From Chloroflexota bacterium (lineage in GTDB: Bacteria; Chloroflexota; Anaerolineae; J102), in NCBI GenBank assembly GCA_013151415.1, contig JAADII010000197.1, positions 1-56,028 on the forward strand: a DNA stretch of 56,028 nt, given 5' to 3'. The stretch's first letter is position 1. Each line of letters starts with the position of its first letter. Under the pieces are notes generated by a model that did no database searches, was not told the DNA's origin, and saw only the letters and a list, made by a program, of their open reading frames with translations. This document shows positions 1 through 56,028 of the stretch, one piece after another. Both the position numbers and the translations under genes were made by a program.

Positions 1-4
1 TCTC

Positions 5-1174
5 ATGAAAATCACCGTTCTTGGCGGCGCGGGGAAGATGGGGGGGATTGCCGTCCAGGCCCTCGCCTCTGACCCTCGCGTGGACGAAATCGTCATTGCC
101 GACATCAATCTCGAACAAGCCAAAACCGTGGCCGAATATATCGGCAGCTCCAAAATCGATATCAAAAAAGTTGACATAACTGATAAAGAGGCGTTCGTCG
201 AGCAGCTCCGCGGATCGGATGCATGCCTCAACGCCACCGTTTATTACACCAACTTGCCCGCGATGGAAGCATGCGCGGCCGCGCGCGTCCATTATGTGGA
301 TTTGGGCGGTCTTTTCCACACCACGCGTAAGCAGCTCGAGCTGGACGCGCGTTTTCGCGAGGCCGGGGTGAGCGCGGTGTTGGGCATGGGCTCCGCGCCC
401 GGCATTCCCAATGTGCAGGCGCGCTACGCGGCCGACCGACTGGACGCCATCGATAGCATCCGCATTTACGACGGCATCAAGCCGCCCCCGGCCGATTCCA
501 TGGCCTTCACTTACGCCATCCCCACCATTTTGGATGAACTATTGCTGCAACCGATGGTCTATCGCGACGGCGAGTTCATCGCCTGCGAGCCGTTGTCCGA
601 ATTCGAGGACTATCTTTTCACCCCGCCCTTGGGCCTGTTGCCCATGCATCTTTCCCTTCATTCCGAAGTCGCGACCCTTCCCCTCAGTTTTGCCGACAAG
701 GGCGTGCGCGAGTGCTTTTTCAAGATCAACTATTGGGGCATGTCCAGGGAGACCGTGGAGAAGATCCGCGTTTTGGCCGATTTTGGCTTCAATAGCCGCG
801 AGCCGGTGGAGGTGAAAGGGCAAAAAGTGGCCCCGCGCGACCTGATGATGGCGCTTCTGGCCAAATATGTGCCGCCGGTCACCGAGTTCCTGGCCCCTCC
901 CAAAAACCGACCGCCCGACTGGGTGAAAGAGATCGTGACCGAAGTGCGGGGCCGGAAAGATGGTCGGGACTTGACCTATCGTCTGGGAACGCTGACCGTG
1001 AAAGGCGCATTGCCCACAGGCGTCGCGCCGGCCATCACCGCCATCTGGCTGGCCGAAGGGCGCATCCCGGCCGGCGTGCACCCGCCCGAACAGGTCATCG
1101 ACCCCGAACCATTCTTCGCCGAGCTCGCCTCTTATGACATCGTCACCCAGGTGACCACCACACGACCGCTCTAA
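5..1174 (+). CDS. Saccharopine dehydrogenase-like NAD(P)-dependent oxidoreductase
   Basis: The 389-residue product opens with a Rossmann nucleotide-binding loop (GGAGKMGG at residues 7-14), and an acidic residue (D33) follows the second strand. The rest resembles the saccharopine dehydrogenase / carboxynorspermidine synthase superfamily, including a GMGSAPG stretch near residues 126-132 that is typical of the catalytic-domain entry. The family reduces or oxidises imines of amino acids or polyamines in the cytoplasm; the substrate here cannot be told. It is complete, starting four bases into the window, so its upstream context is not visible. It converges on the cobalt/nickel transporter genes with a 16-base gap, so it is not part of that operon. 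Family assignment is firm, specific function is not. Confidence 0.85.
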   Translation: MKITVLGGAGKMGGIAVQALASDPRVDEIVIADINLEQAKTVAEYIGSSKIDIKKVDITDKEAFVEQLRGSDACLNATVYYTNLPAMEACAAARVHYVDLGGLFHTTRKQLELDARFREAGVSAVLGMGSAPGIPNVQARYAADRLDAIDSIRIYDGIKPPPADSMAFTYAIPTILDELLLQPMVYRDGEFIACEPLSEFEDYLFTPPLGLLPMHLSLHSEVATLPLSFADKGVRECFFKINYWGMSRETVEKIRVLADFGFNSREPVEVKGQKVAPRDLMMALLAKYVPPVTEFLAPPKNRPPDWVKEIVTEVRGRKDGRDLTYRLGTLTVKGALPTGVAPAITAIWLAEGRIPAGVHPPEQVIDPEPFFAELASYDIVTQVTTTRPL

Positions 1175-1190
1175 GCCCGGCGACGAGCGC

Positions 1191-1976
1191 TTAGCAACGC
1201 GGCAGCTCAAGACCGTGGGCTTGCAATAGCGGCTCGTCGGCCAGAAGCTCTTCGGTGGGGCCGTCCGCCACCACGCGGCCTTCGTCCATGATGATCATGC
1301 GCGGGAACAATTCGCGCACCATGAGCAGGTCGTGGGTGGAGACCAGCATGGTTTCGGAGCGCTCTCGCAGTAGCTCGATGAGTCTGCGCCGAGCGCGCGG
1401 GTCAAGTCCGGCAGTGGGTTCGTCGAGCGCCAGAATCTGGGGCCGCATGGAGAGCACCGTGGCGATGGCGATGCGCTTTTTCTCGCCCACGCTGAGATGA
1501 TGAGAGAGGCGATGCTGATATTCGAGCATGTCCACCTGTGACAGAGCTTCGACGACCCGGCTCCGCACTTCGTCTTCAGGCAAGCCCATGTGAAGCGGGC
1601 CGAACGCCACATCCTCGAACACGGTGGGCGAGAAGAGTTGGTCGTCCGGGTTTTGGAACACAAGGCCGATTATGCCGCGGATGCGGGGTAGATTTTCTTT
1701 GCTGGTGGGCAGGCCCGCGACTTTCACCGCGCCGTTGGCCGCGTTGAGGATTCCGTTGAGATGGAGCATGAGCGTGCTCTTGCCCGCGCCATTAGGCCCG
1801 ACCAGGGCCGTTTTTTCACCGCGATGCAGGGTCAGGCTCACGTCTCGCAGCGCGACGCGGCCGTCGGGATAGGCGAATGTTAGGCGCTCGATTTGCAGAA
1901 TCGGGTCGAGCGCGTTGTCGGAGGTTGCCTCGGCCCCGGCCGACACCTGGGCCGCTTCAGGATGGACGATGGGCAT
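1191..1976 (-). CDS. cbiO: Cobalt/nickel ECF-type ABC transporter ATPase
   Basis: The 261-residue protein is an ABC ATPase: Walker A GPNGAGKST at residues 60-68, Q-loop in GLVFQNPDDQ (104-113), signature LSVGE (161-165), Walker B ILALDEPT (181-188) and a switch histidine in STHD. The FQNPDDQLF Q-loop is characteristic of energy-coupling-factor ATPases (CbiO/EcfA). It powers the CbiMQ membrane complex on the cytoplasmic face. The gene is last in cbiM-cbiQ-cbiO and starts nine bases after cbiQ stops, so it is probably co-translated. About 25 residues precede the ATPase core, which is slightly longer than usual; an internal start cannot be excluded. The metal (Co or Ni) is not determined by this subunit. 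Confidence 0.92.
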   Translation of the reverse strand: MPIVHPEAAQVSAGAEATSDNALDPILQIERLTFAYPDGRVALRDVSLTLHRGEKTALVGPNGAGKSTLMLHLNGILNAANGAVKVAGLPTSKENLPRIRGIIGLVFQNPDDQLFSPTVFEDVAFGPLHMGLPEDEVRSRVVEALSQVDMLEYQHRLSHHLSVGEKKRIAIATVLSMRPQILALDEPTAGLDPRARRRLIELLRERSETMLVSTHDLLMVRELFPRMIIMDEGRVVADGPTEELLADEPLLQAHGLELPRC

Positions 1977-1985
1977 GGCGATGGG

Positions 1986-2780
1986 TCATCCAATGCGAGC
2001 GAAAATCTGAAGAGCGAGAAGGGCCAGCGCGAAAAAGCCGAGCGCGGCCCAATCGAACCCGCTCATCTCGTGCGGGCTTAGGGTGTAAAGATGCCCCTGA
2101 TAGCCGCGCGCGAGCATGGCGTTGTAGACGCGGTCGCTGCGCTCGAAGCTGCGAACGAACAGTTGCCCGGCCATGTTCCCGGTGACGCGCGCCCGCCACA
2201 GCACCGAACCGCCCACCGCGCGGTCATCGAGCCGCGCGGTGCGGGCCGCGCGCGCTCGCAGCAGCCGCAGCGCCTCATCCGAGAGCACAAAAAGATAGCG
2301 ATACATAAAGGCGATAATCGCCACCAGCGAGTGCGGCAATCGCAAATGGCGGAATGCGTGAATGAGATCGGGGAACGGGGTTGTCATGGTGAGCAAAATC
2401 GCCATTTGCACCGAAAGCAAACTGCGCAGAAGGATGCTGAGAAAACGCGTCGCGCCCGGAACGGTGACGGTGAATTCCCAAGGCCCAAGCGCGAAGCTGA
2501 AGAGCGGCGGCCCTGGCGCGGCGAAGGCGATGGTCACCGCGGCCAGGGCGAAGGGCAGGGCGATGAACGAGCGTTTGACCACGCGCCACAACTCGAGTCG
2601 GGCCAGGATGGCGACGAGGGCTATCAGGCCAAAGGCGATGAGAAACCCGGCCCACGCGCCATCGGGCAAGAGCGCGTTCGAGAGAATGAACAGCGCCGTG
2701 ACCACCACCTTAACTCGCGGATCAAGTCGGTGAACGAGGCTGTCGCTCTCTTGATACTGGTCGAACGCGTCGATGTGCAT
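1986..2780 (-). CDS. cbiQ: Cobalt/nickel ECF transporter transmembrane subunit
   Basis: The 264-residue integral membrane protein has several hydrophobic segments and, near the C-terminus, an Ala-Arg-Gly motif (MLARGYQGH) of the kind that couples EcfT/CbiQ proteins to the ATPase. The frame is open for a further 125 codons upstream, but those overlap cbiM and encode Arg/His-rich sequence. The start was therefore set at MHIDAFDQY, which matches the usual N-terminus of the family. No SD sequence precedes it; the leader is pyrimidine-rich (CTTCCCCTCCCAT). It lies 80 bases after cbiM and just before cbiO, forming the membrane scaffold of the importer. Confidence 0.9.
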   Translation of the reverse strand: MHIDAFDQYQESDSLVHRLDPRVKVVVTALFILSNALLPDGAWAGFLIAFGLIALVAILARLELWRVVKRSFIALPFALAAVTIAFAAPGPPLFSFALGPWEFTVTVPGATRFLSILLRSLLSVQMAILLTMTTPFPDLIHAFRHLRLPHSLVAIIAFMYRYLFVLSDEALRLLRARAARTARLDDRAVGGSVLWRARVTGNMAGQLFVRSFERSDRVYNAMLARGYQGHLYTLSPHEMSGFDWAALGFFALALLALQIFARIG

Positions 2781-2860
2781 ATGGGAGGGGAAGACGATAG
2801 GCCGATGGGACGAGCAGAAACTAATCTGAGGAATCCGTGGTCTATTCTCGAGGCGCGCTT

Positions 2861-3832
2861 TCAGGCGCGGCGGTTTGTGAGCGTGGATGACCGTCGCAGC
2901 AGGTGAACCATCAGCACGACGAGCGCGGCCACGACCGCAGCGCCCACCAATCCCGCCAAAATGCCGGAGATGGGCGATTCGCCCAGGAAGGGGATGGTGT
3001 AATCGGGCAGCAATTGATAAGGCGCGTCCTGACCCGCGTGCATGAAACCCAGGTTGATGGCCACGCGCTCGAGGCCGTCGGGATCGGCCGAGGCGAAGGG
3101 CGTGAGCAGGAGAGCGAGAAGTGTGACGGCCGCGCCGGCCGCGACCCAACCCCATCCGCCTTGTTCGCGAACCTGTTTCGCTCCCATCAGGTCGGGTCGG
3201 GCCTGGCGAATGAAGGACACGGCCGCCACTGTGATGAGCGCCTCACCCAGGCCAATGAGGGCATGAACGCCCATCATGGCCGGCAAGACCACGTTCAATG
3301 TGGATGTGCCGCTGAGCCATAGCTGAAGGGATGTAAGCAGAGCCGCAGCCATGACCGAAAACCAGGCCGCGACGCCGATGGCCGCCATTTGCACGGTGCG
3401 TCGCGAAGCCGCGAAAGGTCGATATAGGCCATAGCCCACAAGCGCGGTGAGGATGCCCATGTTGAAAATGTTCGCGCCCATCACCAGCAAGCCGCCATCC
3501 TGAAATAGCAGAGCCTGCACCGCGATGACGGATGTCATCACCAAGATGCCCGCCCAAGGCCCCAACACGATGGCGGCCAGCGCCCCGCCCAAAAGATGGC
3601 CCGAGGTGCCGCCCGCGACCGGGAAGTTGAGCATTTGCGCCGCGAAAATGAACGCGGCCATGATCCCCATCAGGGGAATGAGCCGCTCGTTGAAGGTTTT
3701 CTGCACTTTATGGACGCCAACAGCCACGAAAACAAGGCTGAGCAGCCAAAATATGGCGGCCACGGCAAGGCTCAAGAAGCCGTCGGGGATGTGCAACTGT
3801 GGGATGAAGGGAAAGAAGGGTTGTGCGAGCAT
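2861..3832 (-). CDS. cbiM: Cobalt/nickel transporter substrate-specific subunit, CbiM fused to a CbiN/PDGLE-like domain
   Basis: The 323-residue membrane protein carries the CbiM/NikM N-terminal metal motif HIPDGFL (residues 14-20) and ends with a PDGLE-containing CbiN-like segment (near residue 250) plus a last transmembrane helix. It thus combines the S-component and its accessory subunit in one chain. In characterised CbiM/NikM proteins the mature N-terminus is Met-His and its amino group binds the metal. Here the residue before His is Leu, encoded by TTG, and 12 residues precede it. The ATG at 3832 has a strong AGGAGG seven bases upstream, which favours the longer form; the TTG at 3796 would restore Met-His but has no SD. 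A Fur-type palindrome lies about 35 bases upstream of the gene. Confidence 0.9.
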   Translation of the reverse strand: MLAQPFFPFIPQLHIPDGFLSLAVAAIFWLLSLVFVAVGVHKVQKTFNERLIPLMGIMAAFIFAAQMLNFPVAGGTSGHLLGGALAAIVLGPWAGILVMTSVIAVQALLFQDGGLLVMGANIFNMGILTALVGYGLYRPFAASRRTVQMAAIGVAAWFSVMAAALLTSLQLWLSGTSTLNVVLPAMMGVHALIGLGEALITVAAVSFIRQARPDLMGAKQVREQGGWGWVAAGAAVTLLALLLTPFASADPDGLERVAINLGFMHAGQDAPYQLLPDYTIPFLGESPISGILAGLVGAAVVAALVVLMVHLLRRSSTLTNRRA

Positions 3833-3864
3833 CGAATCGCCTCCTGTAAGACAAGACCAATTGT

Positions 3865-3886
3865 TAATGCGACTAGTTGCAATAAG
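3865..3886. promoter_or_regulatory. Fur-family-like palindromic operator upstream of cbiM
   Basis: A 22-base near-palindrome with 9 of 11 pairs matching; the core TGCGACTAGTTGCA lies at 3869-3882. The pattern, AATGCGACTAGTTGCAATAA, resembles operators of the Fur/Zur/Nur family (TGC and GCA half-sites around an AT-containing centre). It lies 33-54 bases before the cbiM start, where a metal-responsive repressor would act. Which metal is sensed is unknown. Confidence 0.42.
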
Positions 3887-4056
3887 TTATTTGTATCATA
3901 GCATCGATGCTTTCGTAAGGCAAAATCCATTTTGCTTTTCAATGACCCTTTCCCTTCCCCTCAGGGTTTGTCGCGATCGCCAATCCAAAGCCGGCGCGTG
4001 GACTCATGCGAGCGAGAAAAGATGAGAGAGAAAGCGAGATGAGCGGGCGTGGAAGC

Positions 4057-4524
4057 TTAAAGGGCGCGAATCACTTTTTCGCAGAAAGTTACAATTTCTG
4101 GCAGTGCAGCTTCCAGCGCGGGTGAAAGACCGCGTCCCGGCTCGGTGCTGGCGATCTCCACGCCCAACAAGAGCGCCTGCTGTGGCAGCTTGCCCAACGA
4201 CTCGGCCAAAGCCAGGGTTTCGCGCACGCCAAAGCCATGGGACGACGCGCGCTCGACGCCGCGTGACGCCAATGCTCTTGCGCTCCATTCCAGCACGTGC
4301 ACCGTTCCTGGCCGATTATTGGACGCGATGGCGTCCACCACCACAAGCGCGGCGCACTCGTCCATGGCCTCGAGTAGGCTTAAGTCAGGTCGAGCAAAGG
4401 TGAACACGCGCACGGGAAACGGCTTTTCTCCCATGCTCAAACGCTTTTCCAGATGGCGAGCAACGACGGGCCCTATGCCGTCGTCTGACGCCCACTCGTT
4501 TCCGATGCCGACGATATGAATCAT
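4057..4524 (-). CDS. Hydrogenase maturation protease (HyaD/HycI family)
   Basis: The 155-residue protein starts with the family motif GIGN...DDGIGP (residues 6-18). The second Asp of DDG corresponds to the nickel-binding acidic residue of HycI/HybD. A histidine in SSHGFG (near residue 95) matches the second metal ligand. These endopeptidases cleave the C-terminal tail of the [NiFe]-hydrogenase large subunit after nickel insertion. It is the last gene of a tight run (four bases after the serine hydrolase) and sits immediately upstream of the cbiMQO nickel/cobalt importer on the same strand, which fits nickel use. No hydrogenase structural or hyp gene is present in the window, so its target is elsewhere. 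Confidence 0.85.
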   Translation of the reverse strand: MIHIVGIGNEWASDDGIGPVVARHLEKRLSMGEKPFPVRVFTFARPDLSLLEAMDECAALVVVDAIASNNRPGTVHVLEWSARALASRGVERASSHGFGVRETLALAESLGKLPQQALLLGVEIASTEPGRGLSPALEAALPEIVTFCEKVIRAL

Positions 4525-4528
4525 GGAA

Positions 4529-5767
4529 TCAGTTATCTGCGTCTTCGCGCGCCAGAAACGGGAAGAAATGAGCGCGAGTGGAAAGACAGGGATCAGACGC
4601 CATTATCTCTGATATCTGGACAATGGCCGCTTCAACAACGGGCCACCAGTCGTTTTCGGCCTGATTGAGCGTGCCGGTAAAGCTCACATCTTGTTCCGGC
4701 CAATAGTACATCCAGGCGTTGCCATAACCATCATGCCCCCAAAGCTCACCCAGGTTGTCGTCCAGTAGAATGCGGAAAAGGCCAAGCCCATATTCAATAT
4801 CGGGGATTCCGGTGGCGACCCAAGTCTGCATGACCTTTTGGGAGGCTGGTTGGGTAAAGAGCTCTTTTCCGGCAAGCGCGCGTAGAAAGATGGTCAGATC
4901 TTGTGCGTTGCTGGCCAGACCGCCGCCAGCCCAGTCCGCGCTGTTGTGTCGCTTGTCGTACATATCCCAATCGTTTTCATATCGGTGAGAGCGCGGGTGC
5001 GAGCCAACCGGCGCTTCGCGCCACTGAAGCCAGGTGTTCGCCATTCCCAATGGCTCGAAAAGACGCGAACGATAGACCTGATGAAGGGGCTTGGCCGTGA
5101 TTTGTTCGATGATGAGGCCAGCAAGCACGTAACCTGAATCGGAATAATGCCACTTTTGGCCGGGCGCGGCTATGGGATTCAGATCGCGCACATAAGCCAA
5201 TATCTCGCTGGGCTGCCAGAAACGATTGGGATCGTTGAGATAGGCTTTCAAGAAAGCGTTGACGCCCGGCTCGAGGAACGGGGGATCGGTCCAGTAATCG
5301 GGCAATCCCGAAGTGTGGTTGAGCAACTGCCGGACGCTAATTTCCGCGCCAAAGTCGCGGCCATCGATGACCAGCAGTCCCTGCGTGAGTTCGGCGGGGA
5401 GAAGTTGGCCAATGGGCTGATCAAGCTCGAGCGCGCCTTCTTCGGCCAACAGCAGGATGACGGCCGCGGTGAATGTCTTGCTGATGCTGGCGGTCTCGAA
5501 TGTGGCGTCTGGGGTCATGAGATCCCCATTTTTCTTGAGCGAGCCCGATGCGTCTTGCCACCAGACCCCAAAGCGGCCATGCGTCACGCTGAATACGCCT
5601 CCGCCATAACCTTTGTTCAAAGAGACGGCTTGCGAAAGATCGTCCTCCAGCTGAAGCGGAGGCGGCTCATGGGATGGCGGTGAACACGTTCGTTGGGTCG
5701 CTTCGCTTGCCCGCGCGCATGCAAGAGCCAAAGACAATGTCAGGGCCAACGCAATGAAGAGGCGCAT
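4529..5767 (-). CDS. Serine hydrolase, class C beta-lactamase/esterase family, exported
   Basis: The 412-residue protein begins with a signal peptide (about 23 residues) and contains the three motifs of the beta-lactamase-fold serine hydrolases: SISK with the nucleophile Ser and base Lys (near residue 95), YSD in HYSDSGYVLAG, and HDG in WGHDGYG in place of KTG. HDG/HxG is usual for esterase or DD-peptidase relatives of class C enzymes rather than true lactamases. It probably acts outside the membrane on an ester or peptide substrate. Only three bases separate it from the PIG-L gene upstream, so the two are likely co-translated. The substrate cannot be inferred. Confidence 0.88.
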   Translation of the reverse strand: MRLFIALALTLSLALACARASEATQRTCSPPSHEPPPLQLEDDLSQAVSLNKGYGGGVFSVTHGRFGVWWQDASGSLKKNGDLMTPDATFETASISKTFTAAVILLLAEEGALELDQPIGQLLPAELTQGLLVIDGRDFGAEISVRQLLNHTSGLPDYWTDPPFLEPGVNAFLKAYLNDPNRFWQPSEILAYVRDLNPIAAPGQKWHYSDSGYVLAGLIIEQITAKPLHQVYRSRLFEPLGMANTWLQWREAPVGSHPRSHRYENDWDMYDKRHNSADWAGGGLASNAQDLTIFLRALAGKELFTQPASQKVMQTWVATGIPDIEYGLGLFRILLDDNLGELWGHDGYGNAWMYYWPEQDVSFTGTLNQAENDWWPVVEAAIVQISEIMASDPCLSTRAHFFPFLAREDADN

Positions 5768-5770
5768 GCG

Positions 5771-6619
5771 CTATCCATATCGCTGAATGCGTTCGCGCAC
5801 ATCGCGAGCAAAGCGTTCGATATAAGCGAGCACATAACTGGCGATGTTTAAGCTGGGATCCTGGATGAGGGGGGTTAGATCCATGGCAAAGCTCATGCCT
5901 GTGGCCACATCGGTTGCATGGGATGCAAAGTAGGTGGCGTTGGCTCGGCGGCGGCCCATGGTGGCCAGATCATAGCGCTTGCCGCCACTTACTTGCGAAT
6001 CGAATACGCCCACCAAAGCCATTTGCAAATTTTCATGTTGCGAGCAGTCGAATGCGACCTTATCTTCGTCTAGCATCCAATCCAGATCGCGCCACACCTC
6101 GCAGCCATAGAGTTTCTTGGGGCGCTTTTCAGGCGCCAGTCGCCGCAGCGCCGCCACCACTTTATGCGCGACCCCAATATGGGTGTCATGTTTATCGGCG
6201 AAATTGTGCGTATATACGATTTCGGGCCGAGCCAGTGAGAGGAGTTCCACCAGGTCTTCGACGGGATGGATGTTGTGCGGATCTTTCACAGCGGCGCTGG
6301 GATAATCGAGGAAGACCTGGGCCGCGTATTCACCAATAACGGCCGCTTTTTTTTGCTCTTCGATGCGCACTTGTCGCATGGCCTCATCTGAATAATCGCC
6401 ATAAAGCCCTGCGCGCGGGGAGCCGGCCCCGTTGGTGACCACCACCCCAGTGAACCAGCGTTGAGGCTGTTGGAAACAAGCCAGTATGCCGTCGATGGCC
6501 ATGATCTCTAAGTCGTCCTGGTGCGCGCCGATGGCCATGTGCGTTGTGCGAGCCAGGGCCTGTTTGGCGGGCAGGCCGTCGGGTGCAAAAACTTGGGCTG
6601 TGGAGAGATGAAAGTTCAT
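5771..6619 (-). CDS. PIG-L family deacetylase
   Basis: The 282-residue protein shows the zinc motifs of the LmbE/PIG-L family: AHQDDLE near residues 32-38 (usually AHPDDxE) and a later HDTHIGVAHK segment that supplies the third ligand. Members remove acetyl from N-acetylglucosaminyl or related amino-sugar conjugates. It is in an apparent operon after a ROK-like protein and before a serine hydrolase, which suggests handling of an amino-sugar-containing compound; that is inference. No SD is visible; the leader is pyrimidine-rich. Confidence 0.88.
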   Translation of the reverse strand: MNFHLSTAQVFAPDGLPAKQALARTTHMAIGAHQDDLEIMAIDGILACFQQPQRWFTGVVVTNGAGSPRAGLYGDYSDEAMRQVRIEEQKKAAVIGEYAAQVFLDYPSAAVKDPHNIHPVEDLVELLSLARPEIVYTHNFADKHDTHIGVAHKVVAALRRLAPEKRPKKLYGCEVWRDLDWMLDEDKVAFDCSQHENLQMALVGVFDSQVSGGKRYDLATMGRRRANATYFASHATDVATGMSFAMDLTPLIQDPSLNIASYVLAYIERFARDVRERIQRYG

Positions 6620-6719
6620 GAGCGAAAGAATGAATTGAATGTGCAGGTCAGATGTTCGAGGACAAGCCAGCGGATGCGCCGTAGGCGCGACCGCGCCATT
6701 ATGGGGCGTTTTCGCCAGC

Positions 6720-8120
6720 TCATCCTTTTGGAATTTCCGGCAAGCTGGCCGCGGCGATGGATTGACCTACGCGGCGGCTTTTTTCATCGGGAAGGCGCAC
6801 ACGGATGCGACGGGCCAACTCGGGGAACTCGCCTTCGAGCACGCGATTGGCCTGTTCGAGGATGATTTCTCCGCCCTTGCCCGATGTGACGCGGCCCAAG
6901 ATCAATACATGCTTGAGCTCATAAAAATCGGCATAATGCGCCAGGGCATAACCAAGATAGACCCCAATGGTTTCCCATATCTTTCGAGCGCCTTCGTGCC
7001 CGGCCTCGAGATGCGCTTGCACCGATTCTAAGCGGGCGGCCTTGGTGTCGCCAATAGGATGCAATCCCACTTTTGGGGCCAGTCGAAAGACGCATTGTTG
7101 CGAGAAATAAAGTGCGCCCACGCCGCGGTCGCCAGACCATTCATCGATCGGCGCGTTGGGGTTGTAGTCGGCCGGCGCAAATGCGAGCTCGTTCAACCAA
7201 TCGGTGATGTTTCCCTCCATGTTGACATATCCGGCCGCTTCGCTCGAACCCATGGCAATGCCCAGAATGCCGTTATCTTCGATAGACATGGACCCGGCCA
7301 GAGCAGTCACTTCGCCATCGTTCACCACTTCGAGCGGCGCTCCGAATTCATCGCGAATTCGTAGAAACATAGTGCGGATCTCATCGAAACGACGGGAGGG
7401 GATGCCTCGATAAAGGGAGGCCACGCGGGGTTGGTTCTCCACATAGACCCCGGCGGAGCTGCCGCCAATGGCATCGACGCGCGGCAAATGGGCCGCGGCC
7501 TCTTTCAGCGCGGTCAAAATGCGGACAAAGTGATAGTTGGGATCTCGTTGCTGGGTCGGCTCCCAGACGATTTCTTTGCTAAACACCGGTTTTCCGTGCG
7601 CCACGGCCGAAACCTTGATGTCCGATGCGCCTAAATCAAATCCTATGCGATAACCATCTAGATGACGGCCCAACGCTCGCGTGCGCTCATTGGCATGCGG
7701 CACTTCATGCACGCGGCAGACCACCATGCGAAAAGGCCGGAGATACACCTTTTCACCCATGAAAAAATAGTCGAATGAGCGCTGGCCCGTTGGCGAGTAA
7801 ATCTGGCGTAGAGACGCACCCACTTTCCTGGAATCACCAATATAAAGGGTGTGCCCACCCTTTTGCCAAAGTAAGAATTTGACGATCCGCTCGACATAGG
7901 GCAAGTTGGCTTCAGCGCGTGGGTGGTCGTCTGGATAGATAAGGGTTTCATAGCGCGAAAAAGCGCCGCCGCTACGTTCAAGGCCGATAACCAACGGAAC
8001 CCCAACTCCGGAAGCCTCCACCTCTTGGCGAAAAGCGCGATTTGCCAACGCGGGGGGGCGGAAATCCGGATCGAGCGGAGGCGAATACTTGGGAGGCGGT
8101 AAGGGGAAGTCGGTTTTCAT
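6720..8120 (-). CDS. ROK-like/ASKHA-fold sugar kinase-related protein with N-terminal extension
   Basis: The 466-residue protein has an ASKHA phosphate-1 loop (FDLGASDIKV, residues 161-170) and a ROK-type catalytic region VVNDGEVTALAG followed by GIAMGSSEAAGYVN. These match glucokinase-like ROK proteins, with the catalytic Asp retained in ND. The typical ROK zinc motif (CxCGxxGC) is not seen. About 155 residues precede the kinase fold, contain no obvious DNA-binding helix-turn-helix, and are unrecognised. It lies 100 bases upstream of the PIG-L deacetylase on the same strand. A sugar kinase acting on the deacetylated product is plausible but unproven. Confidence 0.72.
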   Translation of the reverse strand: MKTDFPLPPPKYSPPLDPDFRPPALANRAFRQEVEASGVGVPLVIGLERSGGAFSRYETLIYPDDHPRAEANLPYVERIVKFLLWQKGGHTLYIGDSRKVGASLRQIYSPTGQRSFDYFFMGEKVYLRPFRMVVCRVHEVPHANERTRALGRHLDGYRIGFDLGASDIKVSAVAHGKPVFSKEIVWEPTQQRDPNYHFVRILTALKEAAAHLPRVDAIGGSSAGVYVENQPRVASLYRGIPSRRFDEIRTMFLRIRDEFGAPLEVVNDGEVTALAGSMSIEDNGILGIAMGSSEAAGYVNMEGNITDWLNELAFAPADYNPNAPIDEWSGDRGVGALYFSQQCVFRLAPKVGLHPIGDTKAARLESVQAHLEAGHEGARKIWETIGVYLGYALAHYADFYELKHVLILGRVTSGKGGEIILEQANRVLEGEFPELARRIRVRLPDEKSRRVGQSIAAASLPEIPKG

Positions 8121-8177
8121 GATACTGCGTTAGAAATGGTCCAGAGTTCAAAGTCCGGAAGCGGGTGATTGGTTGTT

Positions 8178-8210
8178 GGACGATGAGATGCTGGACGATG
8201 GTCGCGGGGA
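8178..8210. repeat. Degenerate GACGATGG-type repeat
   Basis: Noncoding stretch with GGACGATGAG and GGACGATGG separated by a few bases. The same word family recurs at 24213 (opposite orientation), 51507, 51721 and 52545-52650. Confidence 0.6.
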
Positions 8211-8293
8211 CCGATGGGCTCAGCGTGAGTGATTTCGTTGGAGAAACCGGGAGGGTGGGTGGATGGAGAGGGTCGGTTTTGGGGCTTGGGGGC

Positions 8294-8848
8294 TTAACTA
8301 CGAACGCGTCGGCCTCCCTTGAGTTCGTTTTGCAGGGCTTTCAATTCATCCCACTTGCCTTCGGCGGCCAAAGCGGCCTGTTCTGGCCAGGTGGAGGGAT
8401 CGGCGATCTTGCCAATGCCAGCTTCGTCCAAAATGTGACGCAGGGTCGCGGCGTCGGTTTGCGCCAGCCGCTGGAATGTGTCGATGCCCTGATCTTGCAA
8501 GATGCGGCTGATTTTTGGCCCAATGCCTTCGATTGTTTTCAGATCATCCGGCTCTTCCGGCGCGGGTTCGCTCTCAGCTTCTGGCGCGGATGTGAGAGGC
8601 GCTTCAGCGGCGGACGCGGTCGCGGGGGGCGGCTCCTCTCGCGCGTCAGCATATCGCTCCGTCGTCTCCTCTTCTTCTTGTCGTCCCAACATGATGAAGG
8701 CCAGGATAATGGCCCCAAACAGCAACAGGACAAGCCACCAGGACATGGGGCTGCGTTGTTCCGAGCTAGAACGGGCGCCACACCCGCTCAGCCACACACT
8801 CAGGCCGGTAATCGCCCCCAGGCGATAAATGGGCGCATGTTTATTCAT
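8294..8848 (-). CDS. Membrane-anchored helix-hairpin-helix (H3TH/DUF4332-like) protein
   Basis: The 184-residue protein starts with a hydrophobic segment ending in a lipobox-like LSGC (residues 20-23), followed by a clear transmembrane segment (about 36-54) and an acidic Glu/Ala/Pro-rich linker. Its C-terminus is a helix-hairpin-helix domain (DDLKTIEGIGPKISRILQDQ, then LRHILDEAGIG) of the type annotated as predicted 5' nuclease or DUF4332. The start is supported by GAGGAG nine bases upstream. HhH domains usually bind nucleic acid non-specifically, so a membrane-tethered version is unusual. Whether the cysteine is lipidated or the second segment is the real anchor is undecided. Confidence 0.75.
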   Translation of the reverse strand: MNKHAPIYRLGAITGLSVWLSGCGARSSSEQRSPMSWWLVLLLFGAIILAFIMLGRQEEEETTERYADAREEPPPATASAAEAPLTSAPEAESEPAPEEPDDLKTIEGIGPKISRILQDQGIDTFQRLAQTDAATLRHILDEAGIGKIADPSTWPEQAALAAEGKWDELKALQNELKGGRRVRS

Positions 8849-8960
8849 GGTGATTTCTCCTCATGGTGGAAGCATAAGACGATGTAGGGGGTGAGGAAAA
8901 CGTGCCTCTGAACAAGTATAGGGCAAAGGCGGCCAATCTGAAAAGAACGATAATGGCTGT

Positions 8961-10778
8961 TTACGTTAACACGGCTTCAACGGGCATCCAGCGTCTCACC
9001 GAATTGATCAAGCACACCTCTTGCGCTCGCCAAAGGTCGTCTTTCTCTATTTTGCGCTCTTGAATCATTCCGCTCGCCAACAGATGATTCCGGAACACGC
9101 CCGCAAGCAGACCGCTTTTGAGAGGCGGCGTGTATAGACGGTCATCCAGGCGCACCACCACATTGGCGCGCGTCGCTTCGGTGATTTCGCCCCGTTCATT
9201 CCAAAGGATGACTTCGTCGCAGTCAGGACGGTTTGCCAGCGCCTGCTCGTAAACCGCGCGATGCGTGGTTTTGTGATAGAGGAAGGGATTGCTCGAATCC
9301 ACCGGTTGCGCGGCCAAACCCACGCGCCAGGGCTTGCCAGCGCCGGGGATGGGGGCAATAGGGTCTGCTTCGACGCGGATTGAGCCATTCTGGCTGATGA
9401 GCAGACGCACTTTGTGGTCGCGTAAGGGCAAGGATGCGGCCAGGGCCAACAAGCGGGCCCGGACGGCCGCGCGGTTGAAGGGGAAAAGAAAATAGGCCGC
9501 GCTCTTTTCCAGGCGATCCAAATGTTCGGCCAGCAAGAAATAGCCCTTTCCCGCTTCCCACAGCAGCGATTCCAAGAGGTCGAACTCCACCTCCGCGCGC
9601 GTGAGCACCGCGGCTTTGGTTCGACACTCTTCAAATTCAGCCTCCGGCTCCGAATCCCAAACGACGCCCCCGCCCACGCCGTATTCGATTTGACCGCGTT
9701 CACGGTCGATGAGCGCGGTGCGAATGGCGACATTGAATTGCGCGTAACGCTCGGCCCGCGAGGCCGCGGGCGCGAGAAAGCCGATCGCGCCGGTGTAGAC
9801 CCCGCGCGGCTCCGGCTCCAATTCGGCGATGATGCGCATGGTGCTGGCTTTGGGCGCGCCCGTAATGGACGCGCAGGGGAACAGCGCCTGAAACAAACGG
9901 GGAATCGAGGCCGAAGTGCGCGCGGTCACGGTGGATGTCATCTGCAAGACCGTGGGCCGGCGCTCGACCTCGAACAGCCGCGGAACGTGCACAGTGCCGA
10001 TTTCGGCCACGCGGCCCATGTCGTTGCGCATCATGTCCACGATCATCACATTCTCGGCCCGATCTTTTTCCGAATGATGCAATCGGCGGCGGTTGGCCTC
10101 GTCCTCCTCCCAGGTTCGGCCGCGGGGCATGGTTCCTTTCATGGGTTTGGCGCGCAGCGATTCCCCGCGCAGCTCGAAGAAGAGCTCGGGCGAGGCCGAG
10201 CAGATGACGCGTTCGCCGAGGTCGATATAGGCCGCGTAGTGATGGCGTTGCGCGGCCTGCAAGGCCAGGAAGAAGGCCCAGGGGTCGCCCTGAAAGTCGG
10301 CGCGTAAACGCATGGTGTAGTTGACCTGATACGTGTCGCCGCGAGCGATGCGGGCTTTGATGGCCGCGATGTGGGCTTGATAGCGCGCATAAGAGAGGGA
10401 TTCGCGCCATGGACCCACCGAAAAGGCGTCTCTATCGGCGGACGGGAGCGCGTCCAAAGGTTGGGGCGCGTTGTATAGCCCGAACCAAAGCAATGGGAGG
10501 TCGGGGCGAGGGGGGTGGGTGGTGAGCGCGCGGTCGAACGCGGGCGCGGCCTCGTAAGATATAAACCCCGCGGCCCACAGCCCCCTGCTCGTCGCGTTCT
10601 CCACCTTGGCCAACGCATCCATCACCTGGCCCGGGTTGTTTGCTTCCACCACCATTTGAGGGTTTTCGAACCGGAGCCAGCGCGTTTTTCTGCTATCAAA
10701 CGCCACAACGCGGCCCTTTTTCCGTAAGGATCCTTTATCGCGTTCGTCGCGCTGCAATGGCAAAACATGGTGAGTCAT
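8961..10778 (-). CDS. pabB-pabC: Aminodeoxychorismate synthase component I / 4-amino-4-deoxychorismate lyase fusion
   Basis: The N-terminal two thirds of this 605-residue protein is a chorismate-binding PabB domain: the run SGDTYQVN-type ARGDTYQVNYT, SASPELFF, KPMKGTMPRG and the EKDRAENVMIVD and PCASITGAPK segments. The C-terminal third is a PLP-dependent class IV aminotransferase-like lyase (LWNERGEITEATRANVVV, then the LKSGLLAGVFR segment), i.e. PabC. The fusion converts chorismate to p-aminobenzoate for folate synthesis once a glutaminase (PabA) supplies ammonia; PabA is not in the window. The frame is open a further 53 codons upstream, but that part reads through a repeat. The start was placed at MTHHVLPL (10778); a GTG further in is also possible. 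Confidence 0.9.
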   Translation of the reverse strand: MTHHVLPLQRDERDKGSLRKKGRVVAFDSRKTRWLRFENPQMVVEANNPGQVMDALAKVENATSRGLWAAGFISYEAAPAFDRALTTHPPRPDLPLLWFGLYNAPQPLDALPSADRDAFSVGPWRESLSYARYQAHIAAIKARIARGDTYQVNYTMRLRADFQGDPWAFFLALQAAQRHHYAAYIDLGERVICSASPELFFELRGESLRAKPMKGTMPRGRTWEEDEANRRRLHHSEKDRAENVMIVDMMRNDMGRVAEIGTVHVPRLFEVERRPTVLQMTSTVTARTSASIPRLFQALFPCASITGAPKASTMRIIAELEPEPRGVYTGAIGFLAPAASRAERYAQFNVAIRTALIDRERGQIEYGVGGGVVWDSEPEAEFEECRTKAAVLTRAEVEFDLLESLLWEAGKGYFLLAEHLDRLEKSAAYFLFPFNRAAVRARLLALAASLPLRDHKVRLLISQNGSIRVEADPIAPIPGAGKPWRVGLAAQPVDSSNPFLYHKTTHRAVYEQALANRPDCDEVILWNERGEITEATRANVVVRLDDRLYTPPLKSGLLAGVFRNHLLASGMIQERKIEKDDLWRAQEVCLINSVRRWMPVEAVLT

Positions 10779-10875
10779 GCGCGTTATTTTATCATACTTT
10801 GCGCTCCAACATTGCCCACATGAACTCACGCGTTTATAATGCGCGAGCCGAAACCAATTCCCCCAGCACTCAGCG

Positions 10876-10952
10876 CCCAATACCCAATACCCAATACCCA
10901 CTATCCAATATCCACTATCCACTATCCAAATATCCAATATCCAGCACCCAAC
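10876..10952. repeat. Degenerate CCAATACCC/CCACTATCC repeat
   Basis: About 77 bases made of near-tandem words CCAATACCC, CCACTATCC and CCAATATCC of 6-9 bases, in the divergent region between pabB-pabC and the PH/AlbA_2 gene. It ends about 10 bases before that gene's ATG. The same word family appears at 13410-13463 and, in the other orientation, at 51435-51475. Confidence 0.85.
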
Positions 10953-10963
10953 ACCGCCACCCC

Positions 10964-11968
10964 ATGCCCCTACACCATTCCCACGATCCTCTCATCATCA
11001 AACGAACGCCTTTTCTCTTTCTGCGTCGGCTCGTTCTCATCGAGTTTTTCTTTGCGTTTTTGCCTTTTTTGTTCGTTTGGTTGTTTGGCGTCGATTTGAG
11101 CGAGAGCGGTTTGTGGCAACCAACCGGCATTCCCTTCTCGCTCTTTCTCACCGGGCTGATCGCCACATTGCAGGTGCTGATTGTGGGCATTTCCTTCGCG
11201 AGTTGGTATTTGCCCTATTATCAAATCGACGCGCGCGCCATCACGTACAAAACCATTTTTTCCGGTTTGCGAAAACTCGCGGAAATGGAAGATATCGAGA
11301 AGGTTGTGGTGGAATACGGTTGGTTGGGACGGCGGCTGGGCTATGGCTCTCTCGCGCTTCATATCAGAGGAGGGGCGGAACCGGTTTACATAAGGGATAT
11401 TCCCGCCGCAGCCCGCTATGCCGAAATCATTCAGTCGCGCTTGTCTCAAGCTTCACCGACCGCCGCGGCGGCCGACATAGAGTCGGTGCGAGAACTCATT
11501 GCCGGGGGTGAAAACCAGTTCGTCGAGTTCAAATCCAGCCTGTTATGGGACTATCGGCAGCAGACCGTCAATAAGAAGCTTTACGAGCCGGTGATGAAGA
11601 ATGTGGTGGGGTTTATGAACGCATCCGGTGGGCGAATTCTCATTGGCGTGGCCGACGATGGCGAGATTTTGGGCCTGGAGCCGGATTTGCGCACCACCAG
11701 AAAGAAAAACGTGGATGAGTTCGAGAATATTTTCAATATGGCCTTTCGCAAGATGATCGGGCCGGAGTATCGCGGGTTGGTCACGCTCACGTTTCCGCAG
11801 GTGGAGGGCAAAACCGTTTGCGTGGTCACGGTGCGGCCCTCACCCTCGCCGGTGTTTTTCAAGCACAAGGGGCGCGAGGATTTCTATGTGCGCGCGGGCA
11901 ACGCCAGCCAACCCCTCACCATGAGCCAGGCCACGCGCTATATCCGGGATCATTTTGGGGATATTTGA
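10964..11968 (+). CDS. Membrane protein with bacterial PH-like domain and C-terminal Schlafen AlbA_2 domain
   Basis: The 334-residue product has two transmembrane segments (about 22-42 and 57-82), then a bacterial PH-like region (about 85-160). From about residue 175 it has an AlbA_2 domain of the Schlafen type: ENQFVEFKSSLLWD, VVGFMNASGGRILIGV and DDGEILGLEPD. AlbA_2 domains bind nucleic acid or nucleotides and often occur in regulators or defence proteins; the PH-like part suggests a membrane-proximal arrangement facing the cytoplasm. The frame runs further upstream through the repeat, but MPLHHSHD gives the expected membrane-protein start. There is no SD; the leader is C/A-rich. The exact function is unknown. 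Confidence 0.75.
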   Translation: MPLHHSHDPLIIKRTPFLFLRRLVLIEFFFAFLPFLFVWLFGVDLSESGLWQPTGIPFSLFLTGLIATLQVLIVGISFASWYLPYYQIDARAITYKTIFSGLRKLAEMEDIEKVVVEYGWLGRRLGYGSLALHIRGGAEPVYIRDIPAAARYAEIIQSRLSQASPTAAAADIESVRELIAGGENQFVEFKSSLLWDYRQQTVNKKLYEPVMKNVVGFMNASGGRILIGVADDGEILGLEPDLRTTRKKNVDEFENIFNMAFRKMIGPEYRGLVTLTFPQVEGKTVCVVTVRPSPSPVFFKHKGREDFYVRAGNASQPLTMSQATRYIRDHFGDI

Positions 11969-11973
11969 AAAAA

Positions 11974-12055
11974 TTGAACCGGTTCCAAAAACCTATTGAC
12001 AATCGCTCGCGCTTGTGCTATCATCGTGGAAACGGTTCCATTTGGAATCGGTTCC
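11974..12055 (+). promoter_or_regulatory. Sigma-70-like promoter with three LacI-type operators
   Basis: TTGACA at 11996-12001 and TATCAT at 12019-12024 are spaced by exactly 17 bases. Three similar palindromes flank them: TTGAACCGGTTCCAA (11974-11988), TGGAAACGGTTCCA (12027-12040, overlapping the expected transcription start) and GGAATCGGTTCC (12044-12055). All share a C-G centre and GGAA/TTCC arms, as expected for a LacI/GalR-family repressor. The set lies directly before the lacI gene, so autoregulation is the simplest reading; the upstream site is 53 bases from the second, centre to centre, and could allow looping. Confidence 0.85.
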
Positions 12056-12094
12056 GCGTGCCCAATACCTACAAATCCGCCGAGGATCGGGACC

Positions 12095-13126
12095 ATGCCT
12101 GCAACCATTCGCGATGTCGCCAAACGAGCCGGGGTTGGGGTGGGCACGGTTTCACGCGTGCTCAATAATCATCCTTCTGTGCGCGAGTCTACGCGACGGC
12201 GGGTGGAAGAGGCCATTGCCGCGCTCAACTATCGACCTAACACCATCGCCCGGCAGCTTTCTTCGGGCAAGACAGCGAACATCGGCGTGGTGGCTCCCTT
12301 TTTCATACGACCCTCCTCGGTGGAGCGCTTGCGCGGGGTGGAGACAGTGTTAGTGGAGCGCCAGTACGATTTGATCTTGTACAACGTAGAGACGAAAAAG
12401 AAGCGGGATGAATTGTTTCAGACCTTGCCCCGCGGAGACATGTTTGACGGGCTGTTGGTGTTCACGCTTTCGCCCAATGACGATGAGGCCGAGCGACTGC
12501 GCCACGCCGCGGTTCCGGTGGTTTTGGTGGATGCCTTTCACCCCGCGTTGAGTCGCGTGGTCATCGATGACATCGAGGGCGGCTACATGGCCACGAAGCA
12601 TCTCATCGACCTGGGTCACACGCGCATTGCCTATATCAGTGATATCCTGGAAAGCCCGTTCGAGTTTGTGGGCGCGTCCGCTCAGCGCTATCAGGGCTAC
12701 CGTCGCGCTTTGCACGAAGCCGGCATCGAGTTCCGTCCCGAATACTATCTTCAGGATCAGCATGGCGCGCCCCAGGCGCAGGCCATGACGCACCGGCTGC
12801 TCTCGCTTGCAGAGCCGCCTACGGCCATCTTCGCGGCCAGCGACACCCAGGCCATTGGCGTGTTGCGCGCGGCCAAGGAGCGAAACGTGGCCGTGCCCGA
12901 GCAACTCTCGGTCATGGGTTTCGACGACATCGAAGTGGCCGAATATCTCAACCTGACAACCATCCATCAGCCCCTGTTCACCTCCGGAGTGGAAGGGGCT
13001 GAGCTCTTATTCCGTTATATCGAGAACCCCGACGAACTCCGCCATGAGGTAAAGGAAGTTCTTTTACCCTTGCGTCTGATTCAACGCCAAACCACCGCGC
13101 CGCCGCCCTCCCACACCACGCGTTAA
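12095..13126 (+). CDS. LacI/GalR family transcriptional regulator
   Basis: The 343-residue protein has a LacI helix-turn-helix at residues 4-23 (IRDVAKRAGVGVGTVSRVLN), a hinge helix (PNTIARQLSSGKT) and a periplasmic-binding-like effector domain with GFDDIEVAEYLN near residue 275. Upstream ATG-less frame continues to a TTG at 11996, but that is the -35 box itself, so the start is MPATIRDV. It precedes the carbohydrate ABC importer genes on the same strand, and its own promoter carries three matching palindromes. It probably represses itself, and probably the importer, in response to a sugar ligand; the ligand is not determined. Confidence 0.93.
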   Translation: MPATIRDVAKRAGVGVGTVSRVLNNHPSVRESTRRRVEEAIAALNYRPNTIARQLSSGKTANIGVVAPFFIRPSSVERLRGVETVLVERQYDLILYNVETKKKRDELFQTLPRGDMFDGLLVFTLSPNDDEAERLRHAAVPVVLVDAFHPALSRVVIDDIEGGYMATKHLIDLGHTRIAYISDILESPFEFVGASAQRYQGYRRALHEAGIEFRPEYYLQDQHGAPQAQAMTHRLLSLAEPPTAIFAASDTQAIGVLRAAKERNVAVPEQLSVMGFDDIEVAEYLNLTTIHQPLFTSGVEGAELLFRYIENPDELRHEVKEVLLPLRLIQRQTTAPPPSHTTR

Positions 13127-13135
13127 CCTCGCGGT

Positions 13136-13176
13136 AAGTTACAGGTAGCAAGTCGCAAGTTGCAGATTGCAAGTTT
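13136..13176. repeat. TTGCAAGT-family degenerate repeat (copy 1)
   Basis: Words AGGTAGCAAGT, CGCAAGTTGCAGATTGCAAGT repeated imperfectly just after the lacI stop. Related copies occur at 13274-13311 and inverted at 13503-13534 (ACCTGCAA words). Confidence 0.75.
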
Positions 13177-13184
13177 GGCTTCAC

Positions 13185-13260
13185 TGAAAAAAGGTTCACC
13201 GCCGAGGGCTTTGTTTTCTCTGCGCTCTCAGCGAACTCAGCGGTGGAATAGCTTTTTTCA
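13185..13260. repeat. 76-base element with inverted ends (CACCGC...GCGGTG type)
   Basis: Outer arms TGAAAAAAG (13185-13193) and CTTTTTTCA (13252-13260) are perfect 9-base inverted repeats, and inner arms CACCGC (13197-13202) and GCGGTG (13240-13245) also pair. The centre reads CTCTGCGCTCTCAGCGAAC. It lies downstream of lacI and could fold into a long hairpin; the element looks like a dispersed intergenic repeat rather than a gene. Confidence 0.7.
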
Positions 13261-13273
13261 GGAAATCCAAGTC

Positions 13274-13534
13274 TACAGGTTGCAAGTTTGCAAGTCGCAA
13301 GGCGCAGGTTAATCCTCCCCCGCCCTCTGCTCCCTACTCCCTGCTACCTGTCCCTCTCCCGCTTGCTCCCCCCTGCCCCCTACCACTTGCCCCCTGCTAC
13401 CTGCCACTTAATATCCCAATACCCAATATCTCAATACCCAATATCTCAATACCCCCCAAACACCCCAATCCCCAACAAAAAGGAGGTGATGCCACTCGCT
13501 TTCACCTGCAACCTGCAATTTGCAACCTGCAACC
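13274..13534. repeat. Block of three degenerate repeat families before the binding-protein gene
   Basis: This noncoding stretch is almost entirely low-complexity. 13274-13311 holds TTGCAAG words, 13314-13408 holds CCCTGCTACCTG-like pyrimidine-rich words, 13410-13463 holds CCAATACCCAATATCT words, and 13503-13534 holds ACCTGCAA words. No gene is supported here. A perfect SD-like AAGGAGGTGAT occurs at 13480-13490 but has an ATG only two bases on. Any promoter for the importer must lie in or just after the repeats. Confidence 0.8.
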
Positions 13535-13570
13535 AATCAACCCTTTTCGACTCACGAGGAGAAGAAACCC

Positions 13571-15002
13571 ATGAAACGATCCTGGTATCTCTTACCTGTG
13601 TTGTTGTTGGCGCTGGTTTTGGCCCTGGCCGCTTGTGGTGGCCAGCAGGCCGAGCCTACTGAAGCGCCGCCCCCCACTGAAGCGCCTGCGCCCACTCAGG
13701 CGCCCGCGGCCACCGAGGCCCCCGCGCCGACCGAAGCGCCTGCGCCTGAAGTATCTGGCACGGGCCAGACGCATCTTGACAAGGCGTTGGCTGGCGAATA
13801 TGCTGGGACGGTGGTGACCATGTTCGGGCCGTTCACCGGGCCGGACGAGGTGAAATTCAACGAGTCCATCGCCGAATTCGAGCAGAAGACGGGCATCGAC
13901 ATCCAATACACCGGGTCTAAGGAATTCGAGACCACGATTTCGGTGCGCGTGGATGGGCGACCCGCCCGACATAGCCGACTTCCCGCAGCCCGGCTTGCTG
14001 GGCAACCTGGCCAAGGCCGGCAAGGTCGTGGACGTGAGCACCTATATGAACATGGACTGGCTCCAGAAGAACTACAAGCAGGCGTGGCTGGACATGGCCA
14101 TGATGGATAGTCCGGATGGCGAGATCATGGCTGGCGTCTGGGCGCGGTTCAACGGCAAGAGCCAGGTGTGGTATCCGAAGAAGGCGTGGGATGAAGCGGG
14201 CTATGAGATTCCGCAGACGTGGGATGAGATGATGGCGTTGACGCAGCAGATTGCGGACGATGGCGACACAGCGTGGTGCATTGGCATCGAGTCGGGGACG
14301 GCCACGGGTTGGCCAGCGACCGATTGGATGGAGGAGATCATGCTGCGGACGACGTCGTTGGAGAACTACGACAAATGGACGCGCGGGGAATTGCCGTTCA
14401 CGTCGCCGGAGGTGAAGCGAGCGGCGGAGATCATGGCCGAGATTTGGCTGAACCCGGACTACGTGTTTGGCGGTCGCGAGGGGATTGTGAGCACGTTCTT
14501 TGGCGATGCGCCGGCGCCGATGTTCGAGGATCCGCCCAAGTGCTGGCTGCACAAGCAGGGCAACTTCATCACCAGCTTCTTCCCCGAAGGTTTGGAAGCG
14601 GGCGTGGACTACGATTTCTTCTATCTGCCGCCCATCGACGAGCAGTATGGCAAGCCCTACCTGGTTGCGGGCGATATCTACGCCATGTTCAACGATCGGC
14701 CCGAAGTGCGCGCGGTGATGGAGTTCTTCACCACGGGCGAATCGCTGAAGACATGGCTGGCCAGTGGTGGCGCGCTATCGCCGCACAACGATGCGTCGTT
14801 GGATTGGTATGGCGACGACGTGGAGCGGAAGGTGGCGCAGTTTGTGCAAGAGGCCGACAGCGTGCGCTTCGACGGATCGGACCTGATGCCCAGCGAGGTG
14901 GGTGCGGGTTCGTTCTGGAAGGGCATGACCGACTGGATCGCCGGCACGGTGGATCTGGACACGGCCCTGGCCGAGATCGACGCAGCCTGGCCCAACAAAT
15001 AA
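13571..15002 (+). CDS. Alpha-glucoside-type ABC transporter substrate-binding lipoprotein, frameshifted
   Basis: The start (ATG at 13571, GAGGAG nine bases upstream) gives a lipoprotein signal with lipobox LAAC (residues 19-22 region) and a Pro/Ala/Thr-Glu linker, then EFEQKTGIDIQYTGSKEFET. The reading frame is lost near 13950: the expected GDPPDIADFPQPG continues in the +1 frame (13953-15002) to a normal C-terminus. Removing one base in GTGGATGGGC restores VRVEGDPPDIAD, so a single-base insertion is the simplest explanation, either a real mutation or an assembly error. The family resembles AglE-like alpha-glucoside binding proteins, matching the two permeases downstream. It would bind sugar at the outer membrane face. 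Confidence 0.8.
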
Positions 15003-15015
15003 GCCGTTGTTGCAC

Positions 15016-15050
15016 GAGGTGCGGCGCGCGTCTCTGGCGCGTCGCACCTC
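15016..15050 (+). promoter_or_regulatory. Intercistronic stem-loop between binding protein and permease
   Basis: Arms GAGGTGCGGCGCGC (15016-15029) and GCGCGTCGCACCTC (15037-15050) pair over 14 bases with one G-U, around a 7-base loop. No U-tract follows. Such hairpins after binding-protein genes commonly stabilise the upstream mRNA and lower permease expression. The arms resemble the hairpin at 52271-52301. Confidence 0.75.
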
Positions 15051-15087
15051 CATGACAGGCGTCGCACTTCTTCCAAGGAGATATCTT

Positions 15088-16224
15088 ATGACCAACAAGC
15101 CACCACCCATTGCCGAGGTCGCGCATCCTGAGGAGTCCATCGGTTTGGTTGGGCGCGTTTTGGCCTTTTTGTTGCGCGTGCTCATTGCTGTGGCCATTCC
15201 CGCCTTGGCGATGGCCGTATTCATTTTGGGCTTTCGTTTCTTACGCGAGAGCGACGCGCCAAAGTTTGTCATTGTGTTGGTGTCCATCGTGTGGGGCGTG
15301 GGGGGCGTGGGGTTGCTTTATTTGGCCGCCAACACCATGGTCGAGGCCTTGCCCGACCGCTGGACCGCTTTGCTACAGCCCTATGTGTTCGTTGGGCCGG
15401 CTGTGGCCATTTTGGTATGGTATTTGCTTATTCCCACTTTTCGCACCATCTACATTAGTTTGTTCGATCGCAGCAGTGAAAACTTTGTGGGGTTGCAAAA
15501 CTACATCGACATCTTCACCCAACGCGATCTACTCATCACCTTTCGCAACAATTTGATGTGGATCGTCTTTGGGGCCACATTCGCAGTGATTTTTGGTCTG
15601 CTCATCGCGGTGTTGGCCGACCGCAGCAAATTCGAGCGGACAGCCAAAGCGCTCATTTTCTTGCCCATGGCCATCTCTTTTGTGGGCGCGGGCATCATCT
15701 GGAATTTTATCTATGAGGTCAAGGATATTTCCGTGCCGCAGATCGGCCTGCTCAACGCCATTGTCGTGGCCTTGGGCGGCGAGCCGCGCGCCTGGACGGC
15801 CACGGTCCAGCCCTGGAACAACCTCTTTCTTATCGTCATCGTCATCTGGCTTCAGACCGGCTTCGCCATGGTGCTGTTTTCGGCTGCGCTCAAAGGCATC
15901 CCCGACGACCTTCTCGAGGCCGCGCGGGTGGACGGGGCCAGCGAAATTCAGATTTTCTTTCGCATCATGATCCCTTATATCATGGGAACCATCATCACCG
16001 TGGCCACCACCATCGTCATCTTCACATTGAAGATTTTCGATATCGTCATCGTCATGACGGGAGGGCAATTCGGCACCGAGGTCATCGCCACGCAGTTTTA
16101 CAGACAGTATTTCACCAATCGCAATTTCGGTCTCGGTTCAGCCTTCGCGGTCATTTTGGTGCTGGCCGTATTGCCTGTCATGGCCTATAACTTGCGGCGC
16201 CTGGCCGAAGAGGAGGGCTTCTAA
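15088..16224 (+). CDS. Carbohydrate ABC transporter permease (AglF-like)
   Basis: The 378-residue membrane protein starts at ATG 15088 with AAGGAG seven bases upstream. After a hydrophilic N-terminus it has two early membrane segments and then a MalF-type permease domain with the EAA loop EAARVDGASEIQIFFRIMIP (near residue 275) that docks on the ATPase. Its length and extra N-terminal segments fit alpha-glucoside transport permeases. It overlaps the next permease by one base (TAATG). No ATPase gene is found nearby; such importers often share an MsmX/UgpC-type ATPase encoded elsewhere. Confidence 0.88.
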   Translation: MTNKPPPIAEVAHPEESIGLVGRVLAFLLRVLIAVAIPALAMAVFILGFRFLRESDAPKFVIVLVSIVWGVGGVGLLYLAANTMVEALPDRWTALLQPYVFVGPAVAILVWYLLIPTFRTIYISLFDRSSENFVGLQNYIDIFTQRDLLITFRNNLMWIVFGATFAVIFGLLIAVLADRSKFERTAKALIFLPMAISFVGAGIIWNFIYEVKDISVPQIGLLNAIVVALGGEPRAWTATVQPWNNLFLIVIVIWLQTGFAMVLFSAALKGIPDDLLEAARVDGASEIQIFFRIMIPYIMGTIITVATTIVIFTLKIFDIVIVMTGGQFGTEVIATQFYRQYFTNRNFGLGSAFAVILVLAVLPVMAYNLRRLAEEEGF

Positions 16225-17333
16225 TGAGTCTCAAACTTGGCGGTCATAAGCGCGAGCAGCGCATCTCCTTCCTGCTGGTCAACGGGTTTCTCTTCTTGCT
16301 GGTGGTTTTGTGGTCCATCCCCACTTTTGGCCTGTTTGTGTCCTCTTTTCGCACCAAGGAAGACATCCAATCCAGCGGTTGGTGGCTTATTTTCCCGCAC
16401 AAAGAATGGGTGATGACCGAAGAGTTCAAACCGGAGGGCCTGGACCCGAACTCGGTCATGACCATCGAGGGCGCGACCGGCACGTTTGAAGAATTTCGCG
16501 AGGGCATCGAAACGCCCGACGGCAAGCGCATTCGCTGGGTGGGCAACAAGCGCCGCGGCAAAATCCAGGTGGAAGAGCAAAAATGGACCATGAAGGCCAA
16601 CTTCACCCTGGCCAACTATGAGGAAGTGCTCACCGGCGGCGAGGTGAAAATCACGCGCGCGGACGGGTCCGAGGAGGTCATCAAGGGCGAAAACCTCACC
16701 AACGCCTTTCTCAACAGCCTGGCTGTGGCCATCCCCTCCACCGTGATCCCCATCCTCATCGCTGCATTTGCGGCCTATGGCTTCGCCTGGATGCGTTTTT
16801 CGGGGCGCAAGCTCTTTTTTGTGATTGTGGTGGCGCTGCTGGTGGTGCCTTTGCAAATCGCCCTGGTTCCCATCCTGCGAGACTATGTGCGGCTGGGATT
16901 GAACGGCACATTTCTGGGCGTGTGGCTGGCGCACACGGGCTTTGGTCTGGCTCTGGCCACCTATCTGCTCTATAATTATATTTCCGGCCTCCCTCGCGAC
17001 ATTTTGGAATCGGCCTTTATCGACGGCGCGTCCCATTTCACTATTTTCGTGCGTCTGATTTTGCCCCTTTCGGTGCCTGCGCTGGCCTCGTTCGCCATTT
17101 TCCAGTTTTTGTGGGTCTGGAACGACTATCTTGTGGCGCTCATTTTCATTGGTGAAAAGCAGGATGTGAAGGTGCTCACCATGCGCCTGGCCGATCTGGT
17201 GGGCTCGCGCGGCGCAGACTGGCACCTGCTCACCGCGGGCGCGTTCGTGTCCATGGTCTTGCCCCTCATCGTCTTTTTCTCGCTGCAACGCTACTTTGTG
17301 CGCGGCCTGCTCGCCGGCTCGGTGAAAGGTTGA
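16224..17333 (+). CDS. Carbohydrate ABC transporter permease (AglG-like)
   Basis: The 369-residue MalG-type permease has an N-terminal membrane helix, then a long polar insertion of about 130 residues (roughly 45-165) before the core domain. This insertion is a mark of the AglG group of alpha-glucoside permeases and is expected outside the membrane near the binding protein. The EAA loop is ILESAFIDGASHFTIFVRLI. It is translationally coupled to the preceding permease through a TAATG overlap, and is followed six bases later by the glycosyltransferase gene, so all belong to one operon. Confidence 0.88.
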   Translation: MSLKLGGHKREQRISFLLVNGFLFLLVVLWSIPTFGLFVSSFRTKEDIQSSGWWLIFPHKEWVMTEEFKPEGLDPNSVMTIEGATGTFEEFREGIETPDGKRIRWVGNKRRGKIQVEEQKWTMKANFTLANYEEVLTGGEVKITRADGSEEVIKGENLTNAFLNSLAVAIPSTVIPILIAAFAAYGFAWMRFSGRKLFFVIVVALLVVPLQIALVPILRDYVRLGLNGTFLGVWLAHTGFGLALATYLLYNYISGLPRDILESAFIDGASHFTIFVRLILPLSVPALASFAIFQFLWVWNDYLVALIFIGEKQDVKVLTMRLADLVGSRGADWHLLTAGAFVSMVLPLIVFFSLQRYFVRGLLAGSVKG

Positions 17334-17338
17334 AATAA

Positions 17339-18742
17339 ATGCATCTCGCCTTCCTCAATCCCCAGGGCAATTTCGACCCGGCCGATAGCTATTGGACCGC
17401 GCACCCTGATTTTGGCGGACAACTGGTCTACGTGAAAGAAGTGGCGCTGGCTTTGGCCGAGATGGGCCACGATGTAGACATCCTCACCCGTCGCATCATC
17501 GATTCGGACTGGCCCGAATTCGCGGCCCCGCTCGACCGGTATCCTCAATCCGATCGCGTGCGCATTGTGCGCATTCCCTGCGGGCCGGATCGCTTCTTGC
17601 GCAAGGAGGACCTCTGGCCCTATTTGGAGCGCGAGTGGGTTCCCAACATCCTCGCCTTTTACGAACAAGAAGGCCGTTTGCCCGACGCGTTCACCGCCCA
17701 CTACGCGGACGGCGGGCTGGCGGCCGTTCGCCTTGAGGAAAAGACAGGCGTCCCTTTTACATTCACCGCGCATTCGTTGGGCGCGCAAAAACGCGATAAG
17801 CTCATGGCGCAAGGTCGCGATCCGGAGGCGCTGGAGCAGGAGTTTCACTTCAGCGCGCGCATCGCGGCCGAGCGTCTGGCCATGAGTCGGGCGCGCCGCA
17901 TTATCACCAGCACAAGGCAGGAGCGCTTCGAGCAATATGCACACCCATTTTATCGCGGCGCGGTGGATGTGCAAGACGACGGGCGATTTGCGGTCATCCC
18001 GCCGGGCGTGAACATGCGCATCTTCGACGTGGTCGCGAACAATGAGCGGGAGGCGATCGTTCGCGACCGCATCGAACAGGCTCTGGCGCGCGACCTGGCG
18101 CCCGAGCGCCGCGACCTGCCCCTGGTCCTGCTGTCGAGTCGCCTCGACCCCAAGAAGAACCATCTTGGGGTTCTGGAAGCCTTTTCGCGTAGTCATAGGC
18201 TACGAGAAAAGGCCAGTCTCGCCATTGTTGTCCGGGAGCGCGACGATCCTCTTCGGAGTCTGGAGAAACTTTCGCCTAATGAACGCTCTATTTTGCAAAA
18301 AATTGTCGAAAACGCCAAAAATGCGGGCGTTTTCGATAAAATTACTGCGTTTTCGTTAAATAATCAAATAGAGCTGGCGGCAGGATATCGTTATTTTGCC
18401 GCGCGTCGTTCGGTGTTTTGTTTGCCAGCGCTATACGAGCCCTTTGGTCTGGCGCCGCTCGAGGCCATGGCCTGTGGCCTGCCGGTGGTGGTGACGAAAA
18501 ACGGCGGACCCTCCGAAAGCCTGGTGGATGAGGAGACGGGCGAACGATATGGCGTATTGGTCGATCCAACCGACCCGGATGACATCGCTCGCGGCCTGTT
18601 GGAAGTCCTGAACGACGCGGCGCGCTGGCGCGATTATCGCGACGCGGGTCTGCGCCGCGTACGCGAAAAATACACCTGGCCCCGCACGGCCGATGGCTAT
18701 CTCGATGCACTTGAGTCCATTAAGCCCTGCTTGCGCCCTTGA
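17339..18742 (+). CDS. Sucrose-phosphate-synthase-like glycosyltransferase (GT4)
   Basis: The 467-residue protein begins with the SPS-type N-terminus (LNPQGNFDP, DFGGQLVYVKEVALAL) and carries HSLGAQKRDKL, SSRLDPKKNHLG and the C-terminal donor motif LYEPFGLAPLEAMACGLPVV. The family joins a nucleotide sugar to fructose-6-phosphate or a similar acceptor, or acts as sucrose or mannosylfructose-phosphate synthase. It sits directly after the importer and upstream of a fructokinase, which fits sucrose-like disaccharide metabolism, but donor and acceptor are not fixed by sequence alone. A 21-base palindromic repeat found elsewhere in the window lies inside it (18184-18204), encoding SRSHRLR. Confidence 0.82.
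   Translation: MHLAFLNPQGNFDPADSYWTAHPDFGGQLVYVKEVALALAEMGHDVDILTRRIIDSDWPEFAAPLDRYPQSDRVRIVRIPCGPDRFLRKEDLWPYLEREWVPNILAFYEQEGRLPDAFTAHYADGGLAAVRLEEKTGVPFTFTAHSLGAQKRDKLMAQGRDPEALEQEFHFSARIAAERLAMSRARRIITSTRQERFEQYAHPFYRGAVDVQDDGRFAVIPPGVNMRIFDVVANNEREAIVRDRIEQALARDLAPERRDLPLVLLSSRLDPKKNHLGVLEAFSRSHRLREKASLAIVVRERDDPLRSLEKLSPNERSILQKIVENAKNAGVFDKITAFSLNNQIELAAGYRYFAARRSVFCLPALYEPFGLAPLEAMACGLPVVVTKNGGPSESLVDEETGERYGVLVDPTDPDDIARGLLEVLNDAARWRDYRDAGLRRVREKYTWPRTADGYLDALESIKPCLRP
18184..18204. repeat. 21-base palindromic repeat inside a glycosyltransferase gene
   Basis: TTCGCGTAGTCATAGGCTACG is identical at 18184-18204 and 20705-20725. CGTAGTC and GGCTACG can pair (one G-U) around ATA. The copy here is in frame within the SPS-like gene and is extended to a longer stem (CCTTTTCGCGTAG with CTACGAGAAAAGG, one mismatch). 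Confidence 0.8.
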
Positions 18743-18918
18743 TCCGGTTGCTCGGCCAGGTGTTCCTGTAGTCCTATGATGGTAAGGCCCACGAGCTCCC
18801 CTTCGCGATAATGATACACCACATCGTTTTCCCGCACACTATCCGTGGCTTGTTGCGGTTTTCGAAAACTCAACTAGAGCACATCAGCTTCCGCATCATA
18901 GTCAATCCACACCTGTGG
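18697..18918 (-). pseudogene. DUF2283-like small protein gene with in-frame amber stop
   Basis: Reading the minus strand from 18918 gives PQVWIDYDAEADVL, then TAG at 18876-18874, then LSFRKPQQATDSVREND and VVYHYREGELVGLTIIG. This is a DUF2283-type pattern (DYDxEADxLY...VxYxYxxGxLVGLTI) with the usual Tyr codon replaced by TAG. No ATG start is found upstream in frame. The 3' end overlaps the end of the glycosyltransferase gene on the opposite strand. It looks like a decayed gene; stop-codon readthrough seems unlikely. Confidence 0.65.
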
Positions 18919-19005
18919 CGAAAGCGCTAATAACGATGGGAGGGGGTCAAGAGCCGATCGATGTCGATGGCCAGAACGTCTCGCATAGCTCCATTATATC
19001 ATAAG

Positions 19006-19977
19006 ATGACACAATCTCCTCACCGATCCGCCGTCAAAAATGTAAGCGCCTCGCTTGACGTTCTCGCCATTGGCGAGATTCTCGTTGACCTCATTTCCGA
19101 AACGCCGGTCGAGCGGCTGGAGGATGCATCGGCATTTCGGCGTTATCTGGGCGGCTCGCCCGCGAACATCGCCGCCAATGTGGCCCGGCTTGGCGGACGC
19201 GCCGGCCTGATGGCCGCGGTGGGAGAGGATGCTTTGGGGCGGTTTTTATTGGAAGAATTGAGCGGGTTGGGCGTGTGGGTGGATGGCGTCCGGGTTAGCC
19301 ATGACGCGCCCACCAGCGTGATGATGGTCGCGCGCGCGGCCGGCACGCCCGCGTTTTTGCCTTTGCGCGGGGCCGACTATCATCTTCGGCCCGACGACAT
19401 TGCGCCCGCGCTCATCGCCCGCGTGCGGCTGCTTCATGCTTCGGCTTTCGCGCTTTCGCGGCCGCCCTGCCGCGAGGCCGTGGCGCGCGCGTTTCGCCTC
19501 GCGCACGACATGGGCAAGCCCCTCTCTCTCGACCCCAACTACAGTCCCGTCATCTGGCCCGACCGCGAAGAGGCTTTGCGCGTGCTGGCCGAATTGTATC
19601 CCTTGGTCACGCTGACCAAGCCCTCGCGCGACGACGCGGCGCGGTTGTTTGGCCCCGACCGTTCCGCGCCCGAATACATTCACATGTTTCACGACTTGGG
19701 CGCGGACATCGTGGTTTTCACGCGTGGCGGGGGCGGCGCGCTGGTTTCAGAACGAGGCGAAGCGCTGCGCGAAATCCCCGCGCGGCCGGTTATGGTGGCC
19801 GACGCCACCGGCGCGGGCGACGCGTTTTGGGCCGGATTCCTGCTCGCGTGGCTGGATGGTCATTCGGTCGAACAAAGCGCGCGCGTTGGCCGCGAGGTGG
19901 CCGCCATAAAATTGCAACGCGTCGGCCCCCTGCCCCGCACCATCGACCGCGCGGCCCTAATGAAAACGCGAGCTTGA
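19006..19977 (+). CDS. PfkB-family sugar kinase, probable fructokinase
   Basis: The 323-residue protein has PfkB signature 1 (YLGGSPANIAANVARLG) and the C-terminal anion hole and catalytic Asp motif DATGAGDAFWAGF near residue 275. The sequence around IGEILVDLIS and the fructokinase-like substrate lid (LRGADYHL) suggest a fructokinase or 2-keto-3-deoxygluconate kinase. Two starts are possible (18961 and 19006); the second begins closer to the domain. It lies after the importer and SPS-like gene, which favours fructose phosphorylation to fructose-6-phosphate, but substrate specificity is inferred from context. Confidence 0.83.
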   Translation: MTQSPHRSAVKNVSASLDVLAIGEILVDLISETPVERLEDASAFRRYLGGSPANIAANVARLGGRAGLMAAVGEDALGRFLLEELSGLGVWVDGVRVSHDAPTSVMMVARAAGTPAFLPLRGADYHLRPDDIAPALIARVRLLHASAFALSRPPCREAVARAFRLAHDMGKPLSLDPNYSPVIWPDREEALRVLAELYPLVTLTKPSRDDAARLFGPDRSAPEYIHMFHDLGADIVVFTRGGGGALVSERGEALREIPARPVMVADATGAGDAFWAGFLLAWLDGHSVEQSARVGREVAAIKLQRVGPLPRTIDRAALMKTRA

Positions 19978-20005
19978 AAGGCGTCTGGCAATGCGCGCTT
20001 GATCT

Positions 20006-20680
20006 TCAACCCTCAACTTTCGATCTCGAGCTTGCCAGAAACAAGCCGCCCAAGAAAAGGCAGGCCGCGCCAAACCCCACCAGATAATAGGCCGCGCCGG
20101 GACTGAGCGGGTGGGCGTAGAGCTTTTCCAGCGCGGGGAGCAGTTTTTCATAGGCCAACAAGGATTGAATGGGCGGCAATGCCAAAAGTGCGAAAAGCAG
20201 GCCGCGTATCCTGTCGGGCAACCAACGTCGCCACAACGGCGTGAGCAGTGCAACCAGAATGACGAGCCCGATATACATGGTTTGGGTGCGAAATTCAGGC
20301 GTGCGTAGCAGGCCGGGCGTCCATGCCGGCGGCAGCATGGCCAGCGCCGTGGGAATGGCGGCCGCGGCCAGGCCCGTCCTGAGCCACCAGGGTGTGGACG
20401 AGCGTTGCAGCGAGGCCAGAAGCACAAGCCCAAAAGCAAGGGCGAGCAATGGCCCGAAAAAGACGAGACGGTTGACCGGCGTTTGGCCGTATCGCACCTC
20501 AGGGATAAACTTGACATATTCCGGGAGATCGACGCCCAGGATATTCAGGCCGGCCGCGGGGTGGGGCAGCCAGGGACGCCAGTAACCCAGAAAGAGCAGA
20601 AGAAGCCCCAGGCCCAGGGCAAGGGATGTCGGGTATTGCCTATTGCTTAAGCTCATTTTATCGGAGTTGAACGGATTCAT
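20006..20680 (-). CDS. Multi-pass membrane protein of unknown function
   Basis: The 224-residue protein has about six hydrophobic segments and a short polar loop (LGVDLPEYVKFIPEVRYGQTP) after the first. I do not recognise the family. It is the last of a minus-strand set with a GT4 glycosyltransferase, GtrA protein and O-antigen ligase, so a role in surface-polysaccharide export or modification is possible. It is separated from the GT4 gene by 50 bases that hold the 21-base palindromic repeat. Confidence 0.65.
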   Translation of the reverse strand: MNPFNSDKMSLSNRQYPTSLALGLGLLLLFLGYWRPWLPHPAAGLNILGVDLPEYVKFIPEVRYGQTPVNRLVFFGPLLALAFGLVLLASLQRSSTPWWLRTGLAAAAIPTALAMLPPAWTPGLLRTPEFRTQTMYIGLVILVALLTPLWRRWLPDRIRGLLFALLALPPIQSLLAYEKLLPALEKLYAHPLSPGAAYYLVGFGAACLFLGGLFLASSRSKVEG

Positions 20681-20704
20681 GGAGGACGGAGGACAAAGAT
20701 CGAC

Positions 20705-20725
20705 TTCGCGTAGTCATAGGCTACG
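20705..20725. repeat. 21-base palindromic repeat, intergenic copy
   Basis: Identical to 18184-18204. It lies between the GT4 gene and the membrane protein gene and is flanked by CGAC and CACAC, so only the core is shared. Confidence 0.8.
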
Positions 20726-20730
20726 CACAC

Positions 20731-21864
20731 TCAACAAGCACTTACGCTAACATAAACATTATACAACCGTCGCGCGGCCGCCTGCCACGTCCATTGCGCG
20801 GCTTGAGCCGGGCCTCGACGGGCCAGTTCGAGCCGCGCGCGTTCATCGGTGAGCAATTCAGCCAACGCCTCCACGAGGGCTGCGTGATGGTTGGTGGGAA
20901 TGATCCGCGCGGCGTCGCCTGCTATTTCGGGCAGGCTGGAGGTGTCGGTGCAAAGGCACGCTGTTCCGCACGCCAGGGTTTCGAGCACGGGCAAGCCAAA
21001 TCCTTCGTAATGGCTGGGAAAAGCGAAGAGATCGGCGAGGTTGTAGAGCGCGGGCAGATCGGCGTCATCGACATAACCTAGAAAATGCACAAAATCTTCC
21101 GCGTTTTGCCGCTTCACCTCCTCGAAGATGCCCTCATACAACCAGCCTTTGCCTCCAGCGATGACCAGATGGTGGGGAAAGCGGGCCTTTTTGCGCGCCT
21201 CGGCGAACGCGCGAATCAAACCATCGAAGTTCTTGCGCGGTTCGAGGGTGCTAACCGAGAAGGTGAAAGGCCATGACAGCCCATATTTTCGAGCGATATG
21301 CTGCAAGTCGTCCCGCGGCAAGGGGCGAAAACGCGGTTCGACCCCCGCTCCCACCACCGTCACTTCATCTTCTCGCAACCCAAAGAGGCGCATGGCGTCT
21401 CTCTTGCTGGCCTGAGAATCGGCGAGGATGTGGTCGGCCTGCGCCACTGAGCGAGGGGCCGCGCGTTCGAGAAAACGGCGCAACGCGGGGTGGGCGTATT
21501 GAGGGCGCACCAGAAAAGCCAGGTCATGGATGGTGAGCAGTTTTTTGCCTGCTCGCACAGGCGGCAGCAAAAAGTTGGGTGCGTGAAATATGTCGAGGGG
21601 GCCGCTCCATAAGTTTACATAAAGTGGGAACCGGAGACGATGCCAAAGAATGGTGAGTTGGCGATCGGTGAGAGGCATTCGGCGCGTACGCACCTTAGGG
21701 GGCCAGTTGGCGCGTGCAAAGGGTGCGTCGTCTCGGGGCATGAGCAGCGCGACGCGATCGTTTGGCGCGAGCAGGGGGAGGAGTGCGTCTACGAGGCCGC
21801 GCGTATAACGTCCGATCCCCGCGCCCTGGATCGCCGCCGGGGTGTAGTCGATGCCGATCTTCAT
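20731..21864 (-). CDS. Glycosyltransferase family 4 (mannosyltransferase-like)
   Basis: The 377-residue protein starts with the GT4 N-terminal pattern MKIGIDYTPAAIQGAGIGRYT and has the donor-site region (FSVSTLEPRKNFDGLIRAF; HYEGFGLPVLETLACGTACL) with the EX7E-type motif. It probably adds a sugar from a nucleotide donor to a lipid-linked acceptor on the cytoplasmic side. It starts nine bases after gtrA ends and lies in a polysaccharide gene set; donor and acceptor are unknown. Confidence 0.88.
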   Translation of the reverse strand: MKIGIDYTPAAIQGAGIGRYTRGLVDALLPLLAPNDRVALLMPRDDAPFARANWPPKVRTRRMPLTDRQLTILWHRLRFPLYVNLWSGPLDIFHAPNFLLPPVRAGKKLLTIHDLAFLVRPQYAHPALRRFLERAAPRSVAQADHILADSQASKRDAMRLFGLREDEVTVVGAGVEPRFRPLPRDDLQHIARKYGLSWPFTFSVSTLEPRKNFDGLIRAFAEARKKARFPHHLVIAGGKGWLYEGIFEEVKRQNAEDFVHFLGYVDDADLPALYNLADLFAFPSHYEGFGLPVLETLACGTACLCTDTSSLPEIAGDAARIIPTNHHAALVEALAELLTDERARLELARRGPAQAAQWTWQAAARRLYNVYVSVSAC

Positions 21865-21872
21865 GGCTTATC

Positions 21873-22382
21873 TTACTCAATGCCGCGATAGGTCCATATG
21901 CGATTCACGCCGAAATTCCAGAAGAGGACAACGCCAATGGCGAACGCCTTGGCAAAGTTGTAGCTTAGACGCGTATCGAAGAATTGGCTGAACACATAGT
22001 GGTCCATCAGCACCAAGATCACCGTGTTGATGATGAGACCCAGTATATTGACAATGGCGAATTGCGCCAGTTGGCTGAATATGGGCCGCTCGCGCGATTC
22101 GGGAAACGTCCAAAGACGATTCCAAGTGAAGTTGCTGACTACGGCCGTGGAAAAGGAGATGGCGTTGGCGGCAATGAGCTGAATTTGGTGGGGCGGCAAA
22201 CCAATGCTCCAACCCACGCCCAGACCGATGTGCTCAAAAATCAGCTTCATCATATTTAACACGATGAAATCCACCACCGCGCCAAGGGCGCCGACAAGGG
22301 CGAACTTGATGAACCGCTCCACCTCTTTGGGGTTGAGCGGCGTGACGCCGGCAATGCGAGCTATCAATGGATGAACCTCCAT
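21873..22382 (-). CDS. GtrA family membrane protein
   Basis: The 169-residue protein has four membrane helices and the GtrA pattern FIKFALVGALGAVVDFIVL at the start. GtrA proteins help move polyprenyl-linked sugars across the membrane in polysaccharide or teichoic-acid synthesis. It is downstream of the O-antigen ligase and upstream of the GT4 gene on the same strand. Confidence 0.9.
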   Translation of the reverse strand: MEVHPLIARIAGVTPLNPKEVERFIKFALVGALGAVVDFIVLNMMKLIFEHIGLGVGWSIGLPPHQIQLIAANAISFSTAVVSNFTWNRLWTFPESRERPIFSQLAQFAIVNILGLIINTVILVLMDHYVFSQFFDTRLSYNFAKAFAIGVVLFWNFGVNRIWTYRGIE

Positions 22383-22407
22383 GATTCAGATCTAAACCAA
22401 CATCGCT

Positions 22408-23901
22408 TTAGCGATGCTTTTGCGCTATTTCGTTCTCGTTGTTGATCGTCGGCAACAGGCTGAGAGCCAGAGCCACCAACAACGGCATGCCCTGCACCCA
22501 AAGATTGTCGATAAGATTATGGACGGAAAGGTGAACGAGCAGGCCGACGACGCCAATGGCCAGGGCGCGGGCAAGCGCTCTGGTGCGCAATACAGCCCGA
22601 AAAGCGGCCGTCAACGCACCCAGCCATAGCATAAGATAGGCGAGCGCGCCGAATATGCCGGCCACCGCAGCGTAATGGAAAAGCGCATTATGCGCGTGAC
22701 CCAAAGGATCCAACCAGCGGTCGATGGCGTATTGGGGATAGACGATGTCCCAATTGCCGACGCCGACGCCCAGCCAGAAGTTGTCTGCAAACATCTCCCA
22801 GCCGGCCTGCCAATGGGCCACGCGCTCCAGGATGGCGAAGTTTTCATCGGTGACCACAGCGCCGCGCGCGTTCCATACGCCAAAATAGGCTGGGATCGCG
22901 GCGAGACGAGCGGTGATGAAGCTTGGAAGCAAAGGTGCGGCGAGCGCGGTCGCGCCTGCACCGAGAAGTAGAAGCGCGCGACTTGCCAGTGAATCTAGAG
23001 CCAACACTGCAATCGTCGACGCGATCACGCCCAGCCATGCCCCGCGCGATCCGCTGGCCAGGATGCCAGCGAGGATGGTGATGGTCATGCCCCATATGGC
23101 CATGCTGAGGAATAAGCGCGTTAGATCGCGAGAGCGGCTTCGCCATAAGCGCCTGACGCTCCATAAGCCAAGGGCCAAACCCAGGGGCAATGAAAGACCA
23201 AGATAACCTGCGTAGGGGTTGGGTTGGCCAAAGGTGCCATATGCGCGCAAAAAGCGCCCCAGCTCGAACGCTTCGGGGCCAATGCCAAAATAAAATTGCC
23301 GCCAACCAATGAGCGCTTCCACAGTAGCGGCCAGAAGCAGCGTTAGGGCGAAGGGCAAGCGCAAGCGCGGGCTCAGCAGTTGCGCGCCCAAGAAATAAGC
23401 CGCGCCCACCTCGGCCCACTTGACCAGTTCGGGAATGGCCGCTCTGAGTGAGCGCGCGGGCAGGGTGGAATAGAGTAGCGCAAACGCAAGGGGCAGGATG
23501 ATCCAAAGCAAGGGTGCAGGCGCCAGGGGAGGACGAGGCCGTTCGACCGCGCGACGCCAGAACCAGGCCAAAGCCGCCGCGCCGAGCATGATATCCGTCA
23601 CGCCCACGGAAGCAGGCCCAAGCGGCGTTCTCGCCACCGCGCTAAAAGGGATGACCAGCGCCAGGGCGAATAACCCCGCCACTGGCCAGATGACCAACGT
23701 CAGCCCGAACGCGGTCGCGATCAGCAGCGCCGCGCTCCATTCAGGTGGAAGCGCGGCCAGCATAGCGGCTACGGCCAACAGACCGAACCAGAGCCGGACA
23801 TCGGTGAAACGGGGCAGGGTGAGAGACATGGGGCGAGTGGGCGAGGGGGCGTGCGAGGCGATAGCCGAAGCAATCGCCAAGCCCAAAAGGCCATACAGCA
23901 A
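22408..23901 (-). CDS. O-antigen ligase (Wzy/WaaL) family membrane protein
   Basis: The 497-residue protein has about a dozen hydrophobic segments. A large loop between the later helices contains the typical polar patch of the O-antigen ligase domain (GSRGAWLGV near residue 255-262 and the ERVAHWQAGWEMFADNFWLG stretch, with HAHNALFHYAAVAG). The family polymerises or ligates polysaccharide repeat units at the outer membrane face. It may start at Met25 rather than Met1. It is the first gene of the minus-strand polysaccharide set. Confidence 0.85.
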   Translation of the reverse strand: MLYGLLGLAIASAIASHAPSPTRPMSLTLPRFTDVRLWFGLLAVAAMLAALPPEWSAALLIATAFGLTLVIWPVAGLFALALVIPFSAVARTPLGPASVGVTDIMLGAAALAWFWRRAVERPRPPLAPAPLLWIILPLAFALLYSTLPARSLRAAIPELVKWAEVGAAYFLGAQLLSPRLRLPFALTLLLAATVEALIGWRQFYFGIGPEAFELGRFLRAYGTFGQPNPYAGYLGLSLPLGLALGLWSVRRLWRSRSRDLTRLFLSMAIWGMTITILAGILASGSRGAWLGVIASTIAVLALDSLASRALLLLGAGATALAAPLLPSFITARLAAIPAYFGVWNARGAVVTDENFAILERVAHWQAGWEMFADNFWLGVGVGNWDIVYPQYAIDRWLDPLGHAHNALFHYAAVAGIFGALAYLMLWLGALTAAFRAVLRTRALARALAIGVVGLLVHLSVHNLIDNLWVQGMPLLVALALSLLPTINNENEIAQKHR

Positions 23902-24260
23902 CGCTGCATTTTAACGCGAAGACGGGATTCGGCAAAATCGAAAGATGAAACGAAGCGTCCCGCGCCTGCGACCATTTTCGAACCCACGGCCACGCCCACT
24001 GCACCCGCAACCCCAACCTCAACCTCAAACCGTCTCTCCTAATCCGGTTGAAACCGGTCAATGCTGGCCTGCGGTCGGAGCGCGGAGCTAAAACCAAAAC
24101 GCATTCCTCCGACCGTGCATTTTGCCAAGATCGGCTTTCATGGGTTATGATGTAATCGTCATGAAGTCCATCATTTTTCGATGAGATCATCGAGAAGCGC
24201 TGAGCCCAATCCTCATCGTCCATCGTCCTATCGTCCATTGTCTGGGCTCGAAACAAAAGT
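23902..24260. other. Noncoding region before the His attenuator, with short repeats
   Basis: No gene is supported. It contains AACCTC words at 24009-24030 and CATCGTCC/TATCGTCC words at 24213-24240, both members of families seen elsewhere in the window. The upstream part could carry the promoter for the his operon, but I found no convincing -35/-10 pair. Confidence 0.6.
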
Positions 24261-24266
24261 CAATCC

Positions 24267-24311
24267 GTGAAATCCGTATTCTATTTCCAAAGCAACCATC
24301 ATCACTTTTGA
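24267..24311 (+). CDS. hisL: Candidate histidine leader peptide (14 residues, three consecutive His)
   Basis: GTG at 24267 opens a 14-codon frame, MKSVFYFQSNHHHF, then TGA at 24309-24311. Three consecutive His codons lie near the end, followed about 50 bases later by a strong terminator and then hisZ. This is the layout of ribosome-mediated attenuation: stalling at His codons when charged tRNA-His is scarce. No SD precedes the GTG, and the first codons overlap an AATCCGTGAAATCCGT repeat-like sequence. The frame stays open upstream to an ATT at 24237, so the start is uncertain, but the His run and stop are not affected. Confidence 0.72.
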   Translation: MKSVFYFQSNHHHF

Positions 24312-24312
24312 T

Positions 24313-24389
24313 CGGGGAGAGCGGCTTTGCAAGGGCGCTTTGGCCGCGTTCGCCCCGCGAAGACTAGCGAACCCCGCTAGTCTTTTTTT
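24313..24389 (+). terminator. Transcription attenuator with mutually exclusive hairpins upstream of hisZ
   Basis: Terminator: AAGACTAGCG (24360-24369) pairs perfectly with CGCTAGTCTT (24375-24384), followed by seven T. Antiterminator: GTTCGC (24348-24353) pairs with GCGAAC (24367-24372), removing part of the terminator arm. Upstream hairpin: GGGG (24313-24316) with CCCC (24353-24356), and GCGGC (24320-24324) with GCCGC (24342-24346 region), blocks the antiterminator. A ribosome stalled on His codons at 24297-24305 would cover the first segment and let the antiterminator form. This is the 1:2, 2:3, 3:4 logic of amino-acid operons. Confidence 0.75.
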
Positions 24390-24401
24390 GTTTCAGTTTC
24401 C

Positions 24402-25607
24402 ATGACCACTCCAAGTCCATTCGATTCCTTCCCGGCCAAATCGCCGCCCGCGATCCCGCGCGGGGTGTCCGACTTTTTCGGCGGCGCGGCCGTGGCGCGT
24501 CGCGAAGCCGAGGCCACTTTGCGCGAGATGGCCCGACGTTGGGGCTATGTCGAGGTCATCCCGCCCACGTTCGAATACGCGGAAACCCTGGCCACCGAGG
24601 CCGGGCCGCAGCTTGCCGAGGAGCTTTACCGCTTTCTCGATCGCGACGGCCGCGCGCTGGCCTTGCGGCCCGACCTGACCATCCCCACCGCGCGGCTTGC
24701 CGGATCCAAGCTCTATGATCAGCCCCTGCCTCAACGTTTCTTCTACGCGGGGCCGGCCTTTCGCTATGAAGAGCCGCGCGCTGGGCGACAGCGCGAATTC
24801 TGGCAGGCCGGGCTTGAGTTGATCGGGGTTGCCGGCCCAGACGCGGACGCAGAAGTGCTGGCCTTTGCCGCGCGTGGTCTCGAGGCTTTGGCTTTGCCCG
24901 TGATTCGTTTCTCGCTTGGCCACCTGGGTTATTTTCACGGTCTGGTGGAGCATTTGGGGTTGACCTCGGTTGAAATTCGGGTCTTGCAATCCGCGCTCGA
25001 CCGCAAAAGCTGGGACGATTTGCAGGCTTTCGCAGACGCGCTCGATGCATCAGGAGCGGATCGAGAAGCCGTGTTGGGCTTGCTGGGCCTGAACGGGAAG
25101 CAGGGCGAAGGCGTGCTCGCTCGGGCCAGGAAATTGGCCCGGAACCAGAAAATGGCCGAGGCGGTGAACCAGCTGGACGCGGTGGAGAAGCGACTCGAAC
25201 ATTATGGCGTCAAACATTTTTTCGTCGTGGATCTGGCCGATGTGCGCGGCATGAACTATTACACCGGCATCACCTTCAAAGCCTACACCGATCAAATGGG
25301 CTTCTCCATCGTCAACGGCGGCCGCTACGACAATCTCGTCGGGCATTTCGGCGCGTCGCGGCCCGCGGTGGGCTGTGCGTTCTACCTCGACCGCATTCTC
25401 CTGGCCCGGGTGCGGCAGTCCGGCCCGCCTCCCGAACCCATGCCCGATATCCTCGTGCATCCCTGCCCTTGCGGCGGTTATGTGCGCCTGGCCGAAGAGG
25501 CCCGCGCGGCCGGCCGGGTCGCGGTCATTGCACTCGGACCCGAAGCCCCCCATGACGCCCCCACCACAATTCGTTGTTCGTGTGAGGCGAACCCTCCCAC
25601 CGCCTGA
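24402..25607 (+). CDS. hisZ: ATP phosphoribosyltransferase regulatory subunit
   Basis: The 401-residue protein is a class II aminoacyl-tRNA-synthetase paralogue: motif 2-like FFYAGPAFRYEEP and GRQREFWQAGLELIG, and RGMNYYTGITF with NGGRYDNL. It lacks the C-terminal anticodon-binding domain of HisRS and is followed by a short HisG, so it is HisZ, the partner needed for activity and histidine feedback. There is no SD; only 12 bases separate the attenuator T-run from the ATG. Ten bases separate it from hisG. Confidence 0.9.
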   Translation: MTTPSPFDSFPAKSPPAIPRGVSDFFGGAAVARREAEATLREMARRWGYVEVIPPTFEYAETLATEAGPQLAEELYRFLDRDGRALALRPDLTIPTARLAGSKLYDQPLPQRFFYAGPAFRYEEPRAGRQREFWQAGLELIGVAGPDADAEVLAFAARGLEALALPVIRFSLGHLGYFHGLVEHLGLTSVEIRVLQSALDRKSWDDLQAFADALDASGADREAVLGLLGLNGKQGEGVLARARKLARNQKMAEAVNQLDAVEKRLEHYGVKHFFVVDLADVRGMNYYTGITFKAYTDQMGFSIVNGGRYDNLVGHFGASRPAVGCAFYLDRILLARVRQSGPPPEPMPDILVHPCPCGGYVRLAEEARAAGRVAVIALGPEAPHDAPTTIRCSCEANPPTA

Positions 25608-25617
25608 ACGCGCCATC

Positions 25618-26244
25618 ATGCTCACCGTAGCTCTACCCAAAGGCCGGCTGACCGACGACGCCTTGACCTGGCTCAAGCGGGCTGACTGGCCTCTACCGCA
25701 AATGGATAATGATCGGCGTTTGGTCGCGCCTAGCCAGGATGGTCGTCTGAGTTACATCATGGCCAAGCCCATGGACGTGCCGGTTTTCGTGGAGCAAGGC
25801 GCGGCCGATTTGGGCATCGCCGGTCTGGACGTGCTCCGCGAGCGCGCGGCCGATGTGTACGAGCCGCTGCGTTTGCCTTTTGGCCATTGCCGGCTTTCGG
25901 TGGCCGCGCCCGCCAACCGACCTAACCGCCCCCTCAGGCTCGAAATCAACCCTCGCGTGGCCACCAAGTACCCGCGACTCACAGCCGAATATTTTCGCAA
26001 GCGAGGCATCTCGGCCGAACTCATCGTGCTCAGCGGCTCGGTCGAGCTTGGCCCCCTGGTCAACCTGGCCGATCTCATCGTCGATCTGGTTCAGACCGGC
26101 GCGACCCTGCGCGAAAACGGCCTGGTCGAGTTGCGCACCATTCTCGAATCTCAGGCCGTCTTGATTGTCAACCGCGCCAGCTACCGCCTGCATACGCGAG
26201 AAATCGATACGTTGATCGCATCCATCCGCACGATACTTCCATGA
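25618..26244 (+). CDS. hisG: ATP phosphoribosyltransferase catalytic subunit, short form
   Basis: At 208 residues it is the short HisG (HisG-S) without the C-terminal regulatory domain, which is why HisZ is present. It starts LTVALPKGRL (substrate loop), has GAADLGIAGLDVL, and the PRPP loop in LADLIVDLVQTGATLREN. It catalyses the first step, ATP plus PRPP to phosphoribosyl-ATP. The frame is open upstream inside hisZ, but MLTVALPKGR is the family start. Its stop overlaps the hisD start (ATGA). Confidence 0.95.
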   Translation: MLTVALPKGRLTDDALTWLKRADWPLPQMDNDRRLVAPSQDGRLSYIMAKPMDVPVFVEQGAADLGIAGLDVLRERAADVYEPLRLPFGHCRLSVAAPANRPNRPLRLEINPRVATKYPRLTAEYFRKRGISAELIVLSGSVELGPLVNLADLIVDLVQTGATLRENGLVELRTILESQAVLIVNRASYRLHTREIDTLIASIRTILP

Positions 26245-27602
26245 CCGATCTTTTCCCCATCTACGACCTTCCCACCGCCCGCGAGGGCATTCTCAAGCGC
26301 CGCGCCTGGGCCGAAACCGAGTATCCGGCAGCGCTTTTGCAGGGCGTCGAACGCATTTTTGGCGAGCCGCTAACGCCCGAACAGGCCGTGAGCCGCGTGC
26401 TGGCCGATATTCGCGATCGGGGCGAAGCGGCCTTGCGCGAATGGACCGCGCGCATCGACGGGTTCGAGATGCAGGCGTTCCGCGTCCCCCAGGATGAACG
26501 CCAGCGCGCGCTGAATGAACTTGACCCCGAATTGCGCGCGGCGTTGGAAAAGGCCGCACAGCGCATCGCGGATTTCCACGCTCGTCAGCCTGCACATTCG
26601 TGGCTGCATGTGGATGAACGCGAAGGCGCTCTTGGCCAGATCGTGCGGCCCCTGGATTCGGTCGGGGTCTATGTGCCCGGCGGAAGCGCGCCTTTGCCCT
26701 CGTCGCTGCTCATGGCCGCGGTCGTGGCGCGCGTGGCCGGCGTCGAGACCGTCATCGCCTGTTCACCTCCCGCCCGCAACAGCGGCCGCATTCCCGACGT
26801 GATCCTGGCCGCGGCCGAGATCGCGGGGGTCGATGCGCTCTTCGCGGTGGGCGGCGCGCAGGCCATCGCGGCCATGGCCTTTGGCGCCGGCGACATCCCC
26901 GCGGTGGATAAAATCGTCGGCCCCGGCGGACTGTTCGTGACCCTGGCCAAACGTCAGGTGTTCGGCGCCGTGGGCATCGACGGCCTGCCCGGCCCCACCG
27001 AGACCATTGTCATCGCCGACCACCAGGCCGACCCCGACCGCGTGGCCGCGGATTTGCTGGCCCAGGCCGAACATGATGTCCTGGCCACGGCCATCCTCCT
27101 CACCCCCAGCGCCGACCTGGCCCAGGCCGTGCAGATTCGCGTGGCCGAGCGCATGGAGCAGCTTGGCCGGGCCGAGACCATCGCCGCGTCGCTCACCACT
27201 CGTGGGGGCGCGGTCATCACGCCCGACCTGGACGCCGCGGTCGAGGCCGCAAACGCGTATGCGGCCGAGCATCTGTGCCTTTCGGTGGCCGACCCCTGGT
27301 CCCTGGTTCCCAAGATTCGCCACGCGGGCGGCATTTTCGTGGGCGAACACAGCTTCGAGGTGCTTGGCGACTACATTGCTGGGCCGTCGCACATCATGCC
27401 CACCGAGGGAACGGCCCGCTTCGCGTCGCCTCTGAATGTGGAGGACTTTGTCAAGCGCATCAGCCTAATCGCGCTCAATCCCGAGTCCAGCGCGGAGCTC
27501 AGCCGCATCGCCGCGCGCATCGCCGAAGCCGAGGGCCTGGACGCGCACGCGGCCGCTGCGCGCGAGAGGGTTCGTGACGACGCGGATAAGAAGCGCGGAT
27601 AG
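26241..27602 (+). CDS. hisD: Histidinol dehydrogenase
   Basis: The 453-residue protein has the HisD core PGGSAPLPSSLLM, GGAQAIAAMAFG, KIVGPGG, DGLPGPTETIVIAD, AEHD and HIMPTEGTARFAS with the zinc and catalytic His/Glu residues in expected places. It oxidises histidinol to histidine in two NAD-dependent steps. It overlaps hisG by four bases. Only three bases separate its end from the convergent BrnA antitoxin gene, which interrupts the operon order. Confidence 0.96.
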   Translation: MTDLFPIYDLPTAREGILKRRAWAETEYPAALLQGVERIFGEPLTPEQAVSRVLADIRDRGEAALREWTARIDGFEMQAFRVPQDERQRALNELDPELRAALEKAAQRIADFHARQPAHSWLHVDEREGALGQIVRPLDSVGVYVPGGSAPLPSSLLMAAVVARVAGVETVIACSPPARNSGRIPDVILAAAEIAGVDALFAVGGAQAIAAMAFGAGDIPAVDKIVGPGGLFVTLAKRQVFGAVGIDGLPGPTETIVIADHQADPDRVAADLLAQAEHDVLATAILLTPSADLAQAVQIRVAERMEQLGRAETIAASLTTRGGAVITPDLDAAVEAANAYAAEHLCLSVADPWSLVPKIRHAGGIFVGEHSFEVLGDYIAGPSHIMPTEGTARFASPLNVEDFVKRISLIALNPESSAELSRIAARIAEAEGLDAHAAAARERVRDDADKKRG

Positions 27603-27605
27603 CCG

Positions 27606-27938
27606 TCAGCGTTCTTCTTTCTCGGCGCTTCGGTAAATCGGCCCGCGTTCACGCAATTCGGATACGGCTGCATCCAGCACCTCGTTATCGACGCCCCGCT
27701 TGCGCAGGCTCTCGATAAGCATTTGGACTGTCTCTTTCTGTTGCTCCTGATGCAGTCGCTCCAGATCTGCACGCAATCCCTGGCCGATATAAGCTCGCAT
27801 TAAGGGCTGGTAGCCGGAAAAACCTCGAAGCGGCGCCACGCGTTTCAGGTCTTCCAGCACATCTTCCGGAATGCGTAAACTGATCATCCTCATGGGACGG
27901 TTTTTGCGCAGTCGTTTTTTCAATTCACTGGTTTTCAT
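27606..27938 (-). CDS. brnA: BrnA-like ribbon-helix-helix antitoxin
   Basis: The 110-residue protein has an RHH-type DNA-binding segment (MRMISLRIPEDVLEDLKRVA, residues 17-36) followed by a helical, charged tail. It overlaps the toxin gene's 3' end by 14 bases and is in the toxin-first order typical of brnTA. It should neutralise BrnT and repress the shared promoter. It is on the minus strand inside the plus-strand his operon, tail to tail with hisD. Confidence 0.8.
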   Translation of the reverse strand: MKTSELKKRLRKNRPMRMISLRIPEDVLEDLKRVAPLRGFSGYQPLMRAYIGQGLRADLERLHQEQQKETVQMLIESLRKRGVDNEVLDAAVSELRERGPIYRSAEKEER

Positions 27939-28221
27939 ATTCTAATTGCTCCTTACGCGTGGTTCGTCTTGCCGAGATGATTCTGATTGCGTCGTTTCGA
28001 GTAACATACACAACGTAGAGTAATTGCCAGGATGTGGTCAGTCCCACGATGGCATTTCGCACCTCTCCCTCGATAATATCTTCTTTGACGATAAGAAAGA
28101 ATGGATCGAAGAACACCTCGCAGGCAAGCTCAAATGAGACGCCATGCTTGCGCAGGTTCATTAGCGCTTTATCGGCATCCCATTCAAAACGTACGTCGTA
28201 CAAGACAAAGAATGTGTCCAC
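27925..28221 (-). CDS. brnT: BrnT family ribonuclease toxin
   Basis: The 98-residue protein has the BrnT signature FEWDADKALMNLRKHGVSFE, VFFDP and RIISARRTTRKEQLEYEN. BrnT is an RNase-fold toxin that cleaves mRNA when BrnA is lost. The start is GTG at 28221 (VDTFFVLYDV...), with later TTG possible. A promoter-like pair lies just upstream (see next entry), which would give an almost leaderless transcript. Confidence 0.88.
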   Translation of the reverse strand: MDTFFVLYDVRFEWDADKALMNLRKHGVSFELACEVFFDPFFLIVKEDIIEGEVRNAIVGLTTSWQLLYVVYVTRNDAIRIISARRTTRKEQLEYENQ

Positions 28222-28228
28222 AATACAT

Positions 28229-28258
28229 AGGATAACCCAACTGTATATATATTGTCAA
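28229..28258 (-). promoter_or_regulatory. Candidate promoter of brnTA
   Basis: On the minus strand TTGACA (28258-28253) and TATCCT (28234-28229) are 18 bases apart. Transcription would start about 28222, next to the GTG start codon at 28221, so the mRNA would be leaderless or nearly so. The AT-rich spacer (TATATATA) may also serve a promoter for hisC on the other strand. Confidence 0.5.
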
Positions 28259-28278
28259 CACGTATTTGCTGACTTCTT

Positions 28279-29397
28279 ATGGACGAACGTAAGAGCGAAC
28301 GAATCCCAATGTCCCAGGCGATCCGCAAAGATGTGGCGCGGATGGAGACGTACGCGCCGGTGAAGCCTTTCGACGCGCTTAGCCGGGAGATGGGGCGACC
28401 GGCCGAGGACATCGTCAAGCTGGATGCAAACGAGAATCCTTATGGCCCCTCTCCTCGCGTGCGCGAGGCCCTGGCCGCGTATCCCTGGTATCATATATAT
28501 CCCGACCCGCAACAAACGCGGCTGCGCGAGGCTCTGGCCGATTATGTGGGCGTTCCGGCTGAGTATATTTTACCGGGCCACGGCGCGGATGAGCTTATCG
28601 ACTATCTCTGCCGTCTTTTTCTCATGCCCGGCGACGCCATCATCAACTGTCCGCCCACGTTCGGCATGTACAGCTTCGATGCGCGTCTCAGCGGCGGCGA
28701 GGTCATCGAGGTGTGGCGCCGCGAGGATTTCAGCCTCGATATCGGAGCCGTCGAGAAAGCCGTTCGGGAAAGCGAGCCCAGGCCCAAGCTGCTCTTTCTC
28801 ACCTCGCCCAACAATCCCGACGGCGGCCTGCTCTCGCACGTTGCCCTGCGCCGATTGCTCCGTTTGCCACTGCTGGTGGTCGTGGACGAAGCCTATATCG
28901 AATTCGCGGAGGGCGAGGGTTCGGTCGCGAGTTGGGTTCCCGAAACGCCTAATCTGGTGGTTTTGCGCACCTTTTCCAAGTGGGCCGGTCTGGCCGGGCT
29001 GCGTTTGGGCTATGGCATTTTTCCATTGGAATTGATGGAACATCTTTGGAAGTTCAAACAGCCGTATAATGTCAATGTGGCGGCCACCGCGGCCGGATTG
29101 GCCAGCCTGGAAGATTTGCCCCTGCTGCGCGAGCGCGTCGCGGCCTTGAAAAGAGAGCGCGACCGGCTGTATACTGAACTTGCCGCCATCCCTTATCTGC
29201 AACCCCTGGCCAGTCAGGCCAATTTTGTGCTCTGTCGCGTGGTGGGGCGCTCGGCCGCGGCCCTGCATCGAGCCTTGTTCAAGCAGGGCGTCCTCGTGCG
29301 CTACTACGATAAGCCCGGCCTGCGCAATTTCATCCGCATCAGCGCCGGACGACCGGAACAAACGGATCGGTTGTTGCAAGCGCTGGCCTCTCTTTGA
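28279..29397 (+). CDS. hisC: Histidinol-phosphate aminotransferase
   Basis: The 372-residue PLP enzyme has [38 protein letters not shown] and the lysine motif [14 protein letters not shown] (Schiff-base Lys). It transaminates imidazole acetol phosphate. Starts at 28279 or 28309 are both possible; neither has an SD. It follows the inverted brnTA pair, so it needs read-through past brnTA or its own promoter. The stop overlaps the next start (TGATG). Confidence 0.95.
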
Positions 29398-29642
29398 TGG
29401 AGATCGTCATGCGAGCATACAAGATTGAACAGATCGTTCCTGCAAACGGAACGTTGGAACTAAAGCAACTTCCTTTTGCACCCGGCCAACGCGTCGAGAT
29501 CATCATACTTGAACAGACGGATACAACAAAGCATGAAGCTGAAAACGCAAAAGAGAAAGATGATATTCTTATAGGGAGCGTTTTAGAGTATATTGATCCC
29601 ACCGAGCCCGTCGCCATTGAGGACTGGGAGGCGATTCAGTGA
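29397..29642 (+). CDS. Small antitoxin-like protein paired with a PIN toxin
   Basis: The 81-residue protein (start 29397, or MRAYKIEQ at 29409) has an N-terminal beta-rich segment (IVPANGTLELKQLPFAPGQRVEIIIL) like antitoxins that accompany VapC, and an acidic tail. It overlaps hisC's stop and the PIN gene's GTG start (GTGA), so all three are translationally coupled. Its DNA-binding fold is not certain; the pairing with VapC is the main evidence. Confidence 0.68.
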   Translation: MEIVMRAYKIEQIVPANGTLELKQLPFAPGQRVEIIILEQTDTTKHEAENAKEKDDILIGSVLEYIDPTEPVAIEDWEAIQ

Positions 29643-30025
29643 TACTTCTAGACACTCATATCTGGATTTGGTGGAAGAGCCGGAGTCAGAGACTGTCTTC
29701 CAAGGCATTGCGCATCATTGATGAAAACAAGAGAGACGACGGAGTTGGGATTAGCGTCATTTCCTGCTGGGAGATGGCAAAGTTAGTGGAACGTAAGCGA
29801 TTAACACTCACCATTCCTATCGAGACATGGATTGAGCAAGGCTTGGTTGGCCTGACTCTATTTCATCTAACGCCAGAAATAGCAATCGAGTCAACAAAGC
29901 TCCCTGGCGATTTTCACAAAGATCCCGCTGATCAGATTATCGTGGCCACAGCTCGTTTTCATGGATTGCCCTTGTTGACCGTTGATAGACGCATCCTGAG
30001 CTATCCATATGTGACTACGCTGTGA
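29639..30025 (+). CDS. vapC: PIN domain ribonuclease toxin, VapC family
   Basis: The 128-residue protein has the PIN acidic residues in order: LDTH (D5), [20 protein letters not shown] (two Asp) and VDRRIL. It is full length for the family. VapC cleaves tRNA or rRNA; target unknown. It uses a GTG start overlapping the antitoxin's stop and ends 29 bases before hisB, so it is likely on the his transcript. Confidence 0.87.
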
Positions 30026-30054
30026 GATGTTGGCTACGCTCCCATGAAACCATT

Positions 30055-30645
30055 ATGTCAGAAATCGTCATCACCCGCACGACTAGAGAAACCAATATCT
30101 CACTCTCGCTCGACCTGCGCGGGAGCGGCCAGGCGCGGGTGAACACCGGCATCGGCTTTTTCGATCATATGCTCACGCTTTTCGCCGCGCATGGGCTGTT
30201 CGACCTTACGGTCGAGGCCAAGGGCGATTTACACATCGACGAACATCATACGGTCGAGGATGTGGGCATCTGTTTGGGTCGGGCCATCGACCAGGGACTG
30301 GGAGACCGGTCGGGCGTCGTGCGCACCGCGCACAGTTATGTTCCCATGGATGAAAGCCTTGCCTTTGTGGCCATCGACCTGGGCGGTCGTCCCTATTGCA
30401 TTTTCGAGGCCGAGTGGCACACCCCCCGCATCGGCGGCTTGGGCACCGATCTCGTCGGCCATTTCTTCGAGTCGGTGGCCTTTCACGCCAGGATGAACTT
30501 GCACATGCGCGTGCTTTACGGTCGCAACGACCATCATCAATGCGAAGCCCTGTTCAAAGCCTTTGCTCGCGCACTCGATGCAACCGTCCAACTAGACCCC
30601 CGCCGTCAGGGTCCGCCTTCGACTAAAGGGACGTTGACGGCGTAA
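30055..30645 (+). CDS. hisB: Imidazoleglycerol-phosphate dehydratase
   Basis: The 196-residue protein carries the metal-binding pairs [30 protein letters not shown] and [19 protein letters not shown]. It is monofunctional (no N-terminal phosphatase). The frame is open upstream to 30022, but [13 protein letters not shown] matches the family start. It catalyses dehydration of imidazole glycerol phosphate to imidazole acetol phosphate. Confidence 0.96.
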
Positions 30646-30670
30646 TGGAGTATTGACAATCTTTTTTGTT

Positions 30671-31192
30671 ATGTCAGGAGTTCGACGGATTATTAGTGGT
30701 CAGCCGGGCGCGGCCGGCAAGCTGGCCGATTATCGCCGCTTTATGGCCGATGGCGCGCTCATCGAGGAATTCTGGTGGGCGAAACTGGACGCGCCCCTGA
30801 GAAACGCGCTGGGCGTGATGGCCGACGACGGCTGGGTGTGGGTTCGGTTCTGGCTCCCCGACCATGACGCGGTGCTCGACAAGGTGTTCGACGCGGATTT
30901 GCAATTCGTCGGCGCGCATATCGATGTGACCACGCCCATCACTTTGGAGGGAAACGCTTGGGTCACCACCGACCTGTGGCTCGACATCTGGCTGACGCCG
31001 GATGGCCGCGTCATCGTTTTACAGGAGGAGGAATTCGAAAAGGCTTTGAGCGAAGGTTACATCGCATCTGAAGACGCGAGCTGGGCCGAACAGCAAGTGC
31101 GCGAGATCACCCGCCGCATCGCCGCGCGCAGCTTCCCACCCCAATGGATCGCACAATACGCGCCCTCCCCGCCCCCTCCCTCTCAACCTTAA
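30671..31192 (+). CDS. DUF402 domain protein
   Basis: The 173-residue protein ends its folded part with LDIWLTPDGRVIVLQEEEFEKALSEG-type sequence, matching the DUF402/FomD-like family of nucleotide-phosphate hydrolases or RNA-associated proteins. An acidic patch (EGN..VTTDLWLDIW) would hold metal. It lies between hisB and hisH; a role in histidine synthesis is not known. Its last codons (PSPPPPSQP) run into the AACCTC repeat before hisH. Confidence 0.75.
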   Translation: MSGVRRIISGQPGAAGKLADYRRFMADGALIEEFWWAKLDAPLRNALGVMADDGWVWVRFWLPDHDAVLDKVFDADLQFVGAHIDVTTPITLEGNAWVTTDLWLDIWLTPDGRVIVLQEEEFEKALSEGYIASEDASWAEQQVREITRRIAARSFPPQWIAQYAPSPPPPSQP

Positions 31193-31208
31193 CCTCAACC
31201 TCAACCTC
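31182..31208. repeat. AACCTC repeat directly before hisH
   Basis: CTCAACCTTAACCTCAACC and further units lie across the DUF402 stop and the 18-base spacer before the hisH ATG. No G occurs in the 18-base spacer and no SD is present. Confidence 0.85.
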
Positions 31209-31210
31209 TC

Positions 31211-31840
31211 ATGATCGCCATTGTCGATTACAACATCGGAAACGTGCGCAGCGTGCAAAAGGCCGTGGAGCGCGCGGCCCGGGACGCGGGTTTGGATGTG
31301 CAAGTTGCGCTCACCGGCGATCCGGGCGCGATTTTGTCGGCTCAGGGCGTGATCTTGCCCGGCGTGGGCGCGTTCGGGGCTTGCGTCACCAACCTGCGCC
31401 AGACGCATCTCTCTTCGGTCGTGCGCGAGGTCGCGGCCGAGAACGTCCCGCTGCTGGGCATTTGCGTGGGGATGCAGATGCTGTTCGAGGAAAGCGAAGA
31501 AATGGGACGGTGGCGCGGCCTGGGCTTGTTGCCCGGTCGGGTCAGACGGTTCGAGGTTGGGTTGCGCGTGCCACAAATCGGCTGGAACCAACTTCACATC
31601 GTGAAACCCGACCCCTTGCTCGAGGGCGTCGCGGACGGGGCCTACGCTTACTTCGTCCACTCCTATTACTGCGATCCCGCCAATCCTGACGACATCCTGG
31701 CCACCACCGACTACGGCATCGAATACGCGTCTGTGGTGCGCCGCGACCGCATCTGGGGCATCCAGTGTCACCCTGAAAAGAGTCATCAGGTGGGCCTGCA
31801 AATCTTGCGCAATTTCCTGCTTATCTGCGAAGATGAATAG
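31211..31840 (+). CDS. hisH: Imidazole glycerol phosphate synthase, glutamine amidotransferase subunit
   Basis: The 209-residue class I glutaminase has VDYNIGNVRSV at its start, PGVGAF, the nucleophile Cys in LLGICVGMQ, and the His/Glu pair in QCHPEKS. It feeds ammonia to HisF, which is not in this window. There is no SD; the ATG is preceded directly by an AACCTC repeat. Confidence 0.96.
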   Translation: MIAIVDYNIGNVRSVQKAVERAARDAGLDVQVALTGDPGAILSAQGVILPGVGAFGACVTNLRQTHLSSVVREVAAENVPLLGICVGMQMLFEESEEMGRWRGLGLLPGRVRRFEVGLRVPQIGWNQLHIVKPDPLLEGVADGAYAYFVHSYYCDPANPDDILATTDYGIEYASVVRRDRIWGIQCHPEKSHQVGLQILRNFLLICEDE

Positions 31841-31870
31841 CGCGTAATTTATTTCTTAAGGGAGGCTTCC

Positions 31871-32167
31871 ATGACCGTCACCACCGTTGGATTGAGTGAA
31901 TTGAAAGCCCATTTGAGCAAGTACATCGGCCAGGTGAAAACCGGCGACGAGGTGATCGTCACCGAGCGCGGCAAGCCGGTCGCGCGTATCGCTCCTATCG
32001 AAGAGCCAAATGAATCTTTAGAGGCCAAATTGCTCTCGTTAAGGGAGCGCGGACTCTTACACTGGGAGGGTGACTCTCTGCCCAAGAAGCTCGAACCGAG
32101 GCATCCAACCGTCGAACTCACCGGTGACAAGACCGCGGCCGAATTGTTATTGGAAGATAGACGATGA
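31871..32167 (+). CDS. Phd/YefM-family antitoxin
   Basis: The 98-residue protein has the Phd pattern VGLSELKAHLSKYIGQV and VIVTERGKPVARI. The start has GGGAGG eight bases upstream. It overlaps the following PIN gene by four bases (ATGA). It should bind DNA through its N-terminus and a toxin through its C-terminus. Confidence 0.85.
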   Translation: MTVTTVGLSELKAHLSKYIGQVKTGDEVIVTERGKPVARIAPIEEPNESLEAKLLSLRERGLLHWEGDSLPKKLEPRHPTVELTGDKTAAELLLEDRR

Positions 32168-32415
32168 TACTGTATCTAGACCCAAGCGCCTATGTAAAGC
32201 AGTATTTCCGCGAGACCGGCTCGGATGCCGTATCAGAAGTTATTGCGCAGGCAAGATGGGTTGGTTCATCGATTATCTGCCGTGTCGAAATGGAAGCGGC
32301 TTTCGCGAAATATGCGCGTATGACCTTTGCTGTATTCGACCGCCAATTGTGGAAGGCGGCCCTCGCTGTGGGTCTTGACGTCTTCCCCGACGACATTGAG
32401 AGATGGTCTCCCTAA
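32164..32415 (+). pseudogene. PIN domain toxin with internal deletion
   Basis: The 83-residue product has the PIN start LYLDPSAYVKQYFRE and the PIN end [22 protein letters not shown], but about 50 residues are missing between EAAFAKYAR and TFAVFD. This removes the helix that bears the central catalytic Asp of family members (usually about 130-140 residues). The deletion keeps the frame. The product is probably inactive as a nuclease. Its antitoxin partner upstream is intact. Confidence 0.75.
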
Positions 32416-32434
32416 ATCACCACGCATTTGGGCA

Positions 32435-33226
32435 ATGATGATTGTTTTCCCGGCCATTGACCTCCGACGCGGTCGCTGTGTGCGTTTGCAACAGGGCGAT
32501 CCCGATGCAGAAACCGTTTTTGACGATGATCCCGTGGCCGCGGCCCGACGCTGGCAGGCCCAAGGCGCGCGCTGGCTCCATGTCGTCAATCTCGACGGCG
32601 CGTTTGGCGAGGGACGGATCGATCTGCGCTCCCTCTATCGCGGGATCACGGCCGATCTCCTGGAATCCCTTCCCGTCAACTGGCGGCTCCTCCATTCCAT
32701 CAGCCGCGGGGTCTCGATTCCCATCCAGTTTGGCGGCGGACTGCGCACCCTTGACCATATTCGCCTGGCCCTAATGCTGGGCGCGACGCGCGTCATCTTG
32801 GGCACGATTGCGGTGCGCGAACCCGACATGGTGCGTCAGGCCCTGGCTCATTTTGGGCCTGAGCGCATCATCATCGGCATCGATGCGCGCGACGGTCGCG
32901 TCGCCACCCACGGCTGGAAACAGACCCGCGACATCCGCGCCATCGACCTGGCCAAAGCCATGAAAGACGCGGGCGCGCGCCGCATCGTCTACACCGATAT
33001 CGCCCGCGATGGCATGTTGACCGGGGTCAATGTCGAGGCCACGGCCCAACTCGCTCGCGAAACCGGACTGCGCGTCATTGCTTCGGGCGGGGTGAAAGAC
33101 CTCGATGACATTCGCGCTTTGGCCGCGCATCGTCGCGACGGCGTCGATGGCGTCATTGTGGGTCAGGCGCTTTATACCGGACGGCTTGATCTGGCCCGCG
33201 CCATTGAAATAGCGGAGGGTCGGTGA
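32435..33226 (+). CDS. hisA: Phosphoribosylformimino-AICAR ribotide isomerase
   Basis: The 263-residue TIM barrel has the Asp in FPAIDLRRG, the phosphate-binding [14 protein letters not shown] with the second catalytic Asp, and [13 protein letters not shown]. The frame is open upstream into the PIN gene, but MMIVFPAID is the family start. Its stop overlaps the GNAT start (GTGA). Confidence 0.95.
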
Positions 33227-34203
33227 AGCTGACTTTTCGAACGGCCGCGCTCCAAGACGCATCGCGCGCGGCCGCACTCATCGATGACGCCTATCGTCGA
33301 CAGGTGCGCCGCCTTTATGGCAACAGCCGTCGCGGGCGTTGGGGCCGGTTCGACCGCGAGCGCATGAAGCAGTACATCGAGCGAGGGGAGGGGATGGTTC
33401 GGCTGGGTTTTGATGGCAAACGATTGCTCACCGTGGCGCCGTTTCGGTTTTACGGCGCGTTCGGTTGGCTGCACACCGTGGCCGTTCATTCGGCCCACCA
33501 ACGCCGCGGCCTGGGTCGGCAAATGATGACCGATGCGCTTGAGCAGCTCGAGGCGCGCGGGGTTCGTCTTATTGCGCTCATGACATGGCCCGAAGCCGTG
33601 AACAACGTTGGCTTCTATCAGAACTTCGGCTTTCGCGTCAACGGATTTTCGCTCTACGCGTACCGTCGCGCGCATCGCCCCCTGGCTCGCGGCGACGCAC
33701 CCCTGGAAGCGCAATGGCTTTCACAGACCGCGATGAGCGCAACTCACGCGCCGCCAACCCCCTATCGACCCCGCGAAGACATCGAGCAAGCCATCCGCTC
33801 GCTTTGCCACGCGGTTTTGCCCGGCCTGGACTACGCGGCCTGGGTTTGGTGGATGGTCGAGAGCGGAGGTGGCGACGCGCTCCTTCTCTGGCGCGGCGCC
33901 GAGCTCATCGCCCTGGCCCTGGCTCAAGCCGCGCCCAATACCACCTGGCTCGAGGGAAAACTGCTTCTCGTTTCGCCCGAGGCCACCGCGCAAGAAACCA
34001 TTTGGATGTTGGAATTTGCGCGTCGTTGGGCCGTGCGCCACGGCTGCGAAAGCTTTGGCTTTCCCATCGATGTCAGCCAAACCGAAACCGCGGCCTTTTT
34101 CCAACGCCTCGGCTTCCGACTCTTCGGCGACGCCATGCTCACCATGATCCGCGGCCCTCAATCCCCTTCCCGCGGCATTCATCTGGTGAGATATGGAGGA
34201 TGA
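33223..34203 (+). CDS. GNAT acetyltransferase with two GNAT-like halves
   Basis: The 326-residue protein has a first GNAT domain with the acetyl-CoA loop [10 protein letters not shown] (near residue 87-96) and a second, weaker half that ends [19 protein letters not shown], a typical last strand-helix of a GNAT fold. Tandem GNAT proteins occur in acetylation of small molecules or proteins. It starts with GTG overlapping hisA and ends with ATGA into the next gene, so it is part of the operon. Substrate unknown. Confidence 0.8.
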
Positions 34204-37200
34204 CTTTTCTCGCCATGCTTCTCATCCTCGCTCCCGCCAATGGCGGCAAGACCACCTACGTTCTCGAACAGGCGCGGGCTGTGCAGCGCAAGCGGCCCTT
34301 CGCCCGCGTCTGGATCATCGCGGCCGGCCGCGAACAGACCGCAGCCCTTCGGCGTCGCCTCGTCGCGTCCGGGCCGAGTTGGGGCGTCGAAATCCTCACC
34401 TTCCACGAACTCTACGTCCGCATCCTCGCACGCGGCGGCAGGCCCGTCCCGCTTTTGCCCGATCCCGCGCGGCATCGCTTGTTGCGCGCGGTCATCGATC
34501 ATCTGGCGGAGCGAGGCCGGCTCGAGCATTTCGCCGCTCTTCGCCACAAACCCGGCTTTTTGCGTCGCGTGCGCGATCTCGTCACCGAACTTCAGCGCGC
34601 GTGCATTCGGCCCAAGGACTTCGAGCGCGCGGTGGCCGACCGCGGCCCAGGTCTCATCGAACTCGCGGCCATCTACGCCGAATATCAGGCCCGTCTTCAT
34701 GAAAGCGGCTGGGCCGACGCGGAAACCATTGGCTGGCTCGCCATCGACGCGTTGAGCGACGCGCCCCAATGCCTTCAGGATATTGCTCTCCTCGCCATCG
34801 ATGGCTTCGACGAATTCAACCCCACCCAACTTGCGCTTCTGCGACGTCTCGACCGCCATCTTCCTCGGCTCATCATCACCCTCACCGGCGACCCGGACGC
34901 CGAACCTCCTCGTCAGGCCCACCGCCGATTCATCCGCGCCCGCCGCGACCTCTTGGCGGCCTTCCCCAACGCCACCCTTCTCCCTTTGAAAGATGACCGC
35001 GCCCGCTCGCGCACCCTGGCCGTTTTAGAGCAGGCGCTTTTCCGCAACGAACCCAGGTTGGGGCTTGTGGAAGGGGATATTCTGATGACCGAAGCGCGTG
35101 ATCGCCGGCAGGAAGCGCGCGCCGCGCTCCGCTGGGCCAAACAACTCATCGTGCGAGAGGGCTTCCAACCCGACCAGATCGCCATCCTCGCCCGCGATAT
35201 CCATCCCTACCGGCCCTTTCTGCAGGAAACCGCGCGCGAATTCGGCCTGCCCTTCATCATCGCCGAAGGCCGGGAACTGGTCGTCAATCCCGCCATCGCC
35301 GCGCTGGTGCGCGTTTTGCGTCTGCCTGAAACCGATTGGCCGGCCCGCGACCTTCTTCAAACCTGGCGCAGCCCTTACTTCGATTGGTCGCCACTCGCGG
35401 CCGAGCACGGATTTCAAGACCCCGAAACCCTCGCGAACGCGCTCGAGACCATTGCCCGCGAACACCGCATTGTACGCGGCCTTGAGCCCTGGCGCGACGC
35501 GCTCCAGCGCCTTGCTCATGCCGATCCCGACGCGCGGCCCATCCAGGATGCCGCCGCGCTTCTCGCCCTGTTCGAAGCATTTATCCGGCGCCTCACCCCG
35601 CGCGAAACCGCGACTCTGGCCCAGCACATCGCCTTTGTCGAAGACCTTATCGGCGACGATCCCCTTTCGAGCGACTCCACTGCGGCCTTGCGCCTGCGCG
35701 AGGATCTCGCGACCACGCCGCGCGACTACGCCGCGCTTCTCGCCTTCAAGGATGCGCTGCGCGGCCTGCTCCTGGCCCAAGACATTCTCGCACACATGCC
35801 CGGCGGCCCCAAAGAAGTTGACATAAGTTATCGGCGATTCCTAAATGAATTGCTGGGCGCAGTTCAGGCCGCGCTCTACGAGCCGCCCCCGCCCGAACAA
35901 CCCGCCATCCGCGCCTCGTCCGTTCTGCGCGCACGCGGCCTCAGCTTCAGGGCTGCGGCCGTCCTGGGCCTGGCAGAAGGCGAATTCCCGCCGCTCGAGA
36001 GGGAAGACCCCTTTTTGCCCGACCACGAGCGCGGTTTGCTCGCGGTTCGCGGCATCCCCTTGCCTTTGCGCCTGCGCGGGGAGGAGCCGACCATCTTCTA
36101 TGAAGCCGTCACCCGCGCTCGCGAACGCCTTCTCCTCACCCGGCCCTATCTCACCGACGACGGCCAACCCTGGGACGCCTCGCCCTACTGGCGCGAAATT
36201 CGCAGCCTCCTCTCGGCTCCGACCCGGGCTCCATCCTCGCCCCCATCCATCCACACGGCCCCCGCATCCCCGGCCGAATGGCTGGCGCTGGCGGCTCGAC
36301 AGTCTCGCGCCCCGGCCAACGCTCCACCCGAAGCCTGGTCTCACATCCAACGCGGGGCCGCCATCCTCGCGCGGCGTCTCGCCCGTCGCGCACAAGGGCC
36401 TTTCGAAGGCGACCTAGCGTCTCTAAGCCCTCGACTGCATGGACGCTACCATGCGCAGCGCTACATTTGGTCTGTGGGCCATCTGGAAACCTACGCCGAT
36501 TGCCCCTTTCGCTTTTTCATCACCCTGGCCTTGCGCCTGGAACCCAAACATCCGGTTGAGGAAGGTTACGACGCCCGCATCCTCGGCGCCATGATGCACG
36601 ACATCCTCGCCGCGGTCTACACCGCGGCCGTCGAGGTCGGTGACTGGTCGCAACAGAGTCTTCTGACGCTTCTTCCCGTCGTGGCCCAACCCATTCTCGA
36701 CGCCGCGCCCGACAAGCACGGTTTTCGCCCCACGCCGTTGTGGGAGCATCGCCGCGCGGAAATCATCGCTGCTTTAGAGCGCACCCTGGCCGCGCTCGCA
36801 CAGCACGAGGACGACTATCGTCCTCGCGCGTTCGAGCAGAGCTTTGGCCTGGAAATGGCTCCGCCGCTCGAGGTGCGCGCGGCCCAAGGCGAATTTCGCC
36901 TGCGCGGGGTCATCGACCGCATCGACGCGGCCAACGACGACCCTCGCCGTTTGCGCATTATCGACTACAAGCTCAGCCACGCGACCATTCGCCGGGAAGA
37001 CCTGCACGAGGGCAAACGTCTGCAGCTACCCCTTTACGCCCTGGCCGCGGAACAAGCTTTGGGCATGGGGCGGGTGGTGGAAGCAGGCTACTGGGGCATT
37101 CGCGCGGCCAAGCCGGGCGCTCTTCGCCTTGGTCCCGACGACATGGCCGCGGCCCTGGAAACGGCCATCGACCACGCGTTGCGCCACATTCGGGCCATTC

Positions 37201-37289
37201 GCTCGGGTCGATTTCATCCCGCGCCCCCCGCGCGCGGTTGCCCCTCCTTTTGCCCGGCAGCAACCTTCTGCTGGCGTCATAAGAATTGA
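34200..37289 (+). CDS. AddB-like helicase/PD-(D/E)XK nuclease with Fe-S cysteines
   Basis: The 1029-residue protein opens with a Walker A (ANGGKTTYVL, near residues 11-20). In the C-terminus it has the AddB cysteine pattern: YADCPFRFF (Cys 1), then CPSFCPAATFCW (three Cys, spacing 3 and 5), typical of a 4Fe-4S nuclease. The nuclease motif is in IDRIDA...RIIDYKLS with Lys. It resembles AddB (RexB), which with AddA repairs double-strand breaks; no AddA is in the window. The long upstream frame extension overlaps the GNAT gene and was dropped; the ATG at 34200 overlaps the GNAT stop. It ends eight bases before purH, convergent. Confidence 0.83.
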   Translation: MTFLAMLLILAPANGGKTTYVLEQARAVQRKRPFARVWIIAAGREQTAALRRRLVASGPSWGVEILTFHELYVRILARGGRPVPLLPDPARHRLLRAVIDHLAERGRLEHFAALRHKPGFLRRVRDLVTELQRACIRPKDFERAVADRGPGLIELAAIYAEYQARLHESGWADAETIGWLAIDALSDAPQCLQDIALLAIDGFDEFNPTQLALLRRLDRHLPRLIITLTGDPDAEPPRQAHRRFIRARRDLLAAFPNATLLPLKDDRARSRTLAVLEQALFRNEPRLGLVEGDILMTEARDRRQEARAALRWAKQLIVREGFQPDQIAILARDIHPYRPFLQETAREFGLPFIIAEGRELVVNPAIAALVRVLRLPETDWPARDLLQTWRSPYFDWSPLAAEHGFQDPETLANALETIAREHRIVRGLEPWRDALQRLAHADPDARPIQDAAALLALFEAFIRRLTPRETATLAQHIAFVEDLIGDDPLSSDSTAALRLREDLATTPRDYAALLAFKDALRGLLLAQDILAHMPGGPKEVDISYRRFLNELLGAVQAALYEPPPPEQPAIRASSVLRARGLSFRAAAVLGLAEGEFPPLEREDPFLPDHERGLLAVRGIPLPLRLRGEEPTIFYEAVTRARERLLLTRPYLTDDGQPWDASPYWREIRSLLSAPTRAPSSPPSIHTAPASPAEWLALAARQSRAPANAPPEAWSHIQRGAAILARRLARRAQGPFEGDLASLSPRLHGRYHAQRYIWSVGHLETYADCPFRFFITLALRLEPKHPVEEGYDARILGAMMHDILAAVYTAAVEVGDWSQQSLLTLLPVVAQPILDAAPDKHGFRPTPLWEHRRAEIIAALERTLAALAQHEDDYRPRAFEQSFGLEMAPPLEVRAAQGEFRLRGVIDRIDAANDDPRRLRIIDYKLSHATIRREDLHEGKRLQLPLYALAAEQALGMGRVVEAGYWGIRAAKPGALRLGPDDMAAALETAIDHALRHIRAIRSGRFHPAPPARGCPSFCPAATFCWRHKN

Positions 37290-37296
37290 TGCTGTG

Positions 37297-38802
37297 TTAA
37301 TGGCGGAAGTGTCTCATGCCGGTGAAGACCATGGCCAGGTCCAGACGATCGGCCGCGGCGATGACCTCCTCATCGCGGATGGACCCGCCCGGCTGAATCA
37401 CGGCCCTCACGCCGAATTCGGCCGCCAGCTCGATGCCGTCGGGGAAGGGAAAGAACGCGTCCGACGACATGACCGCGCCGCGGGCCTTGTCGCCGGCCTT
37501 CATGCCCGCGTAGCGCACCGCGTCCACGCGGCTCATCTGGCCCGCGCCCACGCCCACCGTGGCCTGGTCTTTGACAAACACGATGGCATTGGACTTGACC
37601 CACTTGGCCACGCGCCACGCGAACAGCAAATCGGCCATCTCCTGTTCGCTCGGTGCGCGGCGGGTGACCACCTCCACCTTGTTCACGAACCCCTCGTCCC
37701 AGGTTTGGGCCAGCAATCCGCCCTCGACCGACATCAACTGCAAAGGAAAGCGCTTCGCGCCCGTGGCCTTCATCACCCGCAGATTCTTCTTCTTGCTAAG
37801 CCGCGCCAGGGCTTCGTCTGTGAAATCGGGCGCGGCCAGCACCTCGACGAACAACTTGCCGATGGCCTCCACCAGGGCCAGGTCTACGGTGCGGTTGACG
37901 GCGATGATGGAGCCGAACGCGCTCACCGAGTCCGAGGCCAGGGCGCGTTCATAGGCCGTGACCAGGTCGTCGTGCGTGGCCAGACCGCAGGGGTTGGCGT
38001 GTTTGATGATGGCCACGGCCGGAGTCTCGAACTCGTTGACCGCACCCCAGGCGCCGTGCAGGTCGCCCAGATTGTTGTAACTGAGCGCCTTGCCCTGAAT
38101 CTGTTCGAACGCGGGTTCGTAGCCCCGCCAGCGATAGAACGCGGCCTGTTGGTGCGGATTTTCACCGTAGCGCAGGGTTTGCACCCGCTCGGCCACCAGA
38201 TTCAGCACTTCGGGCGCGGCCGTTTCGCCCTCGACCTGTCTGGTGAGATATTGGCTGATGGCCGCGTCGTAGGCCGCGGTGTGGCGAAAGGCTTTCAGGG
38301 CCAGGCCGCGGCGCTGCTCCAGGCTGAGACCGTCCCCGGCCAGGGCCTCGGCCACCCAGCCGTAATCGGCCGCGTCCACCACCACGACCACCCGCTCGAA
38401 ATTCTTGGCCGCGGCGCGTAGCAGGGTCACCCCGCCGATGTCGATTTGCTCCACGGCCTGGGCCTCGCTCACGTTTGGGTCGGCCACCGTGCGCTCGAAG
38501 GGGTAGAGATTGCACGCGACCAGGTCGATAGGCTCCATGCCGTGCGCGGCCAGCTCGGCCTGGTGTTCATCGGTTGCTCGGGCCAGGATGGGGCCATGGA
38601 TGGCCGGATGTAGGGTCTTCACGCGGCCGTCGAGGATTTCGGGAAAGCCGGTGATTTGAGAAACAGGCGTCACAGGCAAGCCTGCGTTTTGCAGGGCTCG
38701 CGCGGTGCCGCCGCTGGCGACAAGCTCCGCGCCCATCTCATGTAAGGCGCGGGCGAAGTCGATAAGACCGGTTTTGTCGGAAACGGATAGCAGGACGCGC
38801 AT
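37297..38802 (-). CDS. purH: Bifunctional AICAR transformylase/IMP cyclohydrolase
   Basis: The 501-residue protein has the cyclohydrolase domain ([29 protein letters not shown]) and the transformylase domain with [10 protein letters not shown] and the [13 protein letters not shown]-type region. It completes IMP synthesis, and uses the AICAR that histidine synthesis (HisA/HisF) also releases. It starts directly after (CTCAAC)6, with no SD. It is the last gene of a minus-strand run from nusA. Confidence 0.95.
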
Positions 38803-38838
38803 GTTGAGGTTGAGGTTGAGGTTGAGGTTGAGGTTGAG
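38803..38838. repeat. Perfect (CTCAAC)6 repeat abutting the purH start codon
   Basis: Read on the minus strand, six perfect CTCAAC units end exactly at the purH ATG. The whole spacer between the DUF1786 stop and purH is 42 bases, so the repeat fills it. No G and no SD. Confidence 0.95.
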
Positions 38839-38844
38839 AGGACT

Positions 38845-39990
38845 TTACATAACTTCCCAGGGTGGGCGGGCTGCGGCGGGGTTGGCGCTCATGGAGGCCC
38901 GGATGGGGTCGGCCAGCTCGGGCATGATGTCGGCCACCGCGGCCAACATGCCGAAACAGCCCGAAATCATCATATCGCCGAAGGGCGCGGCGAAGTGAAC
39001 GTTGAGACTCGAGGCCTGCATCATGGAGCGTCGCGGGCCGGTGACCACCACATCCAGCGCGGCGGACGCGGGGAGGATGGATTCCTGACGATACATGAGC
39101 GCGCCGTGGCCGTGGTCGTCGAACACATCTTCATGGCGCAGCGTCCCTTTGGCCAGGGCAACGAGCAGGCCGTCCAGTTTGGCCACATCGATGAGACCGG
39201 TGTGGTGCTCGAACACGCCTTCGATGCCCTCTGCGCCCAAACGGAAGGCCAGGGTGTGGAAATTGCCCACGTTGGCGATGATGACGGGCGAGCGATGGCG
39301 CACTTCGGGGTCGAAGGTCGCGCCCAACACGGCCGCGGGCGCGGTGTCCATGACCACCAGAGGCGCGTCCACATCCTGGGCCGAAGCCGCGACCGCTTGC
39401 AGGCGGGTCATGATGCGCGGGATGGAATCCGCGGGGAATGCGAACGCGCTGAGGCGATTTTCTGCGCGGATGCGCTCGTCCAGGTAATCGAAGCGGAACT
39501 GGCGGTCGGAATAATCGGGCGGCGAGTCGCCGTGGTCGAACACGGCCACCGCGACCGCGGCCAGATCGTGCAACGAGACGCCGAAACGGGCGAACACCTC
39601 GGCAATGGCCGGAAAGTCGAAATCGCGCAGTTCGATGCGCTCGACGCGGCCATCTAGCCGCGCGGCTTCATCCTCGCTCACGATTTCCACGCCCATCTCG
39701 CGCACTGCGTCCAGATCGTCGTTGAAGGTGCGCGCGGCCTGGGGCGTGGCGAATAAGGGCAACCCCGCGCGCGCGTGCTCCTCGGCCGCCCACTGGCTGG
39801 GGCCGCCGCCCATGATCACGCCGCTGAGCAGGATGGGCCGTTTCGCGGCCGTGGCCTGTCGGATGCGTTGTCGCACCATCATGGTGGGGGAGGGCAGCAC
39901 GAGTTTGAAGCCGTTTTCGATGTGCACGCGCGAATCATAAAGGAAAATGTCTTGCGTGCCGGTGCCAATGTCTACGGTGAGGATTTTCAT
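38845..39990 (-). CDS. DUF1786 family protein
   Basis: The 381-residue protein starts with the family pattern KILTVDIGTGTQDIFLYD, a possible ASKHA-type phosphate loop, and has VFDHGD and NVGNFHTLAFRL later. DUF1786 proteins have an uncharacterised function and have been linked by name to pyruvate formate-lyase activation. The leader upstream of its ATG has no G in 29 bases (CCCACTCCCCCCACCCCATC and on). It lies between ribF-archease and purH. Confidence 0.82.
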   Translation of the reverse strand: MKILTVDIGTGTQDIFLYDSRVHIENGFKLVLPSPTMMVRQRIRQATAAKRPILLSGVIMGGGPSQWAAEEHARAGLPLFATPQAARTFNDDLDAVREMGVEIVSEDEAARLDGRVERIELRDFDFPAIAEVFARFGVSLHDLAAVAVAVFDHGDSPPDYSDRQFRFDYLDERIRAENRLSAFAFPADSIPRIMTRLQAVAASAQDVDAPLVVMDTAPAAVLGATFDPEVRHRSPVIIANVGNFHTLAFRLGAEGIEGVFEHHTGLIDVAKLDGLLVALAKGTLRHEDVFDDHGHGALMYRQESILPASAALDVVVTGPRRSMMQASSLNVHFAAPFGDMMISGCFGMLAAVADIMPELADPIRASMSANPAAARPPWEVM

Positions 39991-40053
39991 GAGTTGATGG
40001 GGTGGGGGGAGTGGGTGCTGATAGCAGCCTCGCGGCTCAAAAGCTTATGGCTC

Positions 40054-41403
40054 TCATGTGTCGAAAACGACGGTCGCGACCCAGTCCTCATCCGAGGAAG
40101 AGGGCGGGGTGACCGACAGATCGTAATAGGTTACGGCCTTGATATGGGCCATTTCGCTGCGATTGCGCGCGCCCATCACCAATGCGCGAAGGCTGGTCGC
40201 GTCGATTTGTTCGATCCAGAAACGCTGAAACAGGGCTTCTTGCGTTTCCGATTGCCAGAGCAGCTCGCTCAACCAATTGACCAGCAAATCCTCATAATCC
40301 AGACCTTGCACTTCGATGATCTGGCGCACCGAAGGGCCCTGAATATCGAACGCGCCCTGCATCGCGAACATGGCCAGGGCTGCGTTGGCGTATAAATCGG
40401 CCTGGTCGCGACCGTAGACGCGAATGGCCCAATCTGCGGTGTGGGGAAGCTCTTCGAAACGCTCCCGCTGCGGGATTCGCGGCTCTTTTTGCAGTAGCGC
40501 GGCCGCCCAATCGCGATCGCGCGCGATCTGCTCCACCAGCGCTTGCACATTGGGGAATTTCATTTCTTCGCGCAGACGGGCCACCAGTTCCAATTCCACG
40601 CATTGGCCGTAAATATCGTGATCGAAGTCAATGAGGTGGGCTTCCACGGTCCGGTGCGTTCCGTTTAGAGTGGGGCGAACGCCGATATTGGTGACCGAGG
40701 GATGACGTTCATCGCCCAGCCAGGCCCAGGTTGCATAGACGCCATCCGCGGGAATGACGCGGCCAACCGCAACCGCGATGTTGGCTGTGGGAAAACCGAT
40801 GGTGTGTCCGCGGCGCTCGCCTTGAACCACCAGGCCCGAAACGCGATAAAAGCGCCCGAGCCTGGATGCAGCCCACTCGACGTGACCTTGCTCGATGAGT
40901 CGGCGAATTTTTCTCGAACGAACCGGCTGGCCTTCCCAATAAAATTCCGGGAAGACGACCACTTCGTAACCCAGCTCTCGCCCCAATTGGGTGAGAAACG
41001 CCACATCTCCCCGACGCTCTCGGCCCAATGCGAAATCTGGCCCCACCCACAAACTGCGCAAGCCTATGCGCTTATGCAACAGGCGCATGAAGGCCTCGGC
41101 TTCGGTTTGCGCGGTGCGTCGCGTGAAAGGATGCACCACCGTAAAATCGAGGCCGGTTTCGCGATAGAGGGCCAGCCGCTCTTGCAAAGAAGTGAGAAAA
41201 GGAATTGGCTGCTGAGGGCTCAGCACGCTGGCTGGATGAGGGTGAAACGTGAGTAACCCCGCGGCCGCGCCTTCTCGCCGGGCGGCCGCTCGCATTTGCG
41301 AAATGAGTGCGCGGTGCCCTCGGTGCACGCCATCGAAGTTGCCGATGGTGAGATAAGTCGGGCCTTGGAACTCGACGTTTTGGATGGATTCGTAGACTTG
41401 CAT
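40054..41403 (-). CDS. ribF: Bifunctional riboflavin kinase/FAD synthetase fused to an archease domain
   Basis: Residues 1-310 are RibF: the nucleotidyl-transfer motif GNFDGVHRGH (21-30), the SRKIRRLI region, and the flavokinase motif GHTIGFPTANI (199-209). Residues 315-449 match archease: FEELPHTADWAIRVYGR (316-332), YEDLLVNWLSELLW (370-383), IKAVTYYDLSV (421-431) and the C-terminal VFDT. Archease normally helps the RNA ligase RtcB; the conserved Asp in HTAD and the C-terminal Asp are kept. The fusion is one uninterrupted frame of 449 residues. RibF-truB-rbfA neighbours are ordinary for RibF. No rtcB is in the window. Confidence 0.9.
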   Translation of the reverse strand: MQVYESIQNVEFQGPTYLTIGNFDGVHRGHRALISQMRAAARREGAAAGLLTFHPHPASVLSPQQPIPFLTSLQERLALYRETGLDFTVVHPFTRRTAQTEAEAFMRLLHKRIGLRSLWVGPDFALGRERRGDVAFLTQLGRELGYEVVVFPEFYWEGQPVRSRKIRRLIEQGHVEWAASRLGRFYRVSGLVVQGERRGHTIGFPTANIAVAVGRVIPADGVYATWAWLGDERHPSVTNIGVRPTLNGTHRTVEAHLIDFDHDIYGQCVELELVARLREEMKFPNVQALVEQIARDRDWAAALLQKEPRIPQRERFEELPHTADWAIRVYGRDQADLYANAALAMFAMQGAFDIQGPSVRQIIEVQGLDYEDLLVNWLSELLWQSETQEALFQRFWIEQIDATSLRALVMGARNRSEMAHIKAVTYYDLSVTPPSSSDEDWVATVVFDT

Positions 41404-41433
41404 GGAATATTGCGTGAAGCGACCGCGTATGCG

Positions 41434-42336
41434 CTATGCTTGTCTTGCAACTGGTTTCAGCACTTTGTGCGGTGCGAGGAGGCATGTTTCTCGGTCCACT
41501 CGACCGACGCCAACAAGCCGCTCGCGAGGGCCAAAGACGCGCACTTCGCCCGCATAGGGACAGTTGGGCAGGGTGAAGCGCTGACCCACCGAAAAACGAT
41601 ACACCAAATCTTCGGGCAAGACAAGAGGCGGCAACATGCCCAATGCCGCGGATAGACCATGTACGAATTGGCGCCAGCGAGGTCCGGCGGCTTCCAACTC
41701 TTCCAGAGTGACGGCGTCCTCCACGCGCCATGTGCCCGACGCCAACCGGCGCAAAGCCGTGACATGACCTCCACAACCCAGCCGCTCGCCGATGTCATGC
41801 GCGAGCGAGCGGATATAGGTGCCGGGCGTACAGACCGCGGTGATGGTGAGGAAAGGCGGGTCCCAGGCGTCTAAATCCAGCTCGTAGATGGTCACCCGCC
41901 GCGGTTTGCGCTCGACCGTGACCCCCGCGCGCGCCAGCTCGTGCAAGGAGCGGCCTTTGAGCTTGAGAGCCGAGTACATGGGGGGGATTTGTGCAATTTC
42001 TCCACGAAAATGATCCAGGGCGCGCTCTAATTCGTCTGGGGTAAGTGAAGGAACGGGAGCGGTCTTTAAGATGCGACCTTCCGCGTCGTAGGTGTCGGTG
42101 GTTTGCCCCAGGCGGATGGTGGTCTGGTAGGTTTTGGCGCTGGCTTGTAAATACTCGACAATGCGCGTGGCCGAACCCAGGCACACCAGCAGCACGCCCG
42201 TGGCCAGGGGGTCCAGCGTGCCCGCATGACCAACGCGACGGACGCCGGTCAGACGCCTCACCCGCGCCACAACATCGTGTGAGCTCAGACCTGAGGGCTT
42301 ATCGATGTTGAGGACGCCGATGTCGCCTTTCGCCAT
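41434..42336 (-). CDS. truB: tRNA pseudouridine 55 synthase
   Basis: The 300-residue protein has the catalytic Asp motif GHAGTLDPLATG, KTYQTTIRLGQTTDTYDAEG and CTPGTYIRSLAHDIG. It modifies U55 in the T-loop of tRNAs. A C-terminal PUA-like region is present (VLPEDLVYRFSVGQ). Its leader is C/A-rich without SD (ACCCCCCCCATATCCAATC). It lies between nrnA and ribF in the usual nusA-infB set. Confidence 0.95.
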   Translation of the reverse strand: MAKGDIGVLNIDKPSGLSSHDVVARVRRLTGVRRVGHAGTLDPLATGVLLVCLGSATRIVEYLQASAKTYQTTIRLGQTTDTYDAEGRILKTAPVPSLTPDELERALDHFRGEIAQIPPMYSALKLKGRSLHELARAGVTVERKPRRVTIYELDLDAWDPPFLTITAVCTPGTYIRSLAHDIGERLGCGGHVTALRRLASGTWRVEDAVTLEELEAAGPRWRQFVHGLSAALGMLPPLVLPEDLVYRFSVGQRFTLPNCPYAGEVRVFGPRERLVGVGRVDRETCLLAPHKVLKPVARQA

Positions 42337-42409
42337 GATTGGATATGGGGGGGGTGAACCTTTTTCATCAGGAATTTCCGCGCCAAGCTCTGGGATGCGC
42401 CGGCTTTGG

Positions 42410-43378
42410 TTACGACGATAGCAACGCCTCCAATCGGGCCAGGATCATGCGACGCACTTCATCAACCGAGCCGGAAATGGTGCAGCCCGCGGCCAAGGGG
42501 TGCCCGCCGCCGCCAAATTCCAGAGCAAGGGCCGAGACATCATGCCCAGGACGAGCGCGAAAACTGCATTCAATCTCACCTTCGGGCAATTCGGTGAATA
42601 ACACGGCGATGCGCGCCTCTCGCACGCCCAGGATGAATGACACCAGGCCTTCGGCGCGCACCAAAGCGCCCAGACCTTCGCGCATGGCTTGGGTGTTCAG
42701 TGCACTGATCACGCCGCGTTCGCTCAACTCCACCGTATCCAGAACTCTCGCCCAAAGTTGCACCAACGCAAACGAACGCGTATTCAATGTCTCTTCCGTG
42801 ATCTGACTCAATGCCGCGCCGGCTTCCATTAACTTCGCCACGACAGACATGACCCGCGGCGTGGTGTTGGCCGTGCGAAAGCCGCGCGTATCTGTGACAA
42901 TGCCTGTCAGAATGCAGGTGGCCATATCCGTTTGCAGGGGAGCGCCCAGCGCGGCGGCCAGATAATAGATCATCTCGGCTGTGGCGCAGGCGCCCGGCTC
43001 GATCCAGTTTACATCACCGAAGCGAGCATTGGTGATGTGGTGGTCGATGACGAACAAAGGCAGACTATCGTGCCATGCCGCGCGATACACCGAGCCCATG
43101 CGGTCGGGATCGCTGCTATCCAGGGCGATGACCATGTCCACATTTTGCTCCGCGTCCTGAATGATGCGATCGACATAAGGCAGGAAACGTAGCGTAGGCG
43201 GAACCCGGTCCTGGCAGGCGAGAACGGGGTCTTGTCCTAAGCGATGCAACAAGATGCCCAAAGCGAGAAGACTGCCAATGGCGTCGCCGTCGGGTGCAAT
43301 ATGCGCGATAAGGAGTGGCCGCCGAGAGCTTTGAAGACGCTCCAGGAGTTCGGGCGGGGGTTGCAACGGGAGGTTCAC
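42410..43378 (-). CDS. nrnA: DHH/DHHA1 phosphoesterase, NrnA-type nanoRNase
   Basis: The 322-residue protein has APDGDAIGS (first metal motif), ALDSSDPDRMG, the DHH motif VIDHHIT, and the DHHA1 GGGGHPLAAGC. It likely hydrolyses short RNA oligonucleotides or pAp. It starts with GTG overlapping the rbfA stop (GTGA), so the two are coupled. Confidence 0.92.
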   Translation of the reverse strand: MNLPLQPPPELLERLQSSRRPLLIAHIAPDGDAIGSLLALGILLHRLGQDPVLACQDRVPPTLRFLPYVDRIIQDAEQNVDMVIALDSSDPDRMGSVYRAAWHDSLPLFVIDHHITNARFGDVNWIEPGACATAEMIYYLAAALGAPLQTDMATCILTGIVTDTRGFRTANTTPRVMSVVAKLMEAGAALSQITEETLNTRSFALVQLWARVLDTVELSERGVISALNTQAMREGLGALVRAEGLVSFILGVREARIAVLFTELPEGEIECSFRARPGHDVSALALEFGGGGHPLAAGCTISGSVDEVRRMILARLEALLSS

Positions 43379-43770
43379 GTAGATGGCTCAGGATTGGCGT
43401 CCGGCGACTCGTTGTTTTCTGAAGCGTATTCCAGCGTTTCTAGAATCGCCTCTACGCGCCGGCTTTGTTCGTACAAACGGTCGATGCGGAAGATCAGCTC
43501 AGGCATGCGGCGCAACTGAATGCGAGCGGCTAACTCAGAGCGAATGTAGCCGCGAGCGCGTTCGAGCGCGGCCATCACTTCGGCCTCGTTGTTTACATCG
43601 GGTTCAAGCAACGTGACATAAATACGCGCGGCTTGCAGGTCGCGCGTCACATCGACGCGGCTCACCGCGATGCCATCCAGGCCCGGATCATTGAGTTCGT
43701 AGGTGAGCATGGTGTCGAGCTCGTTCAAGAACAGCTCGTCCAATCGTTCTTTACGATATGATCTGCTCAT
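43375..43770 (-). CDS. rbfA: Ribosome-binding factor A
   Basis: The 131-residue protein has the RbfA pattern MSRSYRKERLDELF, VSRVDVTRDLQAARIYVTLL and ELAARIQLRRMPELIFRID. It assists 30S maturation. A longer frame starts at 43842 but its extra residues are encoded by a GACCAA repeat, so MSRSYRKE is preferred. There is no SD; the repeat abuts the start. Confidence 0.92.
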   Translation of the reverse strand: MSRSYRKERLDELFLNELDTMLTYELNDPGLDGIAVSRVDVTRDLQAARIYVTLLEPDVNNEAEVMAALERARGYIRSELAARIQLRRMPELIFRIDRLYEQSRRVEAILETLEYASENNESPDANPEPST

Positions 43771-43836
43771 TTGGTCGCTTAGTCTGGTGGTCGTTTGGTC
43801 GCTTGGTCTACATTGGTCTATGCTGGTCGGTCGTCC
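43771..43836. repeat. GACCAAGC-type degenerate repeat between infB and rbfA
   Basis: Minus-strand words AGACCAA, GCGACCAA and ACGACCA recur about six times and end immediately before the rbfA ATG. It fills nearly the whole 75-base spacer after infB. Confidence 0.85.
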
Positions 43837-43845
43837 TCTCACTGC

Positions 43846-45819
43846 TCAGCGCACGCGCACTTGCTCGTAAGCTACGACGATATCGCCTTCGCGCGGCCTG
43901 TCGAAGCCTTCCACGGTCATGCCGCATTCATAACCTGCGCGCACTTCAGAGACGTCCTCCTGATAGCGCTTGAGGCTGGAAATTTTGCCTTTGTGGATTT
44001 CCTTGCCGTTACGCAACACCGCGGCTTCGGCGTCCCTTCGGACTTCGCCCTCGAGCACCATGCAACCTAGAACTTTGCCTCGGCCCTTGATGCGGAAGAT
44101 GGCCCGCACCTCGGCCCGGCCAATCTCTCGGCTTTCGTACACCGGCTCGAGCATGCCCACCAAGGCCTTGGACACGTCATCCACCAGATCGTAGATGACG
44201 TCGTAGGTTTTGATCTCGACGCCGTGTTGTTCGGCCTGACGTCGAGCGACCGCATCCGGCTTCACCTGGAAGCCCAATATCAAGGCGCGACTTGCAGCCG
44301 CCAGCATCACATCCGACTCAGAGATCGTTCCGACATCTTGGTGCAAAATACGAATCTTCACCTCATCGCTGCTCAAATCGTTAAGCGAGCTGACGATCGC
44401 CTCCAATGAGCCTTGCACATCGGCTTTGACGATGAGATTGAGTTCTTTGACCGCGCCTTCTTTGATCTGCGAGTATAAATCCTCCAGCGAGAAAGTGGTC
44501 ACTTTTTGTTTTGCCTGGCGGGCCTTTTCCTTACGTTCGGCCGAAATTTGGCGGGCGATGCGGTCGCTTTCCACCACCTGAAGAATATCGCCCGCCGCGG
44601 GGACGCCCTGAAGCCCGGTGACCAAGACCGGCGTGGAGGGAAGCGCTTCTTTGACAGGGCGACTTTGGTCGTCGAACATGGCGCGCACGCGGCCCCATTC
44701 TTGCCCCACCACCACGGCATCGCCAGGATGAAGCGCGCCTTTCTGCACAAGCACAGTGGCCACATTGCCCAAATGTCGATCTTGATGCGCTTCGATGACC
44801 GTGCCGATGGCGGGGCCTTCGGGGTTGGCTTTCAGGTCCAAAACGTCCGCGACCAACAGCACATTATCCAGCAATTCCTCGATGTTGATGTTCTTTTTGG
44901 CTGAAATGGGAACGACTGTGGTGTCGCCGCCCCAGTCTTCTGGCTGCAATCCCATATCGGCAAGCTGTTGCTTGACCCGATCGGGATTGGCGTTTTCTTT
45001 GTCGATTTTGTTCAGAGCCACCACGATAGGCACGCGCGCCGCGCGCGCATGAGCGATGGCCTCGCGCGTTTGCGGCATGACGCCATCATCAGCCGCGACC
45101 ACCAAAATGGCTATGTCGGTGGCCTGTGCGCCGCGCGCCCGCATGGCCGAGAACGCGGCGTGACCGGGGGTGTCGAGAAAGGTGATCTTGCGGCCATCGA
45201 CTTCCACTTGATAAGCGGCAATGTGCTGAGTGATGCCTCCGGACTCGCCAGCCACCACATTGGTGTGCCGAATTGCATCCAACAAGGTGGTCTTGCCATG
45301 GTCCACATGGCCCAACACCGTCACTACGGGCGGCCGCGGCTTGAGCTTGCTGGGATCTTCTTCCATTTCCAACAAGCGTTCGCGCAGGGTCTTCGGCCCT
45401 TCCACTCCCGGCTCGGCCTGAACCTCGACAATGGTTTCAGGGACGACTTCGATGCCAAATTCCTCGCCCACAATGGCCGCGGTGTCAAAATCGACCAATT
45501 CATTGATGTTGGCCATGGTGCCGTAGCTCATCAGGGTTTTGATGATTTCAATGGGGTTTGTGCCCATGGCCTGGGCCAGATCTCGCACCGAGATGACTTC
45601 GGGAATTTCGATGCGAGTAGGACGTTTTGGTTCGGGTTTGGGTGGTTTGGGCGGGGCTGCGGCCGCGCCTTTGCCGCTGTTGCTTTTCGCGCCGCCTGGT
45701 CGTCGTCGCCGTCGTCCTGGCCGCCGGCGGCTACGCGAACGGGCATCGTAACCGCTTGGGCCTTGCCGCGGTTCGATTATTATCTTCCGGTTTTGTTTTG
45801 GCTCAGAACGTTTCATCAT
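43846..45819 (-). CDS. infB: Translation initiation factor IF-2
   Basis: The 657-residue protein has a short basic N-terminus ([15 protein letters not shown]), an IF2_N-like segment ([20 protein letters not shown]) and the GTPase domain with [17 protein letters not shown] and NKID. It is on the short side for IF-2. It has a strong SD (AGGGAGG, seven bases before the ATG), unlike its operon neighbours rbfA and truB. Confidence 0.96.
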
Positions 45820-46098
45820 AATAAAACCTCCCTGCGGAGTTCAGAAAAATTGCTACAAAAAATATAAACAAAACGCACTTGCGCGATGACCGCGCAAGCC
45901 AGCAAGCGATATATCTGAACACACGAACGCAGGGAGGCCGAATCAAAGACCTGGTGAAAGAGCGGCCAGAGCGTAGGTCGCCAACCGACCATGCCGGCAT
46001 GGCCGGGCCACTACAGAGAACGGGGTGAATTCAATTCATGACCTGCACTCCTGCGTCGAAGTGTTCGGGAAAGATGCGGTTTAAGCAGGGCTGCGGTT
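45820..46098. other. 279-base spacer between ylxR and infB
   Basis: No gene seen. It contains a perfect 14-base palindrome CCATGCCGGCATGG at 45989-46002 and the infB SD region next to the start. A promoter for infB may lie here, but no clear -35/-10 pair is seen. Confidence 0.5.
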
Positions 46099-46386
46099 TC
46101 ATGTCTGCACAGTGCAAATTTGTTCCGCCACAGTAAGTAGCGCGATTCGCTCTTCCGAGGTGAGTTTCGTTTTCAGCGCTCGCTCCAATGCGCCGCGCTC
46201 GAGCGCCTTTTGCCAGCAGGCCAGCTCATTGCATAGGTAAGCGCCGCGACCTGGCGCTTTGCCTGTGGGATCATATGCAACGCCTTCGGGAGAGCGGACG
46301 ATGCGATTCAGTGCACGTTTAGGCATGATGCGCCGACAGGCGATGCATGTACGTTGAGGAACATGCTTGCGTCGTCCTTTGGCCAT
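46099..46386 (-). CDS. ylxR: YlxR family RNA-binding protein
   Basis: The 95-residue protein has RTCIACRR and GRGAYLCNELACW, the family's motifs (RTCIxCR...GRGAYLC). It is found next to nusA and infB in many bacteria and is thought to bind RNA. It starts 27 bases after nusA ends. Confidence 0.92.
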   Translation of the reverse strand: MAKGRRKHVPQRTCIACRRIMPKRALNRIVRSPEGVAYDPTGKAPGRGAYLCNELACWQKALERGALERALKTKLTSEERIALLTVAEQICTVQT

Positions 46387-46413
46387 AACGGTCCATCGTT
46401 TTTTAGCGTGGGG

Positions 46414-48093
46414 CTACTCAAAATCTTCGAAATCGTCGAAGTCGAAGTCGCGTATGGCGCTGCTTCGGCCGCGTTTACGGCGTTTCACGGCGACAGTGCG
46501 ACCCTGGGTCTCATCGAAAACCAGCCGCCGGTCCTTGCGACGTTTCTTCTTGCGTTTCGTCTTGCCTTTTTCTTCCTCTTCTTCGGACGCTTCCTCGGCC
46601 TCCGCCTCCTCGCCAAAGATGCGGGCAAAGGCGTCTTCATCGATCTGGAAGGCGTCGCCCGAGCGCATCGCCTCCGTCAGTTTGCTGGCCAAATCTTGCG
46701 CTTCGAGGTCGATTTCCTGAGCAGCGGCCTCGGCCTTGCGGACTTCATCCTCTTCCTCCACGAGCACGGCGTCTAGATCAACCACGCCCGTCTGCTCTTC
46801 TGGCAGTTCAACTTCGGATAGCAGGTCGCCTATCTCGGCTTGCGGCTCTTCGAGCACGGCTCCGAGATCAAGTTGCTCTTCCTCTAATGCAAAGTCGATT
46901 TCATCGATGGCGGGAAGCAAATCAACTTCCTCTTCCACCAAGATGCGGCGAGCCGCTTCCAGAAGATCATCTTTTTGCGCCCGTTCCTTGCGCTCTCGGC
47001 GCAGCCGATCGCGTTCGGCCTCGCTCAGGCCTTCTGCATCGGCCTCGGTTTCGCTCTTGATATCAATGCGCCACCCGGTGAGTTTGGCCACCAGGCGAGC
47101 ATTTTGTCCCTCCTTGCCAATGGCCAAAGAGAGCTGTTTGTCGGGAACGATGACCACGGCCGTGCGGTCGTGTTCAGGAAAGAGGAGGACATCCGTCACC
47201 TTGGCGGGGCTGAGTGCATTGGCTACAAAGCGCTCTTCATCCGGATCCCATTCGATGATATCGATTTTCTCGCCGTTCAATTCGTTGACGATGTTCTGAA
47301 TGCGCACCCCGCGCATGCCCACACAGGAACCGACCGGATCAACGCCCGGTTGTGTGGAGGCCACAGCCACTTTGGAGCGCGAACCGGCCTCTCGCGCAAT
47401 GGCCTTCACTTCGACCACGCCTTGCTTGATCTCGGGCACCTCTTTTTCAAGCAAACGCCGGAGCATATTGCGATGGGTGCGGCTTAGATGGATGACAGGC
47501 CCCCGATTGCCGCGAGAGACTTCGCTCACATAGGCCAGCACCGTGTTGTTGGGGCGATAGCGCTCGCCGGGAATTTGGTCCGAACGGCTAAGCACGCCCT
47601 CAGCGCGACCGCCGTCCAACGCGACAATGACATTGCCGGTCCCATAATCGATGCTACGCACCACGCCCGTCACCAGCTCGCCTTCGCGTTCCGCGTAGTC
47701 TTCATACACCGCGTCGCGTTCGGCCTCGCGAATGCGCTGTAAGACGACTTGTTTCGCGGTTTGCGCGGCGATGCGTCCAAAATCCTTGGGCGTTTGCTCC
47801 ACCAGGATCTCTTCGCCAGGCGCGGCCTTCGCCGGATCGATGGCGGCTGCATCCTCCACCGAAATTTGGGTGCGCGTATCGGTCAGCTCATCTTCGGGCA
47901 CCACTTTCATGCGCGTAAAAATGCGCATGTCGCCGGTTTCGGGGTCCAAATGGGCCTCCACATTGCCCGCGCTGCCAAAATTGCGCCGATATGCGCTCAC
48001 CAGCGCTTGTTCCACGGCCTCGATAACAACCTGCGGTTTCAGGTTTCGCTCCGCGCATATCTGGTTGATGGCCATCAAAAGTTCTTTGTTCAT
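46414..48093 (-). CDS. nusA: Transcription termination/antitermination factor NusA
   Basis: The N-terminal 345 residues are standard NusA: RNA polymerase-binding domain, S1 domain ([21 protein letters not shown]), and KH domains with [18 protein letters not shown] and [19 protein letters not shown]. After about residue 345 a tail of some 210 residues follows, strongly acidic and then ending in a lysine/arginine block ([10 protein letters not shown]) and [10 protein letters not shown]. The ATG at 48093 is preferred over the TTG six bases upstream. rimP, usually just before nusA, is absent: a terminator and smpB are found instead. Confidence 0.94.
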
Positions 48094-48149
48094 GGACAAA
48101 ACATCAAAATATGATTGGGTGTGACTGCGCCTAAATCAGGCCTACAATG

Positions 48150-48172
48150 AAAAAAGTGGGCGGCGCCCACTT
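48150..48172 (-). terminator. Rho-independent terminator after smpB
   Basis: Minus strand: AAGTGGGC pairs with GCCCACTT (8 pairs, loop GCC) followed by a run of T. It ends the S41-S41-smpB transcript, so nusA begins a new transcription unit. Confidence 0.88.
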
Positions 48173-48233
48173 CTTCGCAAACGAACTTACCTTTAATAAG
48201 CCAAGTATATCTAGAAACGGGGAAAAAGTCAAG

Positions 48234-48704
48234 TCACCAGCGCTCTTTCAAGGCGCGTTCCACGTCTCGCTGAGCGTCGCGCCGCGCGATGGCGCGACGT
48301 TTGTCGTACTTCCGTTTGCCCCGCACCAACCCCAATTCCACTTTGGCGCGATTGTTCTTCAAATACATTTTCAACGGCACCAAGGTCCAACCCCGCTCTT
48401 GAATCTTCCCCAACAAGCGGTTGATTTCGCGGCGATGGAGCAGCAGTTTGCGCTCGCGCCGAGGATCGTGGTTCGAACGATTGCCATGCCGATAGGGTGC
48501 GATATACACGTTTTGCAGCCACACTTCGCCATCGCGAATGAGCGCGAAACCGTCGCGCAGGTTCACCTGGCCTGCTCGCACCGATTTGATTTCAGTGCCC
48601 GTGAGCGCGATGCCGGCCTCGATGCTTTCGACCACTTCATAATCGTGGTAAGCCTTGCGATTGGTGGCTACGGTTTTCACGGGGCTTCGTCCCTGTTTGC
48701 TCAT
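48234..48704 (-). CDS. smpB: tmRNA-binding protein
   Basis: The 156-residue protein has ATNRKAYHDY, GTEIKSVRAGQVNLRDGFA, NVYIAPY and the basic tail (KRKYDKRRAIARRD). It delivers tmRNA to stalled ribosomes. Its start overlaps the stop of the S41 protease upstream by four bases (ATGA). Confidence 0.95.
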   Translation of the reverse strand: MSKQGRSPVKTVATNRKAYHDYEVVESIEAGIALTGTEIKSVRAGQVNLRDGFALIRDGEVWLQNVYIAPYRHGNRSNHDPRRERKLLLHRREINRLLGKIQERGWTLVPLKMYLKNNRAKVELGLVRGKRKYDKRRAIARRDAQRDVERALKERW

Positions 48705-50173
48705 GGCGATGCACTCTCTATCTGCTCTCGAAGATAATTGAGCGCGGCCTCCAATTGCACGTCCTCTTCGGTTTCCTGCTTGACAGCCACCACGATGTCG
48801 GGCGTCAGGCCCTCGCCTTCAATTTGGCGACCATTGGGTGTGAACCAGCGGGCTGTGGTCACCCGCAGAATGGCCCCATCCGAGAGATTGAACAGGCTTT
48901 GCACTGAGCCTTTGCCAAAGGTTTGCTCCCCGATCAACGCGCCGCGGCCGTGGTCCTGGATTGCTCCGGCCACAATTTCCGAAGCGCTGGCGCTTCCGCC
49001 ATCCACCAATACAACCATAGGCAGGTCGGGGATGATCGCGTCGCCCGTGGCCGGATGTTCGAAGTTCCGCTGTCCTGTTTCCTTAACGATCACGCCATCC
49101 TCAATGAACATGCTTGCGATGTCGATGGCGATATCGAGTCGGCCGCCGGGGTTGCCGCGTAGGTCGAAAACCACCCCTTGAACGCCTTGTTTTTCGCCAT
49201 CTTCGAGCACGCGACGCATTTCATCCGCGGCTCTGGCCGAGAAGTCGTACAGGCGCACATATAAGATGTTGTCTTCGATGATTTCTGATTCGATAATGGG
49301 GATTTCGATGCGCGCTCGAATCACCTCGACGTCGAAGGGTTCTGGCTTCCCTTCGCGTTGGATGGTGAGCACCACTTTCGACCCGGCCGGCCCGCGGATG
49401 AGACGCACGGCCTCGTCTAGCGGCATGTCGGTGACATCCCGTCCGTCCACCGCGATGATCACGTCATCAGGACGCAATCCTGCTTTCTCGGCCGGAGATT
49501 CGGGAAAGGGATGGATAATGACCACGCCACCGTCCTCTGCCATGTCAACGGTCGCCCCAATGCCCTCGAAGGTTCCGGTCATGTCGATGCGGAATTCTTC
49601 GGCCTGCTTCGGTGTGAGAATGGACGTGTGGCGGTCGTCCAGTCGCTGAATCACGCCATCGATGGCGACATAGACGAGATCCTCATCAGGCGGCATGTCG
49701 CCATTGCAATCCTTGAATAGTTCATTGACCGTGGTCCAGAAAAAATCGAAGTTCTCAGGCGCATCTTCTGGCGTTTCGGGCGGTCTCATGCTCGAGGGGC
49801 GCGCTTCGTCTCTGGCGCTGCATGTCCCCACTGCACGAATCAGGCCCTCCGCCGCGGCCAAAGTGACCTCGTTGCCTTCAGGCACGTCGCCGTCGAAGTT
49901 CTTCTGCAATAGTTCCAGCGCTTCCCAAAACACGCTGAAGTTTTCAGGCGGAGGCGCGGGTTCGCCTAATGACGGGGTGGGGGAGGGCGCAATAGCTGAA
50001 TCGTCGCCTCCCGCCATCTCGCTGTTGAAAGCGGAAGCCAGGCCGCCGGCGCTGACCGCATCGCTGGCGATAAAACCTAAGGCGAACGCGGCCACGCATA
50101 ATGTCGCCAGCAAGATCGTGGACGTGAGAATGATGAGTGTGATCTTTGATGCGCGATAATTGTTTTCGGACAT
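48701..50173 (-). CDS. S41 C-terminal processing peptidase with duplicated N-terminal helical unit
   Basis: The 490-residue protein has a membrane anchor (about 12-35), two copies of an N-terminal unit (residues 76-116 and 139-179, both starting PENF..FW and ending with a Leu/Ile-rich helix), a PDZ domain (FPESPAEKAGLRPDDVIIAV), and the S41 domain with the Ser in GGSASASE and Lys in FGKGSVQ. It cuts proteins at their C-terminus outside the membrane. The unit duplication is unusual. It is upstream of smpB on the same transcript. Confidence 0.88.
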   Translation of the reverse strand: MSENNYRASKITLIILTSTILLATLCVAAFALGFIASDAVSAGGLASAFNSEMAGGDDSAIAPSPTPSLGEPAPPPENFSVFWEALELLQKNFDGDVPEGNEVTLAAAEGLIRAVGTCSARDEARPSSMRPPETPEDAPENFDFFWTTVNELFKDCNGDMPPDEDLVYVAIDGVIQRLDDRHTSILTPKQAEEFRIDMTGTFEGIGATVDMAEDGGVVIIHPFPESPAEKAGLRPDDVIIAVDGRDVTDMPLDEAVRLIRGPAGSKVVLTIQREGKPEPFDVEVIRARIEIPIIESEIIEDNILYVRLYDFSARAADEMRRVLEDGEKQGVQGVVFDLRGNPGGRLDIAIDIASMFIEDGVIVKETGQRNFEHPATGDAIIPDLPMVVLVDGGSASASEIVAGAIQDHGRGALIGEQTFGKGSVQSLFNLSDGAILRVTTARWFTPNGRQIEGEGLTPDIVVAVKQETEEDVQLEAALNYLREQIESASP

Positions 50174-50180
50174 GATATGT

Positions 50181-51368
50181 TCAATCCTTCATCAAGTATT
50201 CCAAAGCTTTGTTCAAGGCGGGATCTTGCTCTTCGGTGGGATGTTCTTCGACCAGGATGTCTGGTGTGAGGCCCTGTTCATCGATCTGGTGGCCCTTGGG
50301 AGTGTACCAGCGAGCGAATGTGACATGAAGGGCGCTGTTGTCGGAAAGGCGGTGGATGCGCTGGATGGAGCCTTTGCCGTAGGTTTGTTGACCCACCAGA
50401 ATGGCGCGCTCGCGATCTTGCAGAGCGCCGGCCACGATTTCCGCCGCGCTGGCTGTGCCGCCGTCCACGAGCACAGCCAGTTTCACCTCCAGCGCATCGC
50501 CTCCATCACTGGCTGTATACACCTTTTCGGACCCGTCGGCATGACGTTCGGTGAGAATGTGGCCTCCATCGAGGAAATGGCCGCTGACGGCCACGGCTGC
50601 ATCGAGCAGGCCGCCAGGGTTGCCGCGTAAATCGAGTGCAAGATAGCGCACATCGCTCAATTCAGCCAGCGCTTCGGTTAATTCCTTGTCCGTAAGGGCG
50701 CTGAAGCGTTCAATGCGAATATACCCCGCTTCGGGCGCATTCTGCAACCTTCGCCACTGCACGCTGGGCAACTCGATCTGCTCGCGTCTGATCTCGAATT
50801 CTAGCTCTTTCCCATCTCGAAGCACGGTGATGCGCACCACGCTGCCCACCTCGCCGCGCAGACGGTTGGTTGCATCATCCAGATCCGCGGGTTGGGGAAG
50901 GGGTTGGCCGTCGATGGCGATGAGAATATCATCTTTTTGCACGCCGGCGCGAGCAGCAGGGCGCTCGATGAGGGGGAAGAGATAGATCCGGCCATCCTCT
51001 TGCAGCTCTAGCCGGGCGCCGATGCCGCCAAAATGGCCCTGCAGTTGTTCCTGCTCCCGAACGGCCGGCTCCGGCTCGACGAAATAGGTGTATGGATCGC
51101 CCAGCGTCTCGATGCTGCCGCGAATCGCGCCATAGGTGCGCTCGGTGGGGGAGGGCAGGGGGCCCATGAACTCCTTTTCGATGATGGCCCACGCCTCCGC
51201 GAGCAGGCCCATCTCGGTCGCGGTCTCAGGGGTTTGCGTTTGCTCCTGGCTCTTGAGGTAAAGGTAGGAGGAGGCGGCGCCAAGGGTGAAGAGGAGAAGG
51301 GCGGTGACTGCGCCTGCGAGAAAGAACCACCACGGTGGGGTGGGGGAGGGAGCTTGGTTACTTGACAT
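50181..51368 (-). CDS. S41 C-terminal processing peptidase
   Basis: The 395-residue protein has one membrane segment (about 12-35), a single helical unit, a PDZ domain and the S41 catalytic region GGTASAAE with Ser and YGKGSIQ with Lys. It is seven bases upstream of the other S41 gene, so the two form a tandem paralogue pair. Confidence 0.9.
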   Translation of the reverse strand: MSSNQAPSPTPPWWFFLAGAVTALLLFTLGAASSYLYLKSQEQTQTPETATEMGLLAEAWAIIEKEFMGPLPSPTERTYGAIRGSIETLGDPYTYFVEPEPAVREQEQLQGHFGGIGARLELQEDGRIYLFPLIERPAARAGVQKDDILIAIDGQPLPQPADLDDATNRLRGEVGSVVRITVLRDGKELEFEIRREQIELPSVQWRRLQNAPEAGYIRIERFSALTDKELTEALAELSDVRYLALDLRGNPGGLLDAAVAVSGHFLDGGHILTERHADGSEKVYTASDGGDALEVKLAVLVDGGTASAAEIVAGALQDRERAILVGQQTYGKGSIQRIHRLSDNSALHVTFARWYTPKGHQIDEQGLTPDILVEEHPTEEQDPALNKALEYLMKD

Positions 51369-51889
51369 AATTATATCATCGCGGATTGTCGTTTAGTTTA
51401 GCATAGATGGGGCGCGATGGTGAAACAGGGGGTGGTGGGTGTTAGATGCTGGATATTGGATAGTGGGTGTTGGCGTGGTTTGTGGATGATGGGTGCTTTG
51501 TAAGGAGACGATGGACGACGGACGATGGAGACTCGGGCTTCATGGATGGTTTCGGTCCTATCGTCCTATCGTCCCCTCTCCCCTTTTCTTTTTGACAAAT
51601 TATGTCAAGTCAGATGCCTGTATTTTACATAAGTATTCTAGTGTGTAGTCATGGGTGGTGAATGTGGTTGACATAACACATTGGGCGCTGACAGCGGAGG
51701 CGTTTGCTGACGAGTTTCAAGATGATGAGACGATGGACGACGAGACGATGAAAGAACGCCCACGCACATCAGGCGCCGACCAGGTTTTTCCCTGAACCTG
51801 ACACCTGACACTTGACACCTGACACCAAACCCCCTCCCCCACCCCACTCCACGCGCCCACGCGCGGGATTCTGTGGTCCATGCTTCTTT
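51369..51889. repeat. Repeat-rich noncoding region, part 1
   Basis: No gene seen. It holds TGGATATTGGATAGTGG words (51435-51475), GACGATGG words (51507-51528 and 51721-51751), CCTATCGTC words (51557-51574) and CTGACAC words (51791-51826). TTGACA/TGTCAA inverted repeats occur near 51592-51608. Confidence 0.75.
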
Positions 51890-51929
51890 CATCGCGCCTG
51901 CCCGCGAGCGTAAGCGGGCAGGCGCGATG
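51890..51929. repeat. Perfect 16-base inverted repeat
   Basis: CATCGCGCCTGCCCGC (51890-51905) and its exact complement GCGGGCAGGCGCGATG (51914-51929) around an 8-base loop. No T-run follows on either strand. Confidence 0.85.
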
Positions 51930-52270
51930 TGAGCGCGGGCCTACCTGGCGTTGCGCATTGACGGCCGCGAGTCGCCTCTCCCCTCCCCCACTGACGTCGG
52001 AACGCGGTTCCGGCGCATCGCGCCGCCCTCGTCGCACCGCGCCTTGAGCGTCGCATCGGCTTGTTGCAGCAATCGCGGGTGTCACAACCGGGCCGCGCTA
52101 TGCTCGCCTTTTCACCGCGGATTGTTTTTACCTACCTATGATGTTATGTTAAGTTGCGGATTAATGCAGTGGTGTAAATGACAACGAATTCTGGGATGAA
52201 TCGAATTGGTTGGCCGTTTGTGGTCGGCCCCGTCGCCCATGTAACGCCCTGCATGTCGGCGAAGCCAACA
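51930..52270. other. Noncoding stretch without recognisable features
   Basis: GC-rich to mixed sequence between two hairpins. No gene, promoter or repeat unit could be supported on either strand. Confidence 0.5.
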
Positions 52271-52301
52271 GGTGCGACGCACTTCCGAAGTGCGTTGCAC
52301 C
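52271..52301. repeat. Long palindrome GGTGCGACGCACTT type
   Basis: GGTGCGACGCACTT pairs with AAGTGCGTTGCACC over 14 bases with one G-U around CCG. The arms resemble those of the hairpin at 15016-15050 and look like a dispersed REP-type element. Confidence 0.75.
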
Positions 52302-52495
52302 TCCTCCCCCACGAGCGCGCGCTCCATCGTCCCTTCCCAACAAACCCACCTCAAAGCAAACCGTGCTCTCCCCCCTCGGCGAACTCCATTCGTTTCATCC
52401 TCCTATTCGCTGTCATTTCCATTTCTCTCCCCCACCCGCCCTGTGCTACACTCCCCCGACGTCTATGCTTGAGACCGGTTCACGGGCGGGCGTCT

Positions 52496-52680
52496 GACTT
52501 CCGGCCCCGGTTGCTGGCCTCAACCGTTTTCTGACGTCCCACCGGACGATGGGACGATGGCCTGGCTCCGACCGGTTCTTGACTTCCGGCCCTGGTTCTG
52601 GTTCCGACCATTTCCTGGCGTCCCACCAGACGATGAGACGATGGGACGATAATTCGTCAAATTCGTGTTCATTCGTGTCA
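52496..52680. repeat. 85-base imperfect tandem duplication and AATTCGT repeat
   Basis: GACTTCCGGCCC starts at 52496 and again at 52581. Both copies run through a GGTT-rich part, a GACGTCCCACC or GGCGTCCCACC and GACGATGGGACGAT words. AATTCGT/ATTCGTG words follow at 52651-52680. Confidence 0.8.
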
Positions 52681-52804
52681 AGATCAAATTCATGGTCTAT
52701 CTTCGTCCTATCGTCCTTTGGTCTGCTCGTCATTGGAAAAGCTGCACATTGGACGAACACTTTTCTCTCGATAACTTTGCTCAATACGCCCTTCAACCCA
52801 CACC

Positions 52805-55800
52805 ATGAAAAAACGCCTTCTCTTCATCCTTCCCCTCTCCCTCCTCGCCCTTCTCACCCTGCTTCTCCCTCACCCCACCCCGGCCGCGTCGCGGGCGCGA
52901 CCGCAAGCCGCGCCCCAGGCCATCGAGGCCGCGCCCGGCGCCTGGAGCGTCATCTGGCGCGGGTCGGGCGCGGTGCGCGACATGACATGCCCCACCCCCG
53001 ACATCTGCTACGCGGTGGGCGACGCAGGGCTTTTTCTCAAGACAACTGACCGCGGTCAAACATGGCGATTCCAGGCCCTGGACGATGAGAACACCGACCT
53101 GCTCGGCGTCGCCTTCGCGGACGCCAACCGCGGGCTCATCGTCGGCCAAAACGGTCGCACCTTCCGCACCGACGACGCCGGCGAGACCTGGCGCATGAGC
53201 GCGACGCCCACCGCGGTCGAGCTACGCGCGGTCAGCCTGCTCGCGGATGGCCGGGCCTGGGTCGCGGCCGCCGGCGGCGCCATCTTCCACAGCGCGGATT
53301 GGGGCGCGACCTGGGCGGCCCAGACCTCCAACACCACCCAGAACCTGAACGCCATCCAGTTTCTCGACGCGAACACCGGCTTCGCGGTGGGCGACAAGGG
53401 CGTCGTCCTGCGCACCACCGACGGGGGCGCGACCTGGGCCGCATTGGACGCGGGCTTCCCGGCCTGGGCCAACATCTACGCGCTCCACTTCACCTCAAGC
53501 AATGAGGGCTGGATTGCAGGCCAGGCCGGCATGATGCGCCGCACCCAAAACGGGGGCGACGCCTGGACCGAGGTCGCGAGCGGGGTCGAAGACGACATCC
53601 TCGACATCCACTTTGGCGGCGGCGTGGGCGCGTTCGCAGCCGAGGCCGGCGCGGTCGCCACCAGTTCCGACGGCCTCACCTGGACCCAGCGCACCACGCG
53701 CGTGGCCGGCGCGCGCACGGCCACGGCCGTCTTCGCGCTCGGGCCGGACAACATCTGGGCCGCGGGGCTGGTCAAGCCCAATCCCGACAACGGCGCGCGG
53801 GCCTGGTGGATTCGTCACAGCGCGGATGGGCTTTCGTTCCAACGCAGCGCCGGCGATTTCGGCCCTTACGCGCATCTCTACGACGCGGCCTACCCCAGCA
53901 AGGATGTCATCTACGCGGTGGGCGATGAATCCGCGGTGGGAATCAGCACCGACCGCGGGGAGACCTGGCGCTGGATGAGCCTGCGGCCCGACGGCGACGA
54001 GAGCAGCAATCCCTATTTCCTGGCCGTCTCCTGCACGGACGAGCAAACCTGCTGGGTGGGCGGTCGCTATGGTCGGGTGTACAAGACCGCAGATGGGGGA
54101 CGAACCTGGACCGCGCAACTCTTGCCCGGCGGCGGTCGTCCCGTCTACGACATTCAGATGGTCACCGACCAGATCGGCTATGTGGGAAGCAATTTCGACG
54201 GAGCGGGCAAGAACGGCCTCTTTTACACCGAAGATGGCGGCGAAACCTGGATCGCCAGCGGCGCGGACGGAACGAATCCCGGTGTGGACATCTCCATGGT
54301 CAATCCCACCGATGGTTGGATGGCCGTGCGCAATTTTTCCTATCGCTACACCACCAACGCGGGCCGCTATTGGCGACGCGTCATCAACACCGACCTGGCC
54401 CAGGGCATCTACATCGCGGTGCAGGCCCTGGACGACGACCAGGATGGCGCGGTGGATAAGGTCTGGCTGGCCGGATGCCAGGGGCCGCTGGTGAACGAGG
54501 AGTGCCAGCCCGCGGGCAAAGTGGTCTACAGCGAAGACGCGGGAGCCACCTGGACATACCAGGCCCTCCCCGATGACGCGCCTCCGCTCAACGATGTGCA
54601 CATGTTCGACGCGCAAAAAGGCTGGCTGGCCGGAGAAGACGGCGCGCTGCTCTACACCAACAACGGCGGCGCGAGCTGGGAGCTGGTCGCGAGCGGCTTG
54701 GGCGAGGGCGACGACATCCAATCCCTGGCCTTCGCCGACCCCTCGCGCGGGGTGGCCGCGGCCTTTGGCGGCCACCTGCTCCGCTTCACCGGCCCGGGCC
54801 GCACCCTGGGCGCGTACTCGCAGGACGGCGCCATCACCATCGACGGCTTGCCCGACGACTGGTATCTGGGCGGGGCGCTCGCGTTCGACGCGACCAACGC
54901 GGACAGCGTCCTCGGTCCCGAACCCCATCCCGCGCCCGACGAACTCGGCGCCGACCTCTTCAGCCGCTTCACCGGCGATTCGCTCTATGTCCTGGCCGAA
55001 ATTCAGGATGACGTCGTCGCCGCGGGCGACGCGTTTTATCTCGCCATCGACGGTCTCGACGACAATCTCTGGAATGGCGACGACGACCATCTCCTCGTCA
55101 TCCGCGCGGATGGCGTCTTCAGCGACACGCTCCATCCCGACCAGACCGCCGGCATCGATGTGGGCGTGCGAGAGAGCGCCAACGGTTGGGTCGCGGAAAT
55201 CCGGCTGGATGCGGCCGCGCTGGCCCGCGCGAACCTCGCCCCCGGCCACGCGGTCGGCTTCAATGTCGCGTTGGACGACGATGACGGCCAGGGCGTCGAG
55301 CATACGCTGGTCATGCACGGCAAACGGGTGGACGAGAACCCCGCCACCTTCGGGACCATCCGCCTGCTCGACAACACCCTCGTCTATCGAATGGGGCTGG
55401 ACGGCTACGACGCCGCGAGCGACACATTCCTGGAGCGCTGGTACGACCAGACCGGCAACACCCCGCGCGGGGACGACCCCGAGTTGAAAATCATCTACAA
55501 TGTGGGCATGGTGTTCATCGACTCGATCCTGCGCTTCGAGCTGACCGGCCTCCCCGACCAGGCCCAGATTTTGGAAGCCACCCTCGATCTGGTGGCCACC
55601 AACGTCAAAATCGACGAACCTCTCACCCTCAGCGTCTATCGCTTGCTCAAACCCTGGGACGAGCGCACCGCCACCTGGAACCAGCCCATGCCCGGCCAGA
55701 GTTGGGGCGCGGCCGGCGCCATGCAACCCGGCGCGGACTACGACCCCGCGGCCTTGGAGAGCAAGACCATCAGCGACCTGAAGATTGGCGACCACCTGCA

Positions 55801-56028
55801 ATTCGACGTGTCCGCGGCCGTGCAAAGCTGGCGCGAGGGTGCCAGCGAAAACCACGGCATTTTGCTCCTCCCCGAGGGCGGCAAGCGCTATCTTTTCTTT
55901 GGCAGCAGCCAGAATTCGTCCGAGAGCAAACGGCCCAGCCTCATCGTGCGCTATCGGCTCCAACCGCGACCCTCGCCCACCCCCACGCCCGGCCCCACCG
56001 CCACCCCAACCCCCACGCCGACGCCCAC
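52805..56028 (+). CDS. Secreted Ycf48-like beta-propeller protein with DOMON/CBM9-like and DNRLRE domains (partial)
   Basis: The frame starts at ATG 52805 with a signal peptide (KKRLLFILPLSLLALLTLLL) and stays open to the window end (1074 codons). Repeats with TTDRGQTWR, TDDAGETWR, TTDGGATWA and similar WxxGWIAGQxG units build a Ycf48-type propeller. From about residue 675 a DOMON/CBM9-like domain follows (ITIDGLPDDWYLGG; LYVLAEIQDDV), then a DNRLRE domain (SILRFELTGLP; VQSWREG). It ends in a Pro/Thr-rich linker. Probably an extracellular or cell-surface protein. The 3' end is missing. It is preceded by a C/A-rich leader without SD. Confidence 0.85.
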   Translation, partial: MKKRLLFILPLSLLALLTLLLPHPTPAASRARPQAAPQAIEAAPGAWSVIWRGSGAVRDMTCPTPDICYAVGDAGLFLKTTDRGQTWRFQALDDENTDLLGVAFADANRGLIVGQNGRTFRTDDAGETWRMSATPTAVELRAVSLLADGRAWVAAAGGAIFHSADWGATWAAQTSNTTQNLNAIQFLDANTGFAVGDKGVVLRTTDGGATWAALDAGFPAWANIYALHFTSSNEGWIAGQAGMMRRTQNGGDAWTEVASGVEDDILDIHFGGGVGAFAAEAGAVATSSDGLTWTQRTTRVAGARTATAVFALGPDNIWAAGLVKPNPDNGARAWWIRHSADGLSFQRSAGDFGPYAHLYDAAYPSKDVIYAVGDESAVGISTDRGETWRWMSLRPDGDESSNPYFLAVSCTDEQTCWVGGRYGRVYKTADGGRTWTAQLLPGGGRPVYDIQMVTDQIGYVGSNFDGAGKNGLFYTEDGGETWIASGADGTNPGVDISMVNPTDGWMAVRNFSYRYTTNAGRYWRRVINTDLAQGIYIAVQALDDDQDGAVDKVWLAGCQGPLVNEECQPAGKVVYSEDAGATWTYQALPDDAPPLNDVHMFDAQKGWLAGEDGALLYTNNGGASWELVASGLGEGDDIQSLAFADPSRGVAAAFGGHLLRFTGPGRTLGAYSQDGAITIDGLPDDWYLGGALAFDATNADSVLGPEPHPAPDELGADLFSRFTGDSLYVLAEIQDDVVAAGDAFYLAIDGLDDNLWNGDDDHLLVIRADGVFSDTLHPDQTAGIDVGVRESANGWVAEIRLDAAALARANLAPGHAVGFNVALDDDDGQGVEHTLVMHGKRVDENPATFGTIRLLDNTLVYRMGLDGYDAASDTFLERWYDQTGNTPRGDDPELKIIYNVGMVFIDSILRFELTGLPDQAQILEATLDLVATNVKIDEPLTLSVYRLLKPWDERTATWNQPMPGQSWGAAGAMQPGADYDPAALESKTISDLKIGDHLQFDVSAAVQSWREGASENHGILLLPEGGKRYLFFGSSQNSSESKRPSLIVRYRLQPRPSPTPTPGPTATPTPTPTP

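Follow-up and report, generated by a model that had tools for sequence, protein, structure and literature searches.

Histidine leader peptides preceding hisZ or the his operon are known from Firmicutes (Naville and Gautheret, 2010, PMC2965389; Ashniev et al., 2022, PMC9413887). Each comprises a short ORF with a run of 3–5 His codons, followed by attenuator and terminator hairpins, and alternative antiterminators have been reported (PMC9413887). The hisL leader of E. coli (RF00514) also carries a run of His codons and a terminator in front of a histidine biosynthesis operon, and it possesses an arm able to sequester that terminator. At the pyrBI attenuator and at terminator tR2 of E. coli, a nearby ribosome blocks the terminator without an antiterminator helix (PMC4824070). 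The first-pass annotation of the locus studied here regarded attenuation through a leader peptide as best known in Proteobacteria and some Gram-positives; it is indeed known in both, and the Firmicutes examples already include His leaders before hisZ. No description of His leader attenuation in Chloroflexota was found in the literature searched, although this search was not exhaustive and priority is not claimed.

The window, which is the whole 56,028-nt stretch of Chloroflexota DNA that was analysed, contains a his operon on the forward strand whose first gene is hisZ and not hisG as behind E. coli hisL. Gene identities were assigned by matches to NCBIfam models: hisZ, encoding the ATP phosphoribosyltransferase regulatory subunit (24402–25607, +; TIGR00443, E 4e-91, above cut-off), the short form of hisG, encoding ATP phosphoribosyltransferase (25621–26244, +; TIGR00070, E 4e-61), hisD, encoding histidinol dehydrogenase (26241–27602, +; TIGR00069, E 2e-147), and hisC, encoding histidinol-phosphate transaminase (28279–29397, +; TIGR01141, E 3e-97). 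The named relatives of the hisZ protein come from MAGs labelled Chloroflexota, Caldilineales and Caldilineae, which places the window in this lineage. Toxin-antitoxin genes both split and flank this operon, as the gap between hisD and hisC holds genes for a BrnT toxin and its CopG-like partner in reverse orientation (27606–28221, −) and a PIN-domain protein is encoded 3' of hisC (29394–30025, +).

Upstream of hisZ, the elements expected of a leader-peptide attenuator in the broad sense were found, namely tandem codons, a terminator, an operon for the same amino acid and an upstream promoter. The predicted sigma-70 promoter (TTGCCA, 18 nt, TATGAT) lies at 24122–24151 (+). The present leader peptide ORF, from GTG to TGA, occupies positions 24267–24311 (+) and its predicted product is MKSVFYFQSNHHHF. 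It includes the regulatory codons CAT CAT CAC at 24297–24305 (+; CAT24297, CAT24300 and CAC24303). The frame had been described as ending in three His codons and TGA; the His run is there, but a Phe codon stands between it and the stop, the end being HHHF-TGA. Hairpin A:B follows (24313–24357, +), with an outer stem CGGGG 24313–24317/CCCCG 24353–24357 and, according to the fold, an inner stem GCGGC 24321–24325/GCCGC 24343–24347 (+). The 1:2 pairing of the first-pass annotation, in which GGGG 24314–24317 faces CCCC 24353–24356 and the same inner strands pair, is thus present in the window. So are the intrinsic terminator GAAGACTAGCG-AACCC-CGCTAGTCTTT (24359–24389, +), with the seven T claimed for it at 24383–24389, and the hisZ ATG at 24402, 12 bases past the T run.

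An element absent from the first-pass annotation is a 118-nt dispersed repeat inside the leader ORF (24179–24296, +), composed of ATCGTCC units with a AATCCGTGAAATCCGT end. It gave 41 matches at E ≤ 0.001 in its own genome, mostly partial; several copies start with base 1 or 3 of the repeat, and one copy stops at base 116. The repeat now parts the promoter and a probable original leader start (ATG AAG TCC ATC ATT TTT, 24161–24178, +) from the His codons. When the flanks were joined without it, they read ATG AAG TCC ATC ATT TTT CAT CAT CAC TTT TGA and translated in frame as MKSIIFHHHF, with the ATG 9 nt past the −10 hexamer, a spacing as in relatives. Since the rejoined flanks give this frame and an ATG so placed, the repeat was very probably inserted within the leader ORF, where it would now supply the GTG start (24267) and most of the peptide. 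The strength of the attenuator in the window copy is, as a consequence, uncertain. It is conceivable, though we consider it rather unlikely, that the repeat has destroyed this copy, leaving a relic, and that the his genes are expressed by leaky read-through or from another promoter. The repeat does sit between the promoter and the His codons, and the GTG lacks a clear Shine-Dalgarno sequence and lies 115 nt past the −10, versus 6–37 nt for the leader ATG in most relatives. However, an in-frame ORF with all its His codons, the hairpin and the terminator have been retained, and no second promoter was seen near the leader.

The same layout of leader, hairpin and terminator was present upstream of hisZ in relatives. 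A covariance model built from 11 of these upstream regions gave 50 matches at E ≤ 5.2e-4 in 49 of the 396 genomes of the class, and one further match was obtained in another class of the same phylum, which makes 51 leaders in 50 genomes. Weak matches with E above about 1e-3 (L076–L078 and L098) were rejected as ordinary terminators, one of them placed after a tRNA-like sequence. The gene downstream of the leader is hisZ in 48 cases and hisD in two, the contig ending in the remaining one. In L015–L023, which are close relatives of the same family (genomes G001, G004, G012, G014–G019 and others), hisZ stands behind other genes or sequence without such a leader, which suggests that these genomes have lost or rearranged the attenuator.

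As a check, the first-pass annotation had proposed to look in relatives for conserved His codons and for compensatory changes in all three stems. The His codons were kept, 2–4 adjacent ones being found in 49 of the 51 leaders; the two without an adjacent pair are L095 (HLH) and L096 (YHF). The latter (positions 1716–1818, genome G151) stands before hisD as a diverged second leader in which the His run has degenerated and hairpin, terminator and promoter are preserved. An in-frame ATG or GTG start was seen in nearly all leaders, and the His codons stay in the reading frame while the stop shifts and the peptide remains open. Compensatory changes were found in the 1:2 hairpin and in the terminator, but the 2:3 helix (GTTCGC 24348–24353/GCGAAC 24367–24372), which does exist in the window, was seen only there and was not conserved in the relatives. 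In the 51-sequence alignment, two-sided changes affected all seven modelled pairs of hairpin A:B and six of the nine pairs of the terminator (13/16 altogether), and the terminator, a covarying stem followed by a T run, was present in all 51 leaders. Cells were paired in 98.5% of cases, and double-change cells numbered 132, against 30.2 ± 5.2 after shuffling; sliding the alignment by 1–3 columns left only 27–51% of cells paired. This alignment was fitted to the covariance model, which biases these figures somewhat favourably, but the swap test, which is alignment-free, agreed for both A:B (z −6.4) and the terminator (C:D, z −7.9).

Most leaders also have a near-consensus promoter of the form TTGACA-17-TATAxT directly upstream, and 90% of the promoter scores upstream of the relatives' leaders exceeded the 95th percentile of shuffles. 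In family f39 (L069, L070, L073, L083, L085, L089–L091 and L036), the ATG lies only 7–9 nt past a consensus −10 hexamer; the leader transcript is for this reason probably leaderless, so that the attenuator peptide would be translated without a 5' UTR. In family f31, the ATG is usually 26–30 nt past the −10 and a purine-rich sequence is often present before it, which suggests a Shine-Dalgarno sequence.

The conservation of His codons, promoter, hairpin, terminator and gene context strongly supports the ribosome-mediated His attenuation of hisZ put forward in the first-pass annotation. Peptide, hairpin A:B and terminator are established by sequence comparison among the relatives, and the leader is very probably a His attenuator. 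With somewhat less assurance, but still with good confidence, we infer that it acts as a leader-peptide transcription attenuator through which a shortage of charged tRNA-His would switch on transcription of hisZGD.

The first-pass annotation went further and presented a classical attenuator with three mutually exclusive segments, as in his/trp, in which a stalled ribosome would block segment 1 and segment 2 would sequester the terminator 5' arm. Mutual exclusion was contradicted by the structures themselves, as A:B and the terminator do not overlap and are compatible neighbours, placed side by side with a gap of 0–6 nt in the minimum-energy folds. A helix sequestering the terminator 5' arm was then sought by comparing duplexes with shuffles, by swaps between relatives and by family consensus folds from which the terminator 3' arm had been removed. 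In the best-duplex shuffle test, pairing to the terminator 5' arm had a mean z of +0.19 over the 51 leaders, whereas the six E. coli attenuators used as positive control (thrL, trpL, leuL, ilvL, pheL and hisL) were all negative (z −1.3 to −5.8, mean −2.8; hisL −2.9). The swap test gave z −0.5 to +0.9 for the mid × C combination, far from the values of the A:B and C:D controls, so co-evolution was absent, and it gave no sign that the terminator arm pairs with the 5' region or the His codons. A general antiterminator signal was likewise absent from the family consensus folds. Because the family tests were null while the six E. coli controls were positive, the 2:3 helix of the window looks accidental. 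In addition, a ribosome sitting on the regulatory codons does not mask segment 1, since strand A begins 9–16 nt downstream and stays free. Besides the 6-bp helix of the window, the classical scheme can draw on a strong alternative pairing in L014/L068 (GCTGGTC:GACTAGC, z −3.9; L068 alone −4.4 in a second run) and on a weak, borderline signal of family f31 in the swap test (p 0.04–0.06), and lineage-specific antiterminators such as these could escape the tests. For the leaders as a group, however, we judge it unlikely. An alternative pairing of strand A with the loop in family f39 (GAATCG:CGATTC in L089) was also considered and rejected, as it reached p 0.03 within f39 and not across the set. 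In families f36 and f39, the 5' arm of the terminator (GACTAGTTC, GACAAGTC) looks more invariant than the 3' arm, which keeps G-U wobbles; no second partner for this 5' arm was found.

The geometry of the leaders was measured on 48 of them. The first and the last His codon precede strand A by 16 ± 1.8 nt and 9 ± 1.9 nt, respectively, and strand B is separated from the terminator by a median of 1 nt (range 0–6). The stop codon lies anywhere between 7 nt before A and 25 nt into the hairpin, yet it always keeps a distance of 30 nt or more from the terminator stem. With A:B looped out (about 47 nt), the distance to the terminator becomes 14–28 nt from the first His codon and 8–22 nt from the last. 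In toeprint practice, the protection by a ribosome reaches about 10–12 nt beyond the A site. A value of about 10 nt is cited in PMC4824070. A:B should therefore stay folded, or at most fray, as long as the ribosome waits on the His codons, and melt when the ribosome moves on, so that A:B would be the structure of the starved state. It is probably the structure kept by the stalled ribosome, without an overlapping antiterminator.

These observations can be assembled into the following scheme. With enough histidine, the ribosome would pass the His codons and reach a stop that lies at strand A, within it or shortly beyond it; it would melt A:B while still at least 30 nt away from the terminator, which would fold and stop transcription. 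With scarce histidine, it would wait on the His codons with its front edge just before A, and A:B would stay folded, looping out about 47 nt and bringing the stalled ribosome to only 8–28 nt from the terminator stem. This proximity, perhaps aided by the abutting A:B, may prevent the terminator from closing, and the polymerase would then read through. If translation were absent, A:B and the terminator would both fold and transcription would stop. The proximity step is tentative, and we place it somewhat below an even chance. A nearby translating ribosome represses terminator tR2 in E. coli with a fitted threshold of 27 nt (PMC4824070), a value that belongs to that species, to another terminator and to unfolded RNA and that may differ for this leader. 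The repression vanished once translation was uncoupled (PMC4824070). The proximity scheme fits with these data in that the looped distance of 8–28 nt compares with the 27-nt threshold and the stop codon remains 30 nt or more away; it assumes that ribosome and terminator are effectively brought closer when a hairpin is looped out. At pyrBI and tR2 the ribosome approaches along the RNA, whereas here the hairpin would bring a stalled ribosome close. The scheme would explain the missing antiterminator helix, the two tight spacings and the wandering stop codon. Adjacent hairpins are not known to block a terminator.

The main role of hairpin A:B might instead be to pause RNA polymerase and keep it in step with the ribosome, antitermination being left to an unseen element. 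Hairpin pauses usually occur about 11 nt downstream of the hairpin, and at this distance from B the polymerase would have reached the end of the terminator 5' arm. However, a pause hairpin alone explains neither read-through under starvation nor the tight gap of 0–6 nt to the terminator, and this explanation seems improbable to us. Still more doubtful is an H-type pseudoknot, with the loop of the folded A:B hairpin acting as antiterminator by pairing with the terminator 5' arm. The topology permits it, and by eye GGGCGCT can be matched with AGCG in family f1, and TARCCGG with CTGGTTR in family f31, but the pairing of loop to terminator arm was no better than shuffled (mean z +0.10 ± 0.14) and did not co-evolve across the set. 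A His-specific T-box or another riboswitch in an untranslated leader can be practically dismissed: the his genes of some Firmicutes are under T-box control (PMC9413887), but Rfam searches of the leaders at the gathering threshold and at E ≤ 5 returned nothing relevant, with the RF00514 and T-box models unmatched, and the His codons hold their frame while the stop moves and the peptide stays open.

Compared by description, the attenuator proposed here resembles the His leaders of Firmicutes in its adjacent His codons within a short ORF and its two hairpins, and differs in that no alternative antiterminator is detectable and in belonging to another phylum. It shares with E. coli hisL the His codon run, the terminator and the operon, but not the arm able to sequester the terminator. 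The novelty is therefore in the phylum and the architecture and not in the principle, the leader being attenuator-like yet failing to show the antiterminator helix of the classical systems. As a possibility held with caution, these leaders may represent a class of amino-acid attenuators without antiterminator helix, in which a "ruler" hairpin sets the stalled ribosome against the terminator. The finding extends translated-leader attenuation of histidine synthesis to about fifty species of a deep and mostly uncultured phylum. It raises the mechanistic question of how a terminator is overruled without a competing helix, which the conserved spacings make testable, and the covariance model would serve the annotation of his operons in Chloroflexota.

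Follow-up and report, generated by a model that had tools for sequence, protein, structure and literature searches.

The locus analysed here raises the question of why one open reading frame should encode both an enzyme of flavin synthesis and a protein known as an activator of RNA ligation. The window, that is, the whole stretch of 56,028 nucleotides that was analysed, is a contig (JAADII010000197.1) of a Chloroflexota genome, probably of the class Anaerolineae, with 4.52 Mb (197 contigs, 97.7% complete). On its minus strand, a single frame with an ATG at position 41403 and a stop at position 40054 (40054..41403) encodes a protein of 449 aa, P0001. Three Pfam domains were found in P0001 above their curated cut-offs: the FMN adenylyltransferase (FAD synthetase) module (FAD_syn, PF06574; residues 13-164, 40912..41367, E 7e-40), the riboflavin kinase module (Flavokinase, PF01687; residues 182-303, 40495..40860, E 5e-42), and an archease domain (PF01951; residues 316-448, 40060..40458, E 1e-28, 100.6 bits against a cut-off of 25). 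A preliminary description, made from the sequence alone, had placed both modules of RibF and an archease in one 449-residue frame, with no strand given, and this reading is borne out. The NCBIfam model TIGR00083 for RibF scored 242.7 bits (cut-off 184.35), whereas the archease equivalog model NF001617, which carries the name "hypothetical protein", scored 80.4 bits, below its own cut-off of 126. The archease half is classed, by PF01951 and its key residues, as a domain relative of archease and not as an NF001617 equivalog. RibF and archease proteins of known structure align in sequence to the respective halves of P0001. A structure predicted from two sequences only, P0001 and one relative (L034), had a mean pLDDT of 32.8, which is too low for use. 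No other archease match and no second FAD_syn or Flavokinase match were found in the 4.52 Mb genome. Being the sole RibF and the sole archease of the genome, P0001 would thus have to provide both functions.

Could the join have been made by a frameshift, a misassembly or chance readthrough? A search for other proteins with both domains in this order, which the preliminary description had proposed, covered 61 relatives at the whole-protein level and recovered full-length fusions (query residues 1-449 or nearly) in 16 of the 20 genomes of the window's family (f1), its own included; three of the remaining four genomes had no match and one had a partial match. Full-length matches to P0001 were also found in further families of the class. 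Archease was detected in 179 of the 298 genomes sampled in the class, and at least 41 of these 179 carry the fusion, 16 of them in f1. The 41 fusions span 14 family codes (f1, f8, f9, f12, f14, f16, f17, f23, f26, f30, f31, f32, f44 and f47). Both halves are under purifying selection, with dN/dS of 0.04-0.23 where computable (10 pairs of our own choice, many with saturated dS; archease not computable in 4). The same fusion in so many separately assembled genomes and the selection on both halves make an artefact extremely improbable; nothing was found in its favour, and we rejected it on the full-length fusions in f1 and in 13 further family codes. The preliminary description had named relatives with separate ribF and archease genes, together with a frameshift or assembly artefact in the window, as what would undo the fusion. 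Many relatives do carry the two genes separately, often adjacent to each other, but the fusions recur at full length and the separate genes are no sign of an artefact.

The nearest named public record is a Caldilineales MAG (JAGFJG010000083.1), whose fusion is 65% identical to P0001; it looks to be of the same species as one of the sampled genomes (G003) and was therefore not counted again. No full-length fusion outside the class appeared among the best matches listed for 301 genomes of the phylum (about 38 of them of the class). For other phyla, a single scan was made with peptide patterns taken from P0001, a method that finds close relatives only; it gave the same Caldilineales MAG as nearest named record. 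As the preliminary description had supposed, no described fusion of RibF and archease was found in the open full-text literature, which the search covered. The accessible part of PMC9600594 mentions no such fusion, and the words "fusion" and "fused" are absent from PMC3973293 and PMC10630183.

The gene order around archease offers an origin for the fusion. We read 118 archease loci, 100 from the class survey (every listed frame of at least 397 aa outside f1 and a spread of others) and 18 from the search for relatives of P0001; this choice favours fusions, so that the ratio of fused loci is no prevalence. The two genes were fused in 41 loci, adjacent in 26 (both on one strand, with archease as the next gene after ribF) and near each other in one. 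The remaining 50 loci showed no ribF upstream; in 4 of them less than 600 nt of upstream sequence was available for judging this. Among the fused loci, archease is directly followed by rtcB in 8 of 41 and ribF is preceded by truB in 34; for the adjacent loci the corresponding counts are 19 and 25 of 26. The one near locus and 46 of the 50 unlinked ones also have rtcB directly after archease. These neighbour counts indicate a class gene order truB-ribF-archease-rtcB, of which the fusion is a variant. Archease also adjoins rtcB in the "tRNA splicing operon" of Desai et al. 2014 (PMC3973293, accessible part), as it does in many relatives of the window. The present arrangement differs from that operon in two ways: archease is preceded by truB and ribF and may be joined to the latter, and rtcB lies elsewhere in the window's clade.

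A tree of the 67 fused or adjacent rows, built from concatenated domains, required nine changes between the fused and adjacent states, at least five of them forced by starred branches; such counts are independent of the root. A single clade of 40 fused rows was rejected (p-AU 3e-32) in a quick tree that left out the degenerate protein of G034 and had ten changes. A tree of archease only (117 rows, G034 left out) gave nine fused/other changes, of which starred branches force only two; its 130 columns resolve little, and the concatenated tree was used instead. Fusion (or splitting) has happened repeatedly. The 67 rows fall into two sets. The first has 33 rows (11 fused and 22 adjacent) with rtcB downstream in 27. 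The second holds the window and has 34 rows (30 fused and 4 adjacent) with rtcB downstream in none, three of the 34 having less than 600 nt of downstream sequence. We infer that the direction was fusion, not fission. The simplest origin is a ribF-archease(-rtcB) gene order in which the stop codon of ribF disappeared: in an operon truB-ribF-archease(-rtcB), common in the class, this stop would have been lost and the start codon of archease would have gone later. In one locus with separate genes (L060, genome G031), ribF and archease are in the same frame, parted by a TAG stop 24 nt before the archease domain, and rtcB lies downstream. The two genes share one frame except for a stop in G088 as well.

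The junction itself bears on whether one gene might yield two proteins, with archease made also or only as a separate product, whether through a translation start inside the frame or through proteolytic cleavage of the linker. A junction start codon with a Shine-Dalgarno-like sequence is present in 7 of the 41 fused frames, six of them among the 11 fusions of the first set, which keeps the operon, and the same-frame genes of G031 and G088 also speak for this possibility. In the window's set, however, only one of 30 fusions (G049) has such a start. The window linker (residues 304-315, 40459..40494) contains no ATG, GTG or TTG codon, so no internal initiation is evident. Linker lengths, taken as the residues between domain models, are moreover fixed per family in this set: 11 aa in 16 of 16 f1 fusions, 6 aa in 4 of 4 in f23 and 14 aa in 4 of 5 in f31. 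Separate production of archease is therefore quite unlikely.

In the window, the fusion gene is the last of a close series on the minus strand. Upstream of it lie truB (tRNA pseudouridine 55 synthase; 41434..42336, 30 nt away) and an NrnA-like DHH/DHHA1 phosphoesterase gene (42410..43378), both assigned by Pfam, and then two genes that, from their translations, we take to be rbfA-like (43375..43842) and infB for translation initiation factor IF-2 (43846..45819). The translation operon of bacteria has the order infB-rbfA-truB-ribF, and in many bacteria rpsO/pnp come after ribF. The window order is alike, with the DHH gene before truB, but archease comes after ribF here. Downstream of the fusion there is no rtcB; a DUF1786 gene (PF08735 by Pfam; 38845..39990, minus strand) is found instead, followed by what is presumably purH. 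A search for a flavin riboswitch found no Rfam family at gathering score in the window, and in a promoter/terminator scan of 38700-46100 the hits did not clearly exceed those in shuffled sequence (1 against a mean of 2.3, and 9 against 7.4).

The RibF half has its two modules in the same order as the FAD synthetase (FADS) of Corynebacterium ammoniagenes (PDB 2x0k), from which P0001 differs by its C-terminal archease and at two adenylyltransferase (FMNAT) positions. The HxGH motif, the PTAN motif (residues 205-208) and the catalytic Glu (E254, aligned to E268 of 2x0k) are present; the roles of the latter two in the riboflavin kinase module (RFK) are taken from the accessible part of PMC5428420. 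Compared with C. ammoniagenes, the FMNAT residues H27, H30, S163 and R167 are kept, N125 is replaced by Asp (D123) and T165 by Arg (R164), and the motif reads R-S-R-K-I-R instead of S-S-T-T-V-R. In C. ammoniagenes FADS, T165A keeps and T165D loses activity, and Asn and Asp are both natural at the N125 position (PMC3509593, accessible part). At the Thr165 position, T, S, G, R or V is found among fused proteins, and the residue varies in unfused ones too. Judged by these residues, full FMNAT activity of the window protein is not assured. Loss of FMNAT through fusion was considered and rejected, as unfused relatives, too, have the altered SSTxxR motif and none of 29 genomes has a second FAD synthetase above cut-off. 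In two fusions of family f12 (L042 of G065 and L053 of G030), the kinase module lacks the PTAN and catalytic Glu blocks, only 86-88 aa being left between FAD_syn and archease, and neither PF01687 nor the CTP-dependent kinase PF01982 was found elsewhere in the two genomes.

The archease half, compared with stand-alone archeases (P. horikoshii 4n2p, human 8odo/8btx), which are 16-kDa proteins, has RibF at its N-terminus. P. horikoshii archease needs H9, D12, K117, D141 and the C-terminal residue for RtcB activation, and its C-terminal carboxylate binds metal (PMC3973293, accessible part); D51 and K156 mutants of human archease have been assayed (PMC10944509, accessible part). In the alignment, H9, D12, K117, D141 and the final I142 correspond to H321, D324, K422, D448 and the C-terminal T449 of the window protein. 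D12 is kept in 41 of 41 fusions and both K117 and D141 in 40. Beyond D141 the chain runs on for exactly one residue in 40 of the 41 fused archeases, and it does so in every unfused one (26 adjacent, 1 near and 50 unlinked). The metal-binding carboxylate at its C-terminus would be the reason that archease is the C-terminal partner. The H9 position is less constant, with Tyr in 8 and Ser in 1 of the 16 f1 fusions. The only fusion without K117, D141 and the C-terminus is that of G034 (family f16; L138:1777-3150), whose archease half is decayed: HTAD has become NGAD, with Asn at the H9 position, and the C-terminal FD-x is lost. The RibF half of this protein scores normally (143-148 bits). No RtcB was found in G034 (97% complete), either by profile or with the RtcB of the window genome as query. 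Two members of the same family with separate genes keep an intact archease.

RtcB, which the preliminary description had proposed to look for in the same genome, is encoded on contig C86 (L137:798-3803) in a frame of 1001 aa. An intein of about 500 aa (Pfam Intein_splicing) splits this frame immediately ahead of the Cys of the DIN-C-GVR motif, and RtcB matches split in this manner were seen in other genomes of the class as well. With PF01139 at E <= 1e-100 (our own cut) taken as strong RtcB, archease occurs in 164 of 171 class genomes with strong RtcB and in 15 of 127 without (298 genomes, kinship uncorrected); of these 15, 6 show RtcB matches that are weaker or only partial. Weaker RtcB was found in 71 class genomes, 65 of them without archease, and may possibly represent archease-independent RtcB subfamilies. 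In f1, RtcB was not found in five of 20 genomes (G014, G006, G016, G019 and G005; 100, 81, 72, 76 and 91% complete). The preliminary description had taken archease as a protein of archaea and eukaryotes. This needs correction, since it is carried by more than half of the class genomes sampled, as counted above, and bacterial archease-rtcB operons are published (PMC3973293, accessible part).

These data also bear on the idea that archease has a target other than RtcB, or besides it, and acts as chaperone or specificity factor on RibF or on some further RNA enzyme. In P. abyssi, archease has a tRNA m5C methyltransferase as a target (cited in the accessible parts of PMC3973293 and PMC4275035), and archease persists in four of the five RtcB-negative f1 assemblies. 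Against this stand the tight co-occurrence of archease with strong RtcB and the decay of the archease half in G034, a genome without RtcB, and we regard such a role as very improbable.

A functional coupling of the halves, by which the flavin/redox state or the nucleotide chemistry of RibF controls or protects RtcB, is a further alternative. For example, RibF held near RtcB might deliver FAD to an RtcB-protecting flavoprotein, or the supply of ATP/FMN might gate archease. The recurrent fusion and the repeated ribF-archease-rtcB order fit this idea. The active-site Cys of RTCB is sensitive to oxidation, and the human FAD enzyme PYROXD1 protects RTCB by a shielding that is exclusive with archease (accessible parts of PMC12263435 and PMC10944509). 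However, rtcB never adjoins the fusion in the window's clade, 50 of the 118 archease loci read have no ribF upstream (4 of them judged on less than 600 nt), and adjacency to truB-ribF accounts for the fusion on its own. PYROXD1 is not known to be related to RibF. A common partner gene downstream of the fusions was looked for and rejected: in 13 loci viewed, with 8 genes scanned, the downstream genes are mixed and no common flavoprotein was seen. Coupling is therefore unlikely, and its most specific form is decidedly so. In that form, FAD from the RibF half, held beside RtcB by the archease half, would keep the RtcB Cys reduced or gate activation; the bacterial fusion would then resemble human PYROXD1 in its effect but would not share its ancestry. 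What the preliminary description proposed, flavin synthesis linked with RNA ligation or an archease step that depends on flavin, is unsupported as stated, the gene order giving the simplest origin.

The best explanation is probably that P0001 is trifunctional and that each of its halves does what its stand-alone relatives do, with co-expression as a plausible benefit. The N-terminal two thirds would be an ordinary RibF, phosphorylating riboflavin to FMN and adenylating FMN to FAD, and the archease half would act in trans on RtcB encoded elsewhere. What may have preserved the fusion is the need for both halves, together with their joint expression from an operon of translation and RNA metabolism.

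In these bacteria, natural fusion has repeatedly placed an essential enzyme of cofactor synthesis on one chain with the activator of a 3'-5' RNA ligase. This provides a defined protein for testing whether RNA repair is linked to flavin supply. The fusions point to the dependence of archease on a free C-terminus, since one residue stands past the metal-binding Asp in all but one of the 41, the exception belonging to a genome without RtcB. They can also be read as an evolutionary series, from the operon through an in-frame junction with the start codon remaining to the obligate fusion.
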